Notes under the pieces: model-generated
The model's database searches: none
Seen by the model: the letters and a program-made list of their open reading frames with translations, nothing else
What the model was told of the DNA's origin: nothing
Assembly (NCBI RefSeq): GCF_023168405.1
Contig: NZ_AP025285.1
Coordinates: 990,001-1,054,000, forward strand
Source: Leptogranulimonas caecicola
GTDB taxonomy: Bacteria > Actinomycetota > Coriobacteriia > Coriobacteriales > Atopobiaceae
Length of the DNA stretch: 64,000 nucleotides
Direction of reading: 5' to 3'
Position numbers and translations under genes: made by a program
Shown here: positions 1 to 64,000 of the stretch, in pieces
Numbering within the stretch: the stretch's first letter is position 1
Layout: every line of letters starts with the position of its first letter

Positions 1-762
1 GACATCCAGGCTACCCACCAGCCAGGAAAGCTCCTGGGTGCCCCTTTGGTCGGGTTCTACCTGGGCTTTTTCCAACAGGGCGTCGATAGCGCCTATGACT
101 TCTGAACCACCGGAGAGCCTTGGGATTTCGCGAATAGCCTGAGCAGCTGGCCCACAAAGCCCACAGACATCCAAATAGGCATCTAGGCCCACCAGGTCGC
201 TCTCATGAACCAGGGAGAGCACCTCTTGGATTTGCTCTTCCGATAAGCCCGAAACATCCAGGGCTGCACGCAACGGCTGCACCGAGCCGCATACGATAGT
301 CCAACCTTTAATTCCTGCAGCATCCAGTGTCTGGGCTAGAAGCTGGAGCACCTCTTGCTCGGCCTCGCCATCTGGAGCACCTACAAGCTCGATGCCCAGC
401 TGAGTGAATTGGCGGGCTTCCCCTCTCAGCGACTGCTGCTCTCGCACCACCGGCGCCTGATAGCGTAGACGCAGCGGAAATCCCGCGGGATCACTCAAGC
501 GGCTCGCCACCATGCGTGCAATGGGAAGTGTGAGGTCCGGCCTGAGCATGAGCAGGCGGTCATCGTCGTCGATCAGTTGAAAGGGCACGCCTTTTATGCG
601 CCCCGCTCGCTCCAACACTTCCCGAGACTCCAAAAGCGGCGTCTCAACAGGCAGATATCCGGCAGCAGAGAAGACCTCGCGTACGCGGCCGGCGATCTTT
701 TCGCGAGTCAATGCCTCCTGAGGAAGTATGTCGCGGAACCCTCGGGGGGTGCTGTGAATCAT
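1..762 (-). CDS. hisZ: ATP phosphoribosyltransferase regulatory subunit HisZ (partial, 3' end beyond window)
   Basis: Read on the minus strand from ATG at 762, an open frame of 254 codons runs off the left edge without a stop. It begins MIHSTPRGFRDILPQEA, the class II aminoacyl-tRNA-synthetase-like opening of HisZ/HisS proteins. The segment LLMLRPDLTLPIARMVASRL follows at about residue 70, and RYQAPVVREQQS is the motif-2-like strand. HisZ is the catalytically inactive HisRS paralogue that partners the short form of HisG in the first step of histidine synthesis. The arginine-rich RPDLT segment without histidyl-tRNA synthetase motif 3 in view favours HisZ over HisS, but the C-terminal half is missing. 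Upstream repeats at 811-891 suggest transcriptional control. Confidence 0.85.
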   Translation of the reverse strand, partial: MIHSTPRGFRDILPQEALTREKIAGRVREVFSAAGYLPVETPLLESREVLERAGRIKGVPFQLIDDDDRLLMLRPDLTLPIARMVASRLSDPAGFPLRLRYQAPVVREQQSLRGEARQFTQLGIELVGAPDGEAEQEVLQLLAQTLDAAGIKGWTIVCGSVQPLRAALDVSGLSEEQIQEVLSLVHESDLVGLDAYLDVCGLCGPAAQAIREIPRLSGGSEVIGAIDALLEKAQVEPDQRGTQELSWLVGSLDV

Positions 763-810
763 AGAGACTCCTTTAGCCAAACATCCAAAAACTCGTGGAT
801 AGAGTCGATG

Positions 811-891
811 CTTTACTTTAGTAAAGTGTCTGCAAGCACTTTATCACAGTAAAGTCTTGGGTTGCAGCCCGTGACCTATTGTTTACTAAAG
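811..891. promoter_or_regulatory. Repeated TTTACT/AGTAAA dyads upstream of hisZ
   Basis: Three related sites lie 50-130 bp upstream of the hisZ start: a dyad CTTTACT-TT-AGTAAAG at 811-826, ACTTTA-6-TAAAGT at 838-855, and GTTTACTAAAG at 881-891. Inverted half-sites repeated in a promoter region are typical of an operator for a dimeric regulator. The regulator is not identified. Confidence 0.5.
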
Positions 892-1010
892 CGCCTAGCC
901 CGCAGAGAATCTGCCAGCTAGGCGCAAGGTGCAAGAATTGAGGCCGCGTTTCTTGGCAAGAAATGCGCTAGGTGTAAAGCCAGGCACCACAAGAAACAGA
1001 ATCTTAGAGC

Positions 1011-1718
1011 TCAGCCGCCCAGGTAGGCCTTGCGCACGCGGTCATCCTGAGCGAGCTCGTCTGCGTTGCCACTCATGGTGACGCGGCCCGTCTCGAGGAC
1101 ATAGGCGCGATCGGCGATGGAGAGCGCCTTGGCGGCGTTTTGCTCTACCAGCAGGATGGTGGTGCCGGACTGGTGAAGGCTGCGGATGATGTCGAAGATC
1201 TCATCCACCAGAATTGGGGCAAGGCCCATGGAGGGCTCGTCGAGCATGAGGAGCTTAGGACGACTCATAAGAGCGCGACCCATGGCAAGCATCTGCTGCT
1301 CGCCGCCGGAAAGGGTGCCGGCAGACTGGCCTTCGCGCTCTTTCAAGCGAGGGAAGCGCTCATAGACCATCTCAAGGGTCTCCCCCACTTGATTGTCTTT
1401 GCGCACAAATGCGCCCATCTCCAAATTCTCGCGCACGCTCATGTTGAGGAAGACGCGGCGGCCTTCAGGGCAGAGGGCCATGCCTTTGGCTACCGTATGG
1501 TGAGCAGGCACATGCGCCAGATTCTCACCATTGAAGGTAATGGCGCCGCTGCGGGGCTTAAGCAGGCCCGAGACCGTGTTGAGCGTGGTGGTCTTGCCAG
1601 CGCCGTTGGCGCCGATGAGAGTGACGACCTCGCCTTCGTTTACCTCAAAGGAAACATCTTTGATGGCATGGATGTTGCCGTAGAAGACGTTGACTTTATC
1701 GGCTTCCAAAAGTGCCAT
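1011..1718 (-). CDS. livF: Branched-chain amino acid ABC transporter ATP-binding protein LivF
   Basis: A 235-residue ABC ATPase. Walker A is GANGAGKTT (about residue 36), the signature is LSGGEQQMLAMGRAL (about 137) and Walker B is LLMLDEPSMGLAP. The short length and the SMGLAP sequence after Walker B are characteristic of LivF rather than LivG. It is the last gene of livHMGF and starts 4 bp after livG, behind AAAGGAGG. The protein powers uptake of leucine, isoleucine and valine (or related amino acids) with LivG on the cytoplasmic face of the LivHM channel. Specificity is inferred from family and operon only. Confidence 0.95.
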   Translation of the reverse strand: MALLEADKVNVFYGNIHAIKDVSFEVNEGEVVTLIGANGAGKTTTLNTVSGLLKPRSGAITFNGENLAHVPAHHTVAKGMALCPEGRRVFLNMSVRENLEMGAFVRKDNQVGETLEMVYERFPRLKEREGQSAGTLSGGEQQMLAMGRALMSRPKLLMLDEPSMGLAPILVDEIFDIIRSLHQSGTTILLVEQNAAKALSIADRAYVLETGRVTMSGNADELAQDDRVRKAYLGG

Positions 1719-1722
1719 AGCC

Positions 1723-2688
1723 TTATGCCTCCTTTGCAGACGTGCCTAGGTATGCCTCGATGACCTGGGGGTTACCCTGGATCTCTTGAGGCGTCCCCTT
1801 GGCGATGATGCGGCCGAAATTGAGCACTGCGATGCCTTCGCAGATGCCCATGACGAGGTTCATGTCATGCTCGATCAAGAGCACGGCGATCTTGAACTCG
1901 TCGCGAATCTTGCGGATGTTCTCCATGAGCTCGGCGGTCTCGCTGGGGTTCATGCCGGCTGCAGGCTCGTCCAACAGCAAAAGCTTGGGGCCGGTGGCGA
2001 GGGCGCGCACGATCTCCAGGCGGCGCTGGGCGCCATAGGGCAGGTTTCCTGCCTGGACATGAGCGAGATCGGCCATGCCAAAGACGTCCAGAAGCTCCAA
2101 AGAGCGGTCGTGGAACTCCTTCTCGGAGAGCCAATAGCGAGGCAGGCGGAAGATGCCGCTCCACATGCCGCATTTCACTGAGTTATGCAGGCCGATAGTG
2201 ACGTTCTCTTCCACTGTGAGGCTCGAGAAGAGACGGATGTTTTGGAAGGTGCGGGCGATGCCCATCTGGTTTACCTTGGCGACACCCATCCCTGCGGTGT
2301 CTTGGCCGTCCAAAAGAATGGTGCCTCGAGTGGGCTGGTAGACCTTGGTAAGCAGGTTGAACACTGTGGTTTTGCCAGCCCCGTTGGGTCCAATGAGCCC
2401 AGCGATCTCGGTCTTTCCCACAATGAGGTTGAAGTCTTCTACGGCATGGAGGCCGCCAAAGTCTATGCCTAAGTGGCGGCATTCAAGCACAGGAGTGGAA
2501 AAGACGTCGCGCTCAGGCACGATGCCATCTGATGGCAGGGGTACCATGCGGGTATGTTGCTTTGCCGTGGTAGGTGCTGGAGCAGTGGACTCCACTTTGT
2601 CTCCGCGGGACCTGGCAGCCTGTGCCTTATAGGACCCTTGGGCAGCCCGGGAGGAGAGCTTCTTGTTGTCTTGAGAGTTCTTAGCCAC
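1723..2688 (-). CDS. livG: Branched-chain amino acid ABC transporter ATP-binding protein LivG, with N-terminal extension
   Basis: A 321-residue ABC ATPase with Walker A GPNGAGKTT (about residue 97) and Walker B LLLLDEPAAGMNP. It has the long insertion between them (MGIARTFQNIRLFSSLTVEEN) that is typical of LivG. The first 60 or so residues are a Lys/Ala/Ser/Thr-rich, probably disordered extension that standard LivG lacks; the ABC domain begins near LECRHLGIDFGG. The start at 2688 overlaps the last 8 bp of livM, so translation is probably coupled. An internal start that would remove the extension is possible, but no strong ribosome site was seen there. Confidence 0.93.
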   Translation of the reverse strand: MAKNSQDNKKLSSRAAQGSYKAQAARSRGDKVESTAPAPTTAKQHTRMVPLPSDGIVPERDVFSTPVLECRHLGIDFGGLHAVEDFNLIVGKTEIAGLIGPNGAGKTTVFNLLTKVYQPTRGTILLDGQDTAGMGVAKVNQMGIARTFQNIRLFSSLTVEENVTIGLHNSVKCGMWSGIFRLPRYWLSEKEFHDRSLELLDVFGMADLAHVQAGNLPYGAQRRLEIVRALATGPKLLLLDEPAAGMNPSETAELMENIRKIRDEFKIAVLLIEHDMNLVMGICEGIAVLNFGRIIAKGTPQEIQGNPQVIEAYLGTSAKEA

Positions 2689-3811
2689 GGTTGCCCCCCT
2701 CCTCTGCTAGATCGGGCTCTTCTAAGGCGTCCTTGTCGCTTAGCCAAGGCACTTTGGCCTTGAAGGCTTCCATGAAGCGCTGGACTACAGGAACATTGGG
2801 GAGCACCATGACGCAGATGAGCACGACAGCGTAGATAAGCATGCGGTAGTCGGCCATGAAGCGCAAGAACTCCGGCAGGATGGTGAGGATGGTGGCCGAG
2901 ATGATGGATCCGCGAATGTTGCCGATGCCGCCCAACACCACGTAGACCAGGATGAGGATGGAGGTGTTGTAGTCAAAGCGGCTGGCAACCACGCTGGAGA
3001 AGTTCATGGCATAGAGGGTGCCTGCCATGCCCGCCAAGGCTGCGGAGACCACAAAGGCCATGAGGCGGTATTTGGTGACATTGATGCCCACTGACTCTGC
3101 CGCGATACGGTTGTCGCGCACGGCCATGATGGCGCGGCCGGAACGGCTGCGCACCAGGTTGGAGACCACAAAAAGGGTGAACATGATAAGCAGGAAGCCC
3201 ATCACGAAGGTGGAAAGCTTGGAGATGCCCACTGCACCCTGAGGGCCGTTGATGATGACGGTGCCGTTGGTCATGCCCAGATCCTGCACAGAGCTCATGG
3301 ACACATGAAGGCCAGAAGCGTCAGAGCCCACATAGAGGTTGTTCAAGATGTTCTTGATGATCTCGCCAAAGGCAAGGGTAACGATGGCCAGATAGTCGCC
3401 AGAGAGCCTCATAACAGGCACGCCTACGATAAACCCTGCCACGGCGCCAAAACAGCCGCCGGTAAGAATGGAGATCAAAAGCCTCAAAAAAACGTTGGGA
3501 ATAATCGGCGCGAGCATCGAGGCCATGATGCAGCCGGTAAAAGCACCCACCGACATAAAGCCCGCATGTCCTAAAGAAAGCTCTCCCGAAATGCCCACCA
3601 CTAGGTTCAGAGACACCGCCGCGCACACATAGACGCAAATGGGCACCAGCTGGCCTTGAAGAGCGCTGGACATAGATCCGGTAACAATGAAGCCTTGCAC
3701 GATGAGGAAGGCCACAATCACCAAAAAGTAAGTACCAAAGGTCCCCTTGAAAGCCTCCAACAAACGGTCCTTGAAGGAGGGAGTGCTTTTTGTCACAGTC
3801 GTTGCTTGCAT
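2681..3811 (-). CDS. livM: Branched-chain amino acid ABC transporter permease LivM
   Basis: A 376-residue polytopic membrane protein of the LivM family. It has the hallmark stretch ISGELSLGHAGFMSVGAF (about residue 75), the loop VMRLSGDYLAIVTLAFGEI and, near the C-terminus, VVLGGIGNIRGS. About ten hydrophobic segments are visible. ATG at 3811 is preferred over the GTG two codons upstream because GTAGGAGG sits 5 nt before it. It forms the translocation channel with LivH, whose gene ends 9 bp upstream. The hydrophilic C-terminal tail (KDALEEPDLAEEGG) is cytoplasmic by prediction. Confidence 0.95.
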   Translation of the reverse strand: MQATTVTKSTPSFKDRLLEAFKGTFGTYFLVIVAFLIVQGFIVTGSMSSALQGQLVPICVYVCAAVSLNLVVGISGELSLGHAGFMSVGAFTGCIMASMLAPIIPNVFLRLLISILTGGCFGAVAGFIVGVPVMRLSGDYLAIVTLAFGEIIKNILNNLYVGSDASGLHVSMSSVQDLGMTNGTVIINGPQGAVGISKLSTFVMGFLLIMFTLFVVSNLVRSRSGRAIMAVRDNRIAAESVGINVTKYRLMAFVVSAALAGMAGTLYAMNFSSVVASRFDYNTSILILVYVVLGGIGNIRGSIISATILTILPEFLRFMADYRMLIYAVVLICVMVLPNVPVVQRFMEAFKAKVPWLSDKDALEEPDLAEEGGNRG

Positions 3812-3820
3812 AGCCACCTC

Positions 3821-4705
3821 CTACACCTTCTCGGGCACATACTTGCCCAAAAGGCCCGAAGGCTTGATGAGCAGCACAATGATGAGTACGGCAAATACCA
3901 CAGCGTCAGCCAGCTGCGTGCCAATGTAGGCCTTGGCGAAGATCTCAATTATGCCGAGAAGCACGCCGCCTAACACGGCACCGGGAATCGAGCCGATACC
4001 ACCAAACACGGCAGCGGTAAAAGCCTTGATGCCGGGCATGGCACCAGTGGTGGGCATGAGGGTGGGATAGGAACTGCATAGGAGTACGCCTGCTACTGCC
4101 GCAAGGCCAGAGCCAATGGCGAAAGTGGTAGAGATGGTGGTATCCACGTTGATGCCCATGAGTCGAGCGGCACCGGGATCCTCAGAGCAGGCGCGCATGG
4201 CCTTGCCCATCTTGGTTTTGGCGGTGAACAGGCCCAACACGACCATGATGATCACACTTGCGCCGATGGTGATGAGAGTCTCAGCAGAGATATTGAGCTG
4301 TCCATCGAAGAGCTGAAGGCTCGGCAAACCTGCGGCAATGGAGGGGAACACCTTGGGATTGGAGCCCCAGATGAGCAGCGCCAGGTTTTGCAGCAGATAG
4401 GAAACGCCAATAGCGGTGATGAGCACCGTAAGGCTTGGGGACTGGCGCAGTGGCTTGTAGGCTACGCGCTCGATAAGAATGCCCAACAGAGTGCAGCCGC
4501 AAATGGCGATGAGGACGCAGATAAGGGGGTTCATCCCCAGGTAGAACAGGGTCATGAACGCGATGTAGCCACCAACCATGATGACGTCGCCGTGGGCAAA
4601 GTTGAGCATCTTCGCAATGCCGTAGACCATGGTGTAGCCCAAAGCGATAATGGCGTACACACTGCCTAAGCTTATGCCGTTGATGAGGTTGGTCAAAAAC
4701 TCCAT
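3821..4705 (-). CDS. livH: Branched-chain amino acid ABC transporter permease LivH
   Basis: A 294-residue membrane permease. It has the LivH opening NLINGISLGSVYAIIALGYT, the conserved MLNFAHGDVIMVGGY and the C-terminal FGGIGSIPGAVLGG. ATG at 4705 is chosen over an ATG 5 codons upstream because AAGGGAGG lies directly before it. It pairs with LivM in the inner membrane. It is the first gene of livHMGF and is separated from livJ by a terminator hairpin, so the binding protein can be made in excess. A motif shared with the livJ and dppA promoters lies about 125 bp upstream. Confidence 0.95.
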   Translation of the reverse strand: MEFLTNLINGISLGSVYAIIALGYTMVYGIAKMLNFAHGDVIMVGGYIAFMTLFYLGMNPLICVLIAICGCTLLGILIERVAYKPLRQSPSLTVLITAIGVSYLLQNLALLIWGSNPKVFPSIAAGLPSLQLFDGQLNISAETLITIGASVIIMVVLGLFTAKTKMGKAMRACSEDPGAARLMGINVDTTISTTFAIGSGLAAVAGVLLCSSYPTLMPTTGAMPGIKAFTAAVFGGIGSIPGAVLGGVLLGIIEIFAKAYIGTQLADAVVFAVLIIVLLIKPSGLLGKYVPEKV

Positions 4706-4780
4706 GCATCCTCCCTTCATGCCGAACTATGGATAGTGAGATGCCGCTCAGAAGAGGAAGGCTCGCCGGTGGAGGCGAAT

Positions 4781-4795
4781 GGGTTTCTCGGCAAG
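4781..4795 (+). repeat. TTTCTCGGCA element (GGGTTTCTCGGCAAG)
   Basis: Full 15-bp consensus copy in the gap between livH and the livJ terminator. Confidence 0.85.
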
Positions 4796-4859
4796 TAAAA
4801 CTTAAATTTATCTTAAAAGTATGCCTTTTAAAGTACCAAGAAACCGTCCTCTAAAGAAC

Positions 4860-4887
4860 GGAGGTCACCTGAATATAGGTGACCTCC
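4860..4887 (-). terminator. Hairpin between livJ and livH
   Basis: A perfect 11-bp stem, GGAGGTCACCT/AGGTGACCTCC, with a 6-nt loop lies 46 bp after the livJ stop. On the minus strand it is followed by a short T-rich stretch. It probably acts as a partial terminator that lowers livHMGF relative to livJ. Confidence 0.7.
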
Positions 4888-4932
4888 GCCACAGAGGGGG
4901 CACTATGTTACGTAGGCCTTACAAAGTAAGAG

Positions 4933-6177
4933 TTACTCCATGCCCACGTAGGCGCCGTTTTGGATGACCATGCCCTTGGGCTCCTTGGTGGCCTCGCCCG
5001 TGTCAGACCAAGCGATGGACTCGCCGGTGAGACCGTCGAAGACGAAGTCGGAGGAGGTGAAGACCTCTACGAGCTTGTCGCAGATATCGGAAGCGCTCAT
5101 GTCAGGGGTGCACTCGGCCTTCTCCAGGGCAGCCTGGAGGACATAGACGCAGTCATAGGCGTCGGCGGCAAATTGGTTGGGGGTCTCGTTGAACTTCTCC
5201 TTGTAGGCCTTGACGAATGCCTGGGTCTTTTCGTCAGAGGCATCGGCGTTGAAGGGGGTCAGAAGCATGACGCCCTCCGCCAAAGAGGTATCGAATCCTT
5301 CGAGGGAGAGGATGCCGTCCATGCCGTCTACGCCGAAGAACTTGGGGGTATAGCCCATGTCCTTGGCCTGCTTGAGGATGATGGAAGCAGGAGTGTAGTA
5401 GATGGGGAGGAACAGGATGTCTGCACCAGCGGACTTGCAGCTGTTGAGCTGGGCAGAGAAGTCGGTGGCGCTGTCGGCGGTGAAGGCCTCGTTGGCAACA
5501 ACCTCAAGGCTGACATTCTTAGCCTCAGACAGGAATTTCTGGTCGATGCCGGTGGAGTAGGCGTCGGAGCTGTCGTAGATGATGCCCACCTTGGTGCCAA
5601 GCTTTTGCTCGGAAATGTACTTAGCAGAGGCGACGCCCTGGTTGGGGTCGGTGAAGCACATCTGGAAGACGTTGGGCTTGCGCTGCTCAGCCACATTGCC
5701 GTCGGCATCGGGCTGGCCGCCGATGACGTCGGTGGAGGAGGCAGAAGGCGTGAGCTCGAAGATGTTGTCGGCGGAAGCCTCCTTGGAGACAGCGATGCAG
5801 GGAGCCGTGGTGGTGGTGCCCATGAGCATCTGCATGCCCCAGTCCTTCAGGGTGTTAAAGGCGTTGACGGATTTCTCAGCGTTGTTCTCGTCATCCTCGA
5901 AGCGATAGTCAAACTTGAACGTGGAGTCGGAGGCGTTGATCTCGTCCACAGCGATCTGCGCCGCATTCTTGCAGGCGTTGCCATAGATGGCAGCAGGGCC
6001 GGTGATGGGGCCGATGCCGCCCAGCTTGAACTTGGCCTCGCCGCCCTCGGAAGAGCTGCCGCCGTTGTCAGAGCCACCAGTGGAATTGCCGCAACCGGTG
6101 AGGACCACAGCGCCGGCTGCGCCGGCTACGCCCATTGCCTGTACGAAGCCGCGGCGAGAGATGTTGCTAAAGCTCAT
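4933..6177 (-). CDS. livJ: Branched-chain amino acid ABC transporter substrate-binding lipoprotein LivJ (Tat type)
   Basis: A 414-residue type I periplasmic-binding protein (LivJ/BraC family). The N-terminus SNISRRGFVQ carries a twin-arginine motif, followed by a hydrophobic stretch and the lipobox VLTGC. It should therefore be exported folded by Tat and lipid-anchored outside the membrane. The mature part has the family sequences LGGIGPITGPAAIYG and YNAVYVL-like FAADAYDCVYVLQAA. ATG at 6177 is chosen because AGAGGGGG lies 5 nt upstream; an in-frame ATG 8 codons earlier has no such site. It captures branched-chain or related amino acids for LivHMGF. Confidence 0.93.
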   Translation of the reverse strand: MSFSNISRRGFVQAMGVAGAAGAVVLTGCGNSTGGSDNGGSSSEGGEAKFKLGGIGPITGPAAIYGNACKNAAQIAVDEINASDSTFKFDYRFEDDENNAEKSVNAFNTLKDWGMQMLMGTTTTAPCIAVSKEASADNIFELTPSASSTDVIGGQPDADGNVAEQRKPNVFQMCFTDPNQGVASAKYISEQKLGTKVGIIYDSSDAYSTGIDQKFLSEAKNVSLEVVANEAFTADSATDFSAQLNSCKSAGADILFLPIYYTPASIILKQAKDMGYTPKFFGVDGMDGILSLEGFDTSLAEGVMLLTPFNADASDEKTQAFVKAYKEKFNETPNQFAADAYDCVYVLQAALEKAECTPDMSASDICDKLVEVFTSSDFVFDGLTGESIAWSDTGEATKEPKGMVIQNGAYVGME

Positions 6178-6388
6178 AATTCCCCCTCTTTCCGCGCTCA
6201 CCCTTCCTTTGAAAAACCTCTATGCATCGGTGAGCGTATTGATATGTGGGGCAAATGGTAAAGAAAGAGTCCTCAATGGAAAAGTAAGAATCGAGATTTA
6301 AAAGCACCTGAAACATTCTGTTCATGGAACGGAGCCCGATGAGGTCACATATTCACTCTTGTAAATACATCTGGAGCCTGAGGAAGTA

Positions 6389-8860
6389 CTAGCGACCGAA
6401 TCGTGATGTGAGAGCTCTCAGGAATTGAGCTTCTGGCCATCGAAGTATCAGTGCAAGGCCATAGGTCACCAGGAGAGCTGGCATTCCCCCTGCTATGCAG
6501 AGAAGTACCGACCGCATGAAGCTGGTGGGGCCAAAGCCGACAAGCCCTAGGACCCAGACAATGCCATACCCCACAAGAGCCCCTGTGGCTCCTGCCAGAA
6601 GACTATGCAGGCTGGCTTTGACCACAGCGCGAAGGCCCAATTGCCCTAAGCCTGCACGCAACTGGATAAAGGCAACAAGGTCAACAGCGATATAGAAGGC
6701 TAGAGAAGAGAGCGCTACCACGTCGATGCCATAAAGCGGGGTGAAAACCACGCAGATGAGCACTTGAATAACGCCTGCCACGATAGAGGCCCAGGCAAAG
6801 ATAGTAAGCTTGCGGTAACTGGAGCACACCTTTTGCAGGTAAGTGCATACGCCATAGAGAGGCAATGACAAAGAGAGGCTTATCAGGTAGGAACCCATGA
6901 GCTCAAGGCCCTCCTGGCTAAACTTGCCCGCTCCCAAGATCACCATGAGCTCCGGAGAGAACACAATGAGGTAGAGCATAAAAGGTACCAAGAAGAACAG
7001 GATGCGGTTGGTGCCTGCAGCAATGCCAGCTTTGAAACCCTCCATGTCCTGGGAAGAGTAGGCCTCAGACAGCTCTGTGAACATGGCGGTGGTGATGGGA
7101 ATGGCCAGAATTGCATAGGGCAGCGTATACCAAAGCCTGGCGTAGTACATGACGGCCGAACCCTCTGGAGTGACCTGCAGCGCACAGCTGGACTGCACCG
7201 ACACGGTCACAAAACTCACGATGGTAACCACAATAGAGGGAACGCCGATGGAGAGCGTCTCTTTGATCGCCGGATCGTGGAAGTCTACATAGGGACGAAT
7301 GCGAACGCCTAGCTTATACAGGCTTGGCACCTGCATGGCCACTTGGATCAATACTCCTAGCGGGTTGCCCAGCGCCAACACCATTACCGCTGCCGAAGGG
7401 TTTGCTGGCAGTAGCCACGCATAGCCAAAGAACGATGCCATACAAATGAAATTGTTAAAGATAGGAGCAGCGGTAGACCAGAAATAATGACGCTCGGCAT
7501 TAAGGATGCCAGAGATAATAGATGAAAGGGCATAGAGGACGATCTCGATAGCAAAGAACCTAAAGAACATGGTAGCTTCGCCATGATCGAAGCCCTCGGC
7601 CGCACCCATGGACTGGGTGAGCACCACTTGATAGGCAAAGATCCAGCCCAATACTGTGATCACACCCATAAGAATGCACACCAGGCTGGTGAGGTTGGAT
7701 ACGTAGCGATTGGCGCCCTCACGACCGAGTTTTCGCTTGACAGATAGGTAGACTGGCAAAAATGCCGTGATGAGCATTCCACCCATCACCAGCTCATAGA
7801 GCTGATTGGGAAGATTGTTCGCAACGGTATAGGTGGATGCCACCGCAGTAAGCCCCAGCGCATAGGCCTGAGCCCAGGTACGCATAAAACCGGTGATGCG
7901 GCTCACAATAACGAGTACCGACATCATGGCTGCACTTCGTCCCACAGATTGATCTATCTCAACATGTTCTTCTTGGTTTAGTGCAGCCGCGCCTCTTGCA
8001 TCATTCATAACAGAGGGAGCCTCGGGCGTCGGCACCATTTCGCTTCCCTCCAAGGAAAGTGAAAGCGCCTCTCCATCAGATTCTGCCCATTGGTCATTCG
8101 CTGGCACTTTCAAGTGAGCGCCAGAGACAGTTTGAGTTGGCTCGGGTTTCTCGGCTACCTCTTGTGCGAGAAGCTCATCCCACTGCTGTGAGGCGTGGGC
8201 TGGTCGATCGCGAAGGTCTTCTACAAACTTTTCTGCCTTCTCCGAGAAGTGCTGGGCACCGGGCTTTTTGGGCTTCCATGAGCGCGAGTTGTCATAGGCT
8301 GCCATGAACACGCCTGTAGAACTCGGCGAGATGAAACGACGCTCCTGAATTTGATCGCTTGAGGGATCAGGAATTTTAGGAATATAGGGAGAAGGCGCAG
8401 GTGCAGAGGGAGTATAGGGAAGCGCTACTCCCGGATCGAAGGGGTCGGGCACCGCTTCATTGATCTGCTGGCTCTGTTGAGCACGCAGGACATCGGCGCT
8501 AGGGGTGGCCGCGGTTTTTTGTGAGGCGCGGGATTGCTCAAAAGCCGCCAAAATAGCCATGGTGGAGCCAGGGTCTCCCCCACCCACCTCTGGAGCCAAA
8601 CTCTGAGGCACCATCGCTGTTGCCTGTTGGGGACGAGGGTCCTTCTCGGCTCCCGAGAAGGACCTACCCTCGCTGTCCACGGGTGCATCGAGAGGCCGGA
8701 AAGGCTCAAGAGGAACTTGCATATCGGAGGGGCTTGAGGAAGCCTCTGATAATTCAAGGTCTTCCACCTTCCATTGAGCGGTCTCTTGGAGCTTCTCTTC
8801 TGGAGCTTCTTGGGACTCAGAGTTTTTTGAATGCGCGGACAGTCGATGCCAGAAGGCCAT
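6389..8860 (-). CDS. murJ: Lipid II flippase MurJ/MviN with long N-terminal cytoplasmic region
   Basis: About 823 residues. The C-terminal 510 or so are a polytopic MurJ domain. It opens with SAAMMSVLVIVSRITGFMRT, the family's R-x-x-G-x-x-R region, then YTVANNLPNQLYELVMGGML, with about 14 membrane segments after it. MurJ flips lipid II across the membrane for peptidoglycan synthesis. The first 310 or so residues are Pro/Ser/Ala/Glu-rich, poorly conserved and presumably disordered. Actinobacterial MurJ proteins often carry extra cytoplasmic domains, but usually at the C-terminus. ATG at 8860 has GGAG 8 nt upstream. The linker DNA contains a perfect 12-bp palindrome (8638-8664) and a copy of the recurrent TTTCTCGGC element (8144). 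Confidence 0.88.
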   Translation of the reverse strand: MAFWHRLSAHSKNSESQEAPEEKLQETAQWKVEDLELSEASSSPSDMQVPLEPFRPLDAPVDSEGRSFSGAEKDPRPQQATAMVPQSLAPEVGGGDPGSTMAILAAFEQSRASQKTAATPSADVLRAQQSQQINEAVPDPFDPGVALPYTPSAPAPSPYIPKIPDPSSDQIQERRFISPSSTGVFMAAYDNSRSWKPKKPGAQHFSEKAEKFVEDLRDRPAHASQQWDELLAQEVAEKPEPTQTVSGAHLKVPANDQWAESDGEALSLSLEGSEMVPTPEAPSVMNDARGAAALNQEEHVEIDQSVGRSAAMMSVLVIVSRITGFMRTWAQAYALGLTAVASTYTVANNLPNQLYELVMGGMLITAFLPVYLSVKRKLGREGANRYVSNLTSLVCILMGVITVLGWIFAYQVVLTQSMGAAEGFDHGEATMFFRFFAIEIVLYALSSIISGILNAERHYFWSTAAPIFNNFICMASFFGYAWLLPANPSAAVMVLALGNPLGVLIQVAMQVPSLYKLGVRIRPYVDFHDPAIKETLSIGVPSIVVTIVSFVTVSVQSSCALQVTPEGSAVMYYARLWYTLPYAILAIPITTAMFTELSEAYSSQDMEGFKAGIAAGTNRILFFLVPFMLYLIVFSPELMVILGAGKFSQEGLELMGSYLISLSLSLPLYGVCTYLQKVCSSYRKLTIFAWASIVAGVIQVLICVVFTPLYGIDVVALSSLAFYIAVDLVAFIQLRAGLGQLGLRAVVKASLHSLLAGATGALVGYGIVWVLGLVGFGPTSFMRSVLLCIAGGMPALLVTYGLALILRWPEAQFLRALTSRFGR
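8144..8155 (+). repeat. TTTCTCGGC element inside murJ
   Basis: Exact 12-mer GGGTTTCTCGGC in the DNA for the disordered MurJ N-terminal region, where it reads as part of VAEKPEP. Confidence 0.8.
8638..8664. repeat. Palindrome with two TTCTCGG halves inside murJ
   Basis: GGTCCTTCTCGG and CCGAGAAGGACC form a perfect 12-bp inverted repeat around 3 nt, in frame within the variable N-terminal region (EGRSFSGAEKDP). Confidence 0.8.
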
Positions 8861-8909
8861 GGATCTTACTCCGTTATAGAAATAGCTGGCACATAGGTCA
8901 GACGAGAGG

Positions 8910-9404
8910 CTAGGTAATATCTGCCACTGTGGCACCTAAAAAGTCTACGAGCTGCTGGGGATCGAGGAGCACTTGAAGCCCTCGACGTCCTGCGGAGACT
9001 TCGATGATGTCATAGAGCAGAGCGGTCTCATCAATGATAGTTGGGAAAGGCTTCTTCATCCCTATAGGAGAGCACCCTCCACGAACATAGCCAGTGACCT
9101 CCTCCAAGTCTGCAAGTGGCAGTAGCTCCAAACGCTTCACGCCCGCTGCCGAGGCCGCTTTTTTGAGATCAACAGAACAGGAGCAAGGGACGCAGCACAC
9201 CACTACATCGCCATTGGAGCTTTTGCAGGTAATGGTCTTAAAGGCAGAATCTGGGTCTTCTCCCAAGGCTTCAGCGACCGAGAGACCGTAGTCCCTATTG
9301 GCCATCTGAGTATCGTCGTAGCTTTTGAGTTCGTAGGCTATCTTGGCCCTATCTAGCTCGCGGCAGGCATTTGTCTTATCAATCTTTTGCGATCGCTTAG
9401 ACAT
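8910..9404 (-). CDS. ybaK: YbaK/EbsC-family Cys-tRNA(Pro) deacylase
   Basis: A 164-residue single-domain protein starting near KTNACRELDRAKIAYEL, the usual opening of YbaK-type Cys-tRNA(Pro)/Ala-tRNA(Pro) editing enzymes. It contains the conserved FKTITCKSSNGDVVVCCVP and GGCSPIGMKKPFPTIID segments. The family hydrolyses misacylated tRNA(Pro) in trans to protect proline codons. The start has AGAGG 9 nt upstream. It ends 49 bp before the murJ start on the same strand and may be co-transcribed with it. Confidence 0.9.
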   Translation of the reverse strand: MSKRSQKIDKTNACRELDRAKIAYELKSYDDTQMANRDYGLSVAEALGEDPDSAFKTITCKSSNGDVVVCCVPCSCSVDLKKAASAAGVKRLELLPLADLEEVTGYVRGGCSPIGMKKPFPTIIDETALLYDIIEVSAGRRGLQVLLDPQQLVDFLGATVADIT

Positions 9405-9432
9405 AGCGTTGATCCTCTTGTTTGAATGGAAA

Positions 9433-9456
9433 GGCTCTGGGCATGCGCCTAGAGCC
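9433..9456 (-). terminator. Probable intrinsic terminator of uvrA
   Basis: A GC-rich hairpin (GGCTCTGGGC / GCCTAGAGCC, one mismatch, 4-nt loop) lies 10 bp after the uvrA stop and is followed on the minus strand by only a short T stretch, so it may be weak. Confidence 0.55.
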
Positions 9457-9465
9457 TATACCCTC

Positions 9466-12339
9466 CTACCGAGCCGCCTCTTCAAACGCAGTGGTACGCT
9501 CAAGAACAGGAGCCAAGAACTTTCCTGTCACAGAAGCTGGGTTCGCTGCCACCTCTTCTGGGGTACCTTGCGCGATGATCTTGCCGCCGCCGTCGCCTCC
9601 ATCTGGGCCTAAGTCGATAATGTGATCCGCTACTTTGATGACGTCCAAGTTATGCTCGATCACCAACACCGTATTGCCCGCATCCACCAATCGTTGGAGC
9701 ACATCCAAAAGCTGGCGCACATCATCGAAGGAGAGTCCGGTGGTGGGCTCATCTAGGATGTAGAAAGTCTTGCCGGTTTGGCGCCTGTGAAGCTCTTTGG
9801 CCAGCTTGACACGCTGAGCCTCGCCACCAGAGAGAGTGGTGGCTGGCTGGCCCAGGCGAATATAGCCCAAGCCTACGTCATAAAGGGTTTGAAGCTTATT
9901 CTTGATGGCAGGGATGGCGCCAAAAAACGCCAAGGCTTCTGTGACAGACATATCCAAGACGTCGCTGATAGTCTTGTCGTGATAGGTGATCTGTAAGGTC
10001 TCGCGGTTATAGCGTTTGCCGTGACACACCTCGCAAGGCACATAGACATCGGGTAAGAAATTCATCTCGATCTTGATTTGTCCATCGCCCTTGCAGGCTT
10101 CGCAACGGCCACCAGGCACGTTGAAGGAGAACCGTCCTGGAGAATAGCCCCTAAGGCGGCTCTCAGGAGTCGAGGCAAAAAGGGCGCGCAAATCATCCCA
10201 AAGTCCAATGTAGGTGGCAGGATTCGAGCGCGGAGTTCGTCCAATAGGCGCTTGATCGATATCAATGACCTTATCGATCTGATCAATGCCGGTGAGAGAT
10301 TTATAAGGACCCACAGGGCGCTGCGAACGATGCACGGCATTGGTGAGAGCCGGCGCGAGAGTATCGGTAACCAGCGAGGATTTGCCCGATCCCGAAACAC
10401 CGGTGACTACCGTGAGAGTTCCTAGGTCAATGGAGCAGTCTATATCCTTGAGATTGTGATGAGTAGCTCCCTTGAGCACCAGCTGTCCCTTATGGGGACT
10501 GCGACGCTCTTGGGGCAATGGAATGATCTTTCGCCCTGAAAGGTAGGCGCCCGTGAGAGACTCCGGACAGGCCATGATCTTTTGAGGAGTGCCAGCACAT
10601 ACCACATGGCCGCCAAGCTCGCCTGCACCCGGGCCCATATCGACCACGTAATCTGCAGCACGAATAGTGTCCTCGTCATGTTCCACCACAATAACGGTAT
10701 TGCCAAGATCTCTCAGACGCTCAAGGGTACCGATAAGTCGATCATTATCCCTTTGATGAAGGCCAATGGACGGCTCATCCAAAATATAGAGCACACCCAT
10801 AAGGCCTGCACCGATTTGAGTGGCTAGACGAATACGCTGAGCTTCACCGCCAGAGAGGGTGGCGCTGGCACGTGAAAGCGTGAGATAGTCGAGTCCCACA
10901 TCCACCAAGAATCGCAGGCGCTCGACGATCTCGCGAACAATGCGCTCGCCAATAAAGGCTTGGCGCTCGGTGAGCTTGAGGTTTTGGAAGAACTCCAAAG
11001 AGTTTTTGCAGCTCATCTGGCATACGTCCCAGATGGATTTATCCCCTACTGTGACCGCAAGCATCTCTGGCTTAAGGCGTGCGCCCCCGCAGGTGGAGCA
11101 GGGCTCTTCTCGGATGTATTTCTCTAAACGTGCCTTGACGTTGTCGTTGCTTGTCTCATGGTAGCGCTCGAAAAGAATGGAGCGCACGCCGGAGAAGGTA
11201 GTGGTCCAATGAGTGTCACGTCCGTCTTTGGTGCGGTAGTCCACGCGGATCTTTCGAGTGCCTAGACCTTCCAACAAGGCGCGCTTGACTTTGGTAGGCA
11301 AGTCCTTCCAGGGAGTGGCAGGGTCCTCTCCAAAATGGGTGACCACTGCGTTGAAGATCTGCGGATAGTAGTTGGAGCGGCTGAAGAAGGAGCCAAATAC
11401 GCCGTCAGCTACAGATTTGGCCGGATCCTCGATAAGCGCCTCTGCGTCCACCACACGACGCATGCCCAAACCGTCGCAGTCTGGACAAGCGCCATAAGGG
11501 GCGTTAAATGAGAAGTCGCGAGGCTGCAGATCATCCATGGAGTGACCATGGATGGGACAGGCCAACGCTAGTGAGTAGTTGAGTAATTGCTCAGGCATGG
11601 TTTCTGGATCCTGGCGATCAGGTAATACATAGACGGCTACTTTGCCGGCTGCTAGCTTGGTGGCCTGCTCTACCGCCTCAGCCACTCGGCTACGAGCGCT
11701 CTCGCGCACCACTACGCGATCAACGACCACATCGATGTCATGCTTGTACTTTTTATCTAGACGTATCTCTTCTTCAAGCTCATAGACCTGACCATCTACG
11801 CGCACACGGGAGAAGCCCTCTCGTTTGAGGTCGGAAAAGAGCTTGGTGTATTCACCTTTGCGGCCCATGACCACCGGGGCAAGCACAAAGGCGCGTCGTC
11901 CATCAGCTGCTTCAAGAATCTTGTCTACCACTTGGTCTGTGGTTTGATGCTCGATCACCCGTCCGCATTCTGGGCAGTGAGGAATACCGATGCGAGCAAA
12001 AAGCAAGCGCAGATAATCATAGATCTCTGTAACCGTGCCCACAGTGGAACGCGGGTTTTTGGAGGTGGTTTTCTGGTCGATAGACACCGCCGGAGACAGT
12101 CCCTCGATGGAATCTACGTCGGGCTTGTCCATTTGCCCTAAGAACTGCCTGGCGTAACTCGAAAGACTTTCTACATAGCGCCGTTGCCCCTCTGCATAGA
12201 TGGTGTCGAAGGCCAAAGAGCTCTTACCTGAACCAGATAGTCCGGTGATCACAGCGAATTGGTTGCGCGGAATAGAGATATCTATGTTTTGAAGGTTGTG
12301 CTCACGTGCACCATGGATAACGATGGCTTCGGATGCCAA
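9466..12339 (-). CDS. uvrA: Excinuclease ABC subunit A
   Basis: A 957-residue UvrA, full family length. It has two ABC modules: GLSGSGKSSLAFDT (about residue 33) and GVSGSGKSSLVTDT (about residue 640). There are two signature motifs, LSGGEAQRIRLA and LSGGEAQRVKLA. Four-cysteine zinc sites include CPECGRVIEH-type and CEACKGDGQIKIEM...CEVCHGKRYN. It is the damage-recognition ATPase of nucleotide excision repair, working with UvrB, which is encoded separately at 19.1-21.4 kb. The start is TTG at 12339, with GAGGAGG 7 nt upstream. No convincing LexA operator was found near it. Confidence 0.97.
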   Translation of the reverse strand: MASEAIVIHGAREHNLQNIDISIPRNQFAVITGLSGSGKSSLAFDTIYAEGQRRYVESLSSYARQFLGQMDKPDVDSIEGLSPAVSIDQKTTSKNPRSTVGTVTEIYDYLRLLFARIGIPHCPECGRVIEHQTTDQVVDKILEAADGRRAFVLAPVVMGRKGEYTKLFSDLKREGFSRVRVDGQVYELEEEIRLDKKYKHDIDVVVDRVVVRESARSRVAEAVEQATKLAAGKVAVYVLPDRQDPETMPEQLLNYSLALACPIHGHSMDDLQPRDFSFNAPYGACPDCDGLGMRRVVDAEALIEDPAKSVADGVFGSFFSRSNYYPQIFNAVVTHFGEDPATPWKDLPTKVKRALLEGLGTRKIRVDYRTKDGRDTHWTTTFSGVRSILFERYHETSNDNVKARLEKYIREEPCSTCGGARLKPEMLAVTVGDKSIWDVCQMSCKNSLEFFQNLKLTERQAFIGERIVREIVERLRFLVDVGLDYLTLSRASATLSGGEAQRIRLATQIGAGLMGVLYILDEPSIGLHQRDNDRLIGTLERLRDLGNTVIVVEHDEDTIRAADYVVDMGPGAGELGGHVVCAGTPQKIMACPESLTGAYLSGRKIIPLPQERRSPHKGQLVLKGATHHNLKDIDCSIDLGTLTVVTGVSGSGKSSLVTDTLAPALTNAVHRSQRPVGPYKSLTGIDQIDKVIDIDQAPIGRTPRSNPATYIGLWDDLRALFASTPESRLRGYSPGRFSFNVPGGRCEACKGDGQIKIEMNFLPDVYVPCEVCHGKRYNRETLQITYHDKTISDVLDMSVTEALAFFGAIPAIKNKLQTLYDVGLGYIRLGQPATTLSGGEAQRVKLAKELHRRQTGKTFYILDEPTTGLSFDDVRQLLDVLQRLVDAGNTVLVIEHNLDVIKVADHIIDLGPDGGDGGGKIIAQGTPEEVAANPASVTGKFLAPVLERTTAFEEAAR

Positions 12340-12366
12340 GAAGCTGCCTCCTCAAAAGTACGGGCG

Positions 12367-12393
12367 GCTCAAAGCCCCGTTATAGCTTTGAGC
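12367..12393. other. Perfect inverted repeat in the uvrA leader
   Basis: GCTCAAAGC and GCTTTGAGC form a 9-bp stem with a 9-nt loop, 28-54 bp upstream of the uvrA start. No T-run follows on the minus strand, so it looks more like an operator or a structured 5' leader than a terminator. Confidence 0.4.
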
Positions 12394-12508
12394 ACTATAG
12401 GGAACAGGTCCAAAGATAGAAAATTCCCTGGGGAAACAGGTTGGCTTCGCAAAACCCCCGCAACCTAATAGGAATTGTCTCCCTGACCGTTAGGCCCGAA
12501 CAATTGTA

Positions 12509-13423
12509 CTACTCGGAGTCGAGCATAGTGCCGCCGACAGCTTCTTTAGCGTCTTTCCACATTGCTTGCGCATCACTTTCGCTTAATGAGGCGAGTCCAC
12601 TGTTGATGCCGTCCAAAAGGGCCGTATCGTCTCGGCGCACTGCCATGCGCACCCATTGGGTAGCCCCCTTGTCCAGTGATCCAACGGGCAGAGGGACCAA
12701 GGTAAGATCAGGGAACAGTTCTGCAGCGTTTTCGAATCCATGACGATCTACCACTGTTGCATCGATCTCTTTATCTCGCACTTTCACGCAGGCATTGGTG
12801 CGCTTTGAATAAGGCATCAAATGTACTGCGCCAGGAATCGCTCCAATTGCTGCATCATAATCCGTATTTGCGCGAGCAGCCATAAGAGCGCCACTAAGCT
12901 GCTCTACCTGAGATGCCTGAGCATATGGCGAGTCAACGCGCGTCACCACAGCCAGCTCTATCGGTGCATAAGCATCGCTGAAAGACAAGCTAGTGTCATT
13001 GGAATCATTGTAGACAGCAGAAACCGCTACATCGATATAGCCGCGTTTGAGGTATTCAGCCAAATCAGCATGGTCGACATCCAAGATACATGCCCGGCAT
13101 CCAAGTTTATGAGCCAGATAGGTGACAACAGCCACATCGAAACCAGCAGCATAATGCTTGCTGTTCTCCAGAGGCACCGCCCCATGGGCGTCCTTGTCCA
13201 CCAGCATCTCATAGGCAGGATTAAAGCAATCTACGCCTACGCGCAAGGAAGCCTGTGAAGGCGTGAGGGCTTCCACAGGAGACATACAACCTGAAAGAGG
13301 AATCATTGCTGTAGCACCCACCAGTGCAGCACCCAATTTAGTGCATACTGAGAGGAATTGCCTGCGATCTATAGAGCGCGGGCAGGAATCGAGCTGCGCC
13401 TGTTGCGGTTTTGGAAAACTCAT
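12509..13423 (-). CDS. Orphan Tat-type solute-binding lipoprotein (SBP family 3-like)
   Basis: About 304 residues from ATG at 13423, with a GGGGG-rich ribosome site. The N-terminus has SIDRRQFL, a twin-arginine-like motif, then a hydrophobic stretch and the lipobox PLSGC. The mature region begins with SLRVGVDCFNPAYEML and has the pattern ...YAAGFDVAVVTYLAHKLG... ...AEYLKRGYIDVAVSAVYND, which is typical of polar amino-acid binding proteins (Pfam SBP_bac_3). No permease or ATPase gene is adjacent, so it either shares a transporter elsewhere or acts as a sensor. The ligand is unknown. Confidence 0.75.
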   Translation of the reverse strand: MSFPKPQQAQLDSCPRSIDRRQFLSVCTKLGAALVGATAMIPLSGCMSPVEALTPSQASLRVGVDCFNPAYEMLVDKDAHGAVPLENSKHYAAGFDVAVVTYLAHKLGCRACILDVDHADLAEYLKRGYIDVAVSAVYNDSNDTSLSFSDAYAPIELAVVTRVDSPYAQASQVEQLSGALMAARANTDYDAAIGAIPGAVHLMPYSKRTNACVKVRDKEIDATVVDRHGFENAAELFPDLTLVPLPVGSLDKGATQWVRMAVRRDDTALLDGINSGLASLSESDAQAMWKDAKEAVGGTMLDSE

Positions 13424-13694
13424 GATGCACCCCCAAAATTCAAGTTTCACTACGTTTCCTGAATTACGTCTTAAAGATATAGTAGGTACTTGAGAGTCCC
13501 CTGTCAAACAACTAAAGTTGCACATTTTGCCCATTACCTGGGCATTTGGGCCATTGGTTTCATTTATGTCCTAATTCTTACATCGTTCAGGATTCTGTAT
13601 TTCCAGCATTTCTTTACTTTATTTACAGGTTTGGAAGGGTTCATTATCCTTATGCACCAGCGACCCAGTTTAAGCTCAAAAAGGAGTGATTGTT

Positions 13695-14441
13695 ATGTTG
13701 CTCGAAGGAAAAGTAGCCATTGTTACCGGAGGCACCCGAGGAATCGGTCTCTCCATTGTGAAATCCTTCTTGGCAGAAGGTGCAAAAGTGGCCCTTTGCG
13801 GCTCTCGCGAAGAGACGGTCACTAAGGCTCTGGACGCTATTAAAGCCGAGAATCCCAAGGCTCCCGTCCTGGGCTATTGGCCAGACCTCACCAGCAACGA
13901 AGCGGTATCTGCCATGGTAAATAGCGTGGTAGAAACCTGGGGCACATTGGACGTCATGGTGAACAATGCAGGTATCTCTCAGTCCACTCCCCTTCTAGAC
14001 TATACGCCTGAGGAATTCCAAAGAGCGATGGACCTCAATGTGACTGCAGTGTTCAATGGCTGCCAGGCTGCCGCTCGCATCATGGCGCCCAAGGGCACAG
14101 GCGTCATTCTTAACACCAGCTCCATGGTCTCTATTTATGGCCAAAAGTCCGGTGTGGGCTATCCCACTTCAAAGTTTGCAGTCAACGGCCTCACCAAGTC
14201 GTTGGCACGTGAGCTTGCCCCTCAAGGCGTACGCGTTAATGCAGTGGCCCCTGGCGTCACTTCCACTGATATGGTGGCAGCATTGCCCGAGGCGGTCGTT
14301 CAGCGCATCTCTATGGGCATCGCCATGGGCCGGCCTGGCGAGCCTCAAGAGGTAGCCGATGCTTTCGTCTATCTCGCAAGCGACAAGGCCAGTTATGTCA
14401 CCGGTGTAGTGCTCTCGGTGGATGGCGGAGCGCTGTTCTAG
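13695..14441 (+). CDS. Short-chain dehydrogenase/reductase, BaiA-like (possible 3-alpha-hydroxysteroid dehydrogenase)
   Basis: A 248-residue classical SDR: cofactor motif TGGTRGIG (about residues 11-18), NNAG at about 90, catalytic Ser in ILNTSSMVSIYG and YxxxK in GYPTSKFAVNGL. ATG at 13695 has AAAGGAG upstream and is preferred over the in-frame GTG at 13686. Recalled BaiA (bile-acid 3-alpha-HSDH) sequences share the stretches VLGxxPDLTSxxAV, EEFxxxMDxNVTxVFNG and SGVGYPxSK. That is closer than generic FabG, so a hydroxysteroid substrate is plausible in a gut coriobacterium but unproven. The gene is monocistronic with a strong terminator after it. Confidence 0.88.
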   Translation: MLLEGKVAIVTGGTRGIGLSIVKSFLAEGAKVALCGSREETVTKALDAIKAENPKAPVLGYWPDLTSNEAVSAMVNSVVETWGTLDVMVNNAGISQSTPLLDYTPEEFQRAMDLNVTAVFNGCQAAARIMAPKGTGVILNTSSMVSIYGQKSGVGYPTSKFAVNGLTKSLARELAPQGVRVNAVAPGVTSTDMVAALPEAVVQRISMGIAMGRPGEPQEVADAFVYLASDKASYVTGVVLSVDGGALF

Positions 14442-14464
14442 TCTTTTGCCCCTTGCTTTCCTAT

Positions 14465-14503
14465 GGCCCCAAGCAGGTTACCCAACCTGCTTGGGGCCTT
14501 TTT
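14465..14503 (+). terminator. Intrinsic terminator after the SDR gene
   Basis: A perfect 15-bp stem (GGCCCCAAGCAGGTT and its complement) with a 4-nt loop is followed directly by TTTTT. Confidence 0.95.
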
Positions 14504-14595
14504 CGAGGGGTAGAATGAGACCCATAAAACTGTTCTTTTACTTTTCGCAGTCCATAGCTAAAAAGGCGTCAGATTGCGAGTACGAAAGGAGTCCC

Positions 14596-15540
14596 ATGGC
14601 TTGCAAAACCCGGGATGCGGGTTCAAAGGATGCTCCCAAATCGCCTCAGGTATTCGATTCCAACGACCTCTCCGAGGTGGGTCATGTCATAGGTGTAGTC
14701 TCTGGCAAAGGCGGCGTAGGAAAATCGCTGGTGAGCTGCTCTTTGGCCATCGGGCTTGCGCGTGCCGGCTACAAAGTAGGCATCTTGGATGCCGACATCA
14801 CTGGCCCCTCTGTGCCGCACATGATGGGGCTCGATGATGAGCGCCTCATGTCTTTGGGAAATCTTTTTTTGCCCTCCATCGCATCTGTGCCTGGAACTGA
14901 GGGCGTCAAGGTCATGAGTGCCAACCTGCTTTTGGCTCGCAAAGACGACCCCGTCCTTTGGCGTGGGCCAGTCCTTGCAGGGGCGCTCAAGCAGTTTTGG
15001 AGCGACACTTCCTGGGGTCCCATTGACTACCTCATTGTAGACATGCCTCCAGGAACCGGCGACGTGGCTCTCACGGTCTATCAGTCGCTGCCTATCGATG
15101 GCGTGGTCATTGTGACCAGCCCCCAAGACCTGGTTTCCATGATCGTGGGCAAAGCGGTCAAGATGGCTGCCAAGATGGGCGTAGGCGTGTTGGGCATCAC
15201 CGAGAACCTCTCCTACGTGGTCTGTCCCACCGATGGCACCCGCATCGACATCTTTGGTCCTTCCCACCTGAAGCGCGACGCAGAGCTGGCCGGTGTGCCC
15301 GCCCTCGATCGCTTGCCCATAGAGCCGGCGTTGGCTGCCGCGTGCGACGCTGGCCAGCTCGCAGAATCCCTGCCTGAGGGATATCTGGCTGCCACGATCC
15401 AACGCGTAATCGATCTAGACACCAACCCTGCTCAGGTGCCTTCTATCGAGGCTATGAACGCACGTGCCGATGCCCTAGGCATGCCCCACACCCCCGCAGA
15501 TCCCACGGATTCCTACGACGCCACCCCCGAGGAGATTTAA
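14596..15540 (+). CDS. mrp: Mrp/NBP35-family P-loop ATPase (Fe-S carrier-like) lacking the second CxxC cysteine
   Basis: About 314 residues. The deviant Walker A is VSGKGGVGKS (about residue 36), followed by GILDADITGPSVPHMMGL and DMPPGTGDVAL, all signatures of the Mrp/ApbC/NBP35 family. That family carries [4Fe-4S] clusters to apo-proteins. ATG at 14596 has AAAGGAG 5 nt upstream, so the longer open frame upstream is not used. The usual cluster-binding CPxCG is CPTDG here: the second cysteine is aspartate. A lone Cys is present at residue 3. No N-terminal MIP18/DUF59 domain is present. It is followed without a gap by the flavoprotein gene. Confidence 0.88.
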   Translation: MACKTRDAGSKDAPKSPQVFDSNDLSEVGHVIGVVSGKGGVGKSLVSCSLAIGLARAGYKVGILDADITGPSVPHMMGLDDERLMSLGNLFLPSIASVPGTEGVKVMSANLLLARKDDPVLWRGPVLAGALKQFWSDTSWGPIDYLIVDMPPGTGDVALTVYQSLPIDGVVIVTSPQDLVSMIVGKAVKMAAKMGVGVLGITENLSYVVCPTDGTRIDIFGPSHLKRDAELAGVPALDRLPIEPALAAACDAGQLAESLPEGYLAATIQRVIDLDTNPAQVPSIEAMNARADALGMPHTPADPTDSYDATPEEI

Positions 15541-16851
15541 ATGGCCAAGGGCTCTGCCAAGAAGCAACGCAAGTTTGCCCAAGCTCAGGCGCGAAAACTC
15601 GCCGCTTCCCAAGCGGTACCCAGCTCCTGTGACGTGCTTCTCGTAGGAGCGGGTGCCTCAGGGCTTCTCTGCGCCCTTGAAGCATCTTCTTTGGCTGCCG
15701 AGAAAAGCATCCTTCTCATGGAGGCCAAGCCCATCTTAGGCGCGCCCATTCTGGCCACAGGCAATGGTCGTTGCAACTTTTGTCATGAGCCCTTGGAATC
15801 CTCTGCCTACAACCATCCTTCCTGGATGGAAGAGTTTTTCTCGGCAGCAGCGAGGCTGTGGCCCAAGTCCACGCCCAGTGAGCTGGTACAGGATTACTTT
15901 GGCGAGCTAGGGCTTTTGTCCACCAGCCATGAGGGGAGGCTCTATCCCCGCAGCTTGGTAGCCGCATCGGTACGAGATCTGCTGTTAGCGCAGCTAGAGG
16001 CTTCCACGGTAAAGGTTGCCACCCTGCGAGATGTGGTGGCCGTCGAGCCTTGCGAGCAGGGTTTTTGCGTGCGCTATCAGGAGCGGTTCCGGGAAGACCC
16101 TTTGGCTCCAGAGGGGTGGGCACGGCGCAGCCTTCATGCTCGCCGTGTCGTATTGGCCACTGGCGGAGATACCTTGAGCGCCATAGAGGGCCTCGATCTG
16201 CCTTTGGTACCCTGTGAGCCTGTGCTTTGTCCTGTAGAGATCGAGACAGAGCTGTGCCAACGGTTGGACGGCCATAGGGCCAAGGCTCGTGTGAGAGCCT
16301 ACAGCCCTTGTTCAGAACCGCTTTTTGACGAATACGGCGAGGTTCTTTTTAGGTCCTCGGACTCCTCTCAAAAGGGGGTGCTTTCGGGCATCGTGGCGTA
16401 CAACCTTTCGCGTCTGGTAACTCCAGGTGACTCAGTGGTGCTCGACCTTTTGCCAGAATGCACCCACGAGCAGGTGGCAGCCCTGCTTATGCGCGGGGGC
16501 TCCTACAACCCCCGTCATCTGGACGGCGCCCTAGACCCTGCTGTCGCCCACGCACTGCTTCCACAGGCAATCGATGACGACGGCGCTGCGACGTTGTTTT
16601 CCGCGGTGGAAGCGGTTAAATCTGCCACCTTTTGCGTGAGCGGCAAAGCCTTTGTCCAATCTGCCCAGGTGAGTCGAGGGGGATTGAGCCTAGATGCGCT
16701 CACCCTCCCATCTTTAGAAGTAAGCGCCTATCCAGGCCTCTATGCGCTTGGCGAGGCGCTGGACATCGACGGGGCCTGTGGAGGCTACAATCTGGGTTTT
16801 GCCTGGCTCTCTGGACTCGTCTGTGGCCACGCATTGGCGCAGAAGGACTAA
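15541..16851 (+). CDS. HI0933/BaiN-family NAD(P)/FAD-dependent flavoprotein
   Basis: A 436-residue flavoprotein. The Rossmann motif VGAGASGLLCALEA is near residue 36, and ILATGNGRCNFCHE near 75 is the diagnostic HI0933-family sequence. The C-terminal FAD-contact segment GEALDIDGACGGYNLGFAW is also present. The first 25 residues are Lys/Gln/Ala-rich and atypical. Its ATG abuts the mrp stop codon and GAGGAG lies 6 nt upstream, so translation is coupled. The family includes BaiN, proposed for bile-acid 7-dehydroxylation, but most members have no assigned reaction, so no substrate is given. Confidence 0.85.
   Translation: MAKGSAKKQRKFAQAQARKLAASQAVPSSCDVLLVGAGASGLLCALEASSLAAEKSILLMEAKPILGAPILATGNGRCNFCHEPLESSAYNHPSWMEEFFSAAARLWPKSTPSELVQDYFGELGLLSTSHEGRLYPRSLVAASVRDLLLAQLEASTVKVATLRDVVAVEPCEQGFCVRYQERFREDPLAPEGWARRSLHARRVVLATGGDTLSAIEGLDLPLVPCEPVLCPVEIETELCQRLDGHRAKARVRAYSPCSEPLFDEYGEVLFRSSDSSQKGVLSGIVAYNLSRLVTPGDSVVLDLLPECTHEQVAALLMRGGSYNPRHLDGALDPAVAHALLPQAIDDDGAATLFSAVEAVKSATFCVSGKAFVQSAQVSRGGLSLDALTLPSLEVSAYPGLYALGEALDIDGACGGYNLGFAWLSGLVCGHALAQKD
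15696..15705 (-). repeat. TGCCGAGAAA element inside the HI0933-family gene
   Basis: Exact 10-mer in coding DNA, read as AAEKS between the two FAD motifs. Confidence 0.7.
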
Positions 16852-16873
16852 GCGCGAACAGGTAGCGAGGTGC

Positions 16874-16885
16874 GGGTTTCTCGGC
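16874..16885 (+). repeat. GGGTTTCTCGGC element between two flavoprotein genes
   Basis: Exact 12-mer in the 98-bp spacer, 23 bp after the stop of the first gene. Confidence 0.8.
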
Positions 16886-16949
16886 CAAAGGGCAAAGGGC
16901 TTCTCAGAAGTCACGGACTCATGGCTTTGCAGACACAAAAGGAGCGTTC

Positions 16950-18632
16950 ATGTTAGAGATTGCCAATGTCATCGTGCCCGTGAGCTCGATTCCTGAGGCA
17001 AGCCAGGAGGCCCGTGTGGTGCAGGAAGCAGTGCGGCGTAGGCTTCATCTGGCGCCTGATGCGATGGCAGGCATCGAGATCCGTCGGCGCTCCATCGATG
17101 CGCGCAAGGGCCATTCGGTGAAGTTTGTCTACACTGTGCGCTTTGCGTTGCGGGCAGCAGAATCCGGAGAGCAGGCGTTGTTGCGCAAGCTTGCTCGTCA
17201 AAGGAAGGCTCCTCAGGTGCAGGTCGCCTTGGATAGTCCAGAAGAGCTCCCCTCCTATGAAGGGGCGGCCCCAGATGATCGCCCCCTGGTCGTGGGCGCC
17301 GGCTGTGCGGGACTTTTTTGCGCGTGGACGCTGGCTCGTCAGGGCTTGGCCCCCATCCTTATCGAACAAGGCGACGACGTGGTGCGCCGCCGCGAAGCCA
17401 TCGACTGTTTCAATGAGACCGGTCAGCTGAACACGCGCTCGAACATCCAGTTTGGGCTGGGTGGGGCGGGCACCTTCTCTGATGGCAAGCTCACTACCCG
17501 CACCCATGGGGCCCATCACGACCTCATTATGGAAACGCTCGTTGAGGCAGGCGCAAGCCCTGAAATCTTGGTTGACGCTATGCCTCACATAGGGTCCGAC
17601 GTGCTGCCGCAGGTGGTATCCACCCTTATTGAGCAGATCAAAGCCTGGGGTGGGCAGGTTCGTTACCGCTGCAAGCTGGAGGAACTGGTCTTGGAAGGGT
17701 CTGGCGACCATCGTCGGATTGCTGGTGCGCGAGTAATGCAGTCGCAGGCTCCCAAGGCCCAGGGTGTCGAGCTTCCGCCTCGCCCAGAAGAGATCAAAAC
17801 CAGTCGAGTGATCATAGCTTGCGGGCACTCAGCCAGGGATGTCTTTGAAATGGCCCAAGCGCTTCAGGTGCCCCTGGAGCCCAAGACCTTCTCCATGGGC
17901 GTGCGCATCGAGCATCTCCAGCGCGAAGTGGACCTTTGCCAGTACGGGGAAGAAGCCCAAAGCCCGCTTTTAGGGCCTGCCAGCTACAAGCTGGTGGCCA
18001 AAACCTCCACCGGACGGCGTGCCTACAGCTTTTGCATGTGCCCTGGCGGCTATGTGGTAGCCGCTGCCAGCGAGGCCTTTGGCGTAGTCACCAATGGCAT
18101 GAGCCTGGCTGCCAGGGATGGCATCAATGCCAATGCAGGCCTTCTGGTCAATGTCTATCCCAAAGACTTGGATCCTCAAGATCCATTGGCAGGAGTGGCC
18201 CTGCAGCGTCGTTGCGAGCAGGCGGCCTACGAGACAGGCGGCGGGGCGTTTAAGGCTCCCGCGCAACTGGTGGGCGACTTTTTAGAGAAGCGCCCCTCCT
18301 CGGGCCCAGGCACTGTCGCACCCACATATCCTCGAGGAGTCACCTGGGGATCAATCGACGGACTTTTGCCTGGATACATCACCTGTACCCTCAGAGAGGC
18401 CCTGCCGATTATGGGCAGAAAGCTTCGCTGCTTTAAAGACCCAGAGGCGGTGCTCACCGGCGTGGAGTCACGCTCCTCATCGCCTATACGCCTCTGCCGA
18501 GGCCAAGACTTCCAAAGCCTTGGGATTCGCGGCCTCTACCCCATTGGAGAAGGTGCGGGCTATGCTGGCGGCATCATGAGTGCGGCGGTGGACGGCGTCA
18601 ACTGCGCAGTCGCCATCCTGAAAGAGGGTTAG
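16950..18632 (+). CDS. FAD-dependent dehydrogenase of the COG2509 type, function unknown
   Basis: A 560-residue protein. An N-terminal region of about 95 residues precedes the FAD Rossmann motif VVGAGCAGLFCAWTLARQG. The family-typical NIQFGLGGAGTFSDGKLTTR, SYCMCPGG-like YSFCMCPGGYVVAAASE and the C-terminal GIRGLYPIGEGAGYAGGIMS follow. It belongs to the widespread uncharacterised NAD(FAD)-utilising dehydrogenases. The start has AAAAGGAG 5 nt upstream. It lies 98 bp after the previous flavoprotein with no terminator between them, so the two may be co-transcribed. Confidence 0.85.
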   Translation: MLEIANVIVPVSSIPEASQEARVVQEAVRRRLHLAPDAMAGIEIRRRSIDARKGHSVKFVYTVRFALRAAESGEQALLRKLARQRKAPQVQVALDSPEELPSYEGAAPDDRPLVVGAGCAGLFCAWTLARQGLAPILIEQGDDVVRRREAIDCFNETGQLNTRSNIQFGLGGAGTFSDGKLTTRTHGAHHDLIMETLVEAGASPEILVDAMPHIGSDVLPQVVSTLIEQIKAWGGQVRYRCKLEELVLEGSGDHRRIAGARVMQSQAPKAQGVELPPRPEEIKTSRVIIACGHSARDVFEMAQALQVPLEPKTFSMGVRIEHLQREVDLCQYGEEAQSPLLGPASYKLVAKTSTGRRAYSFCMCPGGYVVAAASEAFGVVTNGMSLAARDGINANAGLLVNVYPKDLDPQDPLAGVALQRRCEQAAYETGGGAFKAPAQLVGDFLEKRPSSGPGTVAPTYPRGVTWGSIDGLLPGYITCTLREALPIMGRKLRCFKDPEAVLTGVESRSSSPIRLCRGQDFQSLGIRGLYPIGEGAGYAGGIMSAAVDGVNCAVAILKEG

Positions 18633-18639
18633 CCGACTG

Positions 18640-18951
18640 TTACCAGCGATTATTCAAACGACGCTCCACAAAAGCACGCAGCTGGGAGAACTCCTCTGCC
18701 TGCCCAATGCCTGTCAGAAATGCCACGCCATTGAACACCGGCATGGTGCGCGAGGGGGTCTCAGTGCTCACTACAGAGATATAGGCGTCGGCTCCGCGCA
18801 GGGCGCTTCGAAGCTCTGTGATGGGCACTGCCTCTACCTGCACGTCTTCTGGGCTATAGCCACACTCTGCCAACAGGTAACGCACCTTGCTTGCCACTGT
18901 TTGGGAAGTAGCGGCGCCCGAGCCGCAGGCAACCACAATCCTTACTGTCAT
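18640..18951 (-). CDS. Orphan PTS IIB component, galactitol (Gat/Sgc) type
   Basis: A 103-residue protein beginning RIVVACGSGAATSQTVASKV, the P-loop-like active site of IIB-Gat domains. The cysteine at residue 9 is the phosphorylation site by family analogy. GGAGGG precedes the ATG by 3 nt. No IIA or IIC partner is adjacent: the neighbours are a convergent flavoprotein and uvrB. It could be a remnant of a lost operon or a stand-alone regulator phosphorylated via HPr and some IIA. Confidence 0.8.
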   Translation of the reverse strand: MTVRIVVACGSGAATSQTVASKVRYLLAECGYSPEDVQVEAVPITELRSALRGADAYISVVSTETPSRTMPVFNGVAFLTGIGQAEEFSQLRAFVERRLNNRW

Positions 18952-19101
18952 GAGCCCTCCATCCTGCTATGGACGCAAAGCCCACAAGCCAATGAGAAAC
19001 CAACCTATGATAGCAGGCTTCCACTCCCCTAACCTCGGCGTTGGCCGTCGAGGCGGCCGGATTTTAGAGAGCTCGCACTGGTGTGGCGCCCCTTCTAGCC
19101 T

Positions 19102-19114
19102 TGCCGAGAAACCC
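19102..19114 (-). repeat. TGCCGAGAAACCC element downstream of uvrB
   Basis: Exact inverted-orientation copy 9 bp after the uvrB stop codon, with a further upstream match to the AAG extension. Confidence 0.85.
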
Positions 19115-19122
19115 GCACATCG

Positions 19123-21396
19123 CTATTTAGGATTTCTACGGCCTCCCAAGCGCTTGCGAGAGGCGTGGGACGACCCTTTGCGGGCTCCAGAGCGCAGACG
19201 GGCGATGACCGCTTCTTCGTCAGTGCCGTCCAAGGCTCCTCGAATCTCGATGATCTGATCCCTCAAAGCTGCAGCCCGCTCAAAGTCGTAGGCTTCGCTG
19301 GCCGCTTTCATCTCCTCTTCCAGAGAGGCAAGCACGGCGTCGGCCTCTGCACGTGGCAGCTCGGAGAGCTCATGGGCCACCTGCTGTGCGGTAGTGGGGC
19401 CTTGGTTATGAGGAGAGCTTGCTGGAGTGTAAAACTCCCCATGGCCCAGCTCGTCGCCGTTGTAGCCATGATGGCGGCTGCGTTTGTCCAGGTTCTCTGT
19501 AGCCTCTTCGATAAAGCCTGAGATGTCATTGATAGTCTTTCGCACCGTCTGGGGCACTATGCCATGCTCCTGGTTATAGGCTTGCTGGATCCGGCGGCGG
19601 CGCTCGGTCTCTGTGATGGCTTCCCGCATGGAGTCGGTAATGGTATCGGCATACATGATCACCTGGCCATCGGCGTTGCGTGCAGCCCTGCCCATAGTTT
19701 GGATAAGGGAGCGGCGGTTGCGCAGGAAGCCTTCCTTATCGGCATCGAGAATGGCCACCAGGGACACCTCGGGGATATCCAAACCCTCGCGCAAAAGATT
19801 GATGCCCACCAGCACGTCGATCTTGCCCTGGCGCAGGTTGCGCACGATCTCCACGCGGTCCAGAGTAGCGGTGTCCGAGTGCATGTAGTTCACGCGGATG
19901 CCCTGGTCAAGCAGGTGGTCAGTGAGGTCTTCTGCCATGCGCTTGGTGAGCGTGGTTACCAGCACGCGCTCTTTGCGGGCCACTCGATCGCGAATCTCAG
20001 AGGTCAGGTCATCGATCTGGCCGCGGATGGGGCGCACGTCCACCTTTGGGTCCAAAAGCCCGGTGGGCCTGATGATCATCTCTACGTCTTGTTGGGAGAC
20101 AGATTCCTCATAGTCGCCCGGAGTGGCAGACACATAGACGAACTGGCCAATGCGCTCCTCAAACTCGTCAAAGCGTAAGGGGCGGTTGTCCAAGGCAGAC
20201 GGCAGGCGGAACCCATGCTCCACCAAGGTGACCTTGCGAGAGCGGTCGCCTTCGTGCATGCCGCGGATCTGAGGGACCGTCACATGGCTCTCGTCGATGA
20301 TGCACACCATGTCTTTGGGAAAGTAATCGATAAGGGTGTAAGGAGGCTGTCCCGGAGCGCGGCCGTCCAGATGGCGCGAGTAGTTCTCGATGCCATTGCA
20401 AAAGCCCATGGTCTCAAGCATCTCAAGATCGTAGTCGGTGCGCTGAGCCAAGCGCTGGGCCTCCAGCAGCTTGTCGGCGCTCTTGAGCTCTGCCACACGG
20501 GCTTCCAGCTCATCGGAGATGGTCTTCAAGGCATTGTTGATCTTGGGGCGCTCGGTGACATAGTGGGAGGCAGGCCAAATGGGCACGGCATCTAGCTCGC
20601 GGATGACCTCGCCGGTAAGCTCGTCGATCTCTGCGATGAGCTCCACTTCATCGCCAAAGAACTCGATGCGAAGGGGATGCTCGGCATAGGGCGGAAAGAC
20701 ATCCACCGTGTCGCCACGCACGCGAAACATGCCGCGGGCCAGATCCAAGTCATTGCGGTCGTACTGCACGTTGAGCAGCTCGCGAATAAAATCGTCGCGC
20801 TCCAATGGCTCGTCTTTGGTGACGTTGGGGGCCAGGCCTGCGTAATCTTCTGGGGAGCCGATGCCGTAGATGCAGCTCACCGAGGCCACCACAATGGTAT
20901 CCCGGCGAGACAGCAGGTTGGCAGTGGCCTGATGGCGAAGCTTCTCCACCTCCTCGTTGATGGAGGCGTCTTTCTCGATATAGGTGTCGCTCTGGGGAAC
21001 ATAGGCCTCAGGCTGATAATAGTCGTAGTAAGACACAAAGTAGACCACTGCGTTGTCTGGGAACATCTCCCGCATCTCTGCGGCCACCTGGGCGGCCAGC
21101 GTCTTATTAGGCTCCAAAATGAGCGCCGGCCTGTTCACCGCTTCGATGGTCTTTGCCATGGTATAGGTCTTGCCAGAACCCGTCACGCCCATCAAGGTTT
21201 GATAGCGCAGGCCCTCGTCAAGGCCCGCTTTAAGCTTGGCGATGGCTTGCGGTTGGTCGCCGGCCGGCTCATAGGGCATCACTACTTTGAATTGGGAATC
21301 GTCCTGCTCGCGCCCAAAGCGGCGCAGCTGGGCGCCTACCTGATGAGCGGGATCAAACGATGAGGCTGCGCCTTGGGCAGAGGTCTCTTGTGCCAC
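19123..21396 (-). CDS. uvrB: Excinuclease ABC subunit B
   Basis: A 757-residue UvrB. It has Walker [11 protein letters not shown] (about residue 71), the beta-hairpin region [20 protein letters not shown], helicase motifs including [12 protein letters not shown] and QTMGRAARN, and a C-terminal UVR domain ([21 protein letters not shown]). The start is GTG at 21396 with AGGAG upstream. The N-terminus is about 30 residues longer than usual. UvrB takes damaged DNA from UvrA, verifies the lesion and recruits UvrC for incision. Confidence 0.97.
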
Positions 21397-21465
21397 AGGA
21401 TCGCTCCTAAAAAAACTGGCTTCCTATATCTGTAATGCCTTAACTTCCCTCGCGTGGCAGGGCTT

Positions 21466-22611
21466 TTAAGGCTGGCTGCCGTCATCTTGAAGCCCTTGAG
21501 GATAGAGCTCCCTATAATGGTCTAAGGCAGACTGCACCTTTTCCAGATAGATGCGTGTCTCTGGATACTGGATGGCATCCGAGAAGCTGTCGCCCTCCCC
21601 TTCCCAACCTGAGACGGCGTTGGGGCCCGCATTGTAAGAGGCAATGGCGCGCTCCTCAGAGCCGGTGGCCTTCATGAGCGATGCCAGATAGGCGGTGCCA
21701 TAGGCGATATTGGTCTCGGGATCCATGAGGTCTGTGGGATCGTAACGAGAGCTATCCACATAGCCTCTACGTGCCAGATCGCGTGCAGTCTCGGGCATCA
21801 CTTGCATAAGTCCTTGAGCCCCCACCGAACTCTCAGCATTGGGCACCCAATTGGACTCCGCCTTGATCACCGATGCCACCAGCGTAGGATCGATGCCGTA
21901 GCGCTCGGCCTGGGCCGTGATTTGCTGGGCATAATGCACAGGATAGAGCCAGTGGCGAAGTGTGGCACCCGAGAGATGGCTTAGCGCCACAGAGGCCACC
22001 GCCATCACCACAAGACAGAGGATGGGCAGAGTGCGGAACCAGCGCCAAAAGCGGAGCCTCTTGGCAGCCAAAGGCTCTCGTTGCCGAGAAACGCTTCCCT
22101 TCGCGATCCCATAGCCCTCATAGGCGCTGGCACTCTTAGGCGGCCTGCCAAAAGGGCCGTGCGCGCTGGTTTGGGATGCGTGTTGGCCAAAGGCGTCGCG
22201 GTTGTCCAGAGCATTGCGCGCCACCTCTGCTCGAGCAACATCCACCGCTGGGGACGCCTGATGAGAGACTGGCGTTGACGGATCTACGTGAGGGCGGCCA
22301 TGAGATGAAGCCCCATAGCCCATGAGGGAAGTGTCCACTACCGTGGCATCGGTTGGAGCGGGAGGGCTTCCCGCGTTGATCATAGAGGTAGCGTCCAAGG
22401 TTTCCGGCGCGCGTACCAGCTGGGTGGCATCGGCGTCGGCAAGAACAGTTGGCTGCTCTGACATCATTTGAGTGGTGTCAGCGTTCTCTTGCGGGTGAGA
22501 TGGCGGCGCCTCTCGGCGAGGAAGGTCCTCCCAGCCGTCCACCTCTTTTGAGAGATAGGGGTTTTCGCCTTGAGGAGTCCAAGGGTGGGTAGTGTGTGGC
22601 TGATCGCTCAT
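21466..22611 (-). CDS. Membrane-anchored lytic transglycosylase (SLT domain)
   Basis: About 381 residues. The first 190 or so are hydrophilic and Pro/Ser/Thr-rich. A membrane segment follows (LPILCLVVMAVASVALSHL), then an SLT domain with catalytic Glu in IKAESNW, and GAQGLMQVMPETA and IASYNAGPNAV motifs. It cleaves peptidoglycan glycan strands outside the membrane. The ATG at 22611 overlaps the coaE stop by 4 bp (ATGA), so an upstream in-frame ATG is unlikely. The long cytoplasmic N-terminus resembles that of MurJ in this window. One copy of the TGCCGAGAAA element lies in the N-terminal coding region at 22082. Confidence 0.88.
   Translation of the reverse strand: MSDQPHTTHPWTPQGENPYLSKEVDGWEDLPRREAPPSHPQENADTTQMMSEQPTVLADADATQLVRAPETLDATSMINAGSPPAPTDATVVDTSLMGYGASSHGRPHVDPSTPVSHQASPAVDVARAEVARNALDNRDAFGQHASQTSAHGPFGRPPKSASAYEGYGIAKGSVSRQREPLAAKRLRFWRWFRTLPILCLVVMAVASVALSHLSGATLRHWLYPVHYAQQITAQAERYGIDPTLVASVIKAESNWVPNAESSVGAQGLMQVMPETARDLARRGYVDSSRYDPTDLMDPETNIAYGTAYLASLMKATGSEERAIASYNAGPNAVSGWEGEGDSFSDAIQYPETRIYLEKVQSALDHYRELYPQGLQDDGSQP
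22082..22091 (-). repeat. TGCCGAGAAA element in the transglycosylase gene
   Basis: Exact 10-mer in coding DNA for the non-conserved N-terminal region. Confidence 0.7.
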
Positions 22612-23378
22612 CCCTGAGACTCCTCCTTTTCTGCATCTATTCTTTCGCAAGAAATTGTAACCTCTCCCCCATGAGATGCCTCAGGAAGGCAGGCATCACA
22701 GGATGATTCTTGAGGCTTTGTAAGCTTTGCTGTGTGCGCATCCTCCTGAAGCCAGTGCTCGTACCACTGGGTTACTCGAGATTCCAGTTGGGCTGCGGTG
22801 CCATCGTTTTCGATGATGTCTGTGGCCGCAGAGGCGCACCACTCGTCTGTGGGCTGATGGGCGATTCGCTCATCGAAGTCCTTGGGATCCATGCCGCGGG
22901 CCTGAGCCAGATGGCGACGGCGTTCAAGAGGCGTACGCACATAGACGATGGCGTCGGCCAGTGGCATGAGGTCCTGAAGCCTGTCTGGCAGCGGCACCTC
23001 CACCACCATGACGTCAGGTCCTGGGACCGAGCAGCTCACTGGCGTCAAAAGATCGGCCAAATGGGCTTTGATATAGGGCATTTCGATGGATTCCAGGCGC
23101 TGGGTGTCCTCTGAGCTGCCAAAGGCACAGCGAGCCAGTGCCGCCCGGTTGATGGAGGGCGCGTAGTCTTGTGAGCCCTCTCCTCTCCAGGAGGCAGGAT
23201 CATCCAAAATTTGCGAGCCAAAAGCCTCTACCAGCTCTGCCACACAATCGGGCTCTCTGGAGAGCACCGCGCGAGAGACCTGGTCCAAGTCAATGCGCTC
23301 TGCCCCCAAAGCAGCCAATGTGGCGCCTGCCAGTGATTTTCCAGAGGCCGTTCCGCCTATTAAGAATAGAACTCTCAT
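22608..23378 (-). CDS. coaE: Dephospho-CoA kinase
   Basis: A 256-residue P-loop kinase. GGTASGKSLAGATLAALG is at the N-terminus and IDLDQVSRAVL follows, then an LID-like DRLQDLMPLADAIVYVRTPLERR segment. The last 55 or so residues, including a Cys pair, extend past the normal 200-residue CoaE. It phosphorylates dephospho-CoA in the last step of CoA synthesis. Its start follows the stop codon of the upstream zinc-ribbon gene directly, and its end overlaps the transglycosylase gene, so the three form an operon. Confidence 0.9.
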   Translation of the reverse strand: MRVLFLIGGTASGKSLAGATLAALGAERIDLDQVSRAVLSREPDCVAELVEAFGSQILDDPASWRGEGSQDYAPSINRAALARCAFGSSEDTQRLESIEMPYIKAHLADLLTPVSCSVPGPDVMVVEVPLPDRLQDLMPLADAIVYVRTPLERRRHLAQARGMDPKDFDERIAHQPTDEWCASAATDIIENDGTAAQLESRVTQWYEHWLQEDAHTAKLTKPQESSCDACLPEASHGGEVTISCERIDAEKEESQG

Positions 23379-23789
23379 CTAAGCCTTGCCTTCGAAGGTG
23401 GTATGACAGCGGCGGCAACGCACCCGCACCTTGCCTTTGCCGCGAGGCACGCGGGCTTTCTGGCCGCAGGAAGGGCAGGTGAGATAGGCATAGGCCCTGT
23501 GGTCCTTGAAGGTAGCCACCGGAGCCGACACCCAGGGGCGCAAAGGCCCCAGCTTGCTCATGAAGGCCTCGTTTTCCCGCGCCCGCGCCGCCACATCTTT
23601 AGAGGCAATACGGTACCAGGCGTAGCCAATAAGCACGAGGGCAATCAACGAGATCCACCAATGCGGCCAAATCACGTAGATCACGATGAGGATCAGCGCC
23701 GTGTTGGAGCAAAGCCGCGCAATGTCGTCTGTGCCGTTGCGCCCCGCCATCCACTGAGTAAGCCTGTCTTGCCAAGAACCGTTCGCCAT
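23379..23789 (-). CDS. Small membrane protein with C-terminal zinc ribbon
   Basis: A 136-residue protein with two adjacent hydrophobic segments (ALILIVIYVIWPHWWISLIALVL region, about residues 34-58) and a C-terminal CPSCGQ...CRRCH zinc ribbon with a basic spacer. AAGGAGGG lies just before the ATG at 23789. The protein is probably anchored with the ribbon in the cytoplasm. No specific family is recognised. It is the first gene of an operon with coaE and the lytic transglycosylase. Confidence 0.75.
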   Translation of the reverse strand: MANGSWQDRLTQWMAGRNGTDDIARLCSNTALILIVIYVIWPHWWISLIALVLIGYAWYRIASKDVAARARENEAFMSKLGPLRPWVSAPVATFKDHRAYAYLTCPSCGQKARVPRGKGKVRVRCRRCHTTFEGKA

Positions 23790-23877
23790 GAGCCCTCCTT
23801 GCATCATCTGTTGTTCTCAAGGGTTCATGCCCAACTCACCAGAAAGACTAGCAGCGCTCGCGGCTCCCTCATAAAAA

Positions 23878-23911
23878 GACGAGCCTTTGGCTTTTAAGCC
23901 TCTAGCTCGTC
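23878..23911 (-). terminator. Intrinsic terminator after the M42 peptidase
   Basis: Outer stem GACGAGC/GCTCGTC and inner stem GGCTT/AAGCC are followed on the minus strand by TTTTT. A TGCCGAGAAACCC element lies between this hairpin and the peptidase stop. Confidence 0.8.
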
Positions 23912-23933
23912 CTTTGCACTTGCTCGTCTTTCC

Positions 23934-23946
23934 TGCCGAGAAACCC
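23934..23946 (-). repeat. TGCCGAGAAACCC element after the M42 peptidase
   Basis: Lies between the peptidase stop and its terminator hairpin. Confidence 0.85.
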
Positions 23947-23995
23947 CTGCCTTCCAGGCCTCACCATCCAAGCGAGCCTTGAAAACTCTTAGAGG

Positions 23996-25075
23996 CTAGC
24001 AGGACATGATAAAGGCCTCGGTGACCTTCTGGAGCTTCTCCATGGCATCGATATGGGTGATCTCGCGGCCGTGACTGTTGCGCGTCAAGGGACCCATGGC
24101 CGCCGCAGCCACATTGTTGGATGCGATGGTCGATCCCATGGCGTCAGTGGAATACCTCAGGCATGCCTGGACCTCAGGACGCTCGCCCAAGGCCGTCACG
24201 CCTGCGTGGATGAGCGCATTGGTGAGATCCCAGTCATAGGGACCATGATAGTCATCTGCGATAACCGCCACGTCATGCTCGGTACCCGGGTAGTCCGGGC
24301 CCATAAGGGCGATGTCCAGGGATATGTAGCTCTCGACGTCATCAGGCAGGTAGGTGCCCCCAAAGCCCACCTCCTCGTAATAGGGGAACGCGAAGAGGAT
24401 GTCGCAGGCAGGAACGACGGGTTTCTCGGCAAGCCATTTGAGAACCCCCAAGAGCACTGCGACACATGCTTTGTCGTCTATGAAGCGGCTTAGGATGAAG
24501 CCGTTGTCGTGAATCTCCAGATGGGGGTCGAAGGCCACCACGGCGCCGGGTGTGATGTCTAGGGCACGCGCCTCGTCGGCGTTGGTGACGTCTTCCAACA
24601 GGTGGACACGGATGGTCTCATCATCGCGCTTGCGCTCCTTGGCGTCTGCCCAGGCGTGGACCGAATGGTGGTCAAGCTCGATGACGCCTTGCACCATGGT
24701 ATCGAAGCGCGTGTAGACGCGGCAGCTCACGCCCTCCAAAGCGGCGTAGTTGAGCCCGCCCAGCTGACGCACGCGCAGGGTGCCGTCATCCTCGATGCCG
24801 GAGATGGCCATGCCGATGGTATCCAGATGCGCTCCCAAGCATACGGTGCGGGAGCGGTCCTTGCCTGCCACTCGCACATAGAAGGTATGTTTGCGGTCAT
24901 GGAAGCCATGATATCCCATGGCTTCCACCAGCTCCTCCATCACCGGCTGCATGAGCTTGTAGTAGCCCACCGGCGAGTCGCAGGCGATGAGCTTGGCCAT
25001 AGTCTCAAGCAGATAGTCTTTGTCGGCTTCAAAAATCACAGCGGATCCCCCATCTCTCACTAGCCGGGTCTTCAT
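23996..25075 (-). CDS. M42-family metallo-aminopeptidase
   Basis: A 359-residue protein with M42 features: LGAHLDTIGMAISGIEDDG (metal-binding His and Asp), SRFIDDKACVAVLLG (bridging Asp), YYEEVGFGG (catalytic Glu-Glu) and the C-terminal HGREITHIDAMEKL with metal-binding His. The family comprises cobalt- or zinc-dependent cytoplasmic aminopeptidases that trim short peptides. The ATG at 25075 lies 16 bp after pepT. A GTG start about 12 codons downstream behind GGGGGA is an alternative. Together with PepT and the Dpp importer nearby it points to peptide catabolism. Confidence 0.88.
   Translation of the reverse strand: MKTRLVRDGGSAVIFEADKDYLLETMAKLIACDSPVGYYKLMQPVMEELVEAMGYHGFHDRKHTFYVRVAGKDRSRTVCLGAHLDTIGMAISGIEDDGTLRVRQLGGLNYAALEGVSCRVYTRFDTMVQGVIELDHHSVHAWADAKERKRDDETIRVHLLEDVTNADEARALDITPGAVVAFDPHLEIHDNGFILSRFIDDKACVAVLLGVLKWLAEKPVVPACDILFAFPYYEEVGFGGTYLPDDVESYISLDIALMGPDYPGTEHDVAVIADDYHGPYDWDLTNALIHAGVTALGERPEVQACLRYSTDAMGSTIASNNVAAAAMGPLTRNSHGREITHIDAMEKLQKVTEAFIMSC
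24419..24433 (+). repeat. GGGTTTCTCGGCAAG element inside the M42 peptidase gene
   Basis: Full 15-bp consensus in coding DNA, read as LAEKPV. Confidence 0.85.
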
Positions 25076-25091
25076 CTAACCCAAAGCCTTT

Positions 25092-26336
25092 TTACAAAGC
25101 CTGTTGTGCAAAACGCCTGCCCAGTGCCTCCAGCACGTCCACCATGGCGCAAAGATCGTGCACCGGCACAAACTCCAGCGGGCCATGGGCATTGTAATAA
25201 CCGCTGGATATATTGGGGCAAGGAAGGCCCCTGAAGGTGAGCTGCGAGCCATCGGTACCGCCGCGCATGGCGATGACATGAGGTGTCACCCCGCAGTCCT
25301 CATAGGCTTGAAGCATCACGTCTACAAGCTCAGGGGTCTTCTCGATCTCTTCTCCCATATTGCGGTAGACATCCTCGAAGGCAAGCTTGAGGGTGCCTTC
25401 TCCAAAGAGCTCGTCGATATAGGCGGCTGCTGCCTCCATCTGATGCTTTCTCTTCTCAAACTTGGCCGGGTCATGGTCGCGCACCCCATAGGTCGCCTGG
25501 GCTTGCTCGACATTCCCCTGGCAAGAGACCAGCAAGAAGAAGCCCTCGCGCCCCTCGGTATACTCTGGGCGCTCAGGAGCGGGCAAAAGCCTATGAAACG
25601 CCATGAGCACCTCCAGAGCGTTCACCAGGCGGCCCTTGGCCGTTCCCGGATGCACCGAGCACCCGGTCGCAGTCACTGTAGCCGTAGCCGCATTGAATGT
25701 CTCGTATGCGCATTCTCCAAGCGGACCTGCGTCCAGAGTATAGCCATAGGCAGCCCCGAAGGAATCCAAGTCAAGAAGGGCTGCGCCATGGCCGATCTCC
25801 TCATCGGGCACAAACGCCACCGCCAACGGCGGATGCGGAATGTCTGGATGCTCCTTGAGCCTCTCCAGATACCCAAAGATCTCAGCGACGCCTGCTTTGT
25901 CGTCGCCTCCTAGAAGGGAGGTGCCGTCGCTGGTGACGATCTCCTGGCCGACAAACGCCTCCAACTCCGGGTTGAACTCAGATGTGAGCTGGATTTTCTT
26001 GCCTTCCTGCTTGCAGAGCACCAAAGGCTTTCCCTCATAGAGGCGCAACTGAGGATGGACCGGATCGCCTTTAGCTTGCCAGGCGGTGTCCAGATGGGCG
26101 ATCAGGCCCAGGCAAGGGGCCTGCTCAAGGCCAAGGCTCGAGGGCCAGTGGGCGATGACGTAGGCGTGGTCGTCCCGACACACATCAAGCGCGCCTAGTG
26201 CCAAAAGGTCTTCTTCGAGCACCTGGGCCATGATGTGCTGGGAGGAAGTCGAGGGCACCTTGTCTGAGGAAGCGGGATTTGATTGCGATGGAATAGCGCA
26301 ATACCGCATAAAACGCTCTGTTATGTCCTCAGCCAT
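25092..26336 (-). CDS. pepT: Tripeptidase T (M20B)
   Basis: A 414-residue M20 metallopeptidase with PepT signatures: LIAHLDTAWQAKGD (first metal ligands), LLGGDDKAGVAEI, VPDEEIGHGA (catalytic Glu and ligand) and the C-terminal MRGGTDGSQLTFRGLPCPNI with the ligand His further on (NAHGPLEFVP). It removes N-terminal residues from tripeptides in the cytoplasm. It is the first gene of a two-gene operon with the M42 peptidase. AAAGGGG lies about 11 nt before the ATG. Confidence 0.94.
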   Translation of the reverse strand: MAEDITERFMRYCAIPSQSNPASSDKVPSTSSQHIMAQVLEEDLLALGALDVCRDDHAYVIAHWPSSLGLEQAPCLGLIAHLDTAWQAKGDPVHPQLRLYEGKPLVLCKQEGKKIQLTSEFNPELEAFVGQEIVTSDGTSLLGGDDKAGVAEIFGYLERLKEHPDIPHPPLAVAFVPDEEIGHGAALLDLDSFGAAYGYTLDAGPLGECAYETFNAATATVTATGCSVHPGTAKGRLVNALEVLMAFHRLLPAPERPEYTEGREGFFLLVSCQGNVEQAQATYGVRDHDPAKFEKRKHQMEAAAAYIDELFGEGTLKLAFEDVYRNMGEEIEKTPELVDVMLQAYEDCGVTPHVIAMRGGTDGSQLTFRGLPCPNISSGYYNAHGPLEFVPVHDLCAMVDVLEALGRRFAQQAL

Positions 26337-26463
26337 AAAGGCGCGCCCCTTTCGAAGAAGGTTACAGCTCCAAATATCATTATGGTCGCCTTGAGCTGAA
26401 CGGTCGCTGACTCCCCCACTTTGTCACCTCGATGAAATGAGCGTTTCTTATGAGTTGCATCAT

Positions 26464-26491
26464 TGACTTGTAATTGGAAGCTCCCTAAAAA
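26464..26491 (+). promoter_or_regulatory. Possible promoter of the first peptide-binding protein gene
   Basis: TTGACT (26464-26469) and TAAAAA (26486-26491) are separated by 16 bp, about 124 bp upstream of the ATG at 26615. The -35 match is good and the -10 match is weak. Confidence 0.3.
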
Positions 26492-26614
26492 GAATAAAAA
26501 TCCTTCAATGAGGTAGGTTTATAGGGATCCCTGTTGACTGTTAACGGCACGAAAGAGCGGCAGATCGGATCGTGCCTCAGATCAATGGACCACTGTGGCT
26601 TTGAAAGGAGCCTT

Positions 26615-28189
26615 ATGTCTCTTACTACTACTCGTCGAGGCTTCATCAAGGGCGGCGCCGGTCTCTCGTTGGCTGCGGCAGCCAGTCTTTATATGGCTGG
26701 ATGCTCCGGCCCCGCAGGCGAAGGCAAGGTGCTTCGCTATGGCTGCGCCAATCCCAAGGTGTCGCTGGACTTGCAAACCAACACTTCCAATGAGATTGGC
26801 GTGGCAGAGTCCATCTGCGAGCCCCTCATTCGCTTCAACGAGAAGCTCGAGATGGAGCCGGTGTTGCTCACCAAGATGCCGGAAATCTCTGCGGATGGCC
26901 TCACCTATACCTTTGAGCTCAAAGACAAGCTTCCGGTCCATGATGGCTCCAACCTCACCGCCAATGACGTGAAGTTCACCTTCACCCGCATGTTCTTGCC
27001 TTCTACCAAAAACCCCTCCACCAACGTCTATGACACCATCGTGGGCGCCAAAGACGTCATGGATGGCAAGACGGAGGAGCTTGCGGGCCTTACCGTCCAA
27101 GACGACACCCACTTCACCATAGTGCTGGAGAGCGTCCAGGCGATCTTCCTGCCCATGCTCACCGAGTTTTACGCCCTCATCTACCCCGAGGCCGCCTGCA
27201 AAGCCGCCGGCGACTCCTGGGGGACCGGCACCAATTTTGTGGGCACCGGCCCCTTCAAGCTCACTGCCGAGAGTCCTACAGGCCTCACCTTGGAGACCTT
27301 CGCCGACTACCACGGCGGCCCTGCCAAGATCGACGGTATCGAAGTGAGCTATGTAGACGATCCCAACACTTTGGTAATGAACTACAAAGCCGGACAGATC
27401 GATCTGTGCAACCTCGCCCCTTCCCTCTACGACCAGTATGTAGACGACGAGGAAGTGGCTGGCTCCATCGTGGCCTACACCCCTGCCAGCACTCGCTTTG
27501 TGAACCTCAACCTTCATGAGGACATGTTTAAGGATCCTCGCGTTCGACAGGCCCTCTCCTTGGCCATCAATCGCGACGAATTGGTAAACACCGTGCTCCA
27601 AGGCGCCTCCACTGCCTGCTCGCAGTTTTGCGCGCCTGGCGAGGAGGGCCATGACGACTCGCTTGAGACCCTTGCCTTCGATCCCGATAAGGCCAAAGCG
27701 TTGCTAGCTGATGCCGGCGTGTCAAACCTGGCCTTTGACTTTCCTGTACGCTCTCGCGACGAAGTGGTGGCCACTGCCCTGCAGGAGTATTGGCGAAACA
27801 TTGGCGTCACCGCCAACATATCCATCATGGATGACGGCATGTGGGTTGACCAGCGCGCTGCCGGCGCCCTCCCCTGCACCCTCATCACTTGGACTACCCT
27901 CTGCTGGATTGGCGCCGAGCACATGCGCTCGTTCTTCTACTCATCCAAGGCTTCCCAGCGAAGCTCGTTCTACGATTCTCCCACCTTTGATTCGCTGGTG
28001 GATGAGGCTGAGGCCACCATGGACGCCGCCAAGCGCACCGATCTTACGCTGCAGGCAGACAACCAGTTGGTAAACGTCGACTTTGGCACCATTCCTGTGG
28101 ACTGGCCTCAGACCCCTTATCTTAAAGATGAGGACTTCTCTGGCATCTACCGCGTCTACGACTTCAAGTTCACCAATCAGCTGGCCTAG
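26615..28189 (+). CDS. Peptide ABC transporter substrate-binding lipoprotein (Tat type), copy 1
   Basis: A 524-residue SBP_bac_5 (DppA/OppA) protein. ATG at 26615 follows AAAGGAG; the open frame continues upstream without a ribosome site. The signal has TTTRRGFIKGG (twin arginine), a hydrophobic core and the lipobox MAGC. The mature domain has family sequences such as LPVHDGSNLTANDVKFTFTRM and DPRVRQALSLAINRDELV. It shares this layout with the second binding protein at 32573-34186, so the two are paralogues. It is transcribed convergently toward dppF and has its own terminator. It probably feeds the same DppBCDF transporter with a different peptide range. Confidence 0.92.
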   Translation: MSLTTTRRGFIKGGAGLSLAAAASLYMAGCSGPAGEGKVLRYGCANPKVSLDLQTNTSNEIGVAESICEPLIRFNEKLEMEPVLLTKMPEISADGLTYTFELKDKLPVHDGSNLTANDVKFTFTRMFLPSTKNPSTNVYDTIVGAKDVMDGKTEELAGLTVQDDTHFTIVLESVQAIFLPMLTEFYALIYPEAACKAAGDSWGTGTNFVGTGPFKLTAESPTGLTLETFADYHGGPAKIDGIEVSYVDDPNTLVMNYKAGQIDLCNLAPSLYDQYVDDEEVAGSIVAYTPASTRFVNLNLHEDMFKDPRVRQALSLAINRDELVNTVLQGASTACSQFCAPGEEGHDDSLETLAFDPDKAKALLADAGVSNLAFDFPVRSRDEVVATALQEYWRNIGVTANISIMDDGMWVDQRAAGALPCTLITWTTLCWIGAEHMRSFFYSSKASQRSSFYDSPTFDSLVDEAEATMDAAKRTDLTLQADNQLVNVDFGTIPVDWPQTPYLKDEDFSGIYRVYDFKFTNQLA

Positions 28190-28219
28190 AAGTCCAGCTC
28201 CACTACCCAGATACAGCTA

Positions 28220-28257
28220 CAGGGGCCTTTCCTTTGAGGGAAAAGGCCCCTGTTTTT
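28220..28257 (+). terminator. Intrinsic terminator after the first peptide-binding protein gene
   Basis: Stem CAGGGGCCTTT/AAAGGCCCCTG, 11 bp, is followed by TTTTT. A GGGTTTCTCGGCAAG element starts 6 bp further on. Confidence 0.93.
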
Positions 28258-28263
28258 ATGGAT

Positions 28264-28278
28264 GGGTTTCTCGGCAAG
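28264..28278 (+). repeat. GGGTTTCTCGGCAAG element between convergent genes
   Basis: Full 15-bp consensus, 6 bp after the terminator T-run of the first peptide-binding protein gene. Confidence 0.9.
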
Positions 28279-28316
28279 CCTCATGGGTGCTTCTGAAGAA
28301 GCTTGAGGACAATGTC

Positions 28317-29366
<1,050 letters not shown>

Positions 29367-29372
29367 GGCTTT

Positions 29373-30395
29373 TTACGCCTCCTTCCAGGCATCGGTATAC
29401 ATCCAACAAGCTACCTGGTGGTTCTCGTCGCCCTCAACCGGAGTGAAGCGGGGGCACTGTTTGGTGCAGATGCCTTTGGCATGAGGGCAGCGAGGATGGA
29501 AGAGACATCCCGAAGGAAGGTCTGAGAGCATAGGCACATTGCCAGGTATGGCATAGAGCTCGCCACTAGAGGACTCCATAGAGGGAATGGAGTCGATGAG
29601 GCCTTGGGTATAGGGATGCGCCGGATGCTTGAAGAGCACTGGGGAACGGGTGTATTCCACTTGGCGGCCTGCATACATGACCAAAACCCAATCAGCCATC
29701 TCGGAGACTACACCCATGTCATGGGTGATGAGCATGACGGCAGTGTTTGTCTCCTCGCGCATCTTGTCGATGAGCTGGAGCACCTGGGCCTGAATGGTGA
29801 CGTCCAAAGCGGTGGTGGGCTCGTCGCAGATGAGCATGGCAGGGCTGCAAGCGAGAGCCATAGCGATCATGATGCGCTGGCGCATGCCGCCAGAGAGCTC
29901 AAAGGGATAGCTGTGGGCGACCTTCTCGGGAGCAGGAATGCCCACGAATTTGATCATCTCAAGAGCGCGCTCATCAGCCTCTTGCTTGGACATCTCCTTG
30001 TTGTGCACCAGGAGTCCCTCGGCGATCTGCTTGCCACAGAGCATCACGGGGTTAAGCGAGGTCATAGGCTCTTGGAAGATCATGGAGATGGCGTTGCCGC
30101 GATAGCTGCGCATCTGCTCTTCGCTGAGCTGCACCAAGTCAGTGCCCTCAAAGCGTATGGCGCCGCCCACGATCTTTGCAGGAGGCTTGGGAATGAGATT
30201 CATGATGGAGAGGGCGGTCATGGATTTGCCGCAACCAGACTCCCCCACCACGGCTAACGTCTCTCCACGGCGCATCACAAAGGAGAGGTTCTGGATGCAG
30301 GGAAGCTCGCCTGCATCGGTGAAAAGAGTGACGCAGAGGTCATTCACCTCTAAGAGGTTCTCGCCCTGCGCGCCTCGCAAAGTGCTTTCTGCCAC
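29373..30395 (-). CDS. dppD: Peptide ABC transporter ATP-binding protein DppD/OppD
   Basis: A 340-residue ATPase with Walker [14 protein letters not shown], the OppD-typical [15 protein letters not shown], signature [15 protein letters not shown] and Walker [15 protein letters not shown]. The C-terminal segment has [17 protein letters not shown]. The GTG at 30395 is chosen because AAGGAGGGAGG lies just before it; the open frame extends 15 codons upstream into dppC. It partners DppF on the cytoplasmic side. Confidence 0.93.
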
Positions 30396-30408
30396 AGATC
30401 CTCCCTCC

Positions 30409-31533
30409 TTAGGAACGCAGCTTGGGGTCAAGGGCGTCACGCATGGCGTCGCCCAACAGATTGAAAGCCATTACCGTGATGATGATGGCAATACCAGGAA
30501 TCACAGAGAAATAGGTAGAACTTTGAATATAAGGCTGAGAAGCGCTAATCATCTGACCCCAGCTGGACATGGGAGGCTGCACGCCCAAACCCAGGAAGGA
30601 AAGGGATGCCTCGCTCATAATGGCACCGGGAATGCCCAAGGTAGCCATAACGATGATGGTTGAAACGCAGTTGGGCAGCAGATGGCGCATGATAATACGC
30701 AGAGGCTTTCCTCCAGAGATGATGCACGCCTGGATATACTCTGACCCCTTGAGGCGCTTAACGTCTCCACGCACCAATCGTGCCATAGAAGTCCAGCCCA
30801 AAAGCCCCAGTGCTACATAGAGGTTGGCAAGGCCCGGGCCCATAACGAACATGACAATAATGGCGAAGAGCAGGAAGGGGAAGCTGGAAAAGACTTGGAT
30901 GATAAAGGAGATCACCGAGTCGACTTTGCCACCAAAGTAACCTGCAGCCACACCGGCGAAGAAGCCGATGGCCAATGCCAGAAGCTGAGAGACCACGCCT
31001 ACAGAAAGAGATACGCGGCATCCGTAGATCACACGGGAGAACAGATCGCGCCCGTAATTGTCGGTGCCAAACCAGTGCTCCGCCGAGGGCGGCTGCAACA
31101 TGGCTTGGAGGTTTTGGGTGTCTGGATCATAGGGTGCCAGAAGCGGGGCGCAGAGGGCAATGAGCACCAGCAGGCATACCACCACGAGGCATACCATGCC
31201 CAGCTTGTCCTTACGGAAGATATTCCAGGAGACGGCCCAGTAGTTTTGAGCGACTTTCTTCTTTTTGCCGTGGGCCTCTGCCTTGAGAGAGGCGTCTAGG
31301 TTTTGGCGCGAGATTTCTGCGGAAAGCTTCTCGGCTTTTTGACGCTTGGTCTCAGGCACCCGATCGATATCGGGGTTAGCGTCATCAAGCATCTCAGGAT
31401 AGCTTTCGCTATTGATGGGATTGGTCTCAGAGTTATAGCCATCGAACGAGCTGGGGGGCACGGCGACACCGTTATCCTCTAGCACTTCTTTATCTATGGC
31501 CTCTTCGAACTTCTTTGGATCATTGACGCTCAT
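30409..31533 (-). CDS. dppC: Peptide ABC transporter permease DppC/OppC
   Basis: A 374-residue permease. The first 105 or so residues are hydrophilic and acidic then basic, longer than in most DppC proteins. The membrane domain begins with MVCLVVVCLLVLIALCAPLLAPYDPD and has the typical HWFGTDNYGRDLFSRVIYG, and later GIPGAIMSEASLSFLGLG. The ATG at 31533 shares one base with the dppB stop (TGATG). The open frame runs on upstream in this phase, but that stretch is the antisense-like shadow of dppB. Confidence 0.93.
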   Translation of the reverse strand: MSVNDPKKFEEAIDKEVLEDNGVAVPPSSFDGYNSETNPINSESYPEMLDDANPDIDRVPETKRQKAEKLSAEISRQNLDASLKAEAHGKKKKVAQNYWAVSWNIFRKDKLGMVCLVVVCLLVLIALCAPLLAPYDPDTQNLQAMLQPPSAEHWFGTDNYGRDLFSRVIYGCRVSLSVGVVSQLLALAIGFFAGVAAGYFGGKVDSVISFIIQVFSSFPFLLFAIIVMFVMGPGLANLYVALGLLGWTSMARLVRGDVKRLKGSEYIQACIISGGKPLRIIMRHLLPNCVSTIIVMATLGIPGAIMSEASLSFLGLGVQPPMSSWGQMISASQPYIQSSTYFSVIPGIAIIITVMAFNLLGDAMRDALDPKLRS

Positions 31534-32468
31534 CAGTTTGCTCCCTCCTCTCCCAGACGAATGCGGGGATCGACCACGGCATAGAGCACGTCTACTACGA
31601 AATAGACCACCACGCAGATAAGGGCGATGTACATCACGCCGCCCTGAATGAGAGGAAGGTCGCGAGCATTGATGGCATCCAGCATCATCTTGCCCATGCC
31701 CGGCATCGAGAAGATAGACTCGATGAGTATAGAGCCAGTGAAGATATCGCCGAGCTGGGTGCCGGCAATGGTAATGATGGGAATCAATGCGTTGCGCATG
31801 GCATGGCGGATCACGATGACCCAGTAGGCCAGACCTTTGGCCTCCGCCGTCCTCATGAAGTCTTGGGAGAGCACCTCCAGCATGGAGGTGCGGGTCACGC
31901 GAGCGATGGATGCCGCATAGCGCACTCCCAATGCCACTGTGGGTAGCACAAAGTAGACAGGCGTTTTGATGCCTGAGAGCGGGAACAGGTGTAGATGCAG
32001 GGCAAAGATGATCTGCAAAATGATGGCCACCCAAAACACCGGCGCCGAGATGCCAAAGATGGAAAGGCTCATGAGGGTTTTATCCACCCAGGTACCGCGT
32101 TTGGCAGCAGACACCACGCCTATAATGAGGCCCAACACAAGGGCGAACACATAGGCAGCAAGTGCCAGGGCTGCCGTCACTTGGAAAGCCTGGCCCATAA
32201 GCATGCCCACAGGTTTGCGCTGGGTATAGGAGCTTCCAAAATCTCCGGTGAGCATTCCTCCAAGCCAGGAGAAGTACTGCTCCACTACGGGACGATCAAG
32301 ACCCATATTATGACGTACAGTCTCGATGGTAGCCTCGTCCGCCATATCGCCCATCATGATGCGCACTGGGTCGCCAGGCACAATGTTGAGCATAAAGAAG
32401 GTAATGGCGGAGATGCACAGGATAATGCCAATGGCCTGCAGCAGGCGCTTGACCAAGTAATCCCGCAT
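31533..32468 (-). CDS. dppB: Peptide ABC transporter permease DppB/OppB
   Basis: A 311-residue permease starting MRDYLVKRLLQAIGII, with about six membrane segments. It has the conserved LNIVPGDPVRIMMGD and the EAA-loop region MRTAEAKGLAYWVIVIRHAMRNALIPI. It forms the channel with DppC. A terminator-like hairpin separates it from the binding protein gene upstream, which would give more binding protein than channel. Confidence 0.94.
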   Translation of the reverse strand: MRDYLVKRLLQAIGIILCISAITFFMLNIVPGDPVRIMMGDMADEATIETVRHNMGLDRPVVEQYFSWLGGMLTGDFGSSYTQRKPVGMLMGQAFQVTAALALAAYVFALVLGLIIGVVSAAKRGTWVDKTLMSLSIFGISAPVFWVAIILQIIFALHLHLFPLSGIKTPVYFVLPTVALGVRYAASIARVTRTSMLEVLSQDFMRTAEAKGLAYWVIVIRHAMRNALIPIITIAGTQLGDIFTGSILIESIFSMPGMGKMMLDAINARDLPLIQGGVMYIALICVVVYFVVDVLYAVVDPRIRLGEEGAN

Positions 32469-32494
32469 GGTTCTCCTTCCCCCATGGAAAACAA

Positions 32495-32529
32495 GCCGGG
32501 CGCCGAAACCTGTGGGATCGGCACCCGGC
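32495..32529 (-). terminator. Hairpin between the second peptide-binding protein gene and dppB
   Basis: A 12-bp GC-rich stem (GCCGGGCGCCGA / TCGGCACCCGGC, one mismatch) is followed on the minus strand by TTGTTTT. It probably attenuates transcription into dppBCDF. Confidence 0.75.
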
Positions 32530-32572
32530 CTGCAACGTTGGAGCTCAGACCTCAGCCCTTATCATTTTGGCC

Positions 32573-34186
32573 TTACTGCTCAGCATCCATATCGATATCA
32601 CGGAAGTGATAGATCAGATTACCAAGCTTAGCATTCTTTACATTGGGTTTGGTCACAAACATGAGCTGCGGGTAGAACAGCGGCAAGCAAGCGTAATCGG
32701 TACGAGACATGATGTTGTCAGCCTCGCGATAGAGCTCTGCGCGGTGCTCCTCGTCAGCAGAGCGACGAGCCTCATCCATGAGTGCGTCAAACTCTGGATT
32801 GTTGTAGAAGCTGCCCTTGCCAGAAGCATTGGAGCTGTGGAAGTAGGTGTACATCTGGTTGTCGGCATCGGCATAGAGGGGATACCACGCCAGAGCGGTG
32901 ACCTCATACTCGCCGGCCACCCAGTCGCTGGCCCACACGCCGTTGTCCACCGTCTGAACGTCCATGTCGATGCCTACCTCTTTGAGATAGTTCTGGACAG
33001 CCACCATGATGGACTCGTACTGGCCGGTGCGCACGACGCAGGAGAGCTTGACATTGGAGGCACCGGCCTCAGCCAGCAATGCCTTGGCCTTATCGGGGTC
33101 ATAGGGGAACGCCTCGGCAGAGGAATCAAAGCCGGGCACGCCCTGGTTAAGGAAGCCAGAGGCAGGTACGCCGGCACCGGAGAGCATGTTGTCGATGATG
33201 GCCTGACGGTCGATGGCCAAGCTCATGGCCTGACGCACGCGCACATCCTGGAGAGCAGGGGTATTGAGGTTGAGGTTTACAAACCAAGTGCCTAATCCGG
33301 TGGAATAATTGATGCAATCCTTCACATCGGGGTCCTGCTGATAAGTAGGCAGAAGGTCGATGGTGAGATCGCACATGTCGATGTCACCGTTCTTGAACTT
33401 CATGAGCTTGGTGTTGTTGTCATCCTCGAAGGTGACGTCGATTCCGTCCAGATGGATCTCGTCGGCCAGGTGATACTCAGGGAAACGCTCGAAGACCATG
33501 TGGGTGGAATCGTCGTTCTCAACCAGCTTGAAGGGGCCGGAACCTACATAGTTGAGCTCATAGCCCCACTTCTCGCCCGCCTCCTCGCAGGCCTTCTGAG
33601 GGAAGACATTGGCATAGTTGATGCCAAGGTTCTTCACGAAGGTAGCCATGGGATATTGCAGGGTGATGGTGAAGTGGGTGTCATCCTCAACCGTCACACC
33701 GGCGAGATCGGTAGTGGTGCCGTCCATGACCTCCTGAGCACCCACTATCATGTCATACATATAAGTGGAAAGGCCGGCAGTCTGAGGCAGGAACATACGG
33801 GTGAAGGAATGTTTCACGTCATTGGCAGTGAGGGTGGAGCCATCGTGGCACTTGATGCCCTCTTTAAGGGTGCAGTGATAGGTCACCCCGTCATCTTCGA
33901 CGGTAGGAATCTCGGTAAGCAGGCAAGGCACCAGCTCGTTGTCCTCGGTGAAGCGCAGAGGGGCTTCGACCACAGGGTCGGACACCGCGCTCATGCCGGA
34001 GTTGGTGTTCTTTTGCATGTCCAAGCCCTGCTTGGCGTTGGACTGAGCCCAACGAAGGACCTTTTTGGCCTCGTCTGCCTCTGCAGCAGGTGCTCCCCCG
34101 CAACCAGACAAAACCGCAGAAGCACCGCAGGATAGCAGCCCGGCGCCCTTTACAAAGGAACGACGGGAAAGGTTGGTGAATGCCAT
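32573..34186 (-). CDS. dppA: Peptide ABC transporter substrate-binding lipoprotein (Tat type), copy 2
   Basis: A 537-residue SBP_bac_5 protein at the head of dppBCDF. The signal NLSRRSFVKGAG is a strong twin-arginine motif, followed by the lipobox VLSGC. The mature part has IKCHDGSTLTANDVKHSFTRM and DVRVRQAMSLAIDRQAII, matching the paralogue at 26615. ATG at 34186 has AAGGAG 7 nt upstream. It binds oligopeptides or dipeptides outside the membrane. A promoter-region motif at 34288-34312 is shared with the livJ and livH upstream regions. Confidence 0.93.
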   Translation of the reverse strand: MAFTNLSRRSFVKGAGLLSCGASAVLSGCGGAPAAEADEAKKVLRWAQSNAKQGLDMQKNTNSGMSAVSDPVVEAPLRFTEDNELVPCLLTEIPTVEDDGVTYHCTLKEGIKCHDGSTLTANDVKHSFTRMFLPQTAGLSTYMYDMIVGAQEVMDGTTTDLAGVTVEDDTHFTITLQYPMATFVKNLGINYANVFPQKACEEAGEKWGYELNYVGSGPFKLVENDDSTHMVFERFPEYHLADEIHLDGIDVTFEDDNNTKLMKFKNGDIDMCDLTIDLLPTYQQDPDVKDCINYSTGLGTWFVNLNLNTPALQDVRVRQAMSLAIDRQAIIDNMLSGAGVPASGFLNQGVPGFDSSAEAFPYDPDKAKALLAEAGASNVKLSCVVRTGQYESIMVAVQNYLKEVGIDMDVQTVDNGVWASDWVAGEYEVTALAWYPLYADADNQMYTYFHSSNASGKGSFYNNPEFDALMDEARRSADEEHRAELYREADNIMSRTDYACLPLFYPQLMFVTKPNVKNAKLGNLIYHFRDIDMDAEQ

Positions 34187-34287
34187 GAGTTTCTCCTTGT
34201 CTCTCCCCTTCGGGTGATGCAAAAACTATGCTTGAAGCCACCTGAATATGGGGCCTTTCACTCCACTGCGTTACAGAGGATTAACAG

Positions 34288-34312
34288 CTTATAAGTACCT
34301 GAGAAATCTCTG
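34288..34312 (-). promoter_or_regulatory. Motif TTTCTCAGGTACTTATAAG upstream of dppA, shared with liv promoters
   Basis: Minus-strand motif about 112 bp upstream of the dppA ATG. Related sequences occur at 6295-6317 upstream of livJ (GTTTCAGGTGCTTTTAAA) and at 4825-4845 upstream of livH (TTTCTTGGTACTTTAAAAG), each about 130 bp before its start codon. It may be a common promoter or operator. Confidence 0.4.
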
Positions 34313-34411
34313 TCCTAAGAAATGCTATTTTGCCTTCTACCTGCGTTGCATTGCTGAAATTTACGGTCATTCCCATTGATAGATGCAAATGAATTCGCAT
34401 TCATTACAGCA

Positions 34412-34445
34412 AAAGGCTCCAGAGATACGGATCTCTGGAGCCTTT
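34412..34445 (-). terminator. Intrinsic terminator of rpsA
   Basis: A perfect 15-bp stem (AAAGGCTCCAGAGAT and its complement) with a 4-nt loop lies 36 bp after the rpsA stop, followed by a T-rich stretch. Confidence 0.9.
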
Positions 34446-34480
34446 CAAAGCTCGCTTAGCTATGCAGATGTCGACAAGAG

Positions 34481-35683
34481 CTACTCGGCGTCCTCAGAGG
34501 TTTCAGGACCATCCTCGACCTCTACAACCTCAGCCTCTTTGGCCTCAGGAGTGTCGAGAGGAGTGACCTCTACGTCGAAGCCCAGCGTCTCTGCAGCAGC
34601 CTTCATGGAGAGGGAGATGCGACGGCGGTCCAGATCGATCTCCATAACCTTGACCTGCACCTCATTGCCCACAGAAGTGACCTGTGCGGGAGCGTCGACG
34701 TGTTGGCGCGCCATCTCGGAGATGTGCACCAGGCCCTCGATGCCGTCGCCCAGATCCACGAACGCGCCAAAGGGAACCAGCTTGGTTACGCGACCCTCGA
34801 CGATAGCGCCCACAGGGTACTTCTTGACCAGGGTGCGCCAAGGATCCTCGGTGGTCTGCTTGAGGCCCAGGGAGATGCGCTCGCGGTTGAGATCGACATC
34901 GAGCACCAGCACCTCGACCTCCTGACCAACCTTGACCACCTCAGAGGGATGATTGACATGGTTCCAAGAGAGCTCGGAGATGTGGATGAGGCCGTCGATG
35001 CCGCCCAGGTCCACGAAGGCGCCAAAGTCCACGATGGACGAGACGGTGCCCTTGAGGCGCATGCCAGGCTGCAGCTTGGAGAGGATCTCAGAGCGCTCGG
35101 CCTTGCGGGCCTCCTCGAGCACTACGCGGCGGGAGAGCACCACGTTGTTGCGGTTGCGATCCATCTCGATGACGCGGGCCTCGATGCGGGTGCCCAGGTA
35201 GGCATTGAGATCCTTGACGCGACGGAGGTCGACCAAGGATGCGGGCAAAAAGCCGCGCAGGCCGATGTCCAGGATCAGGCCGCCCTTAACGACCTCGATG
35301 ACCTCGCCCTCGACGTTCTGGCCATTGTTGAAGTCTTCCTCAACACGGTTCCAGGCACGCTCGTACTCGGCACGCTTCTTGGAGAGGATGAGACGGCCGT
35401 CCTTGTCCTCCTTCTGGAGCACCAAAGCCTCGATGGTCTCGCCCATCACCACGATATCGGAAGGATTGGCATCCTTGCGGATGGACAGCTCGCGCACAGG
35501 GATGACGCCCTCGGACTTGAATCCGATGTCGAGCAGCACCTCATCGCGCTCGATCTTAACGACGGTACCAGTGACCAGGTCGCCCTCGTCGAAGTCGGTG
35601 ATGGTGCCGTCGATGAGGCTGTTCATTTCCTCATCAGAGACATCATCGAAGGAAAAGACGGACGAGTTTTGAATCTCACTCAA
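34481..35683 (-). CDS. rpsA: 30S ribosomal protein S1
   Basis: A 400-residue protein with four S1 RNA-binding domains, visible as repeats of the type GxxxxGxVxxIxxxGAFVDLGGIDGLIHISELSW (the third and fourth are closest to consensus). The opening DFDEGDLVTGTVVKIERDE matches actinobacterial S1. The proposed start is TTG at 35683, with GAAAGGGG 7 nt upstream; the longer open frame to 35728 has no ribosome site. The C-terminal 30 residues are acidic. It helps the 30S subunit bind and unfold mRNA. Confidence 0.94.
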   Translation of the reverse strand: MSEIQNSSVFSFDDVSDEEMNSLIDGTITDFDEGDLVTGTVVKIERDEVLLDIGFKSEGVIPVRELSIRKDANPSDIVVMGETIEALVLQKEDKDGRLILSKKRAEYERAWNRVEEDFNNGQNVEGEVIEVVKGGLILDIGLRGFLPASLVDLRRVKDLNAYLGTRIEARVIEMDRNRNNVVLSRRVVLEEARKAERSEILSKLQPGMRLKGTVSSIVDFGAFVDLGGIDGLIHISELSWNHVNHPSEVVKVGQEVEVLVLDVDLNRERISLGLKQTTEDPWRTLVKKYPVGAIVEGRVTKLVPFGAFVDLGDGIEGLVHISEMARQHVDAPAQVTSVGNEVQVKVMEIDLDRRRISLSMKAAAETLGFDVEVTPLDTPEAKEAEVVEVEDGPETSEDAE

Positions 35684-35806
35684 GAGTGGACCCCTTTCAG
35701 AACACGGGGCCCCGATGGTCATGGTCATCGAATTGCAAAGCTCACGGGGTGGGATGCGCCCATAGCTCGACGTCTGAATTGCATGCTCGGGGGCCGACAG
35801 ATACTA

Positions 35807-35829
35807 TGCATGAGCATCCGGCTCATGCA
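35807..35829. promoter_or_regulatory. Perfect inverted repeat at the predicted 5' end of the rpsA transcript
   Basis: TGCATGAGC and GCTCATGCA form a 9-bp stem with a 5-nt loop immediately downstream of the predicted rpsA promoter. It could be an operator, or a 5' hairpin for mRNA stability or S1 autocontrol. Confidence 0.5.
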
Positions 35830-35837
35830 CCCACTAG

Positions 35838-35865
35838 ATTATCGTTACTCCCCACAGATTTTCAA
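35838..35865 (-). promoter_or_regulatory. Predicted rpsA promoter
   Basis: On the minus strand TTGAAA (35865-35860) and GATAAT (35843-35838) are separated by 16 bp. This predicts a leader of about 150 nt before the TTG start. The rest of the 35684-36003 gap holds nothing else recognised, apart from a TACCGAGAAG variant element at 35988. Confidence 0.65.
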
Positions 35866-36003
35866 GCCCAGATCAACAATCATGTATTGAATTCACGGTC
35901 TTGTCGGCACTATTGGCGTTGCCAGCGGGTTTCTTGACCTTCAAGGCCAAAAGCTCGCCTAAAAAACAGGGGAATTGAACCGATTCTACCGAGAAGAGAC
36001 CCC

Positions 36004-36679
36004 ATGGCCACCATTCAGCAGGCTGCCGCCCTGGCAGGCGTGTCGACAGGCACAGTGTCGCGCTATCTCAACGGAGCGAAAATCAAAGAGAGCAACCGCC
36101 AGCGCATCGATGCCGCCGTAGCCGAGCTGGGTTATCACCGCAATCTTTTGGCCGGAAGCCTGAGGAGTCGAAAGAGCCGCTCGGTAGGCTTGCTGGTCAA
36201 CAACATGCTCAACCACTTCGCCACCAGCGCCATCGCTGCCATCGAGCGCGAGATGGAGCTGGACAACTACATCATCTTGCTGGCTGGTTTTCGAAACGAC
36301 CCTGAGGTCTTCGAGCAAAAGTTAGAGTTGCTCTTGGATCGCCAGGTGGATGGGCTGGTGCTTTTTGAAGGCGATGCTTCCTGGTCGCCCTCTAAAATCC
36401 TCGAGCGCTCAGGGGTGCCGGTGGTCTCGATCTCTGCGCTCTACGACTCCCCTTGCGTCGACTCTGTGCTGGCCGACAGCCGCACCAGCGCCAAACGCGT
36501 AGCCACCGAGATGCTTCGCGCAGGCCATTGGCACCTATGTGGCCTCGCATCTGCTTGAGCTGATCGAGGCCGGAACTCCTGCTTCGGGACAGGTGGCCGC
36601 CTTCCCCGATCTCATCACTTGGCAGCCCTCTTTTACAGGCCTCGATCCAAGGCTGTTGGGAGAAAGTGAAAAAGCCTAG
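36004..36679 (+). pseudogene. LacI-family regulator with internal deletion and frameshift
   Basis: The first 174 codons encode a LacI/GalR regulator: helix-turn-helix TIQQAAALAGVSTGTVSRYL, hinge NLLAGSLRSRKSRSVGLL and the start of the ligand domain up to RVATEMLRAGH. Then the frame breaks. In the +1-shifted phase, from 36527 to a TAG at 36677, runs IGTYVASHLLELIEAGTPAS and TWQPSFTGLDPRL. This is the normal C-terminal end of a LacI protein. About 110 residues that should lie between are missing. The gene has therefore suffered an internal deletion that also shifted the frame. It converges on an orphan PTS IIA gene with a 4-bp overlap. Confidence 0.85.
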
Positions 36680-37002
36680 CGCTTGGCGCAGGCTTGTCGT
36701 GCCATGTTGATGAAGCGCTCGGTCAAAATCTTGAATTCCTCGGCGCTCATGAGCTGATCCTCTGCATGCACTAACAGGATGTCTACTGGCACCGGCTCGC
36801 CTTGAGCTGCCTGGGTGATCAGTTGGGCATGAACCGTATGGCCTGCCGAGAAGAACCCGTCCCCTTCTGCAGCTTTTGTTCGAACCTGCTCGATATCTCC
36901 TGCAGAGGCCAAGTCCATGGCCTCTATGTAGCAACTTCTGGCCATTCCCACTTGAGAGATGATCTCGAAACAGGACAGATGCAGCTGTTCGTTTACTTCC
37001 AT
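36676..37002 (-). CDS. Orphan PTS IIA component, lactose/cellobiose type
   Basis: A 108-residue all-helical IIA of the Lac/Chb family from ATG at 37002: HLSCFEIISQVGMARSCYIEAM, then a helix with HTVHAQLITQAAQGE, then LLVHAEDQLMSAEEF. The His in VHAED is the expected phosphorylation site and the Asp the trimer metal ligand. The usual second His (HAQDH) is Gln here. The open frame extends upstream to 37134, but length and family start favour 37002; the ribosome site is weak. No IIB or IIC is adjacent, so it may be a remnant of a cellobiose or lactose PTS operon once controlled by the broken lacI. Confidence 0.75.
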   Translation of the reverse strand: MEVNEQLHLSCFEIISQVGMARSCYIEAMDLASAGDIEQVRTKAAEGDGFFSAGHTVHAQLITQAAQGEPVPVDILLVHAEDQLMSAEEFKILTERFINMARQACAKR

Positions 37003-37028
37003 GGAGAGCTTTTCAATCTTTTGTGTCA

Positions 37029-37041
37029 GGGTTTCTCGGTA
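37029..37041 (+). repeat. GGGTTTCTCGGTA variant element upstream of the orphan IIA gene
   Basis: One mismatch to the 12-mer core (final C to T). Confidence 0.65.
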
Positions 37042-37079
37042 CCTAGGCGATGAGGCAGAAGGCACGGGATGCAGCTCTC

Positions 37080-37352
37080 TTAGGGGCGCTGGGACGATTT
37101 GAGCTGAGCTTCGAGCGCACCCAGCTGAGCGCACATGCGTCTCTTGGAGCTTCGGGACAGAAGGCTTTGCATGAGCTTCTGGTTGAAGGCGCCTAGTGTG
37201 GAGGGAGTGCTAAACGTCTCTTCGTAGGCCACGAGCGATCCTTGGGGGCAAGGGGTGATCTCATAGCGAATTGTGTTGGCGCCCTTGGTGCTTTCGAACA
37301 AGGCTTGGTAGAGCTGGGGCTCCTCGTAGGCATCGATGCACACCGTCACCAT
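37080..37352 (-). CDS. Hypothetical protein, possible gene fragment
   Basis: A 90-codon open frame that can be extended upstream in frame, without a good start codon, into the end of rnhA ([18 protein letters not shown]). It has a mixed alpha/beta composition and ends with a Lys/Arg/Leu/Gln-rich helix. No ribosome site is seen before the ATG and no family is recognised. It lies between rnhA and the orphan IIA gene and may be a decaying gene. Confidence 0.35.
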   Translation of the reverse strand: MVTVCIDAYEEPQLYQALFESTKGANTIRYEITPCPQGSLVAYEETFSTPSTLGAFNQKLMQSLLSRSSKRRMCAQLGALEAQLKSSQRP

Positions 37353-37392
37353 ACGGGTTGCGCCCAGCTTGGTACACAGGGTTTTGGCGTCG

Positions 37393-37872
37393 CTAAGAGT
37401 TAAACCCCGCGTCTTCTTCGAGATGGCCTCCTAGGGCTGCCTCTACTGCCAGCTCATCGCAGCGCTCGTTGAGCTCTTCTCCCGCATGGCCCTTGACCCA
37501 TACATAGTGCACGTCGTGTGGGGCTTCGGCAGCTATGAGCCGCTGCCAGAGATCGGTGTTTTTCACAGGCTGCTTGGAAGCAGTCTTCCAGCCATTCCTT
37601 TGCCAGCCCTTGATCCAACCCTTTTCATGAGCGTTGACTAGATATTGCGAATCGCTGTGAAGCTCTACCTTGCAAGGGCGCTTGAGTGCTTCGAGCGCTG
37701 CGGCGGCAGCCATCATCTCCATGCGATTGTTGGTGGTGCAGCGAAATCCCTGGAACAGCTCCAAGCGATGTTCATGGCCTGTCGCATCCACAAAGAGCAG
37801 CACGGCGCCATAGCCGCCTGGGCCAGGGTTTCCACGGCTGGAGCCGTCTGTGTATATGGTCACCTGGTCCAC
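37393..37872 (-). CDS. rnhA: Ribonuclease HI
   Basis: A 159-residue RNase HI. The catalytic acidic residues appear in [18 protein letters not shown] (Asp), [13 protein letters not shown] (Glu), [10 protein letters not shown] (Asp) and [11 protein letters not shown] (Asp). It removes RNA from RNA-DNA hybrids. The GTG at 37872 overlaps the stop of the ABC exporter gene by one base (TAGTG), so the two genes are translationally coupled. Confidence 0.93.
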
Positions 37873-39689
37873 TAGTCTTCGCCTTTCTCGTCCAGGAATG
37901 CACCGGTTTGCCGATCCCACAGTTTCTCATAGGGGCCGCCTGCTGTCACCAGCTGACTATGGGTGCCATCTTCAACAATAGCGCCGTCTTGGAGCACCAC
38001 AATGCGATCCAGGCTCGCTACCGTAGAGAGCCTGTGGGCGATCACGATGGCCGTGCGCCCCTCCATAAGCGAGGCCAACGCCTCCTGAATCAGCCGCTCG
38101 CTCTCAGAATCCAGCGCACTGGTGGCCTCGTCCAATACCAGAATAGGAGCGTTGGTGAGGATGGCGCGAGCAATGGCCACACGTTGGCGCTGACCTCCCG
38201 AGAGCTTGACCCCTCGCTCCCCCACCATGGTGTCAAACCCCTGCGGCAGCTGCTGGATAAACTCCAGCGCGTTGGCCTTTTTGGCTGCCTCGATGATCTC
38301 TTCCTCTGTGGCCTCGGGCCTGCCGTAGGCGATATTGTCCCTGATAGACCTATGGAATAGCAGCGGCTCTTGAGGCACATAGGCGATGGAGCGCCGCAGG
38401 CTCTTTTGAGTGGCGTCGGCGATGTTTTGCCCATCCACCAAGATCTCGCCGGCTTGCAGGTCAGCCAAACGCAAAAGCAACGTGGTAAAGGTGGTTTTAC
38501 CCGATCCGCTCCTGCCCACCAGACCCACTCGCTGCCCTGCAGGAACCGAGAAGTTCAAACCCTCAAACACCCTGTCGTTGTCCTGGGCGTCAGGATAGTG
38601 GAAGGACACGTCCTTGAACTCCAGGGCACCACCGTCCACGTGCAAGTCAGGGGCGTTGGGTTTATCGGCAACCAACAACGGCTCTCCTAAGGCAACCGTG
38701 AGGTCGTAGGCATCGCCAAATGATCGGTTGAGGGTGGAGAAAGTCGAGGAGAGTCGGTTGAACTGCATGGTGAGGCTATAGGTGTAGTTAAACATCATCA
38801 CCAGCACGCCGGGCGTGACCCCAAACCAGGCGTTCCCGCCAGCCACAAAGATGGTGCAGGCACTCATGATGAGCACGATGATGGAGCTGGTGGCCGCTCC
38901 ACAGCGGATGTTGGCCCGCATGCGCTCGGAGTCGGCGGAGCGCACCTCTTGGCTCGCTTTATCAAACCGAGCACGCTCAAAATCCTCGCGGCCTGTGGTT
39001 TTGACCGCCAAAATGTTGGTGATGGAGTCTGCCAGCTGACCTGAGAGCCTATTGCCCGCCGCCGCAGCCTTGGCGTTGGCCGGAAGTATTTTGCTGTAGA
39101 GCTTATAGACCACCACCACGTAGATCACCAAAAAGATGGAGAGCACCGCCACATAGACAGGCACTTGAGCAGCCAAAAGGGCGATGGTGAAGATCACCGA
39201 GGAGCAAATGGGGATCACGGCATACTGCACGCAATCCATCAAGGTGGAGTAGGCGCCGCAAAAGCGCTGCACCTGGGAGACCAGCGATCCACCGAATCTA
39301 TTGGCATAGAAGGTCATAGATTGGCAGGACAGCGTGTCGAATGCCTGGGTGGTGAGGTCATAAGTAGTAAGGATCTCGATCTTTGCGGTGAAGTAGTCCT
39401 GGAGCTTTGAGCAGACCTGCCCTAGCGCATTGACCGCCACCAGAGCCACAATAATGGGCCCAAAGACGTTCATGACCTGATTGGCCGCAGTGCTCCCCTC
39501 GCTTACCCGGTCGATGACCAAACCCATGAGATAGGGGTTCATATAGGACAAGAAGAATACGAAGCCTAAACTAGAAAGTACGGCCCCTAGAAACCATGGC
39601 CAATGTCTCTTGGTGGCCGCCCAATAATAGCGAAGCGTCTGAGCAGTCACCTTTGCCGAACCCTTTTGATTTGAAGACACACCGCGCAC
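37872..39689 (-). CDS. ABC exporter (fused membrane and ATPase domains)
   Basis: A 605-residue half-transporter. Six membrane segments in an ABC_membrane domain occupy about residues 25-320. The ATPase domain that follows has Walker [15 protein letters not shown]-loop [12 protein letters not shown], signature [16 protein letters not shown], Walker [16 protein letters not shown] and H-loop IAHRLST. The start is GTG at 39689 with AAGGAGGAGG upstream. It resembles lipid A/multidrug exporters (MsbA/LmrA type) and would act as a dimer. With only one gene it may be a homodimer. The substrate is unknown. Confidence 0.9.
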
Positions 39690-39752
39690 TGGCGCCTCCT
39701 CCTTCTCGCCGTTGCGTGACCCAATGTTGAGAGCTCTTCCTATACCCTTGCA

Positions 39753-39762
39753 TGCCGAGAAA
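39753..39762 (-). repeat. TGCCGAGAAA element fused to the M18 gene terminator
   Basis: Forms the U-tract side of the terminator, 64 bp upstream of the ABC exporter start. Confidence 0.85.
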
Positions 39763-39796
39763 AGACCCCATCGGCCAGGGCAGCCGATGAGGTCTT
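39762..39796 (-). terminator. Intrinsic terminator of the M18 aminopeptidase gene
   Basis: A 14-bp stem with one mismatch (AAGACCCCATCGGC / GCCGATGAGGTCTT) is followed on the minus strand by TTTTCTCGGCA. The U-tract is thus part of a copy of the recurrent element. Confidence 0.85.
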
Positions 39797-39822
39797 GCCA
39801 AATTCTTATAACTGTAAAGTCT

Positions 39823-41226
39823 CTAGGCCTCAGGAGAGCTCAAGAAGGCTTTGTAGCCCTTGAACGCCTCGAAGACATCGGCCTTATTCACCACTTCCCA
39901 GAGGGAGTGCATGGAGAGCACCGCCACACCAGAATCGATGACCTTCATGCCGTAGCGAGCGAGGATGAAGGCGATGGTGCCACCACCACCCGCATTTACA
40001 CGGCCCAGCTCACAGGTTTGGAAGGCTACCTGGGCGTTGTCCATGATGGCACGAATTTGAGCAACGTACTCGGCATCAGCATCGTTTGACCCGGTCTTAC
40101 CGCGTGAGCCGGTGAACTTGTTAAAGCAAAGGCCGCGGCCCAAGAAAGCCGAGTTCTTCTCCTCAAAGCGATCGGCATAGGCAGGGTCGAAGCCCGCAGA
40201 GACGTCGCTGGAGAGCATACGGGAATTAGCCAGGGCACGGTGCAGCTTGAGAGAGCCGCCCTCCCCTGCCAGCTCCATGAGCTCCGCCAGGGCATTCTCA
40301 AAATAAAGTGCCTGCATGCCGGTGGCGCCTACAGAACCGATCTCCTCTTTGTCTACCAGCAGGCAGGCACTGGTGCGAGAAGGAGCCTCCACTGCCAGCA
40401 TTGCTTCCAGCGAGGTATAGGCACATACGCGGTCATCCTGGCCATAGCCTAGGATCATCGAGCGGTCAAAGCCCATTTCGCGTGCCGGGCCAGCAGGAAC
40501 CACTTCGAGTTCTGCAGAAAGCAGATCCTCTTCTGCGATGTCGTAGCGCTCCCCAAGAATGGAAAGCAGCAAATTTTTGACAGCTTCGCCCTTCTCGGCA
40601 TCTTTGTCGCCCTCTTCCACCAGAGGACGACCGCCTACGATGATGTCAAGGTTCTCGTGATCCACAGCTTCGGCATGGGTCTTTTTCATTTGATCTTGGG
40701 CTAGATGGATGAGGATGTCGGAGATGCAAAAGACCGGGTCCTGAGGATCCTCTCCCACGCATACATTCACTACCGAGCCATCTTTTTTGGCCACCACGCC
40801 ATGGATGGCCAGAGGGGTTGCCACCCAAAGGCTGCTCTTGAGGCCACCATAGTAATGGGTGTCCATAAAGGCCAGATCTGCCTTCTCATAGACGGGGTTT
40901 TGCTTGATGTCCAAGCGAGGAGAATCCACATGGGCGCCCAGGATATTGAGGCCAGACTCTAAAGGCTCTGTGCCGAGACAAAAGAGCGTGAGGGCCTTGC
41001 CGCGAGTGTTCACATAGAACTTGTCTCCGGCCGCTACTGGCTGGCCTGCTGCTACCGCCTCAGCCAAATCTTTATAACCGGCATCCTTGGCCATTTTCAC
41101 TGCAGCAGCAACACAATCACGCTCAGTCTTGTTTTCAGAGATAAACCTGCGATAGCGCTCGTTAAGAGCCTCGAGACACGCAAGACTATCTGTGTCGTAG
41201 GAATTCCACGCGCAAGGACGTTCCAT
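39823..41226 (-). CDS. M18-family aminopeptidase
   Basis: A 467-residue aminopeptidase I-type protein. It has the M18 sequences LGAHVDSPRLDIKQNP (first metal His-x-Asp), DDRVCAYTSLEAML (bridging Asp), LLVDKEEIGSVGATG (Glu pair) and the C-terminal GVAVLSMHSLWEVVNKADVF (metal His). These cytoplasmic zinc peptidases release N-terminal, often acidic, residues from peptides and form large tetrahedral assemblies. AAAGGA lies 9 nt before the ATG. It is monocistronic between two terminators. Confidence 0.92.
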   Translation of the reverse strand: MERPCAWNSYDTDSLACLEALNERYRRFISENKTERDCVAAAVKMAKDAGYKDLAEAVAAGQPVAAGDKFYVNTRGKALTLFCLGTEPLESGLNILGAHVDSPRLDIKQNPVYEKADLAFMDTHYYGGLKSSLWVATPLAIHGVVAKKDGSVVNVCVGEDPQDPVFCISDILIHLAQDQMKKTHAEAVDHENLDIIVGGRPLVEEGDKDAEKGEAVKNLLLSILGERYDIAEEDLLSAELEVVPAGPAREMGFDRSMILGYGQDDRVCAYTSLEAMLAVEAPSRTSACLLVDKEEIGSVGATGMQALYFENALAELMELAGEGGSLKLHRALANSRMLSSDVSAGFDPAYADRFEEKNSAFLGRGLCFNKFTGSRGKTGSNDADAEYVAQIRAIMDNAQVAFQTCELGRVNAGGGGTIAFILARYGMKVIDSGVAVLSMHSLWEVVNKADVFEAFKGYKAFLSSPEA

Positions 41227-41268
41227 AGGATGGTTCCTTTCTTTGGAATCATGCTCACAAAAAGCAAT

Positions 41269-41296
41269 GGGACGGCTCTAGGATAAGAACCGTCCC
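41269..41296 (-). terminator. Intrinsic terminator of clpX
   Basis: Stem GGGACGG/CCGTCCC with a 14-nt loop, 25 bp after the clpX stop, is followed on the minus strand by ATTGCTTTTT. Confidence 0.75.
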
Positions 41297-41320
41297 TTAA
41301 ATGTACCTCACTTCGCTGGC

Positions 41321-42649
41321 TTAACTGGCCAGGTGATGGGCTTCTTTTGCCGTTATTCTGCGGGGCTGCTCAAGGCCGTCCACTGCCTCTTTGGTCACCA
41401 CTACCTTGATTACGTTTTCCTCTGAAGGAATATCGAACATGGTTTGCTCTAACGTGGTCTCCAGAATGGCACGAAGGCCACGGGCGCCAGTGTCACGTTC
41501 GAGGGTCTTGGCCGCAATCTCTCGCAGCGCGTCCTCCTCGAACTCCAGCTCCACGCCCTCCAGCTCGAACATGCGCTTGTACTGCTTGATCAAGGCATTC
41601 TTGGGGCGCGTGAGGATGTCGATGAGGTCGTCTTCTGTGAGCTCCTTGGTGGAAGTGATCACAGGGATACGGCCAATGAACTCGGGGATGAGGCCAAACT
41701 TGTGCAGGTCTTGAGGGGCTACCTGGCTCATTAGTTCATCTTCGGAATCCTCGATACGGGCGCCAAGGTCATTGCCAAAGCCAATGCCCTTCTTGCCAAT
41801 GCGGTCGGCGATGATCTTATCGAGCCCCACAAAGGCGCCGCCACAAATAAAGAGGATGTTGGTGGTGTCTATATGGATAAGCTCCTGTTGAGGATGCTTG
41901 CGGCCACCCTGCTGAGGCACTGCGGCATCGGTGCCCTCGAGAATCTTCAAGAGGGCTTGTTGCACGCCTTCGCCTGAGACGTCACGGGTAATAGAGACGT
42001 TCTCTGCTTTGCGGGCGATCTTGTCAATCTCATCCACATAGATGATGCCGGTTTGGGCACGCTCCACATCGCCGTCTGCAGCATTGATAAGCTTAAGCAG
42101 GATGTTTTCCACATCCTCGCCCACATAGCCAGCTTCAGTAAGCGTGGTGGCATCTGCGATGGCAAATGGCACCTGCAAGAAACGCGCCAGCGTTTGAGCC
42201 AAAAGCGTCTTGCCGGTACCAGTGGGGCCTAAAAGCAAAATATTGCTTTTGGCAAGCTCTACGTCGTCAATGTCATCCTCTGAGGATTCCTGAGGCATCT
42301 GCAGTTCATGGATGTCATTATCGTCATTGTCGTTTTGGCATTGGACGCGGCGATAGTGGTTGTAGACCGCCACTGACATGGCACGTTTGGCCGCCTCTTG
42401 CCCCATGACATACTGGCCCAGCTCCTCATAGATCTCATGGGGAGTAGGCAGCTCGTCAAAGATGGGATTGTTCTCAGAAGGGCCTTCTGACTGCTCTGCC
42501 TCATTGATGATGTCTGCGCAGGTCTCTACGCACTCATCGCAGATGTAGATGTCATCGGGTCCCTGGATTAGTTTGTTCACCTGATCGCGCGTCTTCCCAC
42601 AGAAGGAGCAGCGTAGATCGTCAGAGTGAATGTCGTCGAATCGGCTCAT
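41321..42649 (-). CDS. clpX: ATP-dependent Clp protease ATP-binding subunit ClpX
   Basis: A 442-residue ClpX. It has an N-terminal zinc-binding domain ([11 protein letters not shown]...CDECV), Walker [17 protein letters not shown], Walker [14 protein letters not shown], the RKHP pore loop ([11 protein letters not shown]) and the IGF loop that docks on ClpP (KKGIGFGND). A short acidic insertion ([20 protein letters not shown]) lies between the two N-terminal regions. It unfolds substrates and feeds them to ClpP, whose gene lies 4 bp upstream. Confidence 0.97.
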
Positions 42650-42653
42650 AGCA

Positions 42654-43271
42654 TTAAGCCTCGTTGACGTTGGCGCGGGCAGAGATGACCTTGTCTACCA
42701 AGCCGTACTCCAGAGCCTCCTGGGCACGCATGTAGTTGTCGCGCTCGGTGTCTTGCTGGATGCGATCGAAGGATTGCCCAGTGGCATCTGCAAGCATCTG
42801 ATTGAGGTGCTCGCGCAGGTAGGTGGTCTCTTTGGCCACGATGTTGATGTCTGTCTGCTGACCTTGGACGCCGCTGGAGGGCTGATGGATAAGCACCATG
42901 GAGTTAGGCAGCGCCAAACGCTTGCCCTTGGCGCCTGAGGCCAGAATCATGGCGCCCATGGAGGCTGCCATACCCACGCAGATAGTAGAGACATCGGGCT
43001 TGATGTAGTTCATGGTGTCGATGATGCCCAGGCCAGAATAGACATCGCCTCCGGGTGAGTTGATGTAAAGGGAGATGTCCTTATCGGGATCTTGGCTCTC
43101 CAAGTGCAGCAGCTGAGCGATGACCAGGTTGGCAGAGTTGGAATCTACCTGCTCGCCCAAAAAGACGATGCGGTCATTGAGCAGGCGGCTATAGATGTCG
43201 TAGGAACGCTCGCCGCGAGGGGTCTGCTCGATGACGTAGGGAATATTAGGGATGTTAGTGGGATTGTGCAT
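42654..43271 (-). CDS. clpP: ATP-dependent Clp protease proteolytic subunit ClpP
   Basis: A 205-residue serine protease. It has catalytic Ser in [13 protein letters not shown], His in [11 protein letters not shown] and Asp in [10 protein letters not shown]. It starts [22 protein letters not shown], the usual mature N-terminus region. ATG at 43271 has AAAGGAG 5 nt upstream, better placed than the GTG two codons earlier. It is in the order tig-clpP-clpX, common in bacteria. Confidence 0.97.
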
Positions 43272-43294
43272 GCCCACTCCTTTCGTGCTTAAGA

Positions 43295-43325
43295 AAATGG
43301 CCGGATGTTTGATGTCCGGCCATTT
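43295..43325 (-). terminator. Terminator between tig and clpP
   Basis: A perfect 11-bp stem AAATGGCCGGA/TCCGGCCATTT with a 9-nt loop is followed on the minus strand by TTCTT, 10 bp after the tig stop. It may reduce clpPX relative to tig. Confidence 0.88.
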
Positions 43326-43335
43326 CCATCAAAGG

Positions 43336-44646
43336 TTACTCAGCGGAGTCGTTTTTCTCCGCGACTTCGTCGACCTCAGTGACCTGGGCGTTATCCAGCA
43401 GCCACTGAAGCGCCTTGGTGCGCTTGACCGTCTCGCGCACGGCAGGCATTTGGCCGGACTCTGTAAACTCTTTAAGCGCCTTGTCGAGATGCTTCTCGTC
43501 GTAGACGTTCTCGAACTCAGCGCGCACGTCCTCCTGAGTAGCCTCGACGTTGAGGTGGCGTGCGAGGGCATCCAGAGCGATGGACTGACGAGCGTGCTCC
43601 ACAGCCTGTGCCTGGAGGTCAGCCAGCAGCTGATCCATAGTGACACGACGGGCCTTGAGGAAGGAGTCCACGGTTTGGCCGGAGGCCTGGAGATCCTGGA
43701 GGAAGGAACGAGTGATCTCGCCGTTGATCTGCTTGACGTAGTCCTCAGGAACGGTCTCAAGCTCCAGACGCTTCTCCAGAGCGGCCACTGCGCGATCCTC
43801 TTTGAGGGCAGGCAGGTTCTGGTCCTTGTCCTGCTGGATCTCCTTCTTGAGGGCCTCCTTCAAGGCATCGATGTTGTCGAAGCCAAAGACGTCGCTCACA
43901 TACTCATCGGTGAGCTCGGGCACGGTCTTGACTTTGACGTCGTTGACCTTGACCTTCATCTTGATTTGGCTGCCGTCGGCGCCCTCGTACTCCACCTCTT
44001 TCTCGTCGCCGGGCTTCATGCCCACCAAGGCCTCTTCGAGCGCCTGGGGAAGCATGCCGGAACCAGTGGGGAGCATGCGGCCTTCGCCTGCCAGCTCAGA
44101 GGCGTTCTCGATGTCCTCAATATCGACGTTCACAAAGTCGCCATCAGCAACCTGGGTGTTCTCGTCGCCGTCCTCAAAACGAGCCTGGTAGCTCATGAGA
44201 AGATTCAGCTGAGAGGCCACCTCTGCATCCGTAGCCTCCGCGGGAGGCATCTGAATGTCTACGGGATCATAGGAAGACAGCTCAGCGGTGGGAATGAGTG
44301 TGACGGTGACCTCTACCTCATATTCCTGCTTGTCAACCACAGGCTGAAGGTCCTCTCCAAAGTCCAGCTCGCCTACGGGAACAACGCCCAGCTCATTGAT
44401 GATGAAGGGCTCAGCCTTGGACAGAAGCTCATTGGTGGCATCTGCCATCACAGCCTCTTTACCCACAGCAGAGTCGATAACAGGACGAGGGGCGCGACCC
44501 TTGCGGAAGCCAGGGAAATTGTAGCGACCGGCAATCTCCTTATAGGTGGCAGCCACGGCCTTCTTAACCTCGTCTGCGGGGATAGTGACACGGGCAACCA
44601 GCTTAGAATCCGCGGGCTCACCAGCGGTAACGGTGATATCCAACAT
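43336..44646 (-). CDS. tig: Trigger factor
   Basis: About 436 residues. The N-terminal ribosome-binding domain has the signature NFPGFRKGRAPRPVID. The central PPIase domain holds GDFVNVDIEDI-type sequence and a long helical C-terminal chaperone domain follows. It binds nascent chains at the ribosome exit. The start is uncertain: AGGAGG ends only 1-2 nt before the ATG at 44646, which is too close, so the TTG immediately after it (44643) may be the true initiator. Confidence 0.93.
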   Translation of the reverse strand: MLDITVTAGEPADSKLVARVTIPADEVKKAVAATYKEIAGRYNFPGFRKGRAPRPVIDSAVGKEAVMADATNELLSKAEPFIINELGVVPVGELDFGEDLQPVVDKQEYEVEVTVTLIPTAELSSYDPVDIQMPPAEATDAEVASQLNLLMSYQARFEDGDENTQVADGDFVNVDIEDIENASELAGEGRMLPTGSGMLPQALEEALVGMKPGDEKEVEYEGADGSQIKMKVKVNDVKVKTVPELTDEYVSDVFGFDNIDALKEALKKEIQQDKDQNLPALKEDRAVAALEKRLELETVPEDYVKQINGEITRSFLQDLQASGQTVDSFLKARRVTMDQLLADLQAQAVEHARQSIALDALARHLNVEATQEDVRAEFENVYDEKHLDKALKEFTESGQMPAVRETVKRTKALQWLLDNAQVTEVDEVAEKNDSAE

Positions 44647-44784
44647 TCCTCCTGATAATCTATGAGCCGCCCCTATGGCGGCGCTAGGGAGCACAAGGCA
44701 CCTAACTTTACGAACGTACATTCTGATACTAAAGCGCGCTCAGGTCAAAGCAAAGTTGCTCAATGCGTGCACGCATCGTGTAGC

Positions 44785-44797
44785 TACCGAGAAACCC
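44785..44797 (-). repeat. TACCGAGAAACCC variant element upstream of tig
   Basis: One mismatch to the core, in the 209-bp gap between tig and the prophage remnant. Confidence 0.65.
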
Positions 44798-44860
44798 TTC
44801 CATCGCACTGCTCAATAACGTCTTGCGTCCCGACTTTTACCCTTTTCACAATGTATTGCT

Positions 44861-45823
44861 TCTTGGGATACCTCCACCGGATACGGCACGGTGACGTGTC
44901 TGGCAGGCGCCAACTGCCGCCATACCATGACGCCCTATGTGCCCGGTCTCTCTAAGCTCCCCCGCACCGACTTCTCAGAGGAAGAGAAGCTCTTCGGCAA
45001 GACATCCGACGAGTACTACGAGGCCACCCAGGTGCAGCGCCGCCTGGAGCGCCAGGTGAGAAAGTACAAACGCCGCATCGCCTGCGGCGAGGAGCGGGGC
45101 CTGGACATGACAGGCGACCGGGCCCGTCTCGGCCAGGCCCAGAAGCGTGTGCGTCAGTGGTGCAAGCAGAACAAGCTCCCCCGCCAACTGGAGCGAGAGC
45201 GTGCCTACGGCGTGGCCAAGCAACCGAGAGCACTGGGCCCACAGAGGATCTACAGGGCCTCTCAGATCAAGACAAGGCAGAAGTTCTTGGAAGCACGCTG
45301 GAGAGGAGATCTGGCAGACGAGTGGGGTGGAGTCTTCGATAGCCAGGGAAACCTTGTGGGCAAAATCGAACGAGGCCATGGTGGAACCGTTACATTCATC
45401 TGCCCAGACGGATATAAGTGGGAAGATCTCAGGCCGGTCCACACGCATCCTGGAGTCATCGGAGGAACATTCTCTGTGGGTAGCCGAGAGGAGGGCGGCG
45501 ACATCTTCCATTTGACAGACGCCAATTGTCTTGGATATGACGCCCGATGCAATGAGGGCACTTATTCCATATCAAGAACCCCAGCATCGAGGCCCAAAGA
45601 GTTCTATCTGGCTGCCAGAGAAGCAGAGCTGGATGCGAGAGAAGCTGCATACAATGCTGTGTGTGACAGGTGGGAGCAACAAGGTATGTCGTTTTTAGCG
45701 GGACCTGGTCAGCAACAGTTTATCAGTGAAAACAAGGAAGCTATGAGCGATATAGTGCATAAGTGGTTCAAGGATAATGCTGTACAATACGGCTATAAGT
45801 ACAGTTTTAATCGGAGGGAGTAG
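44861..45823 (+). pseudogene. 5'-truncated phage minor capsid protein with HTHP-containing C-terminal domain
   Basis: The frame enters at DTSTGYGTVTCLAGANCRHT, then PYVPGLSKL and RRLERQVRKYKRR. This is the C-terminal part of Phage_min_cap2-type (PF06152) proteins; the N-terminal 250-300 residues are absent. No start codon with a ribosome site lies at the break; GTG 44891 is the first alternative. A further domain follows, with GNLVGKIERGHGGTVTF and PVHTHPGVIGGTFSVGS. The HxHP-x7-S spacing matches JAMM/JAB metalloproteases, but the expected Asp three residues after the Ser is Ser. The C-terminal 80 residues are charged and helical. Confidence 0.7.
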
Positions 45824-45825
45824 GG

Positions 45826-46017
45826 ATGCAAAAGGAATATACAGTGCATAGCTACACCTTCCCATTTGGGGAGCCAGGAACTGACGAATGCACTTTAAAG
45901 ATGGTGGCAGCCCGAGCAAAGAGCAAGGGAATTAGCGAAGAGCAGGCCGCGAAAACTATGCTCGGTGGCGAGCTGTTTAAACAGTGGAAGAAGGCAAAAG
46001 AGTCGGTCACCGCATAG
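45826..46017 (+). CDS. Small phage protein, unknown function
   Basis: A 63-residue protein starting 2 bp after the capsid-fragment stop, with CGGAGGGAG upstream. It is rich in Lys, Glu and Ala, with a likely helical second half (EEQAAKTMLGGELFKQWKKA). Coupling to the capsid gene suggests a partner or immunity-like role for that protein's C-terminal domain, which is inference only. No family is recognised. Confidence 0.55.
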   Translation: MQKEYTVHSYTFPFGEPGTDECTLKMVAARAKSKGISEEQAAKTMLGGELFKQWKKAKESVTA

Positions 46018-46058
46018 CCCCCCCCCTCAAATCACTGCGTAAAAATTAACCAGATCCC

Positions 46059-46086
46059 AAAGGCATCGGAATCGATGCCTTTTCTT
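46059..46086 (+). terminator. Intrinsic terminator in the prophage remnant
   Basis: Perfect 10-bp stem AAAGGCATCG/CGATGCCTTT with a 4-nt loop and a TTTTCTTTT tail, 41 bp after the 63-residue gene. Confidence 0.9.
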
Positions 46087-46090
46087 TTGT

Positions 46091-46108
46091 CGTTACAGCT
46101 CCCCCATC
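46091..46108 (+). repeat. 18-bp direct repeat, copy 1
   Basis: CGTTACAGCTCCCCCATC, identical to 46354-46371. It lies between a gene end and the next gene start, 33 bp before the ATG at 46142. Confidence 0.85.
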
Positions 46109-46141
46109 TTGGATGCCACCAAGACCGAGAGGAGCAGTCCG

Positions 46142-46351
46142 ATGAGTATCCATGACAACATGACACGCGCCCTGCAACTGGCAGCAAGAGCCATCGCAGA
46201 TGATCCAGAATTGCTCACTTGCAACATGGCAGATGCCCATCGATGCATGGATAGCGACCAGTGCATCCGCGTGGAGATCCGAGCCTATCAGGGCGGCTAC
46301 TTCGAAATATGCACCAGCTCTAAATGGAGCGGCATGACAGAGAAGCGCTAA
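46142..46351 (+). CDS. Small phage protein, unknown function
   Basis: A 69-residue protein from ATG at 46142, with AGGAG 7 nt upstream. The sequence is mixed: LAARAIADDPELLTC, several Cys and His, then RVEIRAYQGGYFEICTSSKW. It looks intact but is an isolated survivor of the prophage. No family is recognised. Confidence 0.5.
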   Translation: MSIHDNMTRALQLAARAIADDPELLTCNMADAHRCMDSDQCIRVEIRAYQGGYFEICTSSKWSGMTEKR

Positions 46352-46353
46352 GA

Positions 46354-46371
46354 CGTTACAGCTCCCCCATC
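46354..46371 (+). repeat. 18-bp direct repeat, copy 2
   Basis: Identical to copy 1 at 46091-46108. It directly follows the 69-residue gene and precedes the next gene by 57 bp. Confidence 0.85.
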
Positions 46372-46428
46372 ATCTCGGCTCAGAAGGGCACAGGATAGGC
46401 CCGTGCCCCAAACGGTCGGGAGGTATCC

Positions 46429-46776
46429 ATGACTCTGAACGGTGCGCAACAGCAGACCCCAGGCGAGAGCGGCCAGCTCCAAGACCCTAAGGGCGGCGAG
46501 GGCAACAAGCCCCAGGACCCGAATGCCGGCAGCACTGAACCCCAGGACCCAGGCAAAGGTGAGGGCAATGCGCCCCAGGACCCCAAGCCCGGCGAGGGTG
46601 ACCCCCAAGAGCCCAAGGTCGACCACAAGCTGGAAGCCGACAACCGACGCTTGCTAAGTAATCAACATTCGATAGTTTATGTTGAAAGTCAAAAGATCCT
46701 ACACCATCCGACACAGGATGCCAAGATGCATAATAAAAAAGGCAAACGACACAAGGTCGTTTGCCCAGCTAGATGA
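46429..46776 (+). pseudogene. 3'-truncated phage scaffold-like protein
   Basis: The first 75 or so codons encode a Pro/Gly/Glu/Gln/Asp-rich tract with repeating QDPxxGEGxxPQDP units, ending in KLEADNRRL. It resembles the acidic N-terminus of phage scaffold proteins before their coiled coil. From about 46655 the composition changes and the frame runs through AT-rich DNA into the tRNA-Leu terminator, so the native C-terminus is lost. The truncation marks the right edge of the prophage remnant. Confidence 0.55.
46741..46765 (-). terminator. Terminator downstream of tRNA-Leu
   Basis: A perfect 10-bp stem GGCAAACGAC/GTCGTTTGCC with a 5-nt loop is followed on the minus strand by TTTTTTATTAT. Confidence 0.9.
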
Positions 46777-46777
46777 C

Positions 46778-46864
46778 TGGTGCGGGCAAGAGGGCTCGAA
46801 CCTCCACGGACAAAAGTCCACAAGAACCTAAATCTTGCGCGTCTGCCAATTCCGCCATGCCCGC
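46778..46864 (-). tRNA. tRNA-Leu (anticodon TAG)
   Basis: Minus-strand cloverleaf. Acceptor stem GCGGGCA/TGCCCGC, anticodon stem CAAGA/TCTTG around loop TTTAGGT, a long variable arm (GTGGACTTTTGTCCGT) as in class II tRNAs, T-loop GGTTCGAGCCC and an encoded CCA end. Confidence 0.97.
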
Positions 46865-46903
46865 GTCAAGAGTTTCTATCTTAGCGCTTGAACGCCTTCA
46901 AGA

Positions 46904-46937
46904 AAACCCATCCCTCCCATAAGGAAGGATGGGGTTT
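46904..46937 (-). terminator. Intrinsic terminator of gdhA
   Basis: AAACCCATCC pairs with GGATGGGGTTT (one bulge), with TTTTCTT following on the minus strand. The distal arm is part of a GGGTTTCTCGGCA element. Confidence 0.75.
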
Positions 46938-46944
46938 CTCGGCA
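46932..46944 (+). repeat. GGGTTTCTCGGCA element at the gdhA terminator
   Basis: Its GGGTTT forms part of the terminator stem. Confidence 0.88.
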
Positions 46945-46954
46945 GATCGAAGGA

Positions 46955-48310
<1,356 letters not shown>

Positions 48311-48528
48311 TCACCTTGGTAAAAACTCTGACAGTGTGTCTTTAGGCCAAAGCGTTTTCATAGACGCTTAAGCTCGTCGAGCACCAGTCTATAAAGCGTG
48401 CACGAAGAGCTTTTGCTTGAAAGGTGGGCGGTAACAATATGGACACCGGGGATGATACTAATCGCACTATCACTCAAAATTGGCTTGTGGCTTTTGCACA
48501 CAAGGGTAGATATGTCGTCAGATTTCGC

Positions 48529-48534
48529 TATACT
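48529..48534 (+). promoter_or_regulatory. Likely -10 element for the tRNA-Pro/tRNA-Gly pair
   Basis: TATACT lies 13 bp upstream of the tRNA-Pro 5' end. The -35 region 17 bp upstream is weak (GTAGAT). Confidence 0.45.
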
Positions 48535-48546
48535 TTCTACCTACCT

Positions 48547-48623
48547 CGGGGCGTAGCGCAGCTTGGTAGCGCATCTGCTTTGGGAGCAGAGGGTCGCTGG
48601 TTCGAATCCAGTCGCCCCGACCA
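48547..48623 (+). tRNA. tRNA-Pro (anticodon TGG)
   Basis: Cloverleaf with acceptor CGGGGCG/CGCCCCG, anticodon loop TTTGGGA between TCTGC and GCAGA, T-loop GGTTCGAATCC and an encoded CCA. Confidence 0.98.
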
Positions 48624-48630
48624 GGGTCTT

Positions 48631-48704
48631 GCGGGTGTAGTTCATCGGTAGAACCACAGCCTTCCAAGCTGTTGAGGCGGGTTCGACTCCCGTCACCCGC
48701 TCCA
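48631..48704 (+). tRNA. tRNA-Gly (anticodon TCC)
   Basis: Cloverleaf with acceptor GCGGGTG/CACCCGC, anticodon loop CTTCCAA between ACAGC and GCTGT, T-loop GGTTCGACTCC and an encoded CCA. It lies 7 bp after tRNA-Pro and is presumably co-transcribed. Confidence 0.98.
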
Positions 48705-48717
48705 TCACACGTAAAGG

Positions 48718-48745
48718 GCCCAGGCCGCAGTGCCTGGGCTTTTTT
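48718..48745 (+). terminator. Terminator after the tRNA pair
   Basis: GCCCAGGC/GCCTGGGC stem with a 6-nt loop, followed by TTTTTT. Confidence 0.93.
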
Positions 48746-48798
48746 CGGCCGATTTTTGGGTATCTTCGCACCGTCAGCATATCTTTAGAAGGAGCCGC

Positions 48799-49827
48799 AT
48801 GGCTACAAGCAAGTTGGGGCGCACGCTGGTGATTTGCAATCCCGCCGCCCAAAGTGGCAAGGGTGCGCAAGGTGGCGCCTTTGTAAAGCGCACATTGGAT
48901 GCCTATTCCAGCGCCGTATCTGGTTACAGCTATTATGAAACCACCTCGCCTGGCGACGGCCTGCGCAAAGCCAAGGCTGCCAAAAACTACGATACTGTGA
49001 TCGCTGTGGGTGGCGATGGCCTCATCCACGAGATCGTCAACGGCTTGATGGCCATCCCTGCCGAGAAACGCCCATGCCTAGGCTTGGTGCCTATGGGTTC
49101 TGGCAACGACTATGCGCGCACCATGCATCTGGCATTGAACGACCCCATGGCAAGCCTAGGTCAGACTATCAACGGCACTCCCGTAAAGCTTGACTTGGGC
49201 CTTGTGAACGGCGTCTATTTTTGTGAGACCTGCTCTTTTGGCCTGGATGCCGCCATTGCCCTCGACACCATGAAAACCCGTGTTCCCGGAGGCCCCCACG
49301 GCACCCGCCTCTTCGCTCAAAGCGGCTACCGCATCTTCAAGAACTTCACTCACGGCTACAAATATAAGGCCACGGTGGATGGCTCATCCTTCTCGGGTGA
49401 AGAGATCGCGTTCGCCTGTCAAGTGGGCCCCACCTATGGGGGCGGTTACCATATCTGCCCCAAGGCCTCCCCGGTAGATGGACTACTGGACCTGTGCTAC
49501 AACACCAAGATTCCTTCCAAACCAGCCATTTTGGCGCTTTTCACAGGTGCGCGCATGGGTCTCCACGCCAAGAGCTCTGCTATCGCCTTCAAGCAGTTCA
49601 AGAAGCTCAAGGTCACCTTTGAAAAACAGCCGCCTTGCCAGGTAGACGGCGAGCCGCTTGAGGGCAGCACCTTTGAGATCACCTCAGTGCCTGCCGTCCT
49701 CGAAGTGCTGGTGCCAAATTCCAGCCAATGGAATCCCAACCCCACCAAGGTGGATCGTCCTTCTGTGACAGACGGTCTTTTGGGCACCAAGCTTGCCGAT
49801 AAACTCCGCAACTCCAACCAGGGATAA
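48799..49827 (+). CDS. Diacylglycerol kinase-family lipid kinase
   Basis: A 342-residue DAGK_cat protein. NPAAQSGKG is at the N-terminus, then AVGGDGLIHEIVNGLM (the GGDGT-like nucleotide loop, with Leu replacing Thr), GLVPMGSGNDYARTMHL, and a C-terminal beta-rich domain ending CQVDGEPLEGSTFEI. The family phosphorylates diacylglycerol, undecaprenol-like or sphingoid lipids at the membrane; the substrate here is not determinable. ATG at 48799 has AAGGAG 4 nt upstream. Confidence 0.88.
   Translation: MATSKLGRTLVICNPAAQSGKGAQGGAFVKRTLDAYSSAVSGYSYYETTSPGDGLRKAKAAKNYDTVIAVGGDGLIHEIVNGLMAIPAEKRPCLGLVPMGSGNDYARTMHLALNDPMASLGQTINGTPVKLDLGLVNGVYFCETCSFGLDAAIALDTMKTRVPGGPHGTRLFAQSGYRIFKNFTHGYKYKATVDGSSFSGEEIAFACQVGPTYGGGYHICPKASPVDGLLDLCYNTKIPSKPAILALFTGARMGLHAKSSAIAFKQFKKLKVTFEKQPPCQVDGEPLEGSTFEITSVPAVLEVLVPNSSQWNPNPTKVDRPSVTDGLLGTKLADKLRNSNQG
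49059..49068 (-). repeat. TGCCGAGAAA element in the lipid kinase gene
   Basis: Exact 10-mer in coding DNA, read as PAEKR in a loop after the GGDG motif. Confidence 0.7.
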
Positions 49828-49904
49828 CTGCAAAGCTCATATCCTGACTTTGCTGCACCGAGCACGCCTTGACTGCCGCGCCTAAACACTTCCCTCTCAT
49901 GGAT

Positions 49905-49943
49905 ATGCCACCTGAACAACTACAGGCTCAGGTGGCATTTTTT
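49905..49943. terminator. Bidirectional terminator between the lipid kinase and the sugar transferase genes
   Basis: Stem ATGCCACCTGA/TCAGGTGGCAT, 11 bp, is followed by TTTTTT on the plus strand. Confidence 0.85.
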
Positions 49944-49965
49944 CTTAAGAGCTATGTCTGAAAGA

Positions 49966-50748
49966 TTAGCGTCCAGTTTTATTTTTGAACATGACGCCAA
50001 AGGTGGCCAGAAAGATCTCCACGTCAACCTTTAAACTGGCATGCTCTGCATAGCCAAGCTCTGCAAGCTGACGTTGGCCATTTTGGAACGTAGCCTCATT
50101 GCGAGGTCCCACCTGCCAAGCCCCAGTTATCCCCTGAGGCACCGAAAGCAGCTTGTAGACATCGCTGCCAAAGTTGGGGAGCTCTTCTCGGGTGATAGCG
50201 CGAGGTCCAATAACGCTTATCTGCCCCAGCAGCACATTCACGAATTGAGGGATCTCATCCAGGCTAGTCTTGCGGAGCACGCTCCCCAACCGGGTGATAC
50301 GGGGGTCGTTGGTCACCTTATGCTCGAGACGCCATTCCTCCAGCTGCTCCCGGTTGAGATACTTCTCCACATCGTCAGCGTCTGCCACCATGGTGCGAAA
50401 TTTATAAAACGGTAGCGACTTGCCCAGGCGTCCGATGCGTTCTTGGGAGTAGATGGGAAACCCCTTGGTGTCTACAGCAATTACAATTGCGAGGAGTATG
50501 CATGGAACCAGGGCTACTGCGATCACAATGAGACTGAACACAATATCAAAGGCACGCTTGAAGGCTCGATAGCCCAAGTTGCGAGTATCCTGCGCCCTGC
50601 AGGCCTCAGCAAGCTCCGGTGTATCGATCTCATCCACGATGTTCTTAGTCACAGGGAACGCTGTGACTTCCATGGATGCTGGCCTAATTGGGTCCCCCAT
50701 TGTGTTCTCGAACAATCTCCAGTCTCCTTGGGTGAGTCTCAAGCGCAT
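49966..50748 (-). CDS. Undecaprenyl-phosphate sugar phosphotransferase (WcaJ/bacterial sugar transferase family)
   Basis: Up to 260 residues. A single N-terminal membrane hairpin (AFDIVFSLIVIAVALVPCIL) precedes the catalytic domain with PIYSQERIGRLGKSLPFYKF, KFRTM, LRKTSLDEIPQFVNVL, GQISVIGPRAI and PGITGAWQVGPRN. All are signatures of initiating glycosyl-1-phosphate transferases for capsule or exopolysaccharide. Only the core domain is present, without WcaJ's long N-terminal region. The start is uncertain: ATG 50748, TTG 50715 behind AAGGAG, or ATG 50700. No other polysaccharide gene is adjacent, which is unusual. Confidence 0.9.
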   Translation of the reverse strand: MRLRLTQGDWRLFENTMGDPIRPASMEVTAFPVTKNIVDEIDTPELAEACRAQDTRNLGYRAFKRAFDIVFSLIVIAVALVPCILLAIVIAVDTKGFPIYSQERIGRLGKSLPFYKFRTMVADADDVEKYLNREQLEEWRLEHKVTNDPRITRLGSVLRKTSLDEIPQFVNVLLGQISVIGPRAITREELPNFGSDVYKLLSVPQGITGAWQVGPRNEATFQNGQRQLAELGYAEHASLKVDVEIFLATFGVMFKNKTGR

Positions 50749-51107
50749 ACTCTCGAATCAGGGCCAAGTTGCAAGTTAACCCGCCTGCATACCCAAATTA
50801 GACATGCAGTGCTATCAATTCATTATTGATAATAACACCACCGTAAGGTACATCTTACGTTAAGCCTAGTTTTTTTTACTGAAACTATCAATGGAGCAAT
50901 CAACCATACGCTCGTCATTCCTAAGTCTTTCTTGCCGATAAGAACCTGCACCCACTTTATGGGCTTATCCTCGCATTATATCGATTACCATTCATGTGTT
51001 AGGCATCATATTTGATACCGCCTACTCTTTCATCTATGTGCAGATTGTCTTGCGCTCTTTAATAGATGCAGGAGCTAATAGGTACAGAACCTATCCCTCT
51101 TTTATAA
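50749..51107. other. AT-rich intergenic region
   Basis: No gene is recognised. It is noticeably richer in A and T than its surroundings. It contains an inverted repeat CGTAAG-6-CTTACG at 50842-50859, a T-run at 50871-50878 and a variant TTGCCGATAAGAACC element near 50933. It may hold the promoter of the sugar transferase. Confidence 0.5.
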
Positions 51108-51140
51108 AAGAGGTCCCCGCTTTTGATGCGAGGACCTCTT
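51108..51140 (-). terminator. Intrinsic terminator of ptsI
   Basis: A 13-bp stem with one mismatch (AAGAGGTCCCCGC / GCGAGGACCTCTT), 33 bp after the ptsI stop, is followed by a T-rich stretch on the minus strand. Confidence 0.85.
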
Positions 51141-51172
51141 AAATTGAGTGCATGGCTTCAAAGGGAAAAGAC

Positions 51173-52876
51173 TTACTTGGCAGCCTTTGCCAATGCGTCT
51201 TTCACTTCGCCGGCAGTCTTGAGTTTCATGACCTTCTCGGCCAGCTCATCTGCCTCAGCTTTGGACCACTCGGAGATGATCTTGCGGGTACGTAGCACCG
51301 AGGGGGCGGACACGGAGTACTCGCCCAAGCCAAAGGAGATCAGCAGAGGGATGAGCAGGGGGTCGGCAGCAGCCTCGCCGCACATACCCACCATGATGCC
51401 AGCCTCGTTGCCGCACTCGATGACGCGCTTGATGGAGCGAAGCACGGCAGGGTTGTAGACGCTGTAGAGGTAAGCGATGCGGTCGTTGCCGCGGTCGGCA
51501 CACATGGTGTAGCCAATGAGGTCGTTGGTGCCAATGGAGAAGAAGTCGCACTCGGCAGCTAGATCGTCTGCGATAAGGGAGGCGGCGGGGGTCTCGATCA
51601 TAGTGCCAACCTCGATGTTGGGGTTGTACTTGATGCCCTCTGCGTCCAGCTCCTTCTTGCACTCCTCCACCAGAGCCTTTACGTCGCGGATCTCCTCAAG
51701 GGAGGTGACCAGCGGCACCATGATCTTGATGTCGCCAAAGGCGCTGGCGCGAAGGAGGGCGCGCAACTGCACCTTGTACTGATCAGGATTGGCCAGGCAG
51801 TAGCGCACAGCGCGATAGCCCATGAAGGGGTTCTCTTCCTTTTGGAGGTCGAGGTAGGGGATCTCCTTGTCGCCGCCCACATCCAAGGTGCGGATGATGA
51901 CAGGCTGATCCTTCATGCGCAGAACTACCTTCTGATAGGCAGCGAACTGCTCCTCCTCAGAAGGAAGCTCCTTGGAGTCCATAAACAGGAACTCGGAGCG
52001 GAACAAACCCACGCCCTCAGCGTCGTGCTCGATGGCGGCAGTGGCGTCATCGGGGTTGCCAATGTTGGCCACCAGCAACACCTTTTCGCCGTCAGCAGTC
52101 TCCGTGGGCTTACCACGATAGGCGTTAAGGGCGGCCTTGGCCTCAGCAGCGGCCTTGGCCTCAGCCTCGAAGTGAGCCAGATCCTCCTCACTGGGGTTCA
52201 CAAAGACCTCGCCACGGGTGCCGTCTACCACCACAGTGTCTCCAGAGCGGCAGATGGTGCAGGCATTGGGCACGGAGAGCACGGCGGGGATCTCCAGAGC
52301 ACGGGCGATAATGGCAGAGTGGGAAGTACGGCCACCGGTCTCGGTCACGATGCCGGCCACGTTCTCCTTGTCGATGTCAGCGGTCATCGAGGGAGTAAGA
52401 TCCTTTACCACCACGATGGAGCCCGCGGGCAGCACGGAGAGGTCGACGACCTCTTTACCCAGCAGGTTGGCCAGAAGGCCCACACGGATGTCCTGAACGT
52501 CTGCAGCGCGCTCGCGCATGAGAGGATCATCCATGCCGTCGAACATGCCATAGAACATGTCGCAGACCTCATCCACGGCCTGCTCGGCGCTCATGCCGTT
52601 GTTGATGCGGTTGGTGATCTCGTCGATCATGAAGGGGTCGCGGGCCATGTTGATGTGGCCGATCATGATTTGCGACTCTTCCTCGCCCACGGTCACGGCC
52701 ATGCGATCGGCCTGAGCCTGGGTGTGATCGCAGAATGCGTCAAGAGCGCTGTTGTAGCGCTCGCGCTCTGCTTCAGGGTTATTGTGGGCCGTGGGGGTAT
52801 AGCTCAGGTCTGGCTCTATAGCCACCTGTGCCTGGCCAATACCGATGCCATCGGACCCGTTAATGCCCTGGAACAT
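51173..52876 (-). CDS. ptsI: PTS enzyme I (phosphoenolpyruvate-protein phosphotransferase)
   Basis: A 567-residue enzyme I. The phospho-His is in TETGGRTSHSAIIARALEIP. The PEP-binding C-terminal barrel has GVGLFRSEFLFMD, the Arg of RTLDVGGDKEIPYL, and the catalytic Cys in GIMVGMCGEAAADP. It transfers phosphate from PEP to HPr. AGGAGG precedes the ATG by 5 nt, with a small hairpin (AGAGGGG/CCCCTCT) just upstream that might affect translation. It is the last gene of the IIA-fruK-ptsH-ptsI run. Confidence 0.96.
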   Translation of the reverse strand: MFQGINGSDGIGIGQAQVAIEPDLSYTPTAHNNPEAERERYNSALDAFCDHTQAQADRMAVTVGEEESQIMIGHINMARDPFMIDEITNRINNGMSAEQAVDEVCDMFYGMFDGMDDPLMRERAADVQDIRVGLLANLLGKEVVDLSVLPAGSIVVVKDLTPSMTADIDKENVAGIVTETGGRTSHSAIIARALEIPAVLSVPNACTICRSGDTVVVDGTRGEVFVNPSEEDLAHFEAEAKAAAEAKAALNAYRGKPTETADGEKVLLVANIGNPDDATAAIEHDAEGVGLFRSEFLFMDSKELPSEEEQFAAYQKVVLRMKDQPVIIRTLDVGGDKEIPYLDLQKEENPFMGYRAVRYCLANPDQYKVQLRALLRASAFGDIKIMVPLVTSLEEIRDVKALVEECKKELDAEGIKYNPNIEVGTMIETPAASLIADDLAAECDFFSIGTNDLIGYTMCADRGNDRIAYLYSVYNPAVLRSIKRVIECGNEAGIMVGMCGEAAADPLLIPLLISFGLGEYSVSAPSVLRTRKIISEWSKAEADELAEKVMKLKTAGEVKDALAKAAK

Positions 52877-52919
52877 GTAAGCCTCCTCTTAAGAGGGGAC
52901 CTTGCCCCTCTAAATAAAA

Positions 52920-52957
52920 AGGGCGTGCCCAGCCTTGGCTTTCTGCGCACGCCCTTA
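52920..52957 (-). terminator. Terminator between ptsH and ptsI
   Basis: AAGGGCGTGC/GCACGCCCTT, 10 bp, is followed on the minus strand by TTTATTT. It is likely to make HPr in excess over enzyme I. Confidence 0.85.
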
Positions 52958-53001
52958 TGGTCATAAACTCTATTTATGGCACTAAAGAAACCAGGCGCCG
53001 T

Positions 53002-53265
53002 TTACTCGCCAAGACCAGACTCAACCAGGTCCACGGCGGCCTTCAGGGCCTCTTCCTCGTCAGCGCCGTCGCACACGATCTCGATCTCAGTGCCAGCACC
53101 AAGGCCACCGGCCATGATGGCCATGGGGGACTTGCCGTTGATCTCCTTGCCATTGCCCTTGATGGTGACGTTGGAGGAGAACTTGCCCATGGTAGAGGCA
53201 AAGAGGCCGGCGGGACGCATGTGCAGGCCGGTGGGGTTAATGATAGTAACAGTCTGAGAAACCAT
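53002..53265 (-). CDS. ptsH: Phosphocarrier protein HPr
   Basis: An 87-residue HPr with the active-site His in INPTGLHMRPAGLFA. The serine of NGKSPMAIMAGG corresponds to Ser46, the site of HPr kinase in Gram-positive bacteria; whether this genome has the kinase is not visible here. It carries phosphate from enzyme I to the IIA proteins. AAAGGAG lies 6 nt before the ATG. Confidence 0.96.
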   Translation of the reverse strand: MVSQTVTIINPTGLHMRPAGLFASTMGKFSSNVTIKGNGKEINGKSPMAIMAGGLGAGTEIEIVCDGADEEEALKAAVDLVESGLGE

Positions 53266-53377
53266 AATCTTCTCCTTTGGGCGAGGGGCCTTGGGACAAG
53301 GCCCCGATTTTCTATGCCTTGGGAACAGTACGCTCCCTAAAAGCCGTAATGATTGTACCAGTTAGCTTACAGGTGAC

Positions 53378-54376
53378 TTAAGACTCCTGGTCGTCCTCAT
53401 CGTTCTCATCGAGAGTCTCCACGACCTCGACAACTTCCTGACCCACCTTGTTCTTCTCGTCTGCCAGCAGGTGGTTGAGCGCGGCGTAGAAGCGCTCGAT
53501 GGTGGAGCGGTTGGCCAAGCCATTGGAAGCGGCGGTGGCAGAGCCGCAGGCAGAGGCAAAGTTCAAAGCCTCCCCGTAGCTCATGCCACGATCCAGAGCG
53601 GCCAAAAAGCCAGCAACCATGGAGTCGCCGGCACCGGTAGCATTGACTAGACGGCAAGGTGGGACCTTGGTGGTGTGCTCGTTGCCCTCAGCATCTACCA
53701 AAGCAGCGCCGTAACCGCCGCAGGACACCAGCACGTTTTGAGCACCCTGCTCATGGAGCTTGTGGGCGTAGGGCAACACTTCCTCTGGAGTCTCGGGATT
53801 GGCGCCAAAGATGCGGCCCACCTCGTGATTGTTGGGCTTGATGAAGAAGGGGTGCGCTGCCAGGGCGTTCATAAGCAGATTGCCGGGAGCATCCACCACG
53901 AAGCGGATGCCGCGATTCTCGAAGCGGCTCATCATGATGTCGTACATATCCTCAGGCAGGCAGCTGGGGATGGAACCGGTGAGCACCAGGGTGCTCCCCT
54001 CTTGAATGCGATCGATGCGACGGAACAGCTCGTCCACCTTGGATATGGGGATGTTGGGACCCATGCCATTGATGATGGTCATGATGATGCCGTTGAGCTT
54101 CACGTTGATACGGGTATTGCCCTTGTCCAGGAACACGAAGTTGGTGTTGATGCCCTGAGACTGCAGAGTCTGCAGCACAAACTCACCGGTGAACCCGCCA
54201 AGGATGCCCATGGCCACGTTGTCGATGTCAAGCTCGGTAAGAATGGTAGACACATTGATGCCGTTGCCGCCAGCGTAGACTTCCTCGCTGGTAGAACGGT
54301 TGGTGTAGCCCATGTCCAAAGTAGACGGATGCATCACATAGTCTACGGACGGATTGAAAGTGACGGTGTAGATCAA
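53378..54376 (-). CDS. fruK: 1-phosphofructokinase (PfkB family)
   Basis: A 332-residue PfkB-family sugar-phosphate kinase. It has TFNPSVDYVMHPSTLDMG at the N-terminus, GGNGINVSTILTELD, and the signature with catalytic Asp in LVNATGAGDSMVAGFLAAL. It is most like FruK/LacC enzymes. Its place between a fructose-type IIA and ptsH supports 1-phosphofructokinase. The start is TTG at 54376 with AAAGGGGAG upstream. The last 25 residues are very acidic (ETLDENDEDDQES), an unusual tail. Confidence 0.9.
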   Translation of the reverse strand: MIYTVTFNPSVDYVMHPSTLDMGYTNRSTSEEVYAGGNGINVSTILTELDIDNVAMGILGGFTGEFVLQTLQSQGINTNFVFLDKGNTRINVKLNGIIMTIINGMGPNIPISKVDELFRRIDRIQEGSTLVLTGSIPSCLPEDMYDIMMSRFENRGIRFVVDAPGNLLMNALAAHPFFIKPNNHEVGRIFGANPETPEEVLPYAHKLHEQGAQNVLVSCGGYGAALVDAEGNEHTTKVPPCRLVNATGAGDSMVAGFLAALDRGMSYGEALNFASACGSATAASNGLANRSTIERFYAALNHLLADEKNKVGQEVVEVVETLDENDEDDQES

Positions 54377-54447
54377 CGGGCTCCCCTTTCCCTAGGGTGG
54401 CTCATACTGCAAGGGGCCTCAAGACCCCAGAATTCCTAATACAGCGA

Positions 54448-54897
54448 CTAAAGACGTTCGTCGATGGTGTCTGCGATCTTCTCGGCATCATCGCTGGTGA
54501 GAAGCACCTCACAAAAGTCCGAAGACATGAGACCTACCGCGAGCTTGGAGAGCAGGCGCAGATAAGGCTCGCCGGCGCTGGAATCAGGGATGAGCAGGGC
54601 GATGGCGCAGGTGACCGGCTGCTTATCCATGGTCTCCCAGTCAATGGGATGAGTGAAGCGTAGTACCATGACCAGCGGCTTCTGTACTGCCGAAGACTTG
54701 GCATGAGGAATGGCGATGCCGCTCACCATGCCCGTGGAACCCTCTGCTTCGCGGGTGTTGAGCGCCTGCACAAGCAACGGGGCATCGGTGGCATAGCCCA
54801 GCGAAACGGCCTCTCGAGCAATGAACTCCATAACCTCTTCCTGCGTGGTCGCAGGATTATGAAGAAAGACGTGATCTGCCGTAATGAAGTCGCTCAT
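54448..54897 (-). CDS. PTS fructose-type IIA component
   Basis: About 149 residues of a PTS_EIIA_2 (fructose/mannitol/Ntr) domain, with the active His in VSGIAIPHAKSSAV and the helix EVMEFIAREAVSLG. ATG at 54897 is chosen by family length; an ATG 4 codons earlier has AGAAGGG almost touching it. No IIB or IIC fructose domain is in the window, so the membrane component must be encoded elsewhere. It probably receives phosphate from the HPr encoded two genes downstream. Confidence 0.9.
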   Translation of the reverse strand: MSDFITADHVFLHNPATTQEEVMEFIAREAVSLGYATDAPLLVQALNTREAEGSTGMVSGIAIPHAKSSAVQKPLVMVLRFTHPIDWETMDKQPVTCAIALLIPDSSAGEPYLRLLSKLAVGLMSSDFCEVLLTSDDAEKIADTIDERL

Positions 54898-55086
54898 GCC
54901 CGAATGCATCCCTTCTTAGCGTGGCTCAAGAGGGAGCCACTCCAACTCACTCCTCCTATCCTACTCGCCACAAACTTTTAATCCGACCAAGATAGGACCT
55001 GCCAAGCCAAGCGGCGCAAATATCCCAAAATCTGTGAATAAATGGCCAGCAATGCGTAGTCATGTTTGAAGATTATGCCAATGCTC

Positions 55087-55181
55087 GCAGGGCCTTCTCA
55101 GTGCAACCCTGCTGCCGATAAAATCCCACGCCTTCATGGAGGTAAGAGATTGCAGTCATCGGCAGCCCGATCTGGCTGCCG
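55087..55181. promoter_or_regulatory. Structured region with competing hairpins upstream of the fructose IIA gene
   Basis: Three stems can form: GCAGGG/CCCTGC (55087-55112), GCTGCCGAT/ATCGGCAGC (55111-55166) and CGGCAGCC/GGCTGCCG (55160-55181). The second and third share bases and exclude each other, as in attenuators or riboswitches. No gene is recognised in the 54898-55318 gap; a 69-codon frame there has no supporting features. Confidence 0.4.
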
Positions 55182-55284
55182 TCGCTGGTTGCGGATCTTG
55201 GGGCATCGCATGGCATCAGGAGGGGTGATTATGCATAAAAGAGGTCACCCATTTTGCAGCACAAGCGCGACATAAACGAAAAAA

Positions 55285-55308
55285 GGTAGAAGCCTTAGAG
55301 CTTCTACC
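55285..55308 (-). terminator. Terminator of the tRNA-His/tRNA-Lys unit
   Basis: Stem GGTAGAAGC/GCTTCTACC with a 6-nt loop, followed on the minus strand by TTTTTTCG. Confidence 0.9.
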
Positions 55309-55318
55309 TGGGATTTCA

Positions 55319-55394
55319 TGGTGGACCGGCAGGGGTTCGAACCCTGGACCTTGGGATTAAGAGTCCCCTGCTCTACCAGCTGAGCTACCGGTCC
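55319..55394 (-). tRNA. tRNA-Lys (anticodon CTT)
   Basis: Minus-strand cloverleaf with acceptor GGACCGG/CCGGTCC, anticodon loop CTCTTAA, T-loop GGTTCGAACCC and an encoded CCA. Confidence 0.97.
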
Positions 55395-55420
55395 GTGCTA
55401 TGTCATGGCACCAAAAAGAA

Positions 55421-55497
55421 TGGGGTGGGCGAAGGGGCTCGAACCCTCGACCTACGGAGCCACAGTCCGTCGCTCTGCCAACTGAGCTACACCCACC
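55421..55497 (-). tRNA. tRNA-His (anticodon GTG)
   Basis: Minus-strand cloverleaf with the extra 5' G opposite discriminator C, anticodon loop CTGTGGC between ACGGA and TCCGT, T-loop GGTTCGAGCCC and an encoded CCA. Confidence 0.97.
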
Positions 55498-55629
55498 GTC
55501 TCCCACCTCGCGGTGCGTTGAATATTGTGCAACGAGCGCCCCCGGGATGCAAGACCCAATTTTGGACAGGTTGTTTACAGGTATCCCAGAGAGGTCGTCG
55601 CACTATGCAAGGGGCGCTTGCACTCGGCT

Positions 55630-58347
55630 TTACTTGGCTTCGGCCCAAGTGTTGCCCCAAGAAACGTCGGCTACCAAAGGAACCCGCAGGTCAACCACCG
55701 ATTCCATAGTGGCTTTCACCAATGCCGCAACCTCCTCGAGCTCTGTCTCGGGCACCTGCAAATCCAGCTCGTCGTGGATTTGCATAATGAGTTCGCTTTG
55801 GTAATTGCCCTGGTTAAGCGCCTGTTCCACGCGACTCATAGCTATTTTGATGATATCGGCGGCACTCCCCTGCATAGGATGGTTCATAGCAGTGCGTTCA
55901 GCGGCCGATCTCACCATGGCATTACGCGCCCCAATGTCCGGCACCAGGCGCCTACGACCCCACATGGTGCTTACAAACCCCAGCTTACGAGCCTCTTCCA
56001 CCGTTTCATCCAAATAAGCGCGAACCCCTGGATAGGCACGGTAATAGGAGTCGATGATCTCCTGAGCTTCCTTCTGAGGAATGTGAAGGGTTTGTGCCAA
56101 GCCATAGCCCTGCTGCCCGTAGACAATGCCAAAGTTCACTGCTTTGGCCCTAGACCGCAGCGCGGGAGTCACCTCAGACACAGGCACGCCAAAGACGCGA
56201 GCCGCAGTCTCTGCGTGGAAATCCTCCCCTTCCACGAAAGCCTTTATAAGGTGCTCGTCGCCCGAGAGATGCGCCAGCAGACGCAGTTCGATTTGCGAGT
56301 AGTCCACCGCCAGGAACTTCCAGCCCTGAGGCACGGTGAAGGCGGAGCGCACGCGTCGGCCCTCTTCAGACTTCACGGGAATGTTCTGCAAGTTGGGATC
56401 TGAGCTGGAGATGCGCCCCGTAGCCGTCACCGTCTGGTTGAAAGTGGTATGGATGCGCCCGTCAGCCCGAATCTCTTGGGGCAATGCCGCCAGATACGTG
56501 CGTGCAATCTTGGATTTCTCACGCCACTCGATGACCTGAGCCACCACCGGATAGGTTTGCGCCAGCTCCTCAAGCACCTTGGCATTGGTGGAATAGTACC
56601 CGCGCTTGGTTTTCTTAAGCCCTGCCGTAGGCAACCCCAGACCATCAAACAGCACATTAGACAATTGCGAGGGAGAGCCGATGTTGAACTCTTGACCCGC
56701 AGTCTCGTAAATCTGCTGGGCCAGGATTGATAGTTGGGCCTGCAGTTGTGCGTCCTGCTCGGCAAAGACGGAAGCGTCTGCATGCATGCCAGTACGCTCC
56801 ATCTGTGCCAAGACGGGCAACAGGGGCATCTCGATCTCAAAGAAGCAGGGCTTGGACCCCGTTTTGTCCAAAGCTACCGATAAGGGCTCCACGCAGCGCT
56901 GGGCCACCAATGCCGAGAAGGGCGCATCCTTCACATCCTGAGGGCGGGAGAGCTCCAGCCACTCTTGGGCGAGGTCGTCGGGGGCGTATTCGGTCTTGGT
57001 GGAGTCTAGCAGGTAAGCAGCCACCCCGCAGTCGAAGATGGCATCGGGAGCCACCCGGTCGATGTCTAGAGCGGCTGGCTGCGAAGAGTCCATGGGATAG
57101 ACCTGGTGAATGAGATCTTTTAGGGCGCAGGAAGCCACCCTGTGAGAGCTCAGGGCATCCACCAGACGATCGGTGGCCTCGGCGCCCTCGAAGCGCAGCA
57201 GATGAGTGGGCGTGGCTACCCAGAGTCGTGAAGAAGGCCCAAAGAGGCTCTGAGTCTCTGGCACTTCCAGCGCACAGCCTAACCAGGCACCCTCAGTTAT
57301 CGCCTTTTGCCACGCCTCCTGGGCAGCCTCGCCCTCCAGAGTCTCAGGGACCTCCAGGGTCAGGGAGGCCTCAGAGACCTGCCCGCCGTCGGCCAAGCTC
57401 AAAAGGCGCGTGGCAATGGACGTGAAGCCCAAGGCAGTCAGCGCCTCTTTGGCAGTTGGCACATCAAAGGTGGGAAATCTGGTCTCTGCAAGGTCCACAT
57501 CCAGAGGGGCGTCGGTGCGGATGGTCGCCACCTTGCGCGAGAGCAACGCGTCCTCTTTGTGGGCTCGCAAGTTTTCGCCCATCTTACCCTTGACCTCGTC
57601 TGCATGAGCCAGCACCTCATCCAAGGTGCCATAGGTGGCCAGCAGCTGCTGGGCCTTCTTGGGACCAATGCCGGGTACGCCTGGGATATTGTCTGAGCTA
57701 TCGCCTTTAAGGCCATAGAAGTCCGGCACCAGCTCTGGTGTCACGCCGCCATACAAATCTTCTACTGCGGCGGGAGTCATTATCTGCACATCACTCATGC
57801 CCTTGCGGGTGGAGACTATCTGCACGTGCTCATTGGAGAGCTGGTACATGTCGCGGTCGCCGGTGACCAGAAGCATGTCATAACCTTCGGCAGCTCCTTG
57901 GCGAGCCAGCGTACCCAGAAGGTCGTCGCCCTCCCAGCCTTCCAGCTCGAAGACCGGCACGCTTAAAGCAGCCAGCACATCTTTGATCTCGCCAAACTGA
58001 GGCGCCAGATCGGGGTCCATGGGCGGTCTCTGGGCTTTATAGCTGGGGAGCATCTCCATACGCACTTTGGGCTTGCCCTTGTCAAAGCACACCGCGACGC
58101 CCCAGGGTTTGAAGTCCTCCACCAGCTTGAGAAACATGGAGAGAAAGCCAAAGACGGCGTTGGTGGGCACCCCTTGAGGAGAGGTCATCTGGGCAGATAT
58201 GGCGTGAAAGGCCCTATGCATGAGGGAGTTGCCGTCTACCACCGCCACTTTGGGGCGACCGTCTTGAGGAAGCGAAGAGGAGCCTGCAGGAGATGCGTGG
58301 CTTGAAGTCTGAGTAGGGCTGGTGCTACCCGTGTTTGATCCAGTCAT
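55630..58347 (-). CDS. polA: DNA polymerase I
   Basis: A 905-residue protein. The N-terminal 5'-3' exonuclease (VVDGNSLMHRAFHAI, LVTGDRDMYQL) and C-terminal polymerase are complete: motif A VDYSQIELRLLAHLSG, motif B RSRAKAVNFGIVYG, motif C QIHDELDLQVP. The middle domain lacks the 3'-5' exonuclease acidic residues: where DxE is expected it reads GCALEVPET. Proofreading is therefore probably absent, as in several Gram-positive and Thermus enzymes. The first 28 residues are a Ser/Thr-rich extension. AAAGG lies 8 nt before the ATG. Confidence 0.97.
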   Translation of the reverse strand: MTGSNTGSTSPTQTSSHASPAGSSSLPQDGRPKVAVVDGNSLMHRAFHAISAQMTSPQGVPTNAVFGFLSMFLKLVEDFKPWGVAVCFDKGKPKVRMEMLPSYKAQRPPMDPDLAPQFGEIKDVLAALSVPVFELEGWEGDDLLGTLARQGAAEGYDMLLVTGDRDMYQLSNEHVQIVSTRKGMSDVQIMTPAAVEDLYGGVTPELVPDFYGLKGDSSDNIPGVPGIGPKKAQQLLATYGTLDEVLAHADEVKGKMGENLRAHKEDALLSRKVATIRTDAPLDVDLAETRFPTFDVPTAKEALTALGFTSIATRLLSLADGGQVSEASLTLEVPETLEGEAAQEAWQKAITEGAWLGCALEVPETQSLFGPSSRLWVATPTHLLRFEGAEATDRLVDALSSHRVASCALKDLIHQVYPMDSSQPAALDIDRVAPDAIFDCGVAAYLLDSTKTEYAPDDLAQEWLELSRPQDVKDAPFSALVAQRCVEPLSVALDKTGSKPCFFEIEMPLLPVLAQMERTGMHADASVFAEQDAQLQAQLSILAQQIYETAGQEFNIGSPSQLSNVLFDGLGLPTAGLKKTKRGYYSTNAKVLEELAQTYPVVAQVIEWREKSKIARTYLAALPQEIRADGRIHTTFNQTVTATGRISSSDPNLQNIPVKSEEGRRVRSAFTVPQGWKFLAVDYSQIELRLLAHLSGDEHLIKAFVEGEDFHAETAARVFGVPVSEVTPALRSRAKAVNFGIVYGQQGYGLAQTLHIPQKEAQEIIDSYYRAYPGVRAYLDETVEEARKLGFVSTMWGRRRLVPDIGARNAMVRSAAERTAMNHPMQGSAADIIKIAMSRVEQALNQGNYQSELIMQIHDELDLQVPETELEEVAALVKATMESVVDLRVPLVADVSWGNTWAEAK

Positions 58348-58421
58348 CAGGGCACCTTTCTTGTGAGAAGGTGTGTAGGTGCAAGTTTCATGCTATCAGG
58401 GCCTGCAAGAGTTTGGTGCTC

Positions 58422-58487
58422 TTTTGGCAAGCTATTGGTGTTAATTCGGCAAGCTTCCGTTGCCAATTTGGCAAGCTGTTGGTGCGT
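58422..58487 (+). repeat. Three 22-bp iterons upstream of glnN
   Basis: TTTTGGCAAGCTATTGGTG (58422), ATTCGGCAAGCTTCCGTTG (58444) and ATTTGGCAAGCTGTTGGTG (58466) are spaced exactly 22 bp apart, about two DNA turns. A palindrome TTGCCAA-T-TTGGCAA spans 58460-58474. They lie 118-183 bp upstream of the glnN ATG and 75 bp upstream of polA. They are probably an array of regulator sites. Confidence 0.75.
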
Positions 58488-58604
58488 TTATGGCCCCAAA
58501 AACGTGCTCAGTTGGAAAACGAGGGGAAACAGAGGGTGCGTAGGCTTCTTAACTATGAGTTGTGCCTAACCCCTAAAACCTCCTAAGAGAAACGAGGGAA
58601 TCCC

Positions 58605-60692
58605 ATGGCATCTAAGGTGAGTCAAGAATACGGGACCTTGGTGTTTAACGACGCCGTCATGCGTGAGCGTTTGCCCAGGCCCACGTATAAAGAACTGGAG
58701 AAGGTAATCAAAGAGGGTCGCCGCCTCGATCTGGACATCGCCAACGAGGTGGCCCATGCCATGAAAGAGTGGGCTTTGGAGCAGGGTGCGACCCACTATG
58801 CCCACTGGTTCCAACCCCTTACAGGCATCACCTCAGAGAAACACGACTCCTTCCTGGCCCCCCAAAAAGACGGCACTGCGCTCATGACCTTCTCGGGCAA
58901 AGAGCTGGTCCAGGGCGAGCCTGATGCCTCCAGCTTCCCCAACGGCGGTCTTCGCGCCACCTTCGAGGCTCGCGGCTACACCGCATGGGACCCCACAAGC
59001 CCCGCCTTCATTAAAGACGAGGTTCTGTGCATTCCCACCGCCTTTATCGCCTACACAGGTGAGGCGCTGGACAAAAAGACCCCCTTCCTGCGCTCCACGG
59101 TGGCCTTGAACGACCAGGCTAAGCGTGTGTTGGCGCTCTTTGGCAAGCATCCCAAGTCCGTCGAGTGCACCGTAGGCCCTGAGCAGGAGTACTTCCTCAT
59201 TCAGGAGAAGGACTTCGCCTCTCGTCCCGACCTCATCATGTGCGGCCGCACGCTCTTTGGCTGCGAGCCGGTGAAGGGCCAGGAGCTCGAGGAGCACTAC
59301 TTCGGCGCCATCCGCCCCACGGTCAATGAGTACATGAAAGAGCTGGATGACGAGCTCTGGAAGCTGGGCATTCCTGCAACCACCAAGCACAACGAGGTGG
59401 CTCCCTGCCAACATGAGCTGGCGCCGGTGTTCGAGCGCGCCTCCATGGCCATCGACCACAACCTGCTCACCATGGAGAAGATGAAGGTCATCGCCAGCCA
59501 CCACGGCCTCACCTGCCTACAGCACGAGAAGCCCTTTGACTACGTGAACGGCTCTGGCAAGCATGACAACTGGTCCATCGCCGCAGACGGCAAAAACCTG
59601 CTGGACCCCTCGGACACCCCTGAGGAGAACCTTCAGTTCCTGGTCTTTTTGACCGCCGTCATCGCTGCGGTGGACAAGCACCAGGACCTCATGCGCTGCT
59701 CGGTGGCTTCTGCGGGCAACGACCACCGTCTGGGCGCCAACGAGGCTCCTCCCGCCATCATCTCCATCTTCCTAGGCGACGATCTGGCCGGCGTGGTGAA
59801 CGCCCTTATCAACGGCGAGTCCTATACGAGCCACGGCCATGAGATCTTTGATGTTGGTGTGCCGCAACTGGCAGACGTGGTGCTCGATACTACCGACCGC
59901 AACCGCACCTCCCCCTTCGCCTTCACTGGCAACAAGTTCGAGTTCCGCATGTGCGGCTCCCAGCAAAACCTCTCCGACCCCAACATGGTGCTCAATACCG
60001 CCGTGGCCGAGATGCTCGATGAGTTTGCCACCCTCATGGAGCAAGTGCCTGAGGAGGAGTTTGCCAGCAGCGCCTTGGCCTGGATCAAAGACACCCTCAC
60101 CGCCCACCAGCGCATCATCTTCAACGGCAACGGCTACTCTGAGGAATGGCCCAAAGAAGCCGAGAAACGCGGCCTCCTCAACCTGCGTACCACTGCAGAC
60201 GCCCTGCCTGCCATCACCAAGCCTGAAAACCTGGCTTTCTTTAGCAAGTACGGCGTGCTCGACGAGGCAGAGTCCACGGCCCGCTATGTTGCCAAGGCCG
60301 AGCAGTATGCCAAGCTCTTGAACATCGAGGCAAACACCATGGTCTACATGGTGCGCCACTACTACCTGCCCGCCCTCTATGACTACTCCGGCGACCTGGC
60401 TCAGACGGTGGCCACCAAGGAAGCCATTGGAATCCAGTCCCCGGCAGAGCGCGAGCTTTTGGCTGAGCTTACCGATGGCATCACCCTCATCACCCAGCTG
60501 GCCGACAGCCTGGAGGTCAAGAACAAGGAGGCTCAGGCCATCAAGGATCCCGGCCTTTTGGACGACGCTTATCGCGACGTGGTTATCCCTGCCATGGAAG
60601 CCCTGCGCGCTCCTGTGGACGCCATGGAGCAAGTGGTAGGTCATGAGTATTGGCCCTTCCCCAGCTACAACCGCATGCTCTTCTACGTCTAA
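58605..60692 (+). CDS. glnN: Glutamine synthetase type III
   Basis: A 695-residue GS-III, the long form. It has the N-terminal GSIII segment ([16 protein letters not shown]), the catalytic region [36 protein letters not shown] and [15 protein letters not shown], and a C-terminal helical domain. It condenses glutamate and ammonia to glutamine. GAGGGA lies 6 nt before the ATG. Upstream iterons suggest nitrogen-responsive control. It is followed by a strong terminator, so it is monocistronic. Confidence 0.97.
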
Positions 60693-60709
60693 GGTTGCTT
60701 GCATCCTGT

Positions 60710-60756
60710 AGCCCCTTCATTGGTGTATGTACCAAGGCCAATGAAGGGGCTTTTTC
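60710..60756 (+). terminator. Intrinsic terminator of glnN
   Basis: A perfect 14-bp stem AGCCCCTTCATTGG/CCAATGAAGGGGCT with a 14-nt loop and a TTTTT tail. Confidence 0.93.
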
Positions 60757-60892
60757 ATTTATCCTTTAATTTTCTTTTATTAAGGCGCCGTGACAGATGT
60801 ACCAATGTTGGCGATAACCACTCGTGGGTGCTGTAAAAAAAGCTGAATATGTATACGCTCCCTCCCCGAGGGACACACCATTAGGGGGACCT

Positions 60893-61879
60893 ATGAAATC
60901 CATCGAGACCCTTGGCGTCACCTTAGTGGCTGGCGTCTTGGCACTCACCTTGGGTGCCTGCGGCTCGCAGCCTGCCGCCACTCCTGAAGCAGAGGCTTCT
61001 CAAGCCCATAGCGGCTCTTACAAGATTGGTGTTATCCAGCTTACCGAGCACCCGGCATTGGACGCTGCCAATGAGGGCTTTGTGGCCGCGCTGAACGACT
61101 CTGGCTTGGACTACACCATCGACCAGCAAAATGCTCAGGGCGACCAGTCTGCCTGCCAGACTATCGCCTCCAAGCTGGTAAACGACCACGACGATCTCAT
61201 CCTGGCCATCGCCACCCCCGCTGCCCAGGCAGTGGCCGGCTCTACCACCGATATCCCCATTGTGGGCACAGCCATCACCGACTTTGCCGAGGCCGGCCTG
61301 GTAGAGTCCAACGATGCCCCCGGCGGCAACCTCACCGGCTCCAGCGATCTCAATCCTGTCGACGAGCAGATCGACCTGCTCAAACAGCTGGTCCCTGATG
61401 CCAAGACCGTGGGTATCCTCTTCTGCTCTGCTGAGGCTAACTCCGAGATCCAGGCTCGCATGGCAGAGGAGGCCTGCAAGAAGGCCGGCCTGGCCACCGA
61501 GCGCTACACCGTCTCCAGCTCCAACGAGATCCAGCAGGTAGTAGAGTCCATGGCCGGCAAGGTGGACGCCGTCTACGCTCCCACCGACAACGTCATTGCC
61601 GCAGGCATCGCCACCGTCTCCATGGTAGCCAGCGAGAACGACCTGCCGGTGATCTGCGGCGAGGAGAACATGGTGACCGGCGGCGGTCTTGCTACCTACA
61701 GCCTCAACTACTACGACCTGGGTTACCGTGCCGGCGAGATGGCAGTGAAGATCCTCAAGGGCGAAGCCAAGCCGGCCGACATGCCCATCGAGTACCTCTC
61801 CGGCGACGATCTCAAGCTGGTCGTGAATGAGGAGACCGCCAAGACCTTGGGCATCGACGTCTCTGGCCTTCAGAGCTAA
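60893..61879 (+). CDS. ABC transporter substrate-binding lipoprotein (TrpX-like, ABC_sub_bind family)
   Basis: A 328-residue protein. It has a Sec-type signal and lipobox LGACG at about residue 21, then YKIGVIQLTEHPALDAANEGF, DLILAIATPAAQAVAG, DIPIVGTAITDFAEAGLV and NLTGSSDLNPVDEQ. These are the signature of PF04392 binding proteins. Unlike the four other binding proteins here it has no twin arginines. ATG at 60893 has TAGGGGGA 4 nt upstream. The first characterised relatives bind tryptophan or other aromatic compounds; the ligand here is not known. The leader has no T-box motif. Confidence 0.88.
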   Translation: MKSIETLGVTLVAGVLALTLGACGSQPAATPEAEASQAHSGSYKIGVIQLTEHPALDAANEGFVAALNDSGLDYTIDQQNAQGDQSACQTIASKLVNDHDDLILAIATPAAQAVAGSTTDIPIVGTAITDFAEAGLVESNDAPGGNLTGSSDLNPVDEQIDLLKQLVPDAKTVGILFCSAEANSEIQARMAEEACKKAGLATERYTVSSSNEIQQVVESMAGKVDAVYAPTDNVIAAGIATVSMVASENDLPVICGEENMVTGGGLATYSLNYYDLGYRAGEMAVKILKGEAKPADMPIEYLSGDDLKLVVNEETAKTLGIDVSGLQS

Positions 61880-61924
61880 AGGCCTTAAGGCCCAAGTGCG
61901 CGTTTCATTTTGACCGTAGTTTTG

Positions 61925-61953
61925 GGCGTCTTGACCTCTTGCGTCAAGGCGCC
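61925..61953 (+). other. Hairpin between the binding protein and permease genes
   Basis: GGCGTCTTGAC pairs with GTCAAGGCGCC (one G-U pair) around a 7-nt loop. No long T-run follows. It may stabilise the upstream mRNA or attenuate, giving excess binding protein. Confidence 0.55.
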
Positions 61954-61975
61954 TATTTACCATGAAAGGGGCTCT

Positions 61976-62896
61976 ATGGCCGCCGCTCTTTTCAGCGCCA
62001 TCAACCAGGGCGTCCTCTGGGGCGTAATGGTGTTGGGTGTCTATATCACCTATAAGTTGTTAAACATCGCCGACCTCTCTGTGGACGGCACCTTCGCCCT
62101 AGGCGGCTGCGTCGCGGCAACAGCCATGGTGACCGGCGGCATGGATCCCTGGCTGGCTGTGCTTTTGGCCTTTTTGGCAGGAGCCGTAGCCGGTGGCTGC
62201 ACTGGCCTCATGCATGCGCTGCTCAACATCCCAGCTATCCTGGCGGGCATTCTCACCATGATTGGCCTGTGGTCTGTGAACCTGCGCATCATGGGCAAGT
62301 CCAACACTCCCCTGCTCAACACCCGCACAATCTATAGCGACGTGGCAGACCTCACCGGCCTTCCCCGCGACGTGGTGGTGCTTCTGGTGGCTGTGGCCAT
62401 TGCTGCCGCCCTGGTAGGCCTTCTCTACTGGTTCTTTGGCACCGAGATTGGCAGCTCGCTGCGTGCGACCGGCGACAATCCCGACATGGCAAAAGCCCTC
62501 GGCGTGGACACTCGCTTCACCATCCTTTTGGCCCTCATGCTCTCCAACGGCCTGGTCTCCATGTCTGGCGCGCTGGTGTGCCAGAGCCAAAAGTACGCCG
62601 ACGTAGGTATGGGCACCGGCGCCATCGTCATTGGCCTTGCCGCCATTGTCATAGGCGAAGCCCTGGGGCGTCTGACCCCTGGCAAGCTGCGCTCCTTTGG
62701 CAGCCGCCTCATCGCGGCCGTGGTGGGTTCTGCCGCCTACTTCCTCATTCGCGCCATCGTGCTCCAGTTTGGCCTGGACGCCAACGACATGAAGCTGCTC
62801 ACCGCCCTCATCGTGGTCGTCGCCCTAGGCGTCCCCTATCTGGCTGGCCGGGTCAAGCAGCGCAGCTCCTACCAGCGGGAAGGGGTGGATGACTAA
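61976..62896 (+). CDS. ABC transporter permease (TrpY-like, BPD_transp_2)
   Basis: A 306-residue protein with about eight membrane segments: NQGVLWGVMVLGVYITYKLL, then IADLSVDGTFALGGCVAAT, a motif shared with LivH-type and COG4120 permeases, GSSLRATGDNPDMAKALGVD and the C-terminal VVVALGVPYLAGRVKQR. ATG at 61976 has AAAGGGG 5 nt upstream. The stop overlaps the ATPase start (TAATG). Confidence 0.9.
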   Translation: MAAALFSAINQGVLWGVMVLGVYITYKLLNIADLSVDGTFALGGCVAATAMVTGGMDPWLAVLLAFLAGAVAGGCTGLMHALLNIPAILAGILTMIGLWSVNLRIMGKSNTPLLNTRTIYSDVADLTGLPRDVVVLLVAVAIAAALVGLLYWFFGTEIGSSLRATGDNPDMAKALGVDTRFTILLALMLSNGLVSMSGALVCQSQKYADVGMGTGAIVIGLAAIVIGEALGRLTPGKLRSFGSRLIAAVVGSAAYFLIRAIVLQFGLDANDMKLLTALIVVVALGVPYLAGRVKQRSSYQREGVDD

Positions 62897-63711
62897 TGAC
62901 CGCTCAAAACCAACCCATGCTTCAGCTCAAGAACGTCTCCAAGACCTTTAACCGCCATACGGTGACCGAGAAACGCGCCCTCCACAAATGCAACCTCACC
63001 GTGGATCGTGGCGACTTCATCACAATCATCGGCGGCAACGGCGCCGGCAAGTCCACACTCCTCAATATCATCGCCGGCATGTTCTTGCCTGACGGCGGCA
63101 CCATCACCCTGGATGGCCAAGACGTCACCTTGCTCTCAGAGCCCCAACGAGCCAAGTACCTGGGCCGCGTCTTCCAAGACCCCATGCGCGGCACCGCGGC
63201 CGACATGCAGATCGCCGAGAACCTGGCTATGGCCTATCGCCGCGGCAAGCGCCGCACCCTGGCCTGGGGCGTCACCAAAACCGAGCGCGCCCTCTTCCAG
63301 GAGCGCCTCGCCGGTTTAGGCTTGGGACTAGAGAACCGTCTCAGCGACAAGGCCGGACTCTTGTCGGGAGGTCAACGCCAGGCGTTGACCCTGCTCATGG
63401 CAACCCTCCAAAAGCCCGATCTGCTGCTCTTGGACGAGCCCACCGCCGCTTTGGACCCCTCCACCGCCACCAAGGTGTTAGGGCTTATCCGCACCATCGT
63501 GGACTCCGAGCAGCTCACCACCTTCATGGTGACCCACAACATGGCCGACGCCCTCTCCATGGGCAACCGTCTCATCATGATGTGGGAAGGCAAGATCATC
63601 TACGACGTCAGAGGTGCCGAGAAGGACGCCCTCACTGTGGAGGACCTGCTCAAGAAGTTCGAAGAGGAGTCCGGCAGCGCCTTGGACAACGACCGCATGC
63701 TTCTGGGTTAG
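62896..63711 (+). CDS. ABC transporter ATP-binding protein (TrpZ-like, COG1101)
   Basis: A 271-residue ATPase with Walker A GGNGAGKSTLLNI, the Q-loop region YLGRVFQDPMRGTAADMQIAE (diagnostic of COG1101), signature LSGGQRQALTLLMA, Walker B LLLLDEPTAALDPS and H-loop VTHNMADAL. It energises the permease encoded just upstream, completing a three-gene importer. Confidence 0.93.
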   Translation: MTAQNQPMLQLKNVSKTFNRHTVTEKRALHKCNLTVDRGDFITIIGGNGAGKSTLLNIIAGMFLPDGGTITLDGQDVTLLSEPQRAKYLGRVFQDPMRGTAADMQIAENLAMAYRRGKRRTLAWGVTKTERALFQERLAGLGLGLENRLSDKAGLLSGGQRQALTLLMATLQKPDLLLLDEPTAALDPSTATKVLGLIRTIVDSEQLTTFMVTHNMADALSMGNRLIMMWEGKIIYDVRGAEKDALTVEDLLKKFEEESGSALDNDRMLLG

Positions 63712-63813
63712 TTCGCCTTGAGGACCTATAGTACCCATCCCTAAAGCCGGCCCTCGATGAATTCCCGCAGCTATTCCATCAAGTATATGAGAGCTTAAGG
63801 GTTCCGCGAGGAC

Positions 63814-63840
63814 TTGGCGTAGGCTTTGGCGTACTACAAT
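63814..63840 (+). promoter_or_regulatory. Predicted promoter of a short leader or small RNA
   Basis: TTGGCG (63814-63819) and TACAAT (63835-63840) with a 15-bp spacer; transcription would begin near 63848. It lies just upstream of a terminator hairpin. Confidence 0.45.
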
Positions 63841-63871
63841 TCCTTAGGCGAGCAGCGCGAATCATCATCAC

Positions 63872-63910
63872 AAGCACTCCAATGGCTTGCTGTCATTGGA
63901 GTGCTTTTTT
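63872..63910 (+). terminator. Intrinsic terminator or attenuator
   Basis: A perfect 13-bp stem AAGCACTCCAATG/CATTGGAGTGCTT with a 9-nt loop, running into TTTTTT. It would end a transcript of about 60 nt from the upstream promoter and lies 24 bp before the next start codon. Confidence 0.9.
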
Positions 63911-63933
63911 GAGCTTCGCACCTACCTTGGGAG

Positions 63934-64000
63934 ATGGTTACGATTTTTGGAATGTTCCTTCTGGCGCTTCTGCCCATCATCGTGCTCATAGTGGCACTTA
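63934..64000 (+). CDS. Start of a membrane protein (partial, cut by window end)
   Basis: ATG at 63934 or 63952 opens a frame MVTIFGMFLLALLPIIVLIV that is wholly hydrophobic and continues past the edge. A GGGAG lies right before the first ATG. The sequence LLALLPIIVLIVAL resembles the N-terminus of L-lactate permeases, but 22 residues are too few to assign a family. Confidence 0.4.
   Translation, partial: MVTIFGMFLLALLPIIVLIVAL

Follow-up and report, generated by a model that had tools for sequence, protein, structure and literature searches.

A 13-bp motif of Leptogranulimonas caecicola is most likely a DNA uptake sequence and only occasionally a terminator tail

The genome of Leptogranulimonas caecicola carries a 13-bp, non-palindromic element, GNNYTTCTCGGCA, which takes the form GNNYTTCTCG(G/C)CA across relatives. 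The element is an occasional terminator tail but not in general a terminator, and judging from sequence comparisons its most likely role is that of a DNA uptake sequence. The uptake reading is well supported because of the copy number, the enrichment within genes beyond codon usage, the conservation and the lineage variants of the motif, and not because of its use in terminators. The pattern is that of the uptake class: one short motif in large excess on both strands, enriched and conserved independently of codon usage and gene sense, and differing between lineages in the manner of dialects.

The consensus GNNYTTCTCGSCA is present in 628 copies in the whole genome (2.0 Mb), against 6 for the same pattern read backwards, and only 66 copies have a base other than G at position -3. 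For TTTCTCGGCA, the whole-genome counts are 332 and 4 for the backward control. This excess is far beyond chance. Other statistics for this genome come from the window, which is the whole 64-kb stretch of DNA that was analysed, together with 40 further stretches (L001-L020 and L117-L136), making up 864 of 2001 kb; the first 464 kb form a smaller sample. Genes were called by a simple custom script (84% coding). For two relatives, the samples cover 480 kb in the sister species G028 and 480 of 1544 kb in G023.

In the 864 kb sample, position 0 of the core is C in 158 copies, T in 154, A in 13 and G in 7, and other single changes to the core are mostly represented by fewer than 25 copies, the largest number being 42. 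The G at -3 is found in 95% of T copies (n=153) and 92% of C copies (n=158), and in 82-95% of copies in three sets from G023. It is also common to the near-match YTTATCGGCA (65 copies, 86% with G at -3), whereas the GC variant, which is rare in this genome (8 copies, 38%), does not clearly share it. In the 464 kb sample, 39 of 70 copies of TTTCTCGGCA lie in the 15% of bases that are intergenic. When C and T copies are taken together (YTTCTCGGCA), 107 of 312 are intergenic in the 864 kb and about two thirds fall within called reading frames. A different intergenic word, CTACTAAGTA, was seen with its complement in 11 copies in the 464 kb, all intergenic; it overlaps TACTAAGTAC and GCCTACTAAG and may be a small repeat or a site for a regulator.

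The window includes 17 copies of YTTCTCGGCA, and the copy at the M18 aminopeptidase terminator is the only one without the conserved G at -3. Positions and strands are as follows.

3952-3964, minus strand: motif copy in a gene, C variant
4781-4793, plus strand: motif copy, intergenic
15696-15708, minus strand: motif copy in a gene, inverted partner of the copy at 15834
15834-15846, plus strand: motif copy in a gene, inverted partner of the copy at 15696
19102-19114, minus strand: motif copy, intergenic
22082-22094, minus strand: motif copy in a gene
23934-23946, minus strand: motif copy 22 nt from a bidirectional hairpin at 23877-23912
24419-24431, plus strand: motif copy in a gene, antisense
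28264-28276, plus strand: motif copy with the core starting 14 nt past a hairpin at 28219-28253
36844-36856, minus strand: motif copy in a called gene, C variant
39753-39765, minus strand: motif copy at the M18 terminator, TCTTTTCTCGGCA, no G at -3
40588-40600, plus strand: motif copy in the M18 gene, antisense, C variant
46932-46944, plus strand: motif copy at the gdhA 3' end, GGGTTTCTCGGCA
49059-49071, minus strand: motif copy in a gene, antisense
54475-54487, plus strand: motif copy in a gene, C variant
56911-56923, minus strand: motif copy in a gene, C variant
63615-63627, minus strand: motif copy in the called gene 62896-63711, C variant, not aligned to G028

In the 464 kb sample, genes hold 105 occurrences of the ten-base core, on both strands, where 40 synonymous-codon shuffles gave an expectation of about 9. 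Codon usage as the origin of the in-gene copies in this genome was ruled out by these shuffles. At 66 L. caecicola sites compared with G028, 22 of 726 core positions differ (8 at the free C/T position), against 490 of 5544 flanking positions (3.0% vs 8.8%). The reciprocal comparison over 58 sites found changes at 14 of 638 core positions (9 at C/T) and 425 of 4872 flanking positions. The core changes about 3-fold less than its flanks, and as sites were chosen for matching the motif in one species, core changes are undercounted, by an estimated amount of up to about half, which the difference exceeds. Control words in this comparison had only 0-3 sites each, too few to be informative.

A survey of 317 genomes of the order Coriobacteriales revealed about 140 to 630 copies of GNNYTTCTCGSCA in sampled genomes of genera g1, g2, g15, g27, g33 and g34. 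In these motif-rich genera, copies with G at -3 are well above those with another base (e.g. 415 vs 17 in G084). In g9, g17, g25, g30 and most genomes of other families, counts are low and those with and without the G are similar. Outliers are G141, with 559 G and 105 non-G copies, and g82, with 94 to 200 copies. The GG variant accounts for 623 of 628 copies in L. caecicola, 543 of 559 in G141, 80 of 384 in G023 and 102 of 415 in G084, the rest in the last two genomes being GC; many genomes are mixed rather than pure. Such G/C variants around a common core resemble, by analogy, the dialects of the neisserial DNA uptake sequence (DUS).

G141 belongs to another family of the order (f3), and its 559 copies are almost all GG. 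Only 13 copies are present in each of two other f3 genomes; those of G141 may reflect transfer or independent retention. Genomes G091, G105 and G108 carry 95-154 copies of TTTCTCGGCA in genus g33, where TTTCTCGCCA mostly outnumbers TTTCTCGGCA, and these counts suggest recent shifts in preference.

A short, non-palindromic and frequent sequence that is spread across the whole sampled chromosome and conserved in genes could instead be a site for chromosome maintenance or recombination that is read inside the cell, as Chi, KOPS or matS are. This is unlikely. A Chi or KOPS site is expected to be polar, but the motif has no replication-strand bias, with 148 copies on the leading and 145 on the lagging strand in the 864 kb sample when origin and terminus are inferred from the switch in gene orientation. 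An assignment by GC skew (172 and 140) was too noisy, and the gene-orientation switch was used in its place. There is also no concentration of copies near the inferred terminus of the sampled chromosome, and a maintenance site does not sit well with the large GG/GC shifts between lineages or with the low counts in other genera with similar genome size.

Conserved high copy number and lineage variants would also be favoured if the motif marked self DNA for another system, for example as a recognition site for methylation or defence. However, restriction targets are usually avoided, not enriched, and as the motif is enriched this explanation is very unlikely.

The uptake reading had initially been tied to transcription termination, and the initial annotation proposed that the T-tract of the terminator at the M18 gene is the element itself, and that the distal arm of the stem at gdhA is the GGGTTT of the element. 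An intrinsic terminator (a stable hairpin and U-tract after a gene) is predicted at both genes and at a few sites elsewhere. The features at these two 3' ends, besides the motif copies above, are as follows.

39763-39796, minus strand: predicted intrinsic terminator hairpin of the M18 gene, -24.8 kcal/mol, with the motif core as U-tract
39823-41226, minus strand: M18 aminopeptidase gene (Pfam PF02127, Peptidase_M18, E 2.9e-86)
46904-46934, both strands: bidirectional hairpin after gdhA, one arm of which ends in the GGG of the motif
46955-48286, minus strand: gdhA, glutamate dehydrogenase gene (Pfam PF00208, E 2.5e-90)

At M18 the proposal was borne out. The predicted hairpin, at 39763-39795, leads straight into TTTTCTCGGCA, and the motif core is about 65 nt beyond the M18 stop. 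In G028, the stem differs by a compensatory change of C-G to T-A (two substitutions) and by a change of G-U to A-U, and the motif core is intact. Because the stem covaries between the sister species, there is good evidence for a functional RNA hairpin at this position. Among ten M18 3' ends from this genome and relatives (L106 was left out), the motif is in the hairpin tail only in L. caecicola and G028, and not in other genera; two further 3' ends have a one-mismatch copy nearby but outside the best hairpin.

At gdhA, the proposal holds in part. Hairpins are predicted at 46907-46934 on the plus strand (-16.9 kcal/mol) and 46907-46933 on the minus strand (-20.4 kcal/mol), and the GGG is at the base of an arm, but the TTT is in neither the stem nor the tail of the gdhA terminator. 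The U-tract of the gdhA transcript, which is on the minus strand, is TTTTCTTG, and the TTTCTC of the motif forms a tail on the plus strand only. G028 has one G fewer at this hairpin and keeps the motif. No exact motif copy is present in the five gdhA orthologue 3' ends examined (of 80 loci). The copies at 28264 and 23934 do sit beside terminators, as annotated, with the core 14 nt and 22 nt, respectively, from a strong hairpin.

Beyond these sites the association is weak. Terminators here are the predictions of a custom predictor, and expected numbers come from positions drawn at random in the same intergenic regions. In the 464 kb sample, 8 of 39 intergenic copies of TTTCTCGGCA are within 20 bp of a predicted terminator (7.0 expected, p 0.39), and in the 864 kb, with all terminators included, 17 of 76 are (10.8 expected, p 0.010). 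A T-tract that is the motif itself is a built-in detection bias, and terminators self-tailed by the motif were therefore left out, which reduces the count to 10 of 76 (8.4 expected, p 0.31). On this comparison with random intergenic positions, the one suggested at the outset, the claim of a general link to terminators mostly fails. C and T copies together give 21 of 107 within 20 bp (16.0 expected), or 14 of 107 (13.3 expected) without the self-tailed terminators. Within 50 bp they give 32 of 107 (24.3 expected, p 0.009), or 25 (20.6 expected, p 0.086) without them. A laxer terminator setting produces the same picture, with 26 of 107 within 20 bp (21.9 expected, p 0.14) and 41 of 107 within 50 bp (32.7 expected, p 0.011). 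In G023, 7 of 33 copies are near terminators, where 7.6 are expected.

Counted from the terminators, the motif core is overlapped by 7 of 144 (4.9%) in the high-confidence gene-end set of the 864 kb under an overlap rule laxer than the published one, and by 3 of 88 in G023. The minus-strand hairpin of gdhA, whose overlap with the motif is limited to GGG, is outside the 7. The data excerpted from PMC1852404, which were obtained with another program and overlap rule, put the share of gene-end terminators that include an uptake sequence at about 55% for Neisseria and 17-29% for Pasteurellaceae. Uptake sequences there are often inside hairpins, formed in Neisseria by inverted pairs, and the proportion of copies inside a hairpin is given as 81% for N. 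meningitidis and 34% for H. influenzae (PMC1852404, in part). Here the figure is 2 of 50 intergenic copies in terminator-bearing regions, or 18 of 50 if 10-nt tails are counted. Only 5 tight motif pairs (gap of ≤21 nt) were found among 312 copies, and copies in the L. caecicola sample are not in general arranged as in neisserial terminators, where a close inverted motif pair forms the hairpin. At L013:940-983, two motif copies that face outward, 24 nt apart, surround a hairpin-like stretch, GGCTTCC...GGAAGG, somewhat like a neisserial DUS pair.

There is a small excess of copies that adjoin hairpins. A strong hairpin ends at the TTT of the motif in 12 of 76 intergenic copies, against 6.0 +/- 2.2 when the upstream 42 nt are dinucleotide-shuffled (the largest of 120 shuffles was 12). 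Two decoy words score 10 of 298 and 5 of 127, random places 17 of 492 and in-gene copies 3 of 77; a third decoy word that is rich in real T-tracts has 98 of 514. On the opposite strand, a terminator-like stem starts at 5 of 76 copies; the corresponding numbers are 12 of 492 for random intergenic positions and 4 of 127 for decoys. A same-sense gene precedes 6 of the 12 abutting hairpins; of the others, 3 are in divergent regions, 2 are antisense and 1 has no upstream gene. The 76 intergenic copies as a whole are not biased in orientation with respect to the upstream gene (40 sense, 35 antisense and 1 without an upstream gene), and 15 are in divergent regions. C and T copies occur at 0.80 per kb in tandem regions, at 0.95 in convergent ones and at 0.82 in divergent ones, and in G023 at 0.63, 0.93 and 0.39, respectively, the last resting on 4 copies. 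A general placement and orientation of copies at gene ends was thus not seen in the L. caecicola sample.

The hairpins that abut the motif at M18 and gdhA, the covarying M18 stem, the excess of abutting hairpins and opposite-strand stems, and the counts within 20 bp (self-tailed terminators included) and 50 bp are what would be expected if the element were primarily a termination signal, composed of a hairpin and a TTTCTC tail. That it is so is nevertheless highly improbable. Few gene-end terminators overlap the core, only half of the abutting hairpins follow a same-sense gene, the density of copies in divergent regions is close to that in tandem ones, and YTTCTCGGCA copies lie within genes about two times in three. 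At position 0 of the T run, C and T are equally frequent, and the CGGCA half, the G at -3 and the GG/GC variants are left unexplained. Termination as the main role was rejected on the proximity, overlap and orientation counts. Recruitment into terminators is real at a few genes and uncommon, so that the original observation is partly confirmed. The further argument, that terminator use as in Neisseria and Haemophilus supports uptake, is weak in its link to terminators (7 of 144); uptake is well supported on other grounds.

High copy number and nearby inverted pairs would also suit a selfish repeat dispersed through the genome, or the end of a miniature transposon. Either is scarcely credible for a motif that has only weak preferences for shared bases beyond about 12 bp on either side and about two thirds of its C and T copies in reading frames.

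Neighbouring copies of the motif tend to be inverted. Among pairs less than 1 kb apart in the L. caecicola sample, 76 of 99 are inverted (p 8.5e-8), and beyond 1 kb the two arrangements are about even. The same holds for 23 of 27 pairs in G028, which as a close relative is not an independent confirmation, and more weakly for 22 of 32 in G023 (p 0.05). By setting, the inverted pairs are 27 of 35 within the same gene, 9 of 10 in different genes, 20 of 22 in intergenic regions and, more weakly, 20 of 32 in mixed settings. When orientations were redrawn with odds specific to gene position, 48.9 +/- 5.0 pairs were inverted and the largest of 2000 draws was 64, compared with the 76 observed. Two control words, with 23 direct against 16 inverted pairs and 11 against 2, showed no inverted bias, and the sites of a third were too few. 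Given the 1 kb range, hairpins are unlikely to be the cause. One reading is that a fragment gains from having one copy in each orientation. We know of no standard uptake model that predicts inverted neighbours, and in the part of PMC1939737 that concerns H. influenzae, the orientation of the uptake sequence is without effect on uptake.

The genome includes the genes expected for competence: a ComEA-like protein (HHH_3 and SLBB domains), ComEC (Competence and Lactamase_B domains) and DprA. In the part of the tad cluster that was examined, a T2SSE (Tad-type) ATPase gene adjoins T2SSF and a gene for a ParA-like protein. Transformation of the actinobacterium Micrococcus luteus requires its tad genes, according to the abstract and outline of PMC4322843, which mention no uptake sequence; that system is also actinobacterial, and its Tad (Flp) pilus has likely counterparts here in the Tad-type ATPase, T2SSF, ParA-like, comEA-like and comEC genes. 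ComEC is present in 137 of 140 genomes of the family Atopobiaceae, motif-poor genera included, and being near-universal the machinery does not track the motif and cannot prove an uptake role. Nor does a PilT-like ATPase correlate with the motif across the family. A cluster at L160:3-3669 encodes a PilT-like T2SSE ATPase together with a PAS-GGDEF protein and several small proteins, one of them with DUF4860. Close relatives of this ATPase are patchily distributed in the family, in a pattern that does not match that of the motif.

If the motif is an uptake sequence, it would need a binding protein, and uptake would depend on the motif. A surface competence protein, for which a Tad pilus subunit or ComEA are candidates, would prefer fragments that bear the motif; ComEC would then import one strand, which DprA and RecA would recombine into the chromosome. 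Repeated uptake of self DNA could enrich and conserve copies genome-wide by molecular drive. Use in terminators would be incidental to this, arising where a complementary C-rich arm happens to lie upstream, so that the G-rich flank and TTTCT complete a hairpin with a weak U-tract; such hairpins are predicted at the minority of intergenic copies counted above, M18 and gdhA among them.

Like the DUS of Neisseriaceae, for which ComP is the receptor, the motif is short and non-palindromic, occurs in hundreds to thousands of copies on both strands, is enriched in intergenic regions as well as present in genes, and has single-base lineage variants resembling dialects (DUS properties as excerpted from PMC3630211 and PMC2397512). 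It differs in its unrelated sequence and Gram-positive actinobacterial host, in not being organised into tight inverted terminator pairs (7 of 144 terminators, against the roughly 55% excerpted above) and in an inverted bias that reaches about 1 kb. Its density is within a few-fold of that of the Pasteurellaceae uptake signal sequence (USS), with 628 copies in 2.0 Mb compared with 1471 in the H. influenzae genome (PMC1939737, in part). As with the USS, copies are mostly in genes and degenerate near-matches share a flank feature, but the sequence is unrelated, the flank upstream is G-rich, and the 4.9% of gene-end terminators is below the 17-29% range given in part of PMC1852404. Inverted neighbours likewise set it apart from H. 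influenzae, where the excerpted account describes uptake as orientation-independent (PMC1939737).

The excerpted text of a review (PMC5031613) names uptake sequences only in Pasteurellaceae and Neisseriaceae. Among the open-licence PMC matches listed, none names one in the present group in its title or the start of its abstract, and for the letters of the motif none of the matches listed is on the subject by title. An uptake sequence here would be new for Gram-positive bacteria, the cases described in these sources being from two Gram-negative families with outer membranes. The fuller reading is that Atopobiaceae, along with a few further lineages of the order, independently evolved a code with G/C dialects for taking up self DNA, which no Gram-positive group would have shown before, and that the reader of this code is direction-sensitive; the chances for and against it appear even. 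Direction sensitivity would mean that, of two copies less than about 1 kb apart, the second is retained if inverted and not if in the same orientation, each orientation counting on its own when a fragment comes in.

The rarity of terminator use here suggests that the recruitment of uptake sequences as terminators in Neisseria and Haemophilus is an optional by-product and does not define uptake sequences. If the uptake reading is true, this would be a third, unrelated case, and self-tagging of DNA would have evolved repeatedly and without need for an outer membrane. The dialect map would then predict gene-exchange partners among these presumably animal-associated bacteria, and the motif could serve as a tag to improve the transformation of anaerobes that are hard to engineer.
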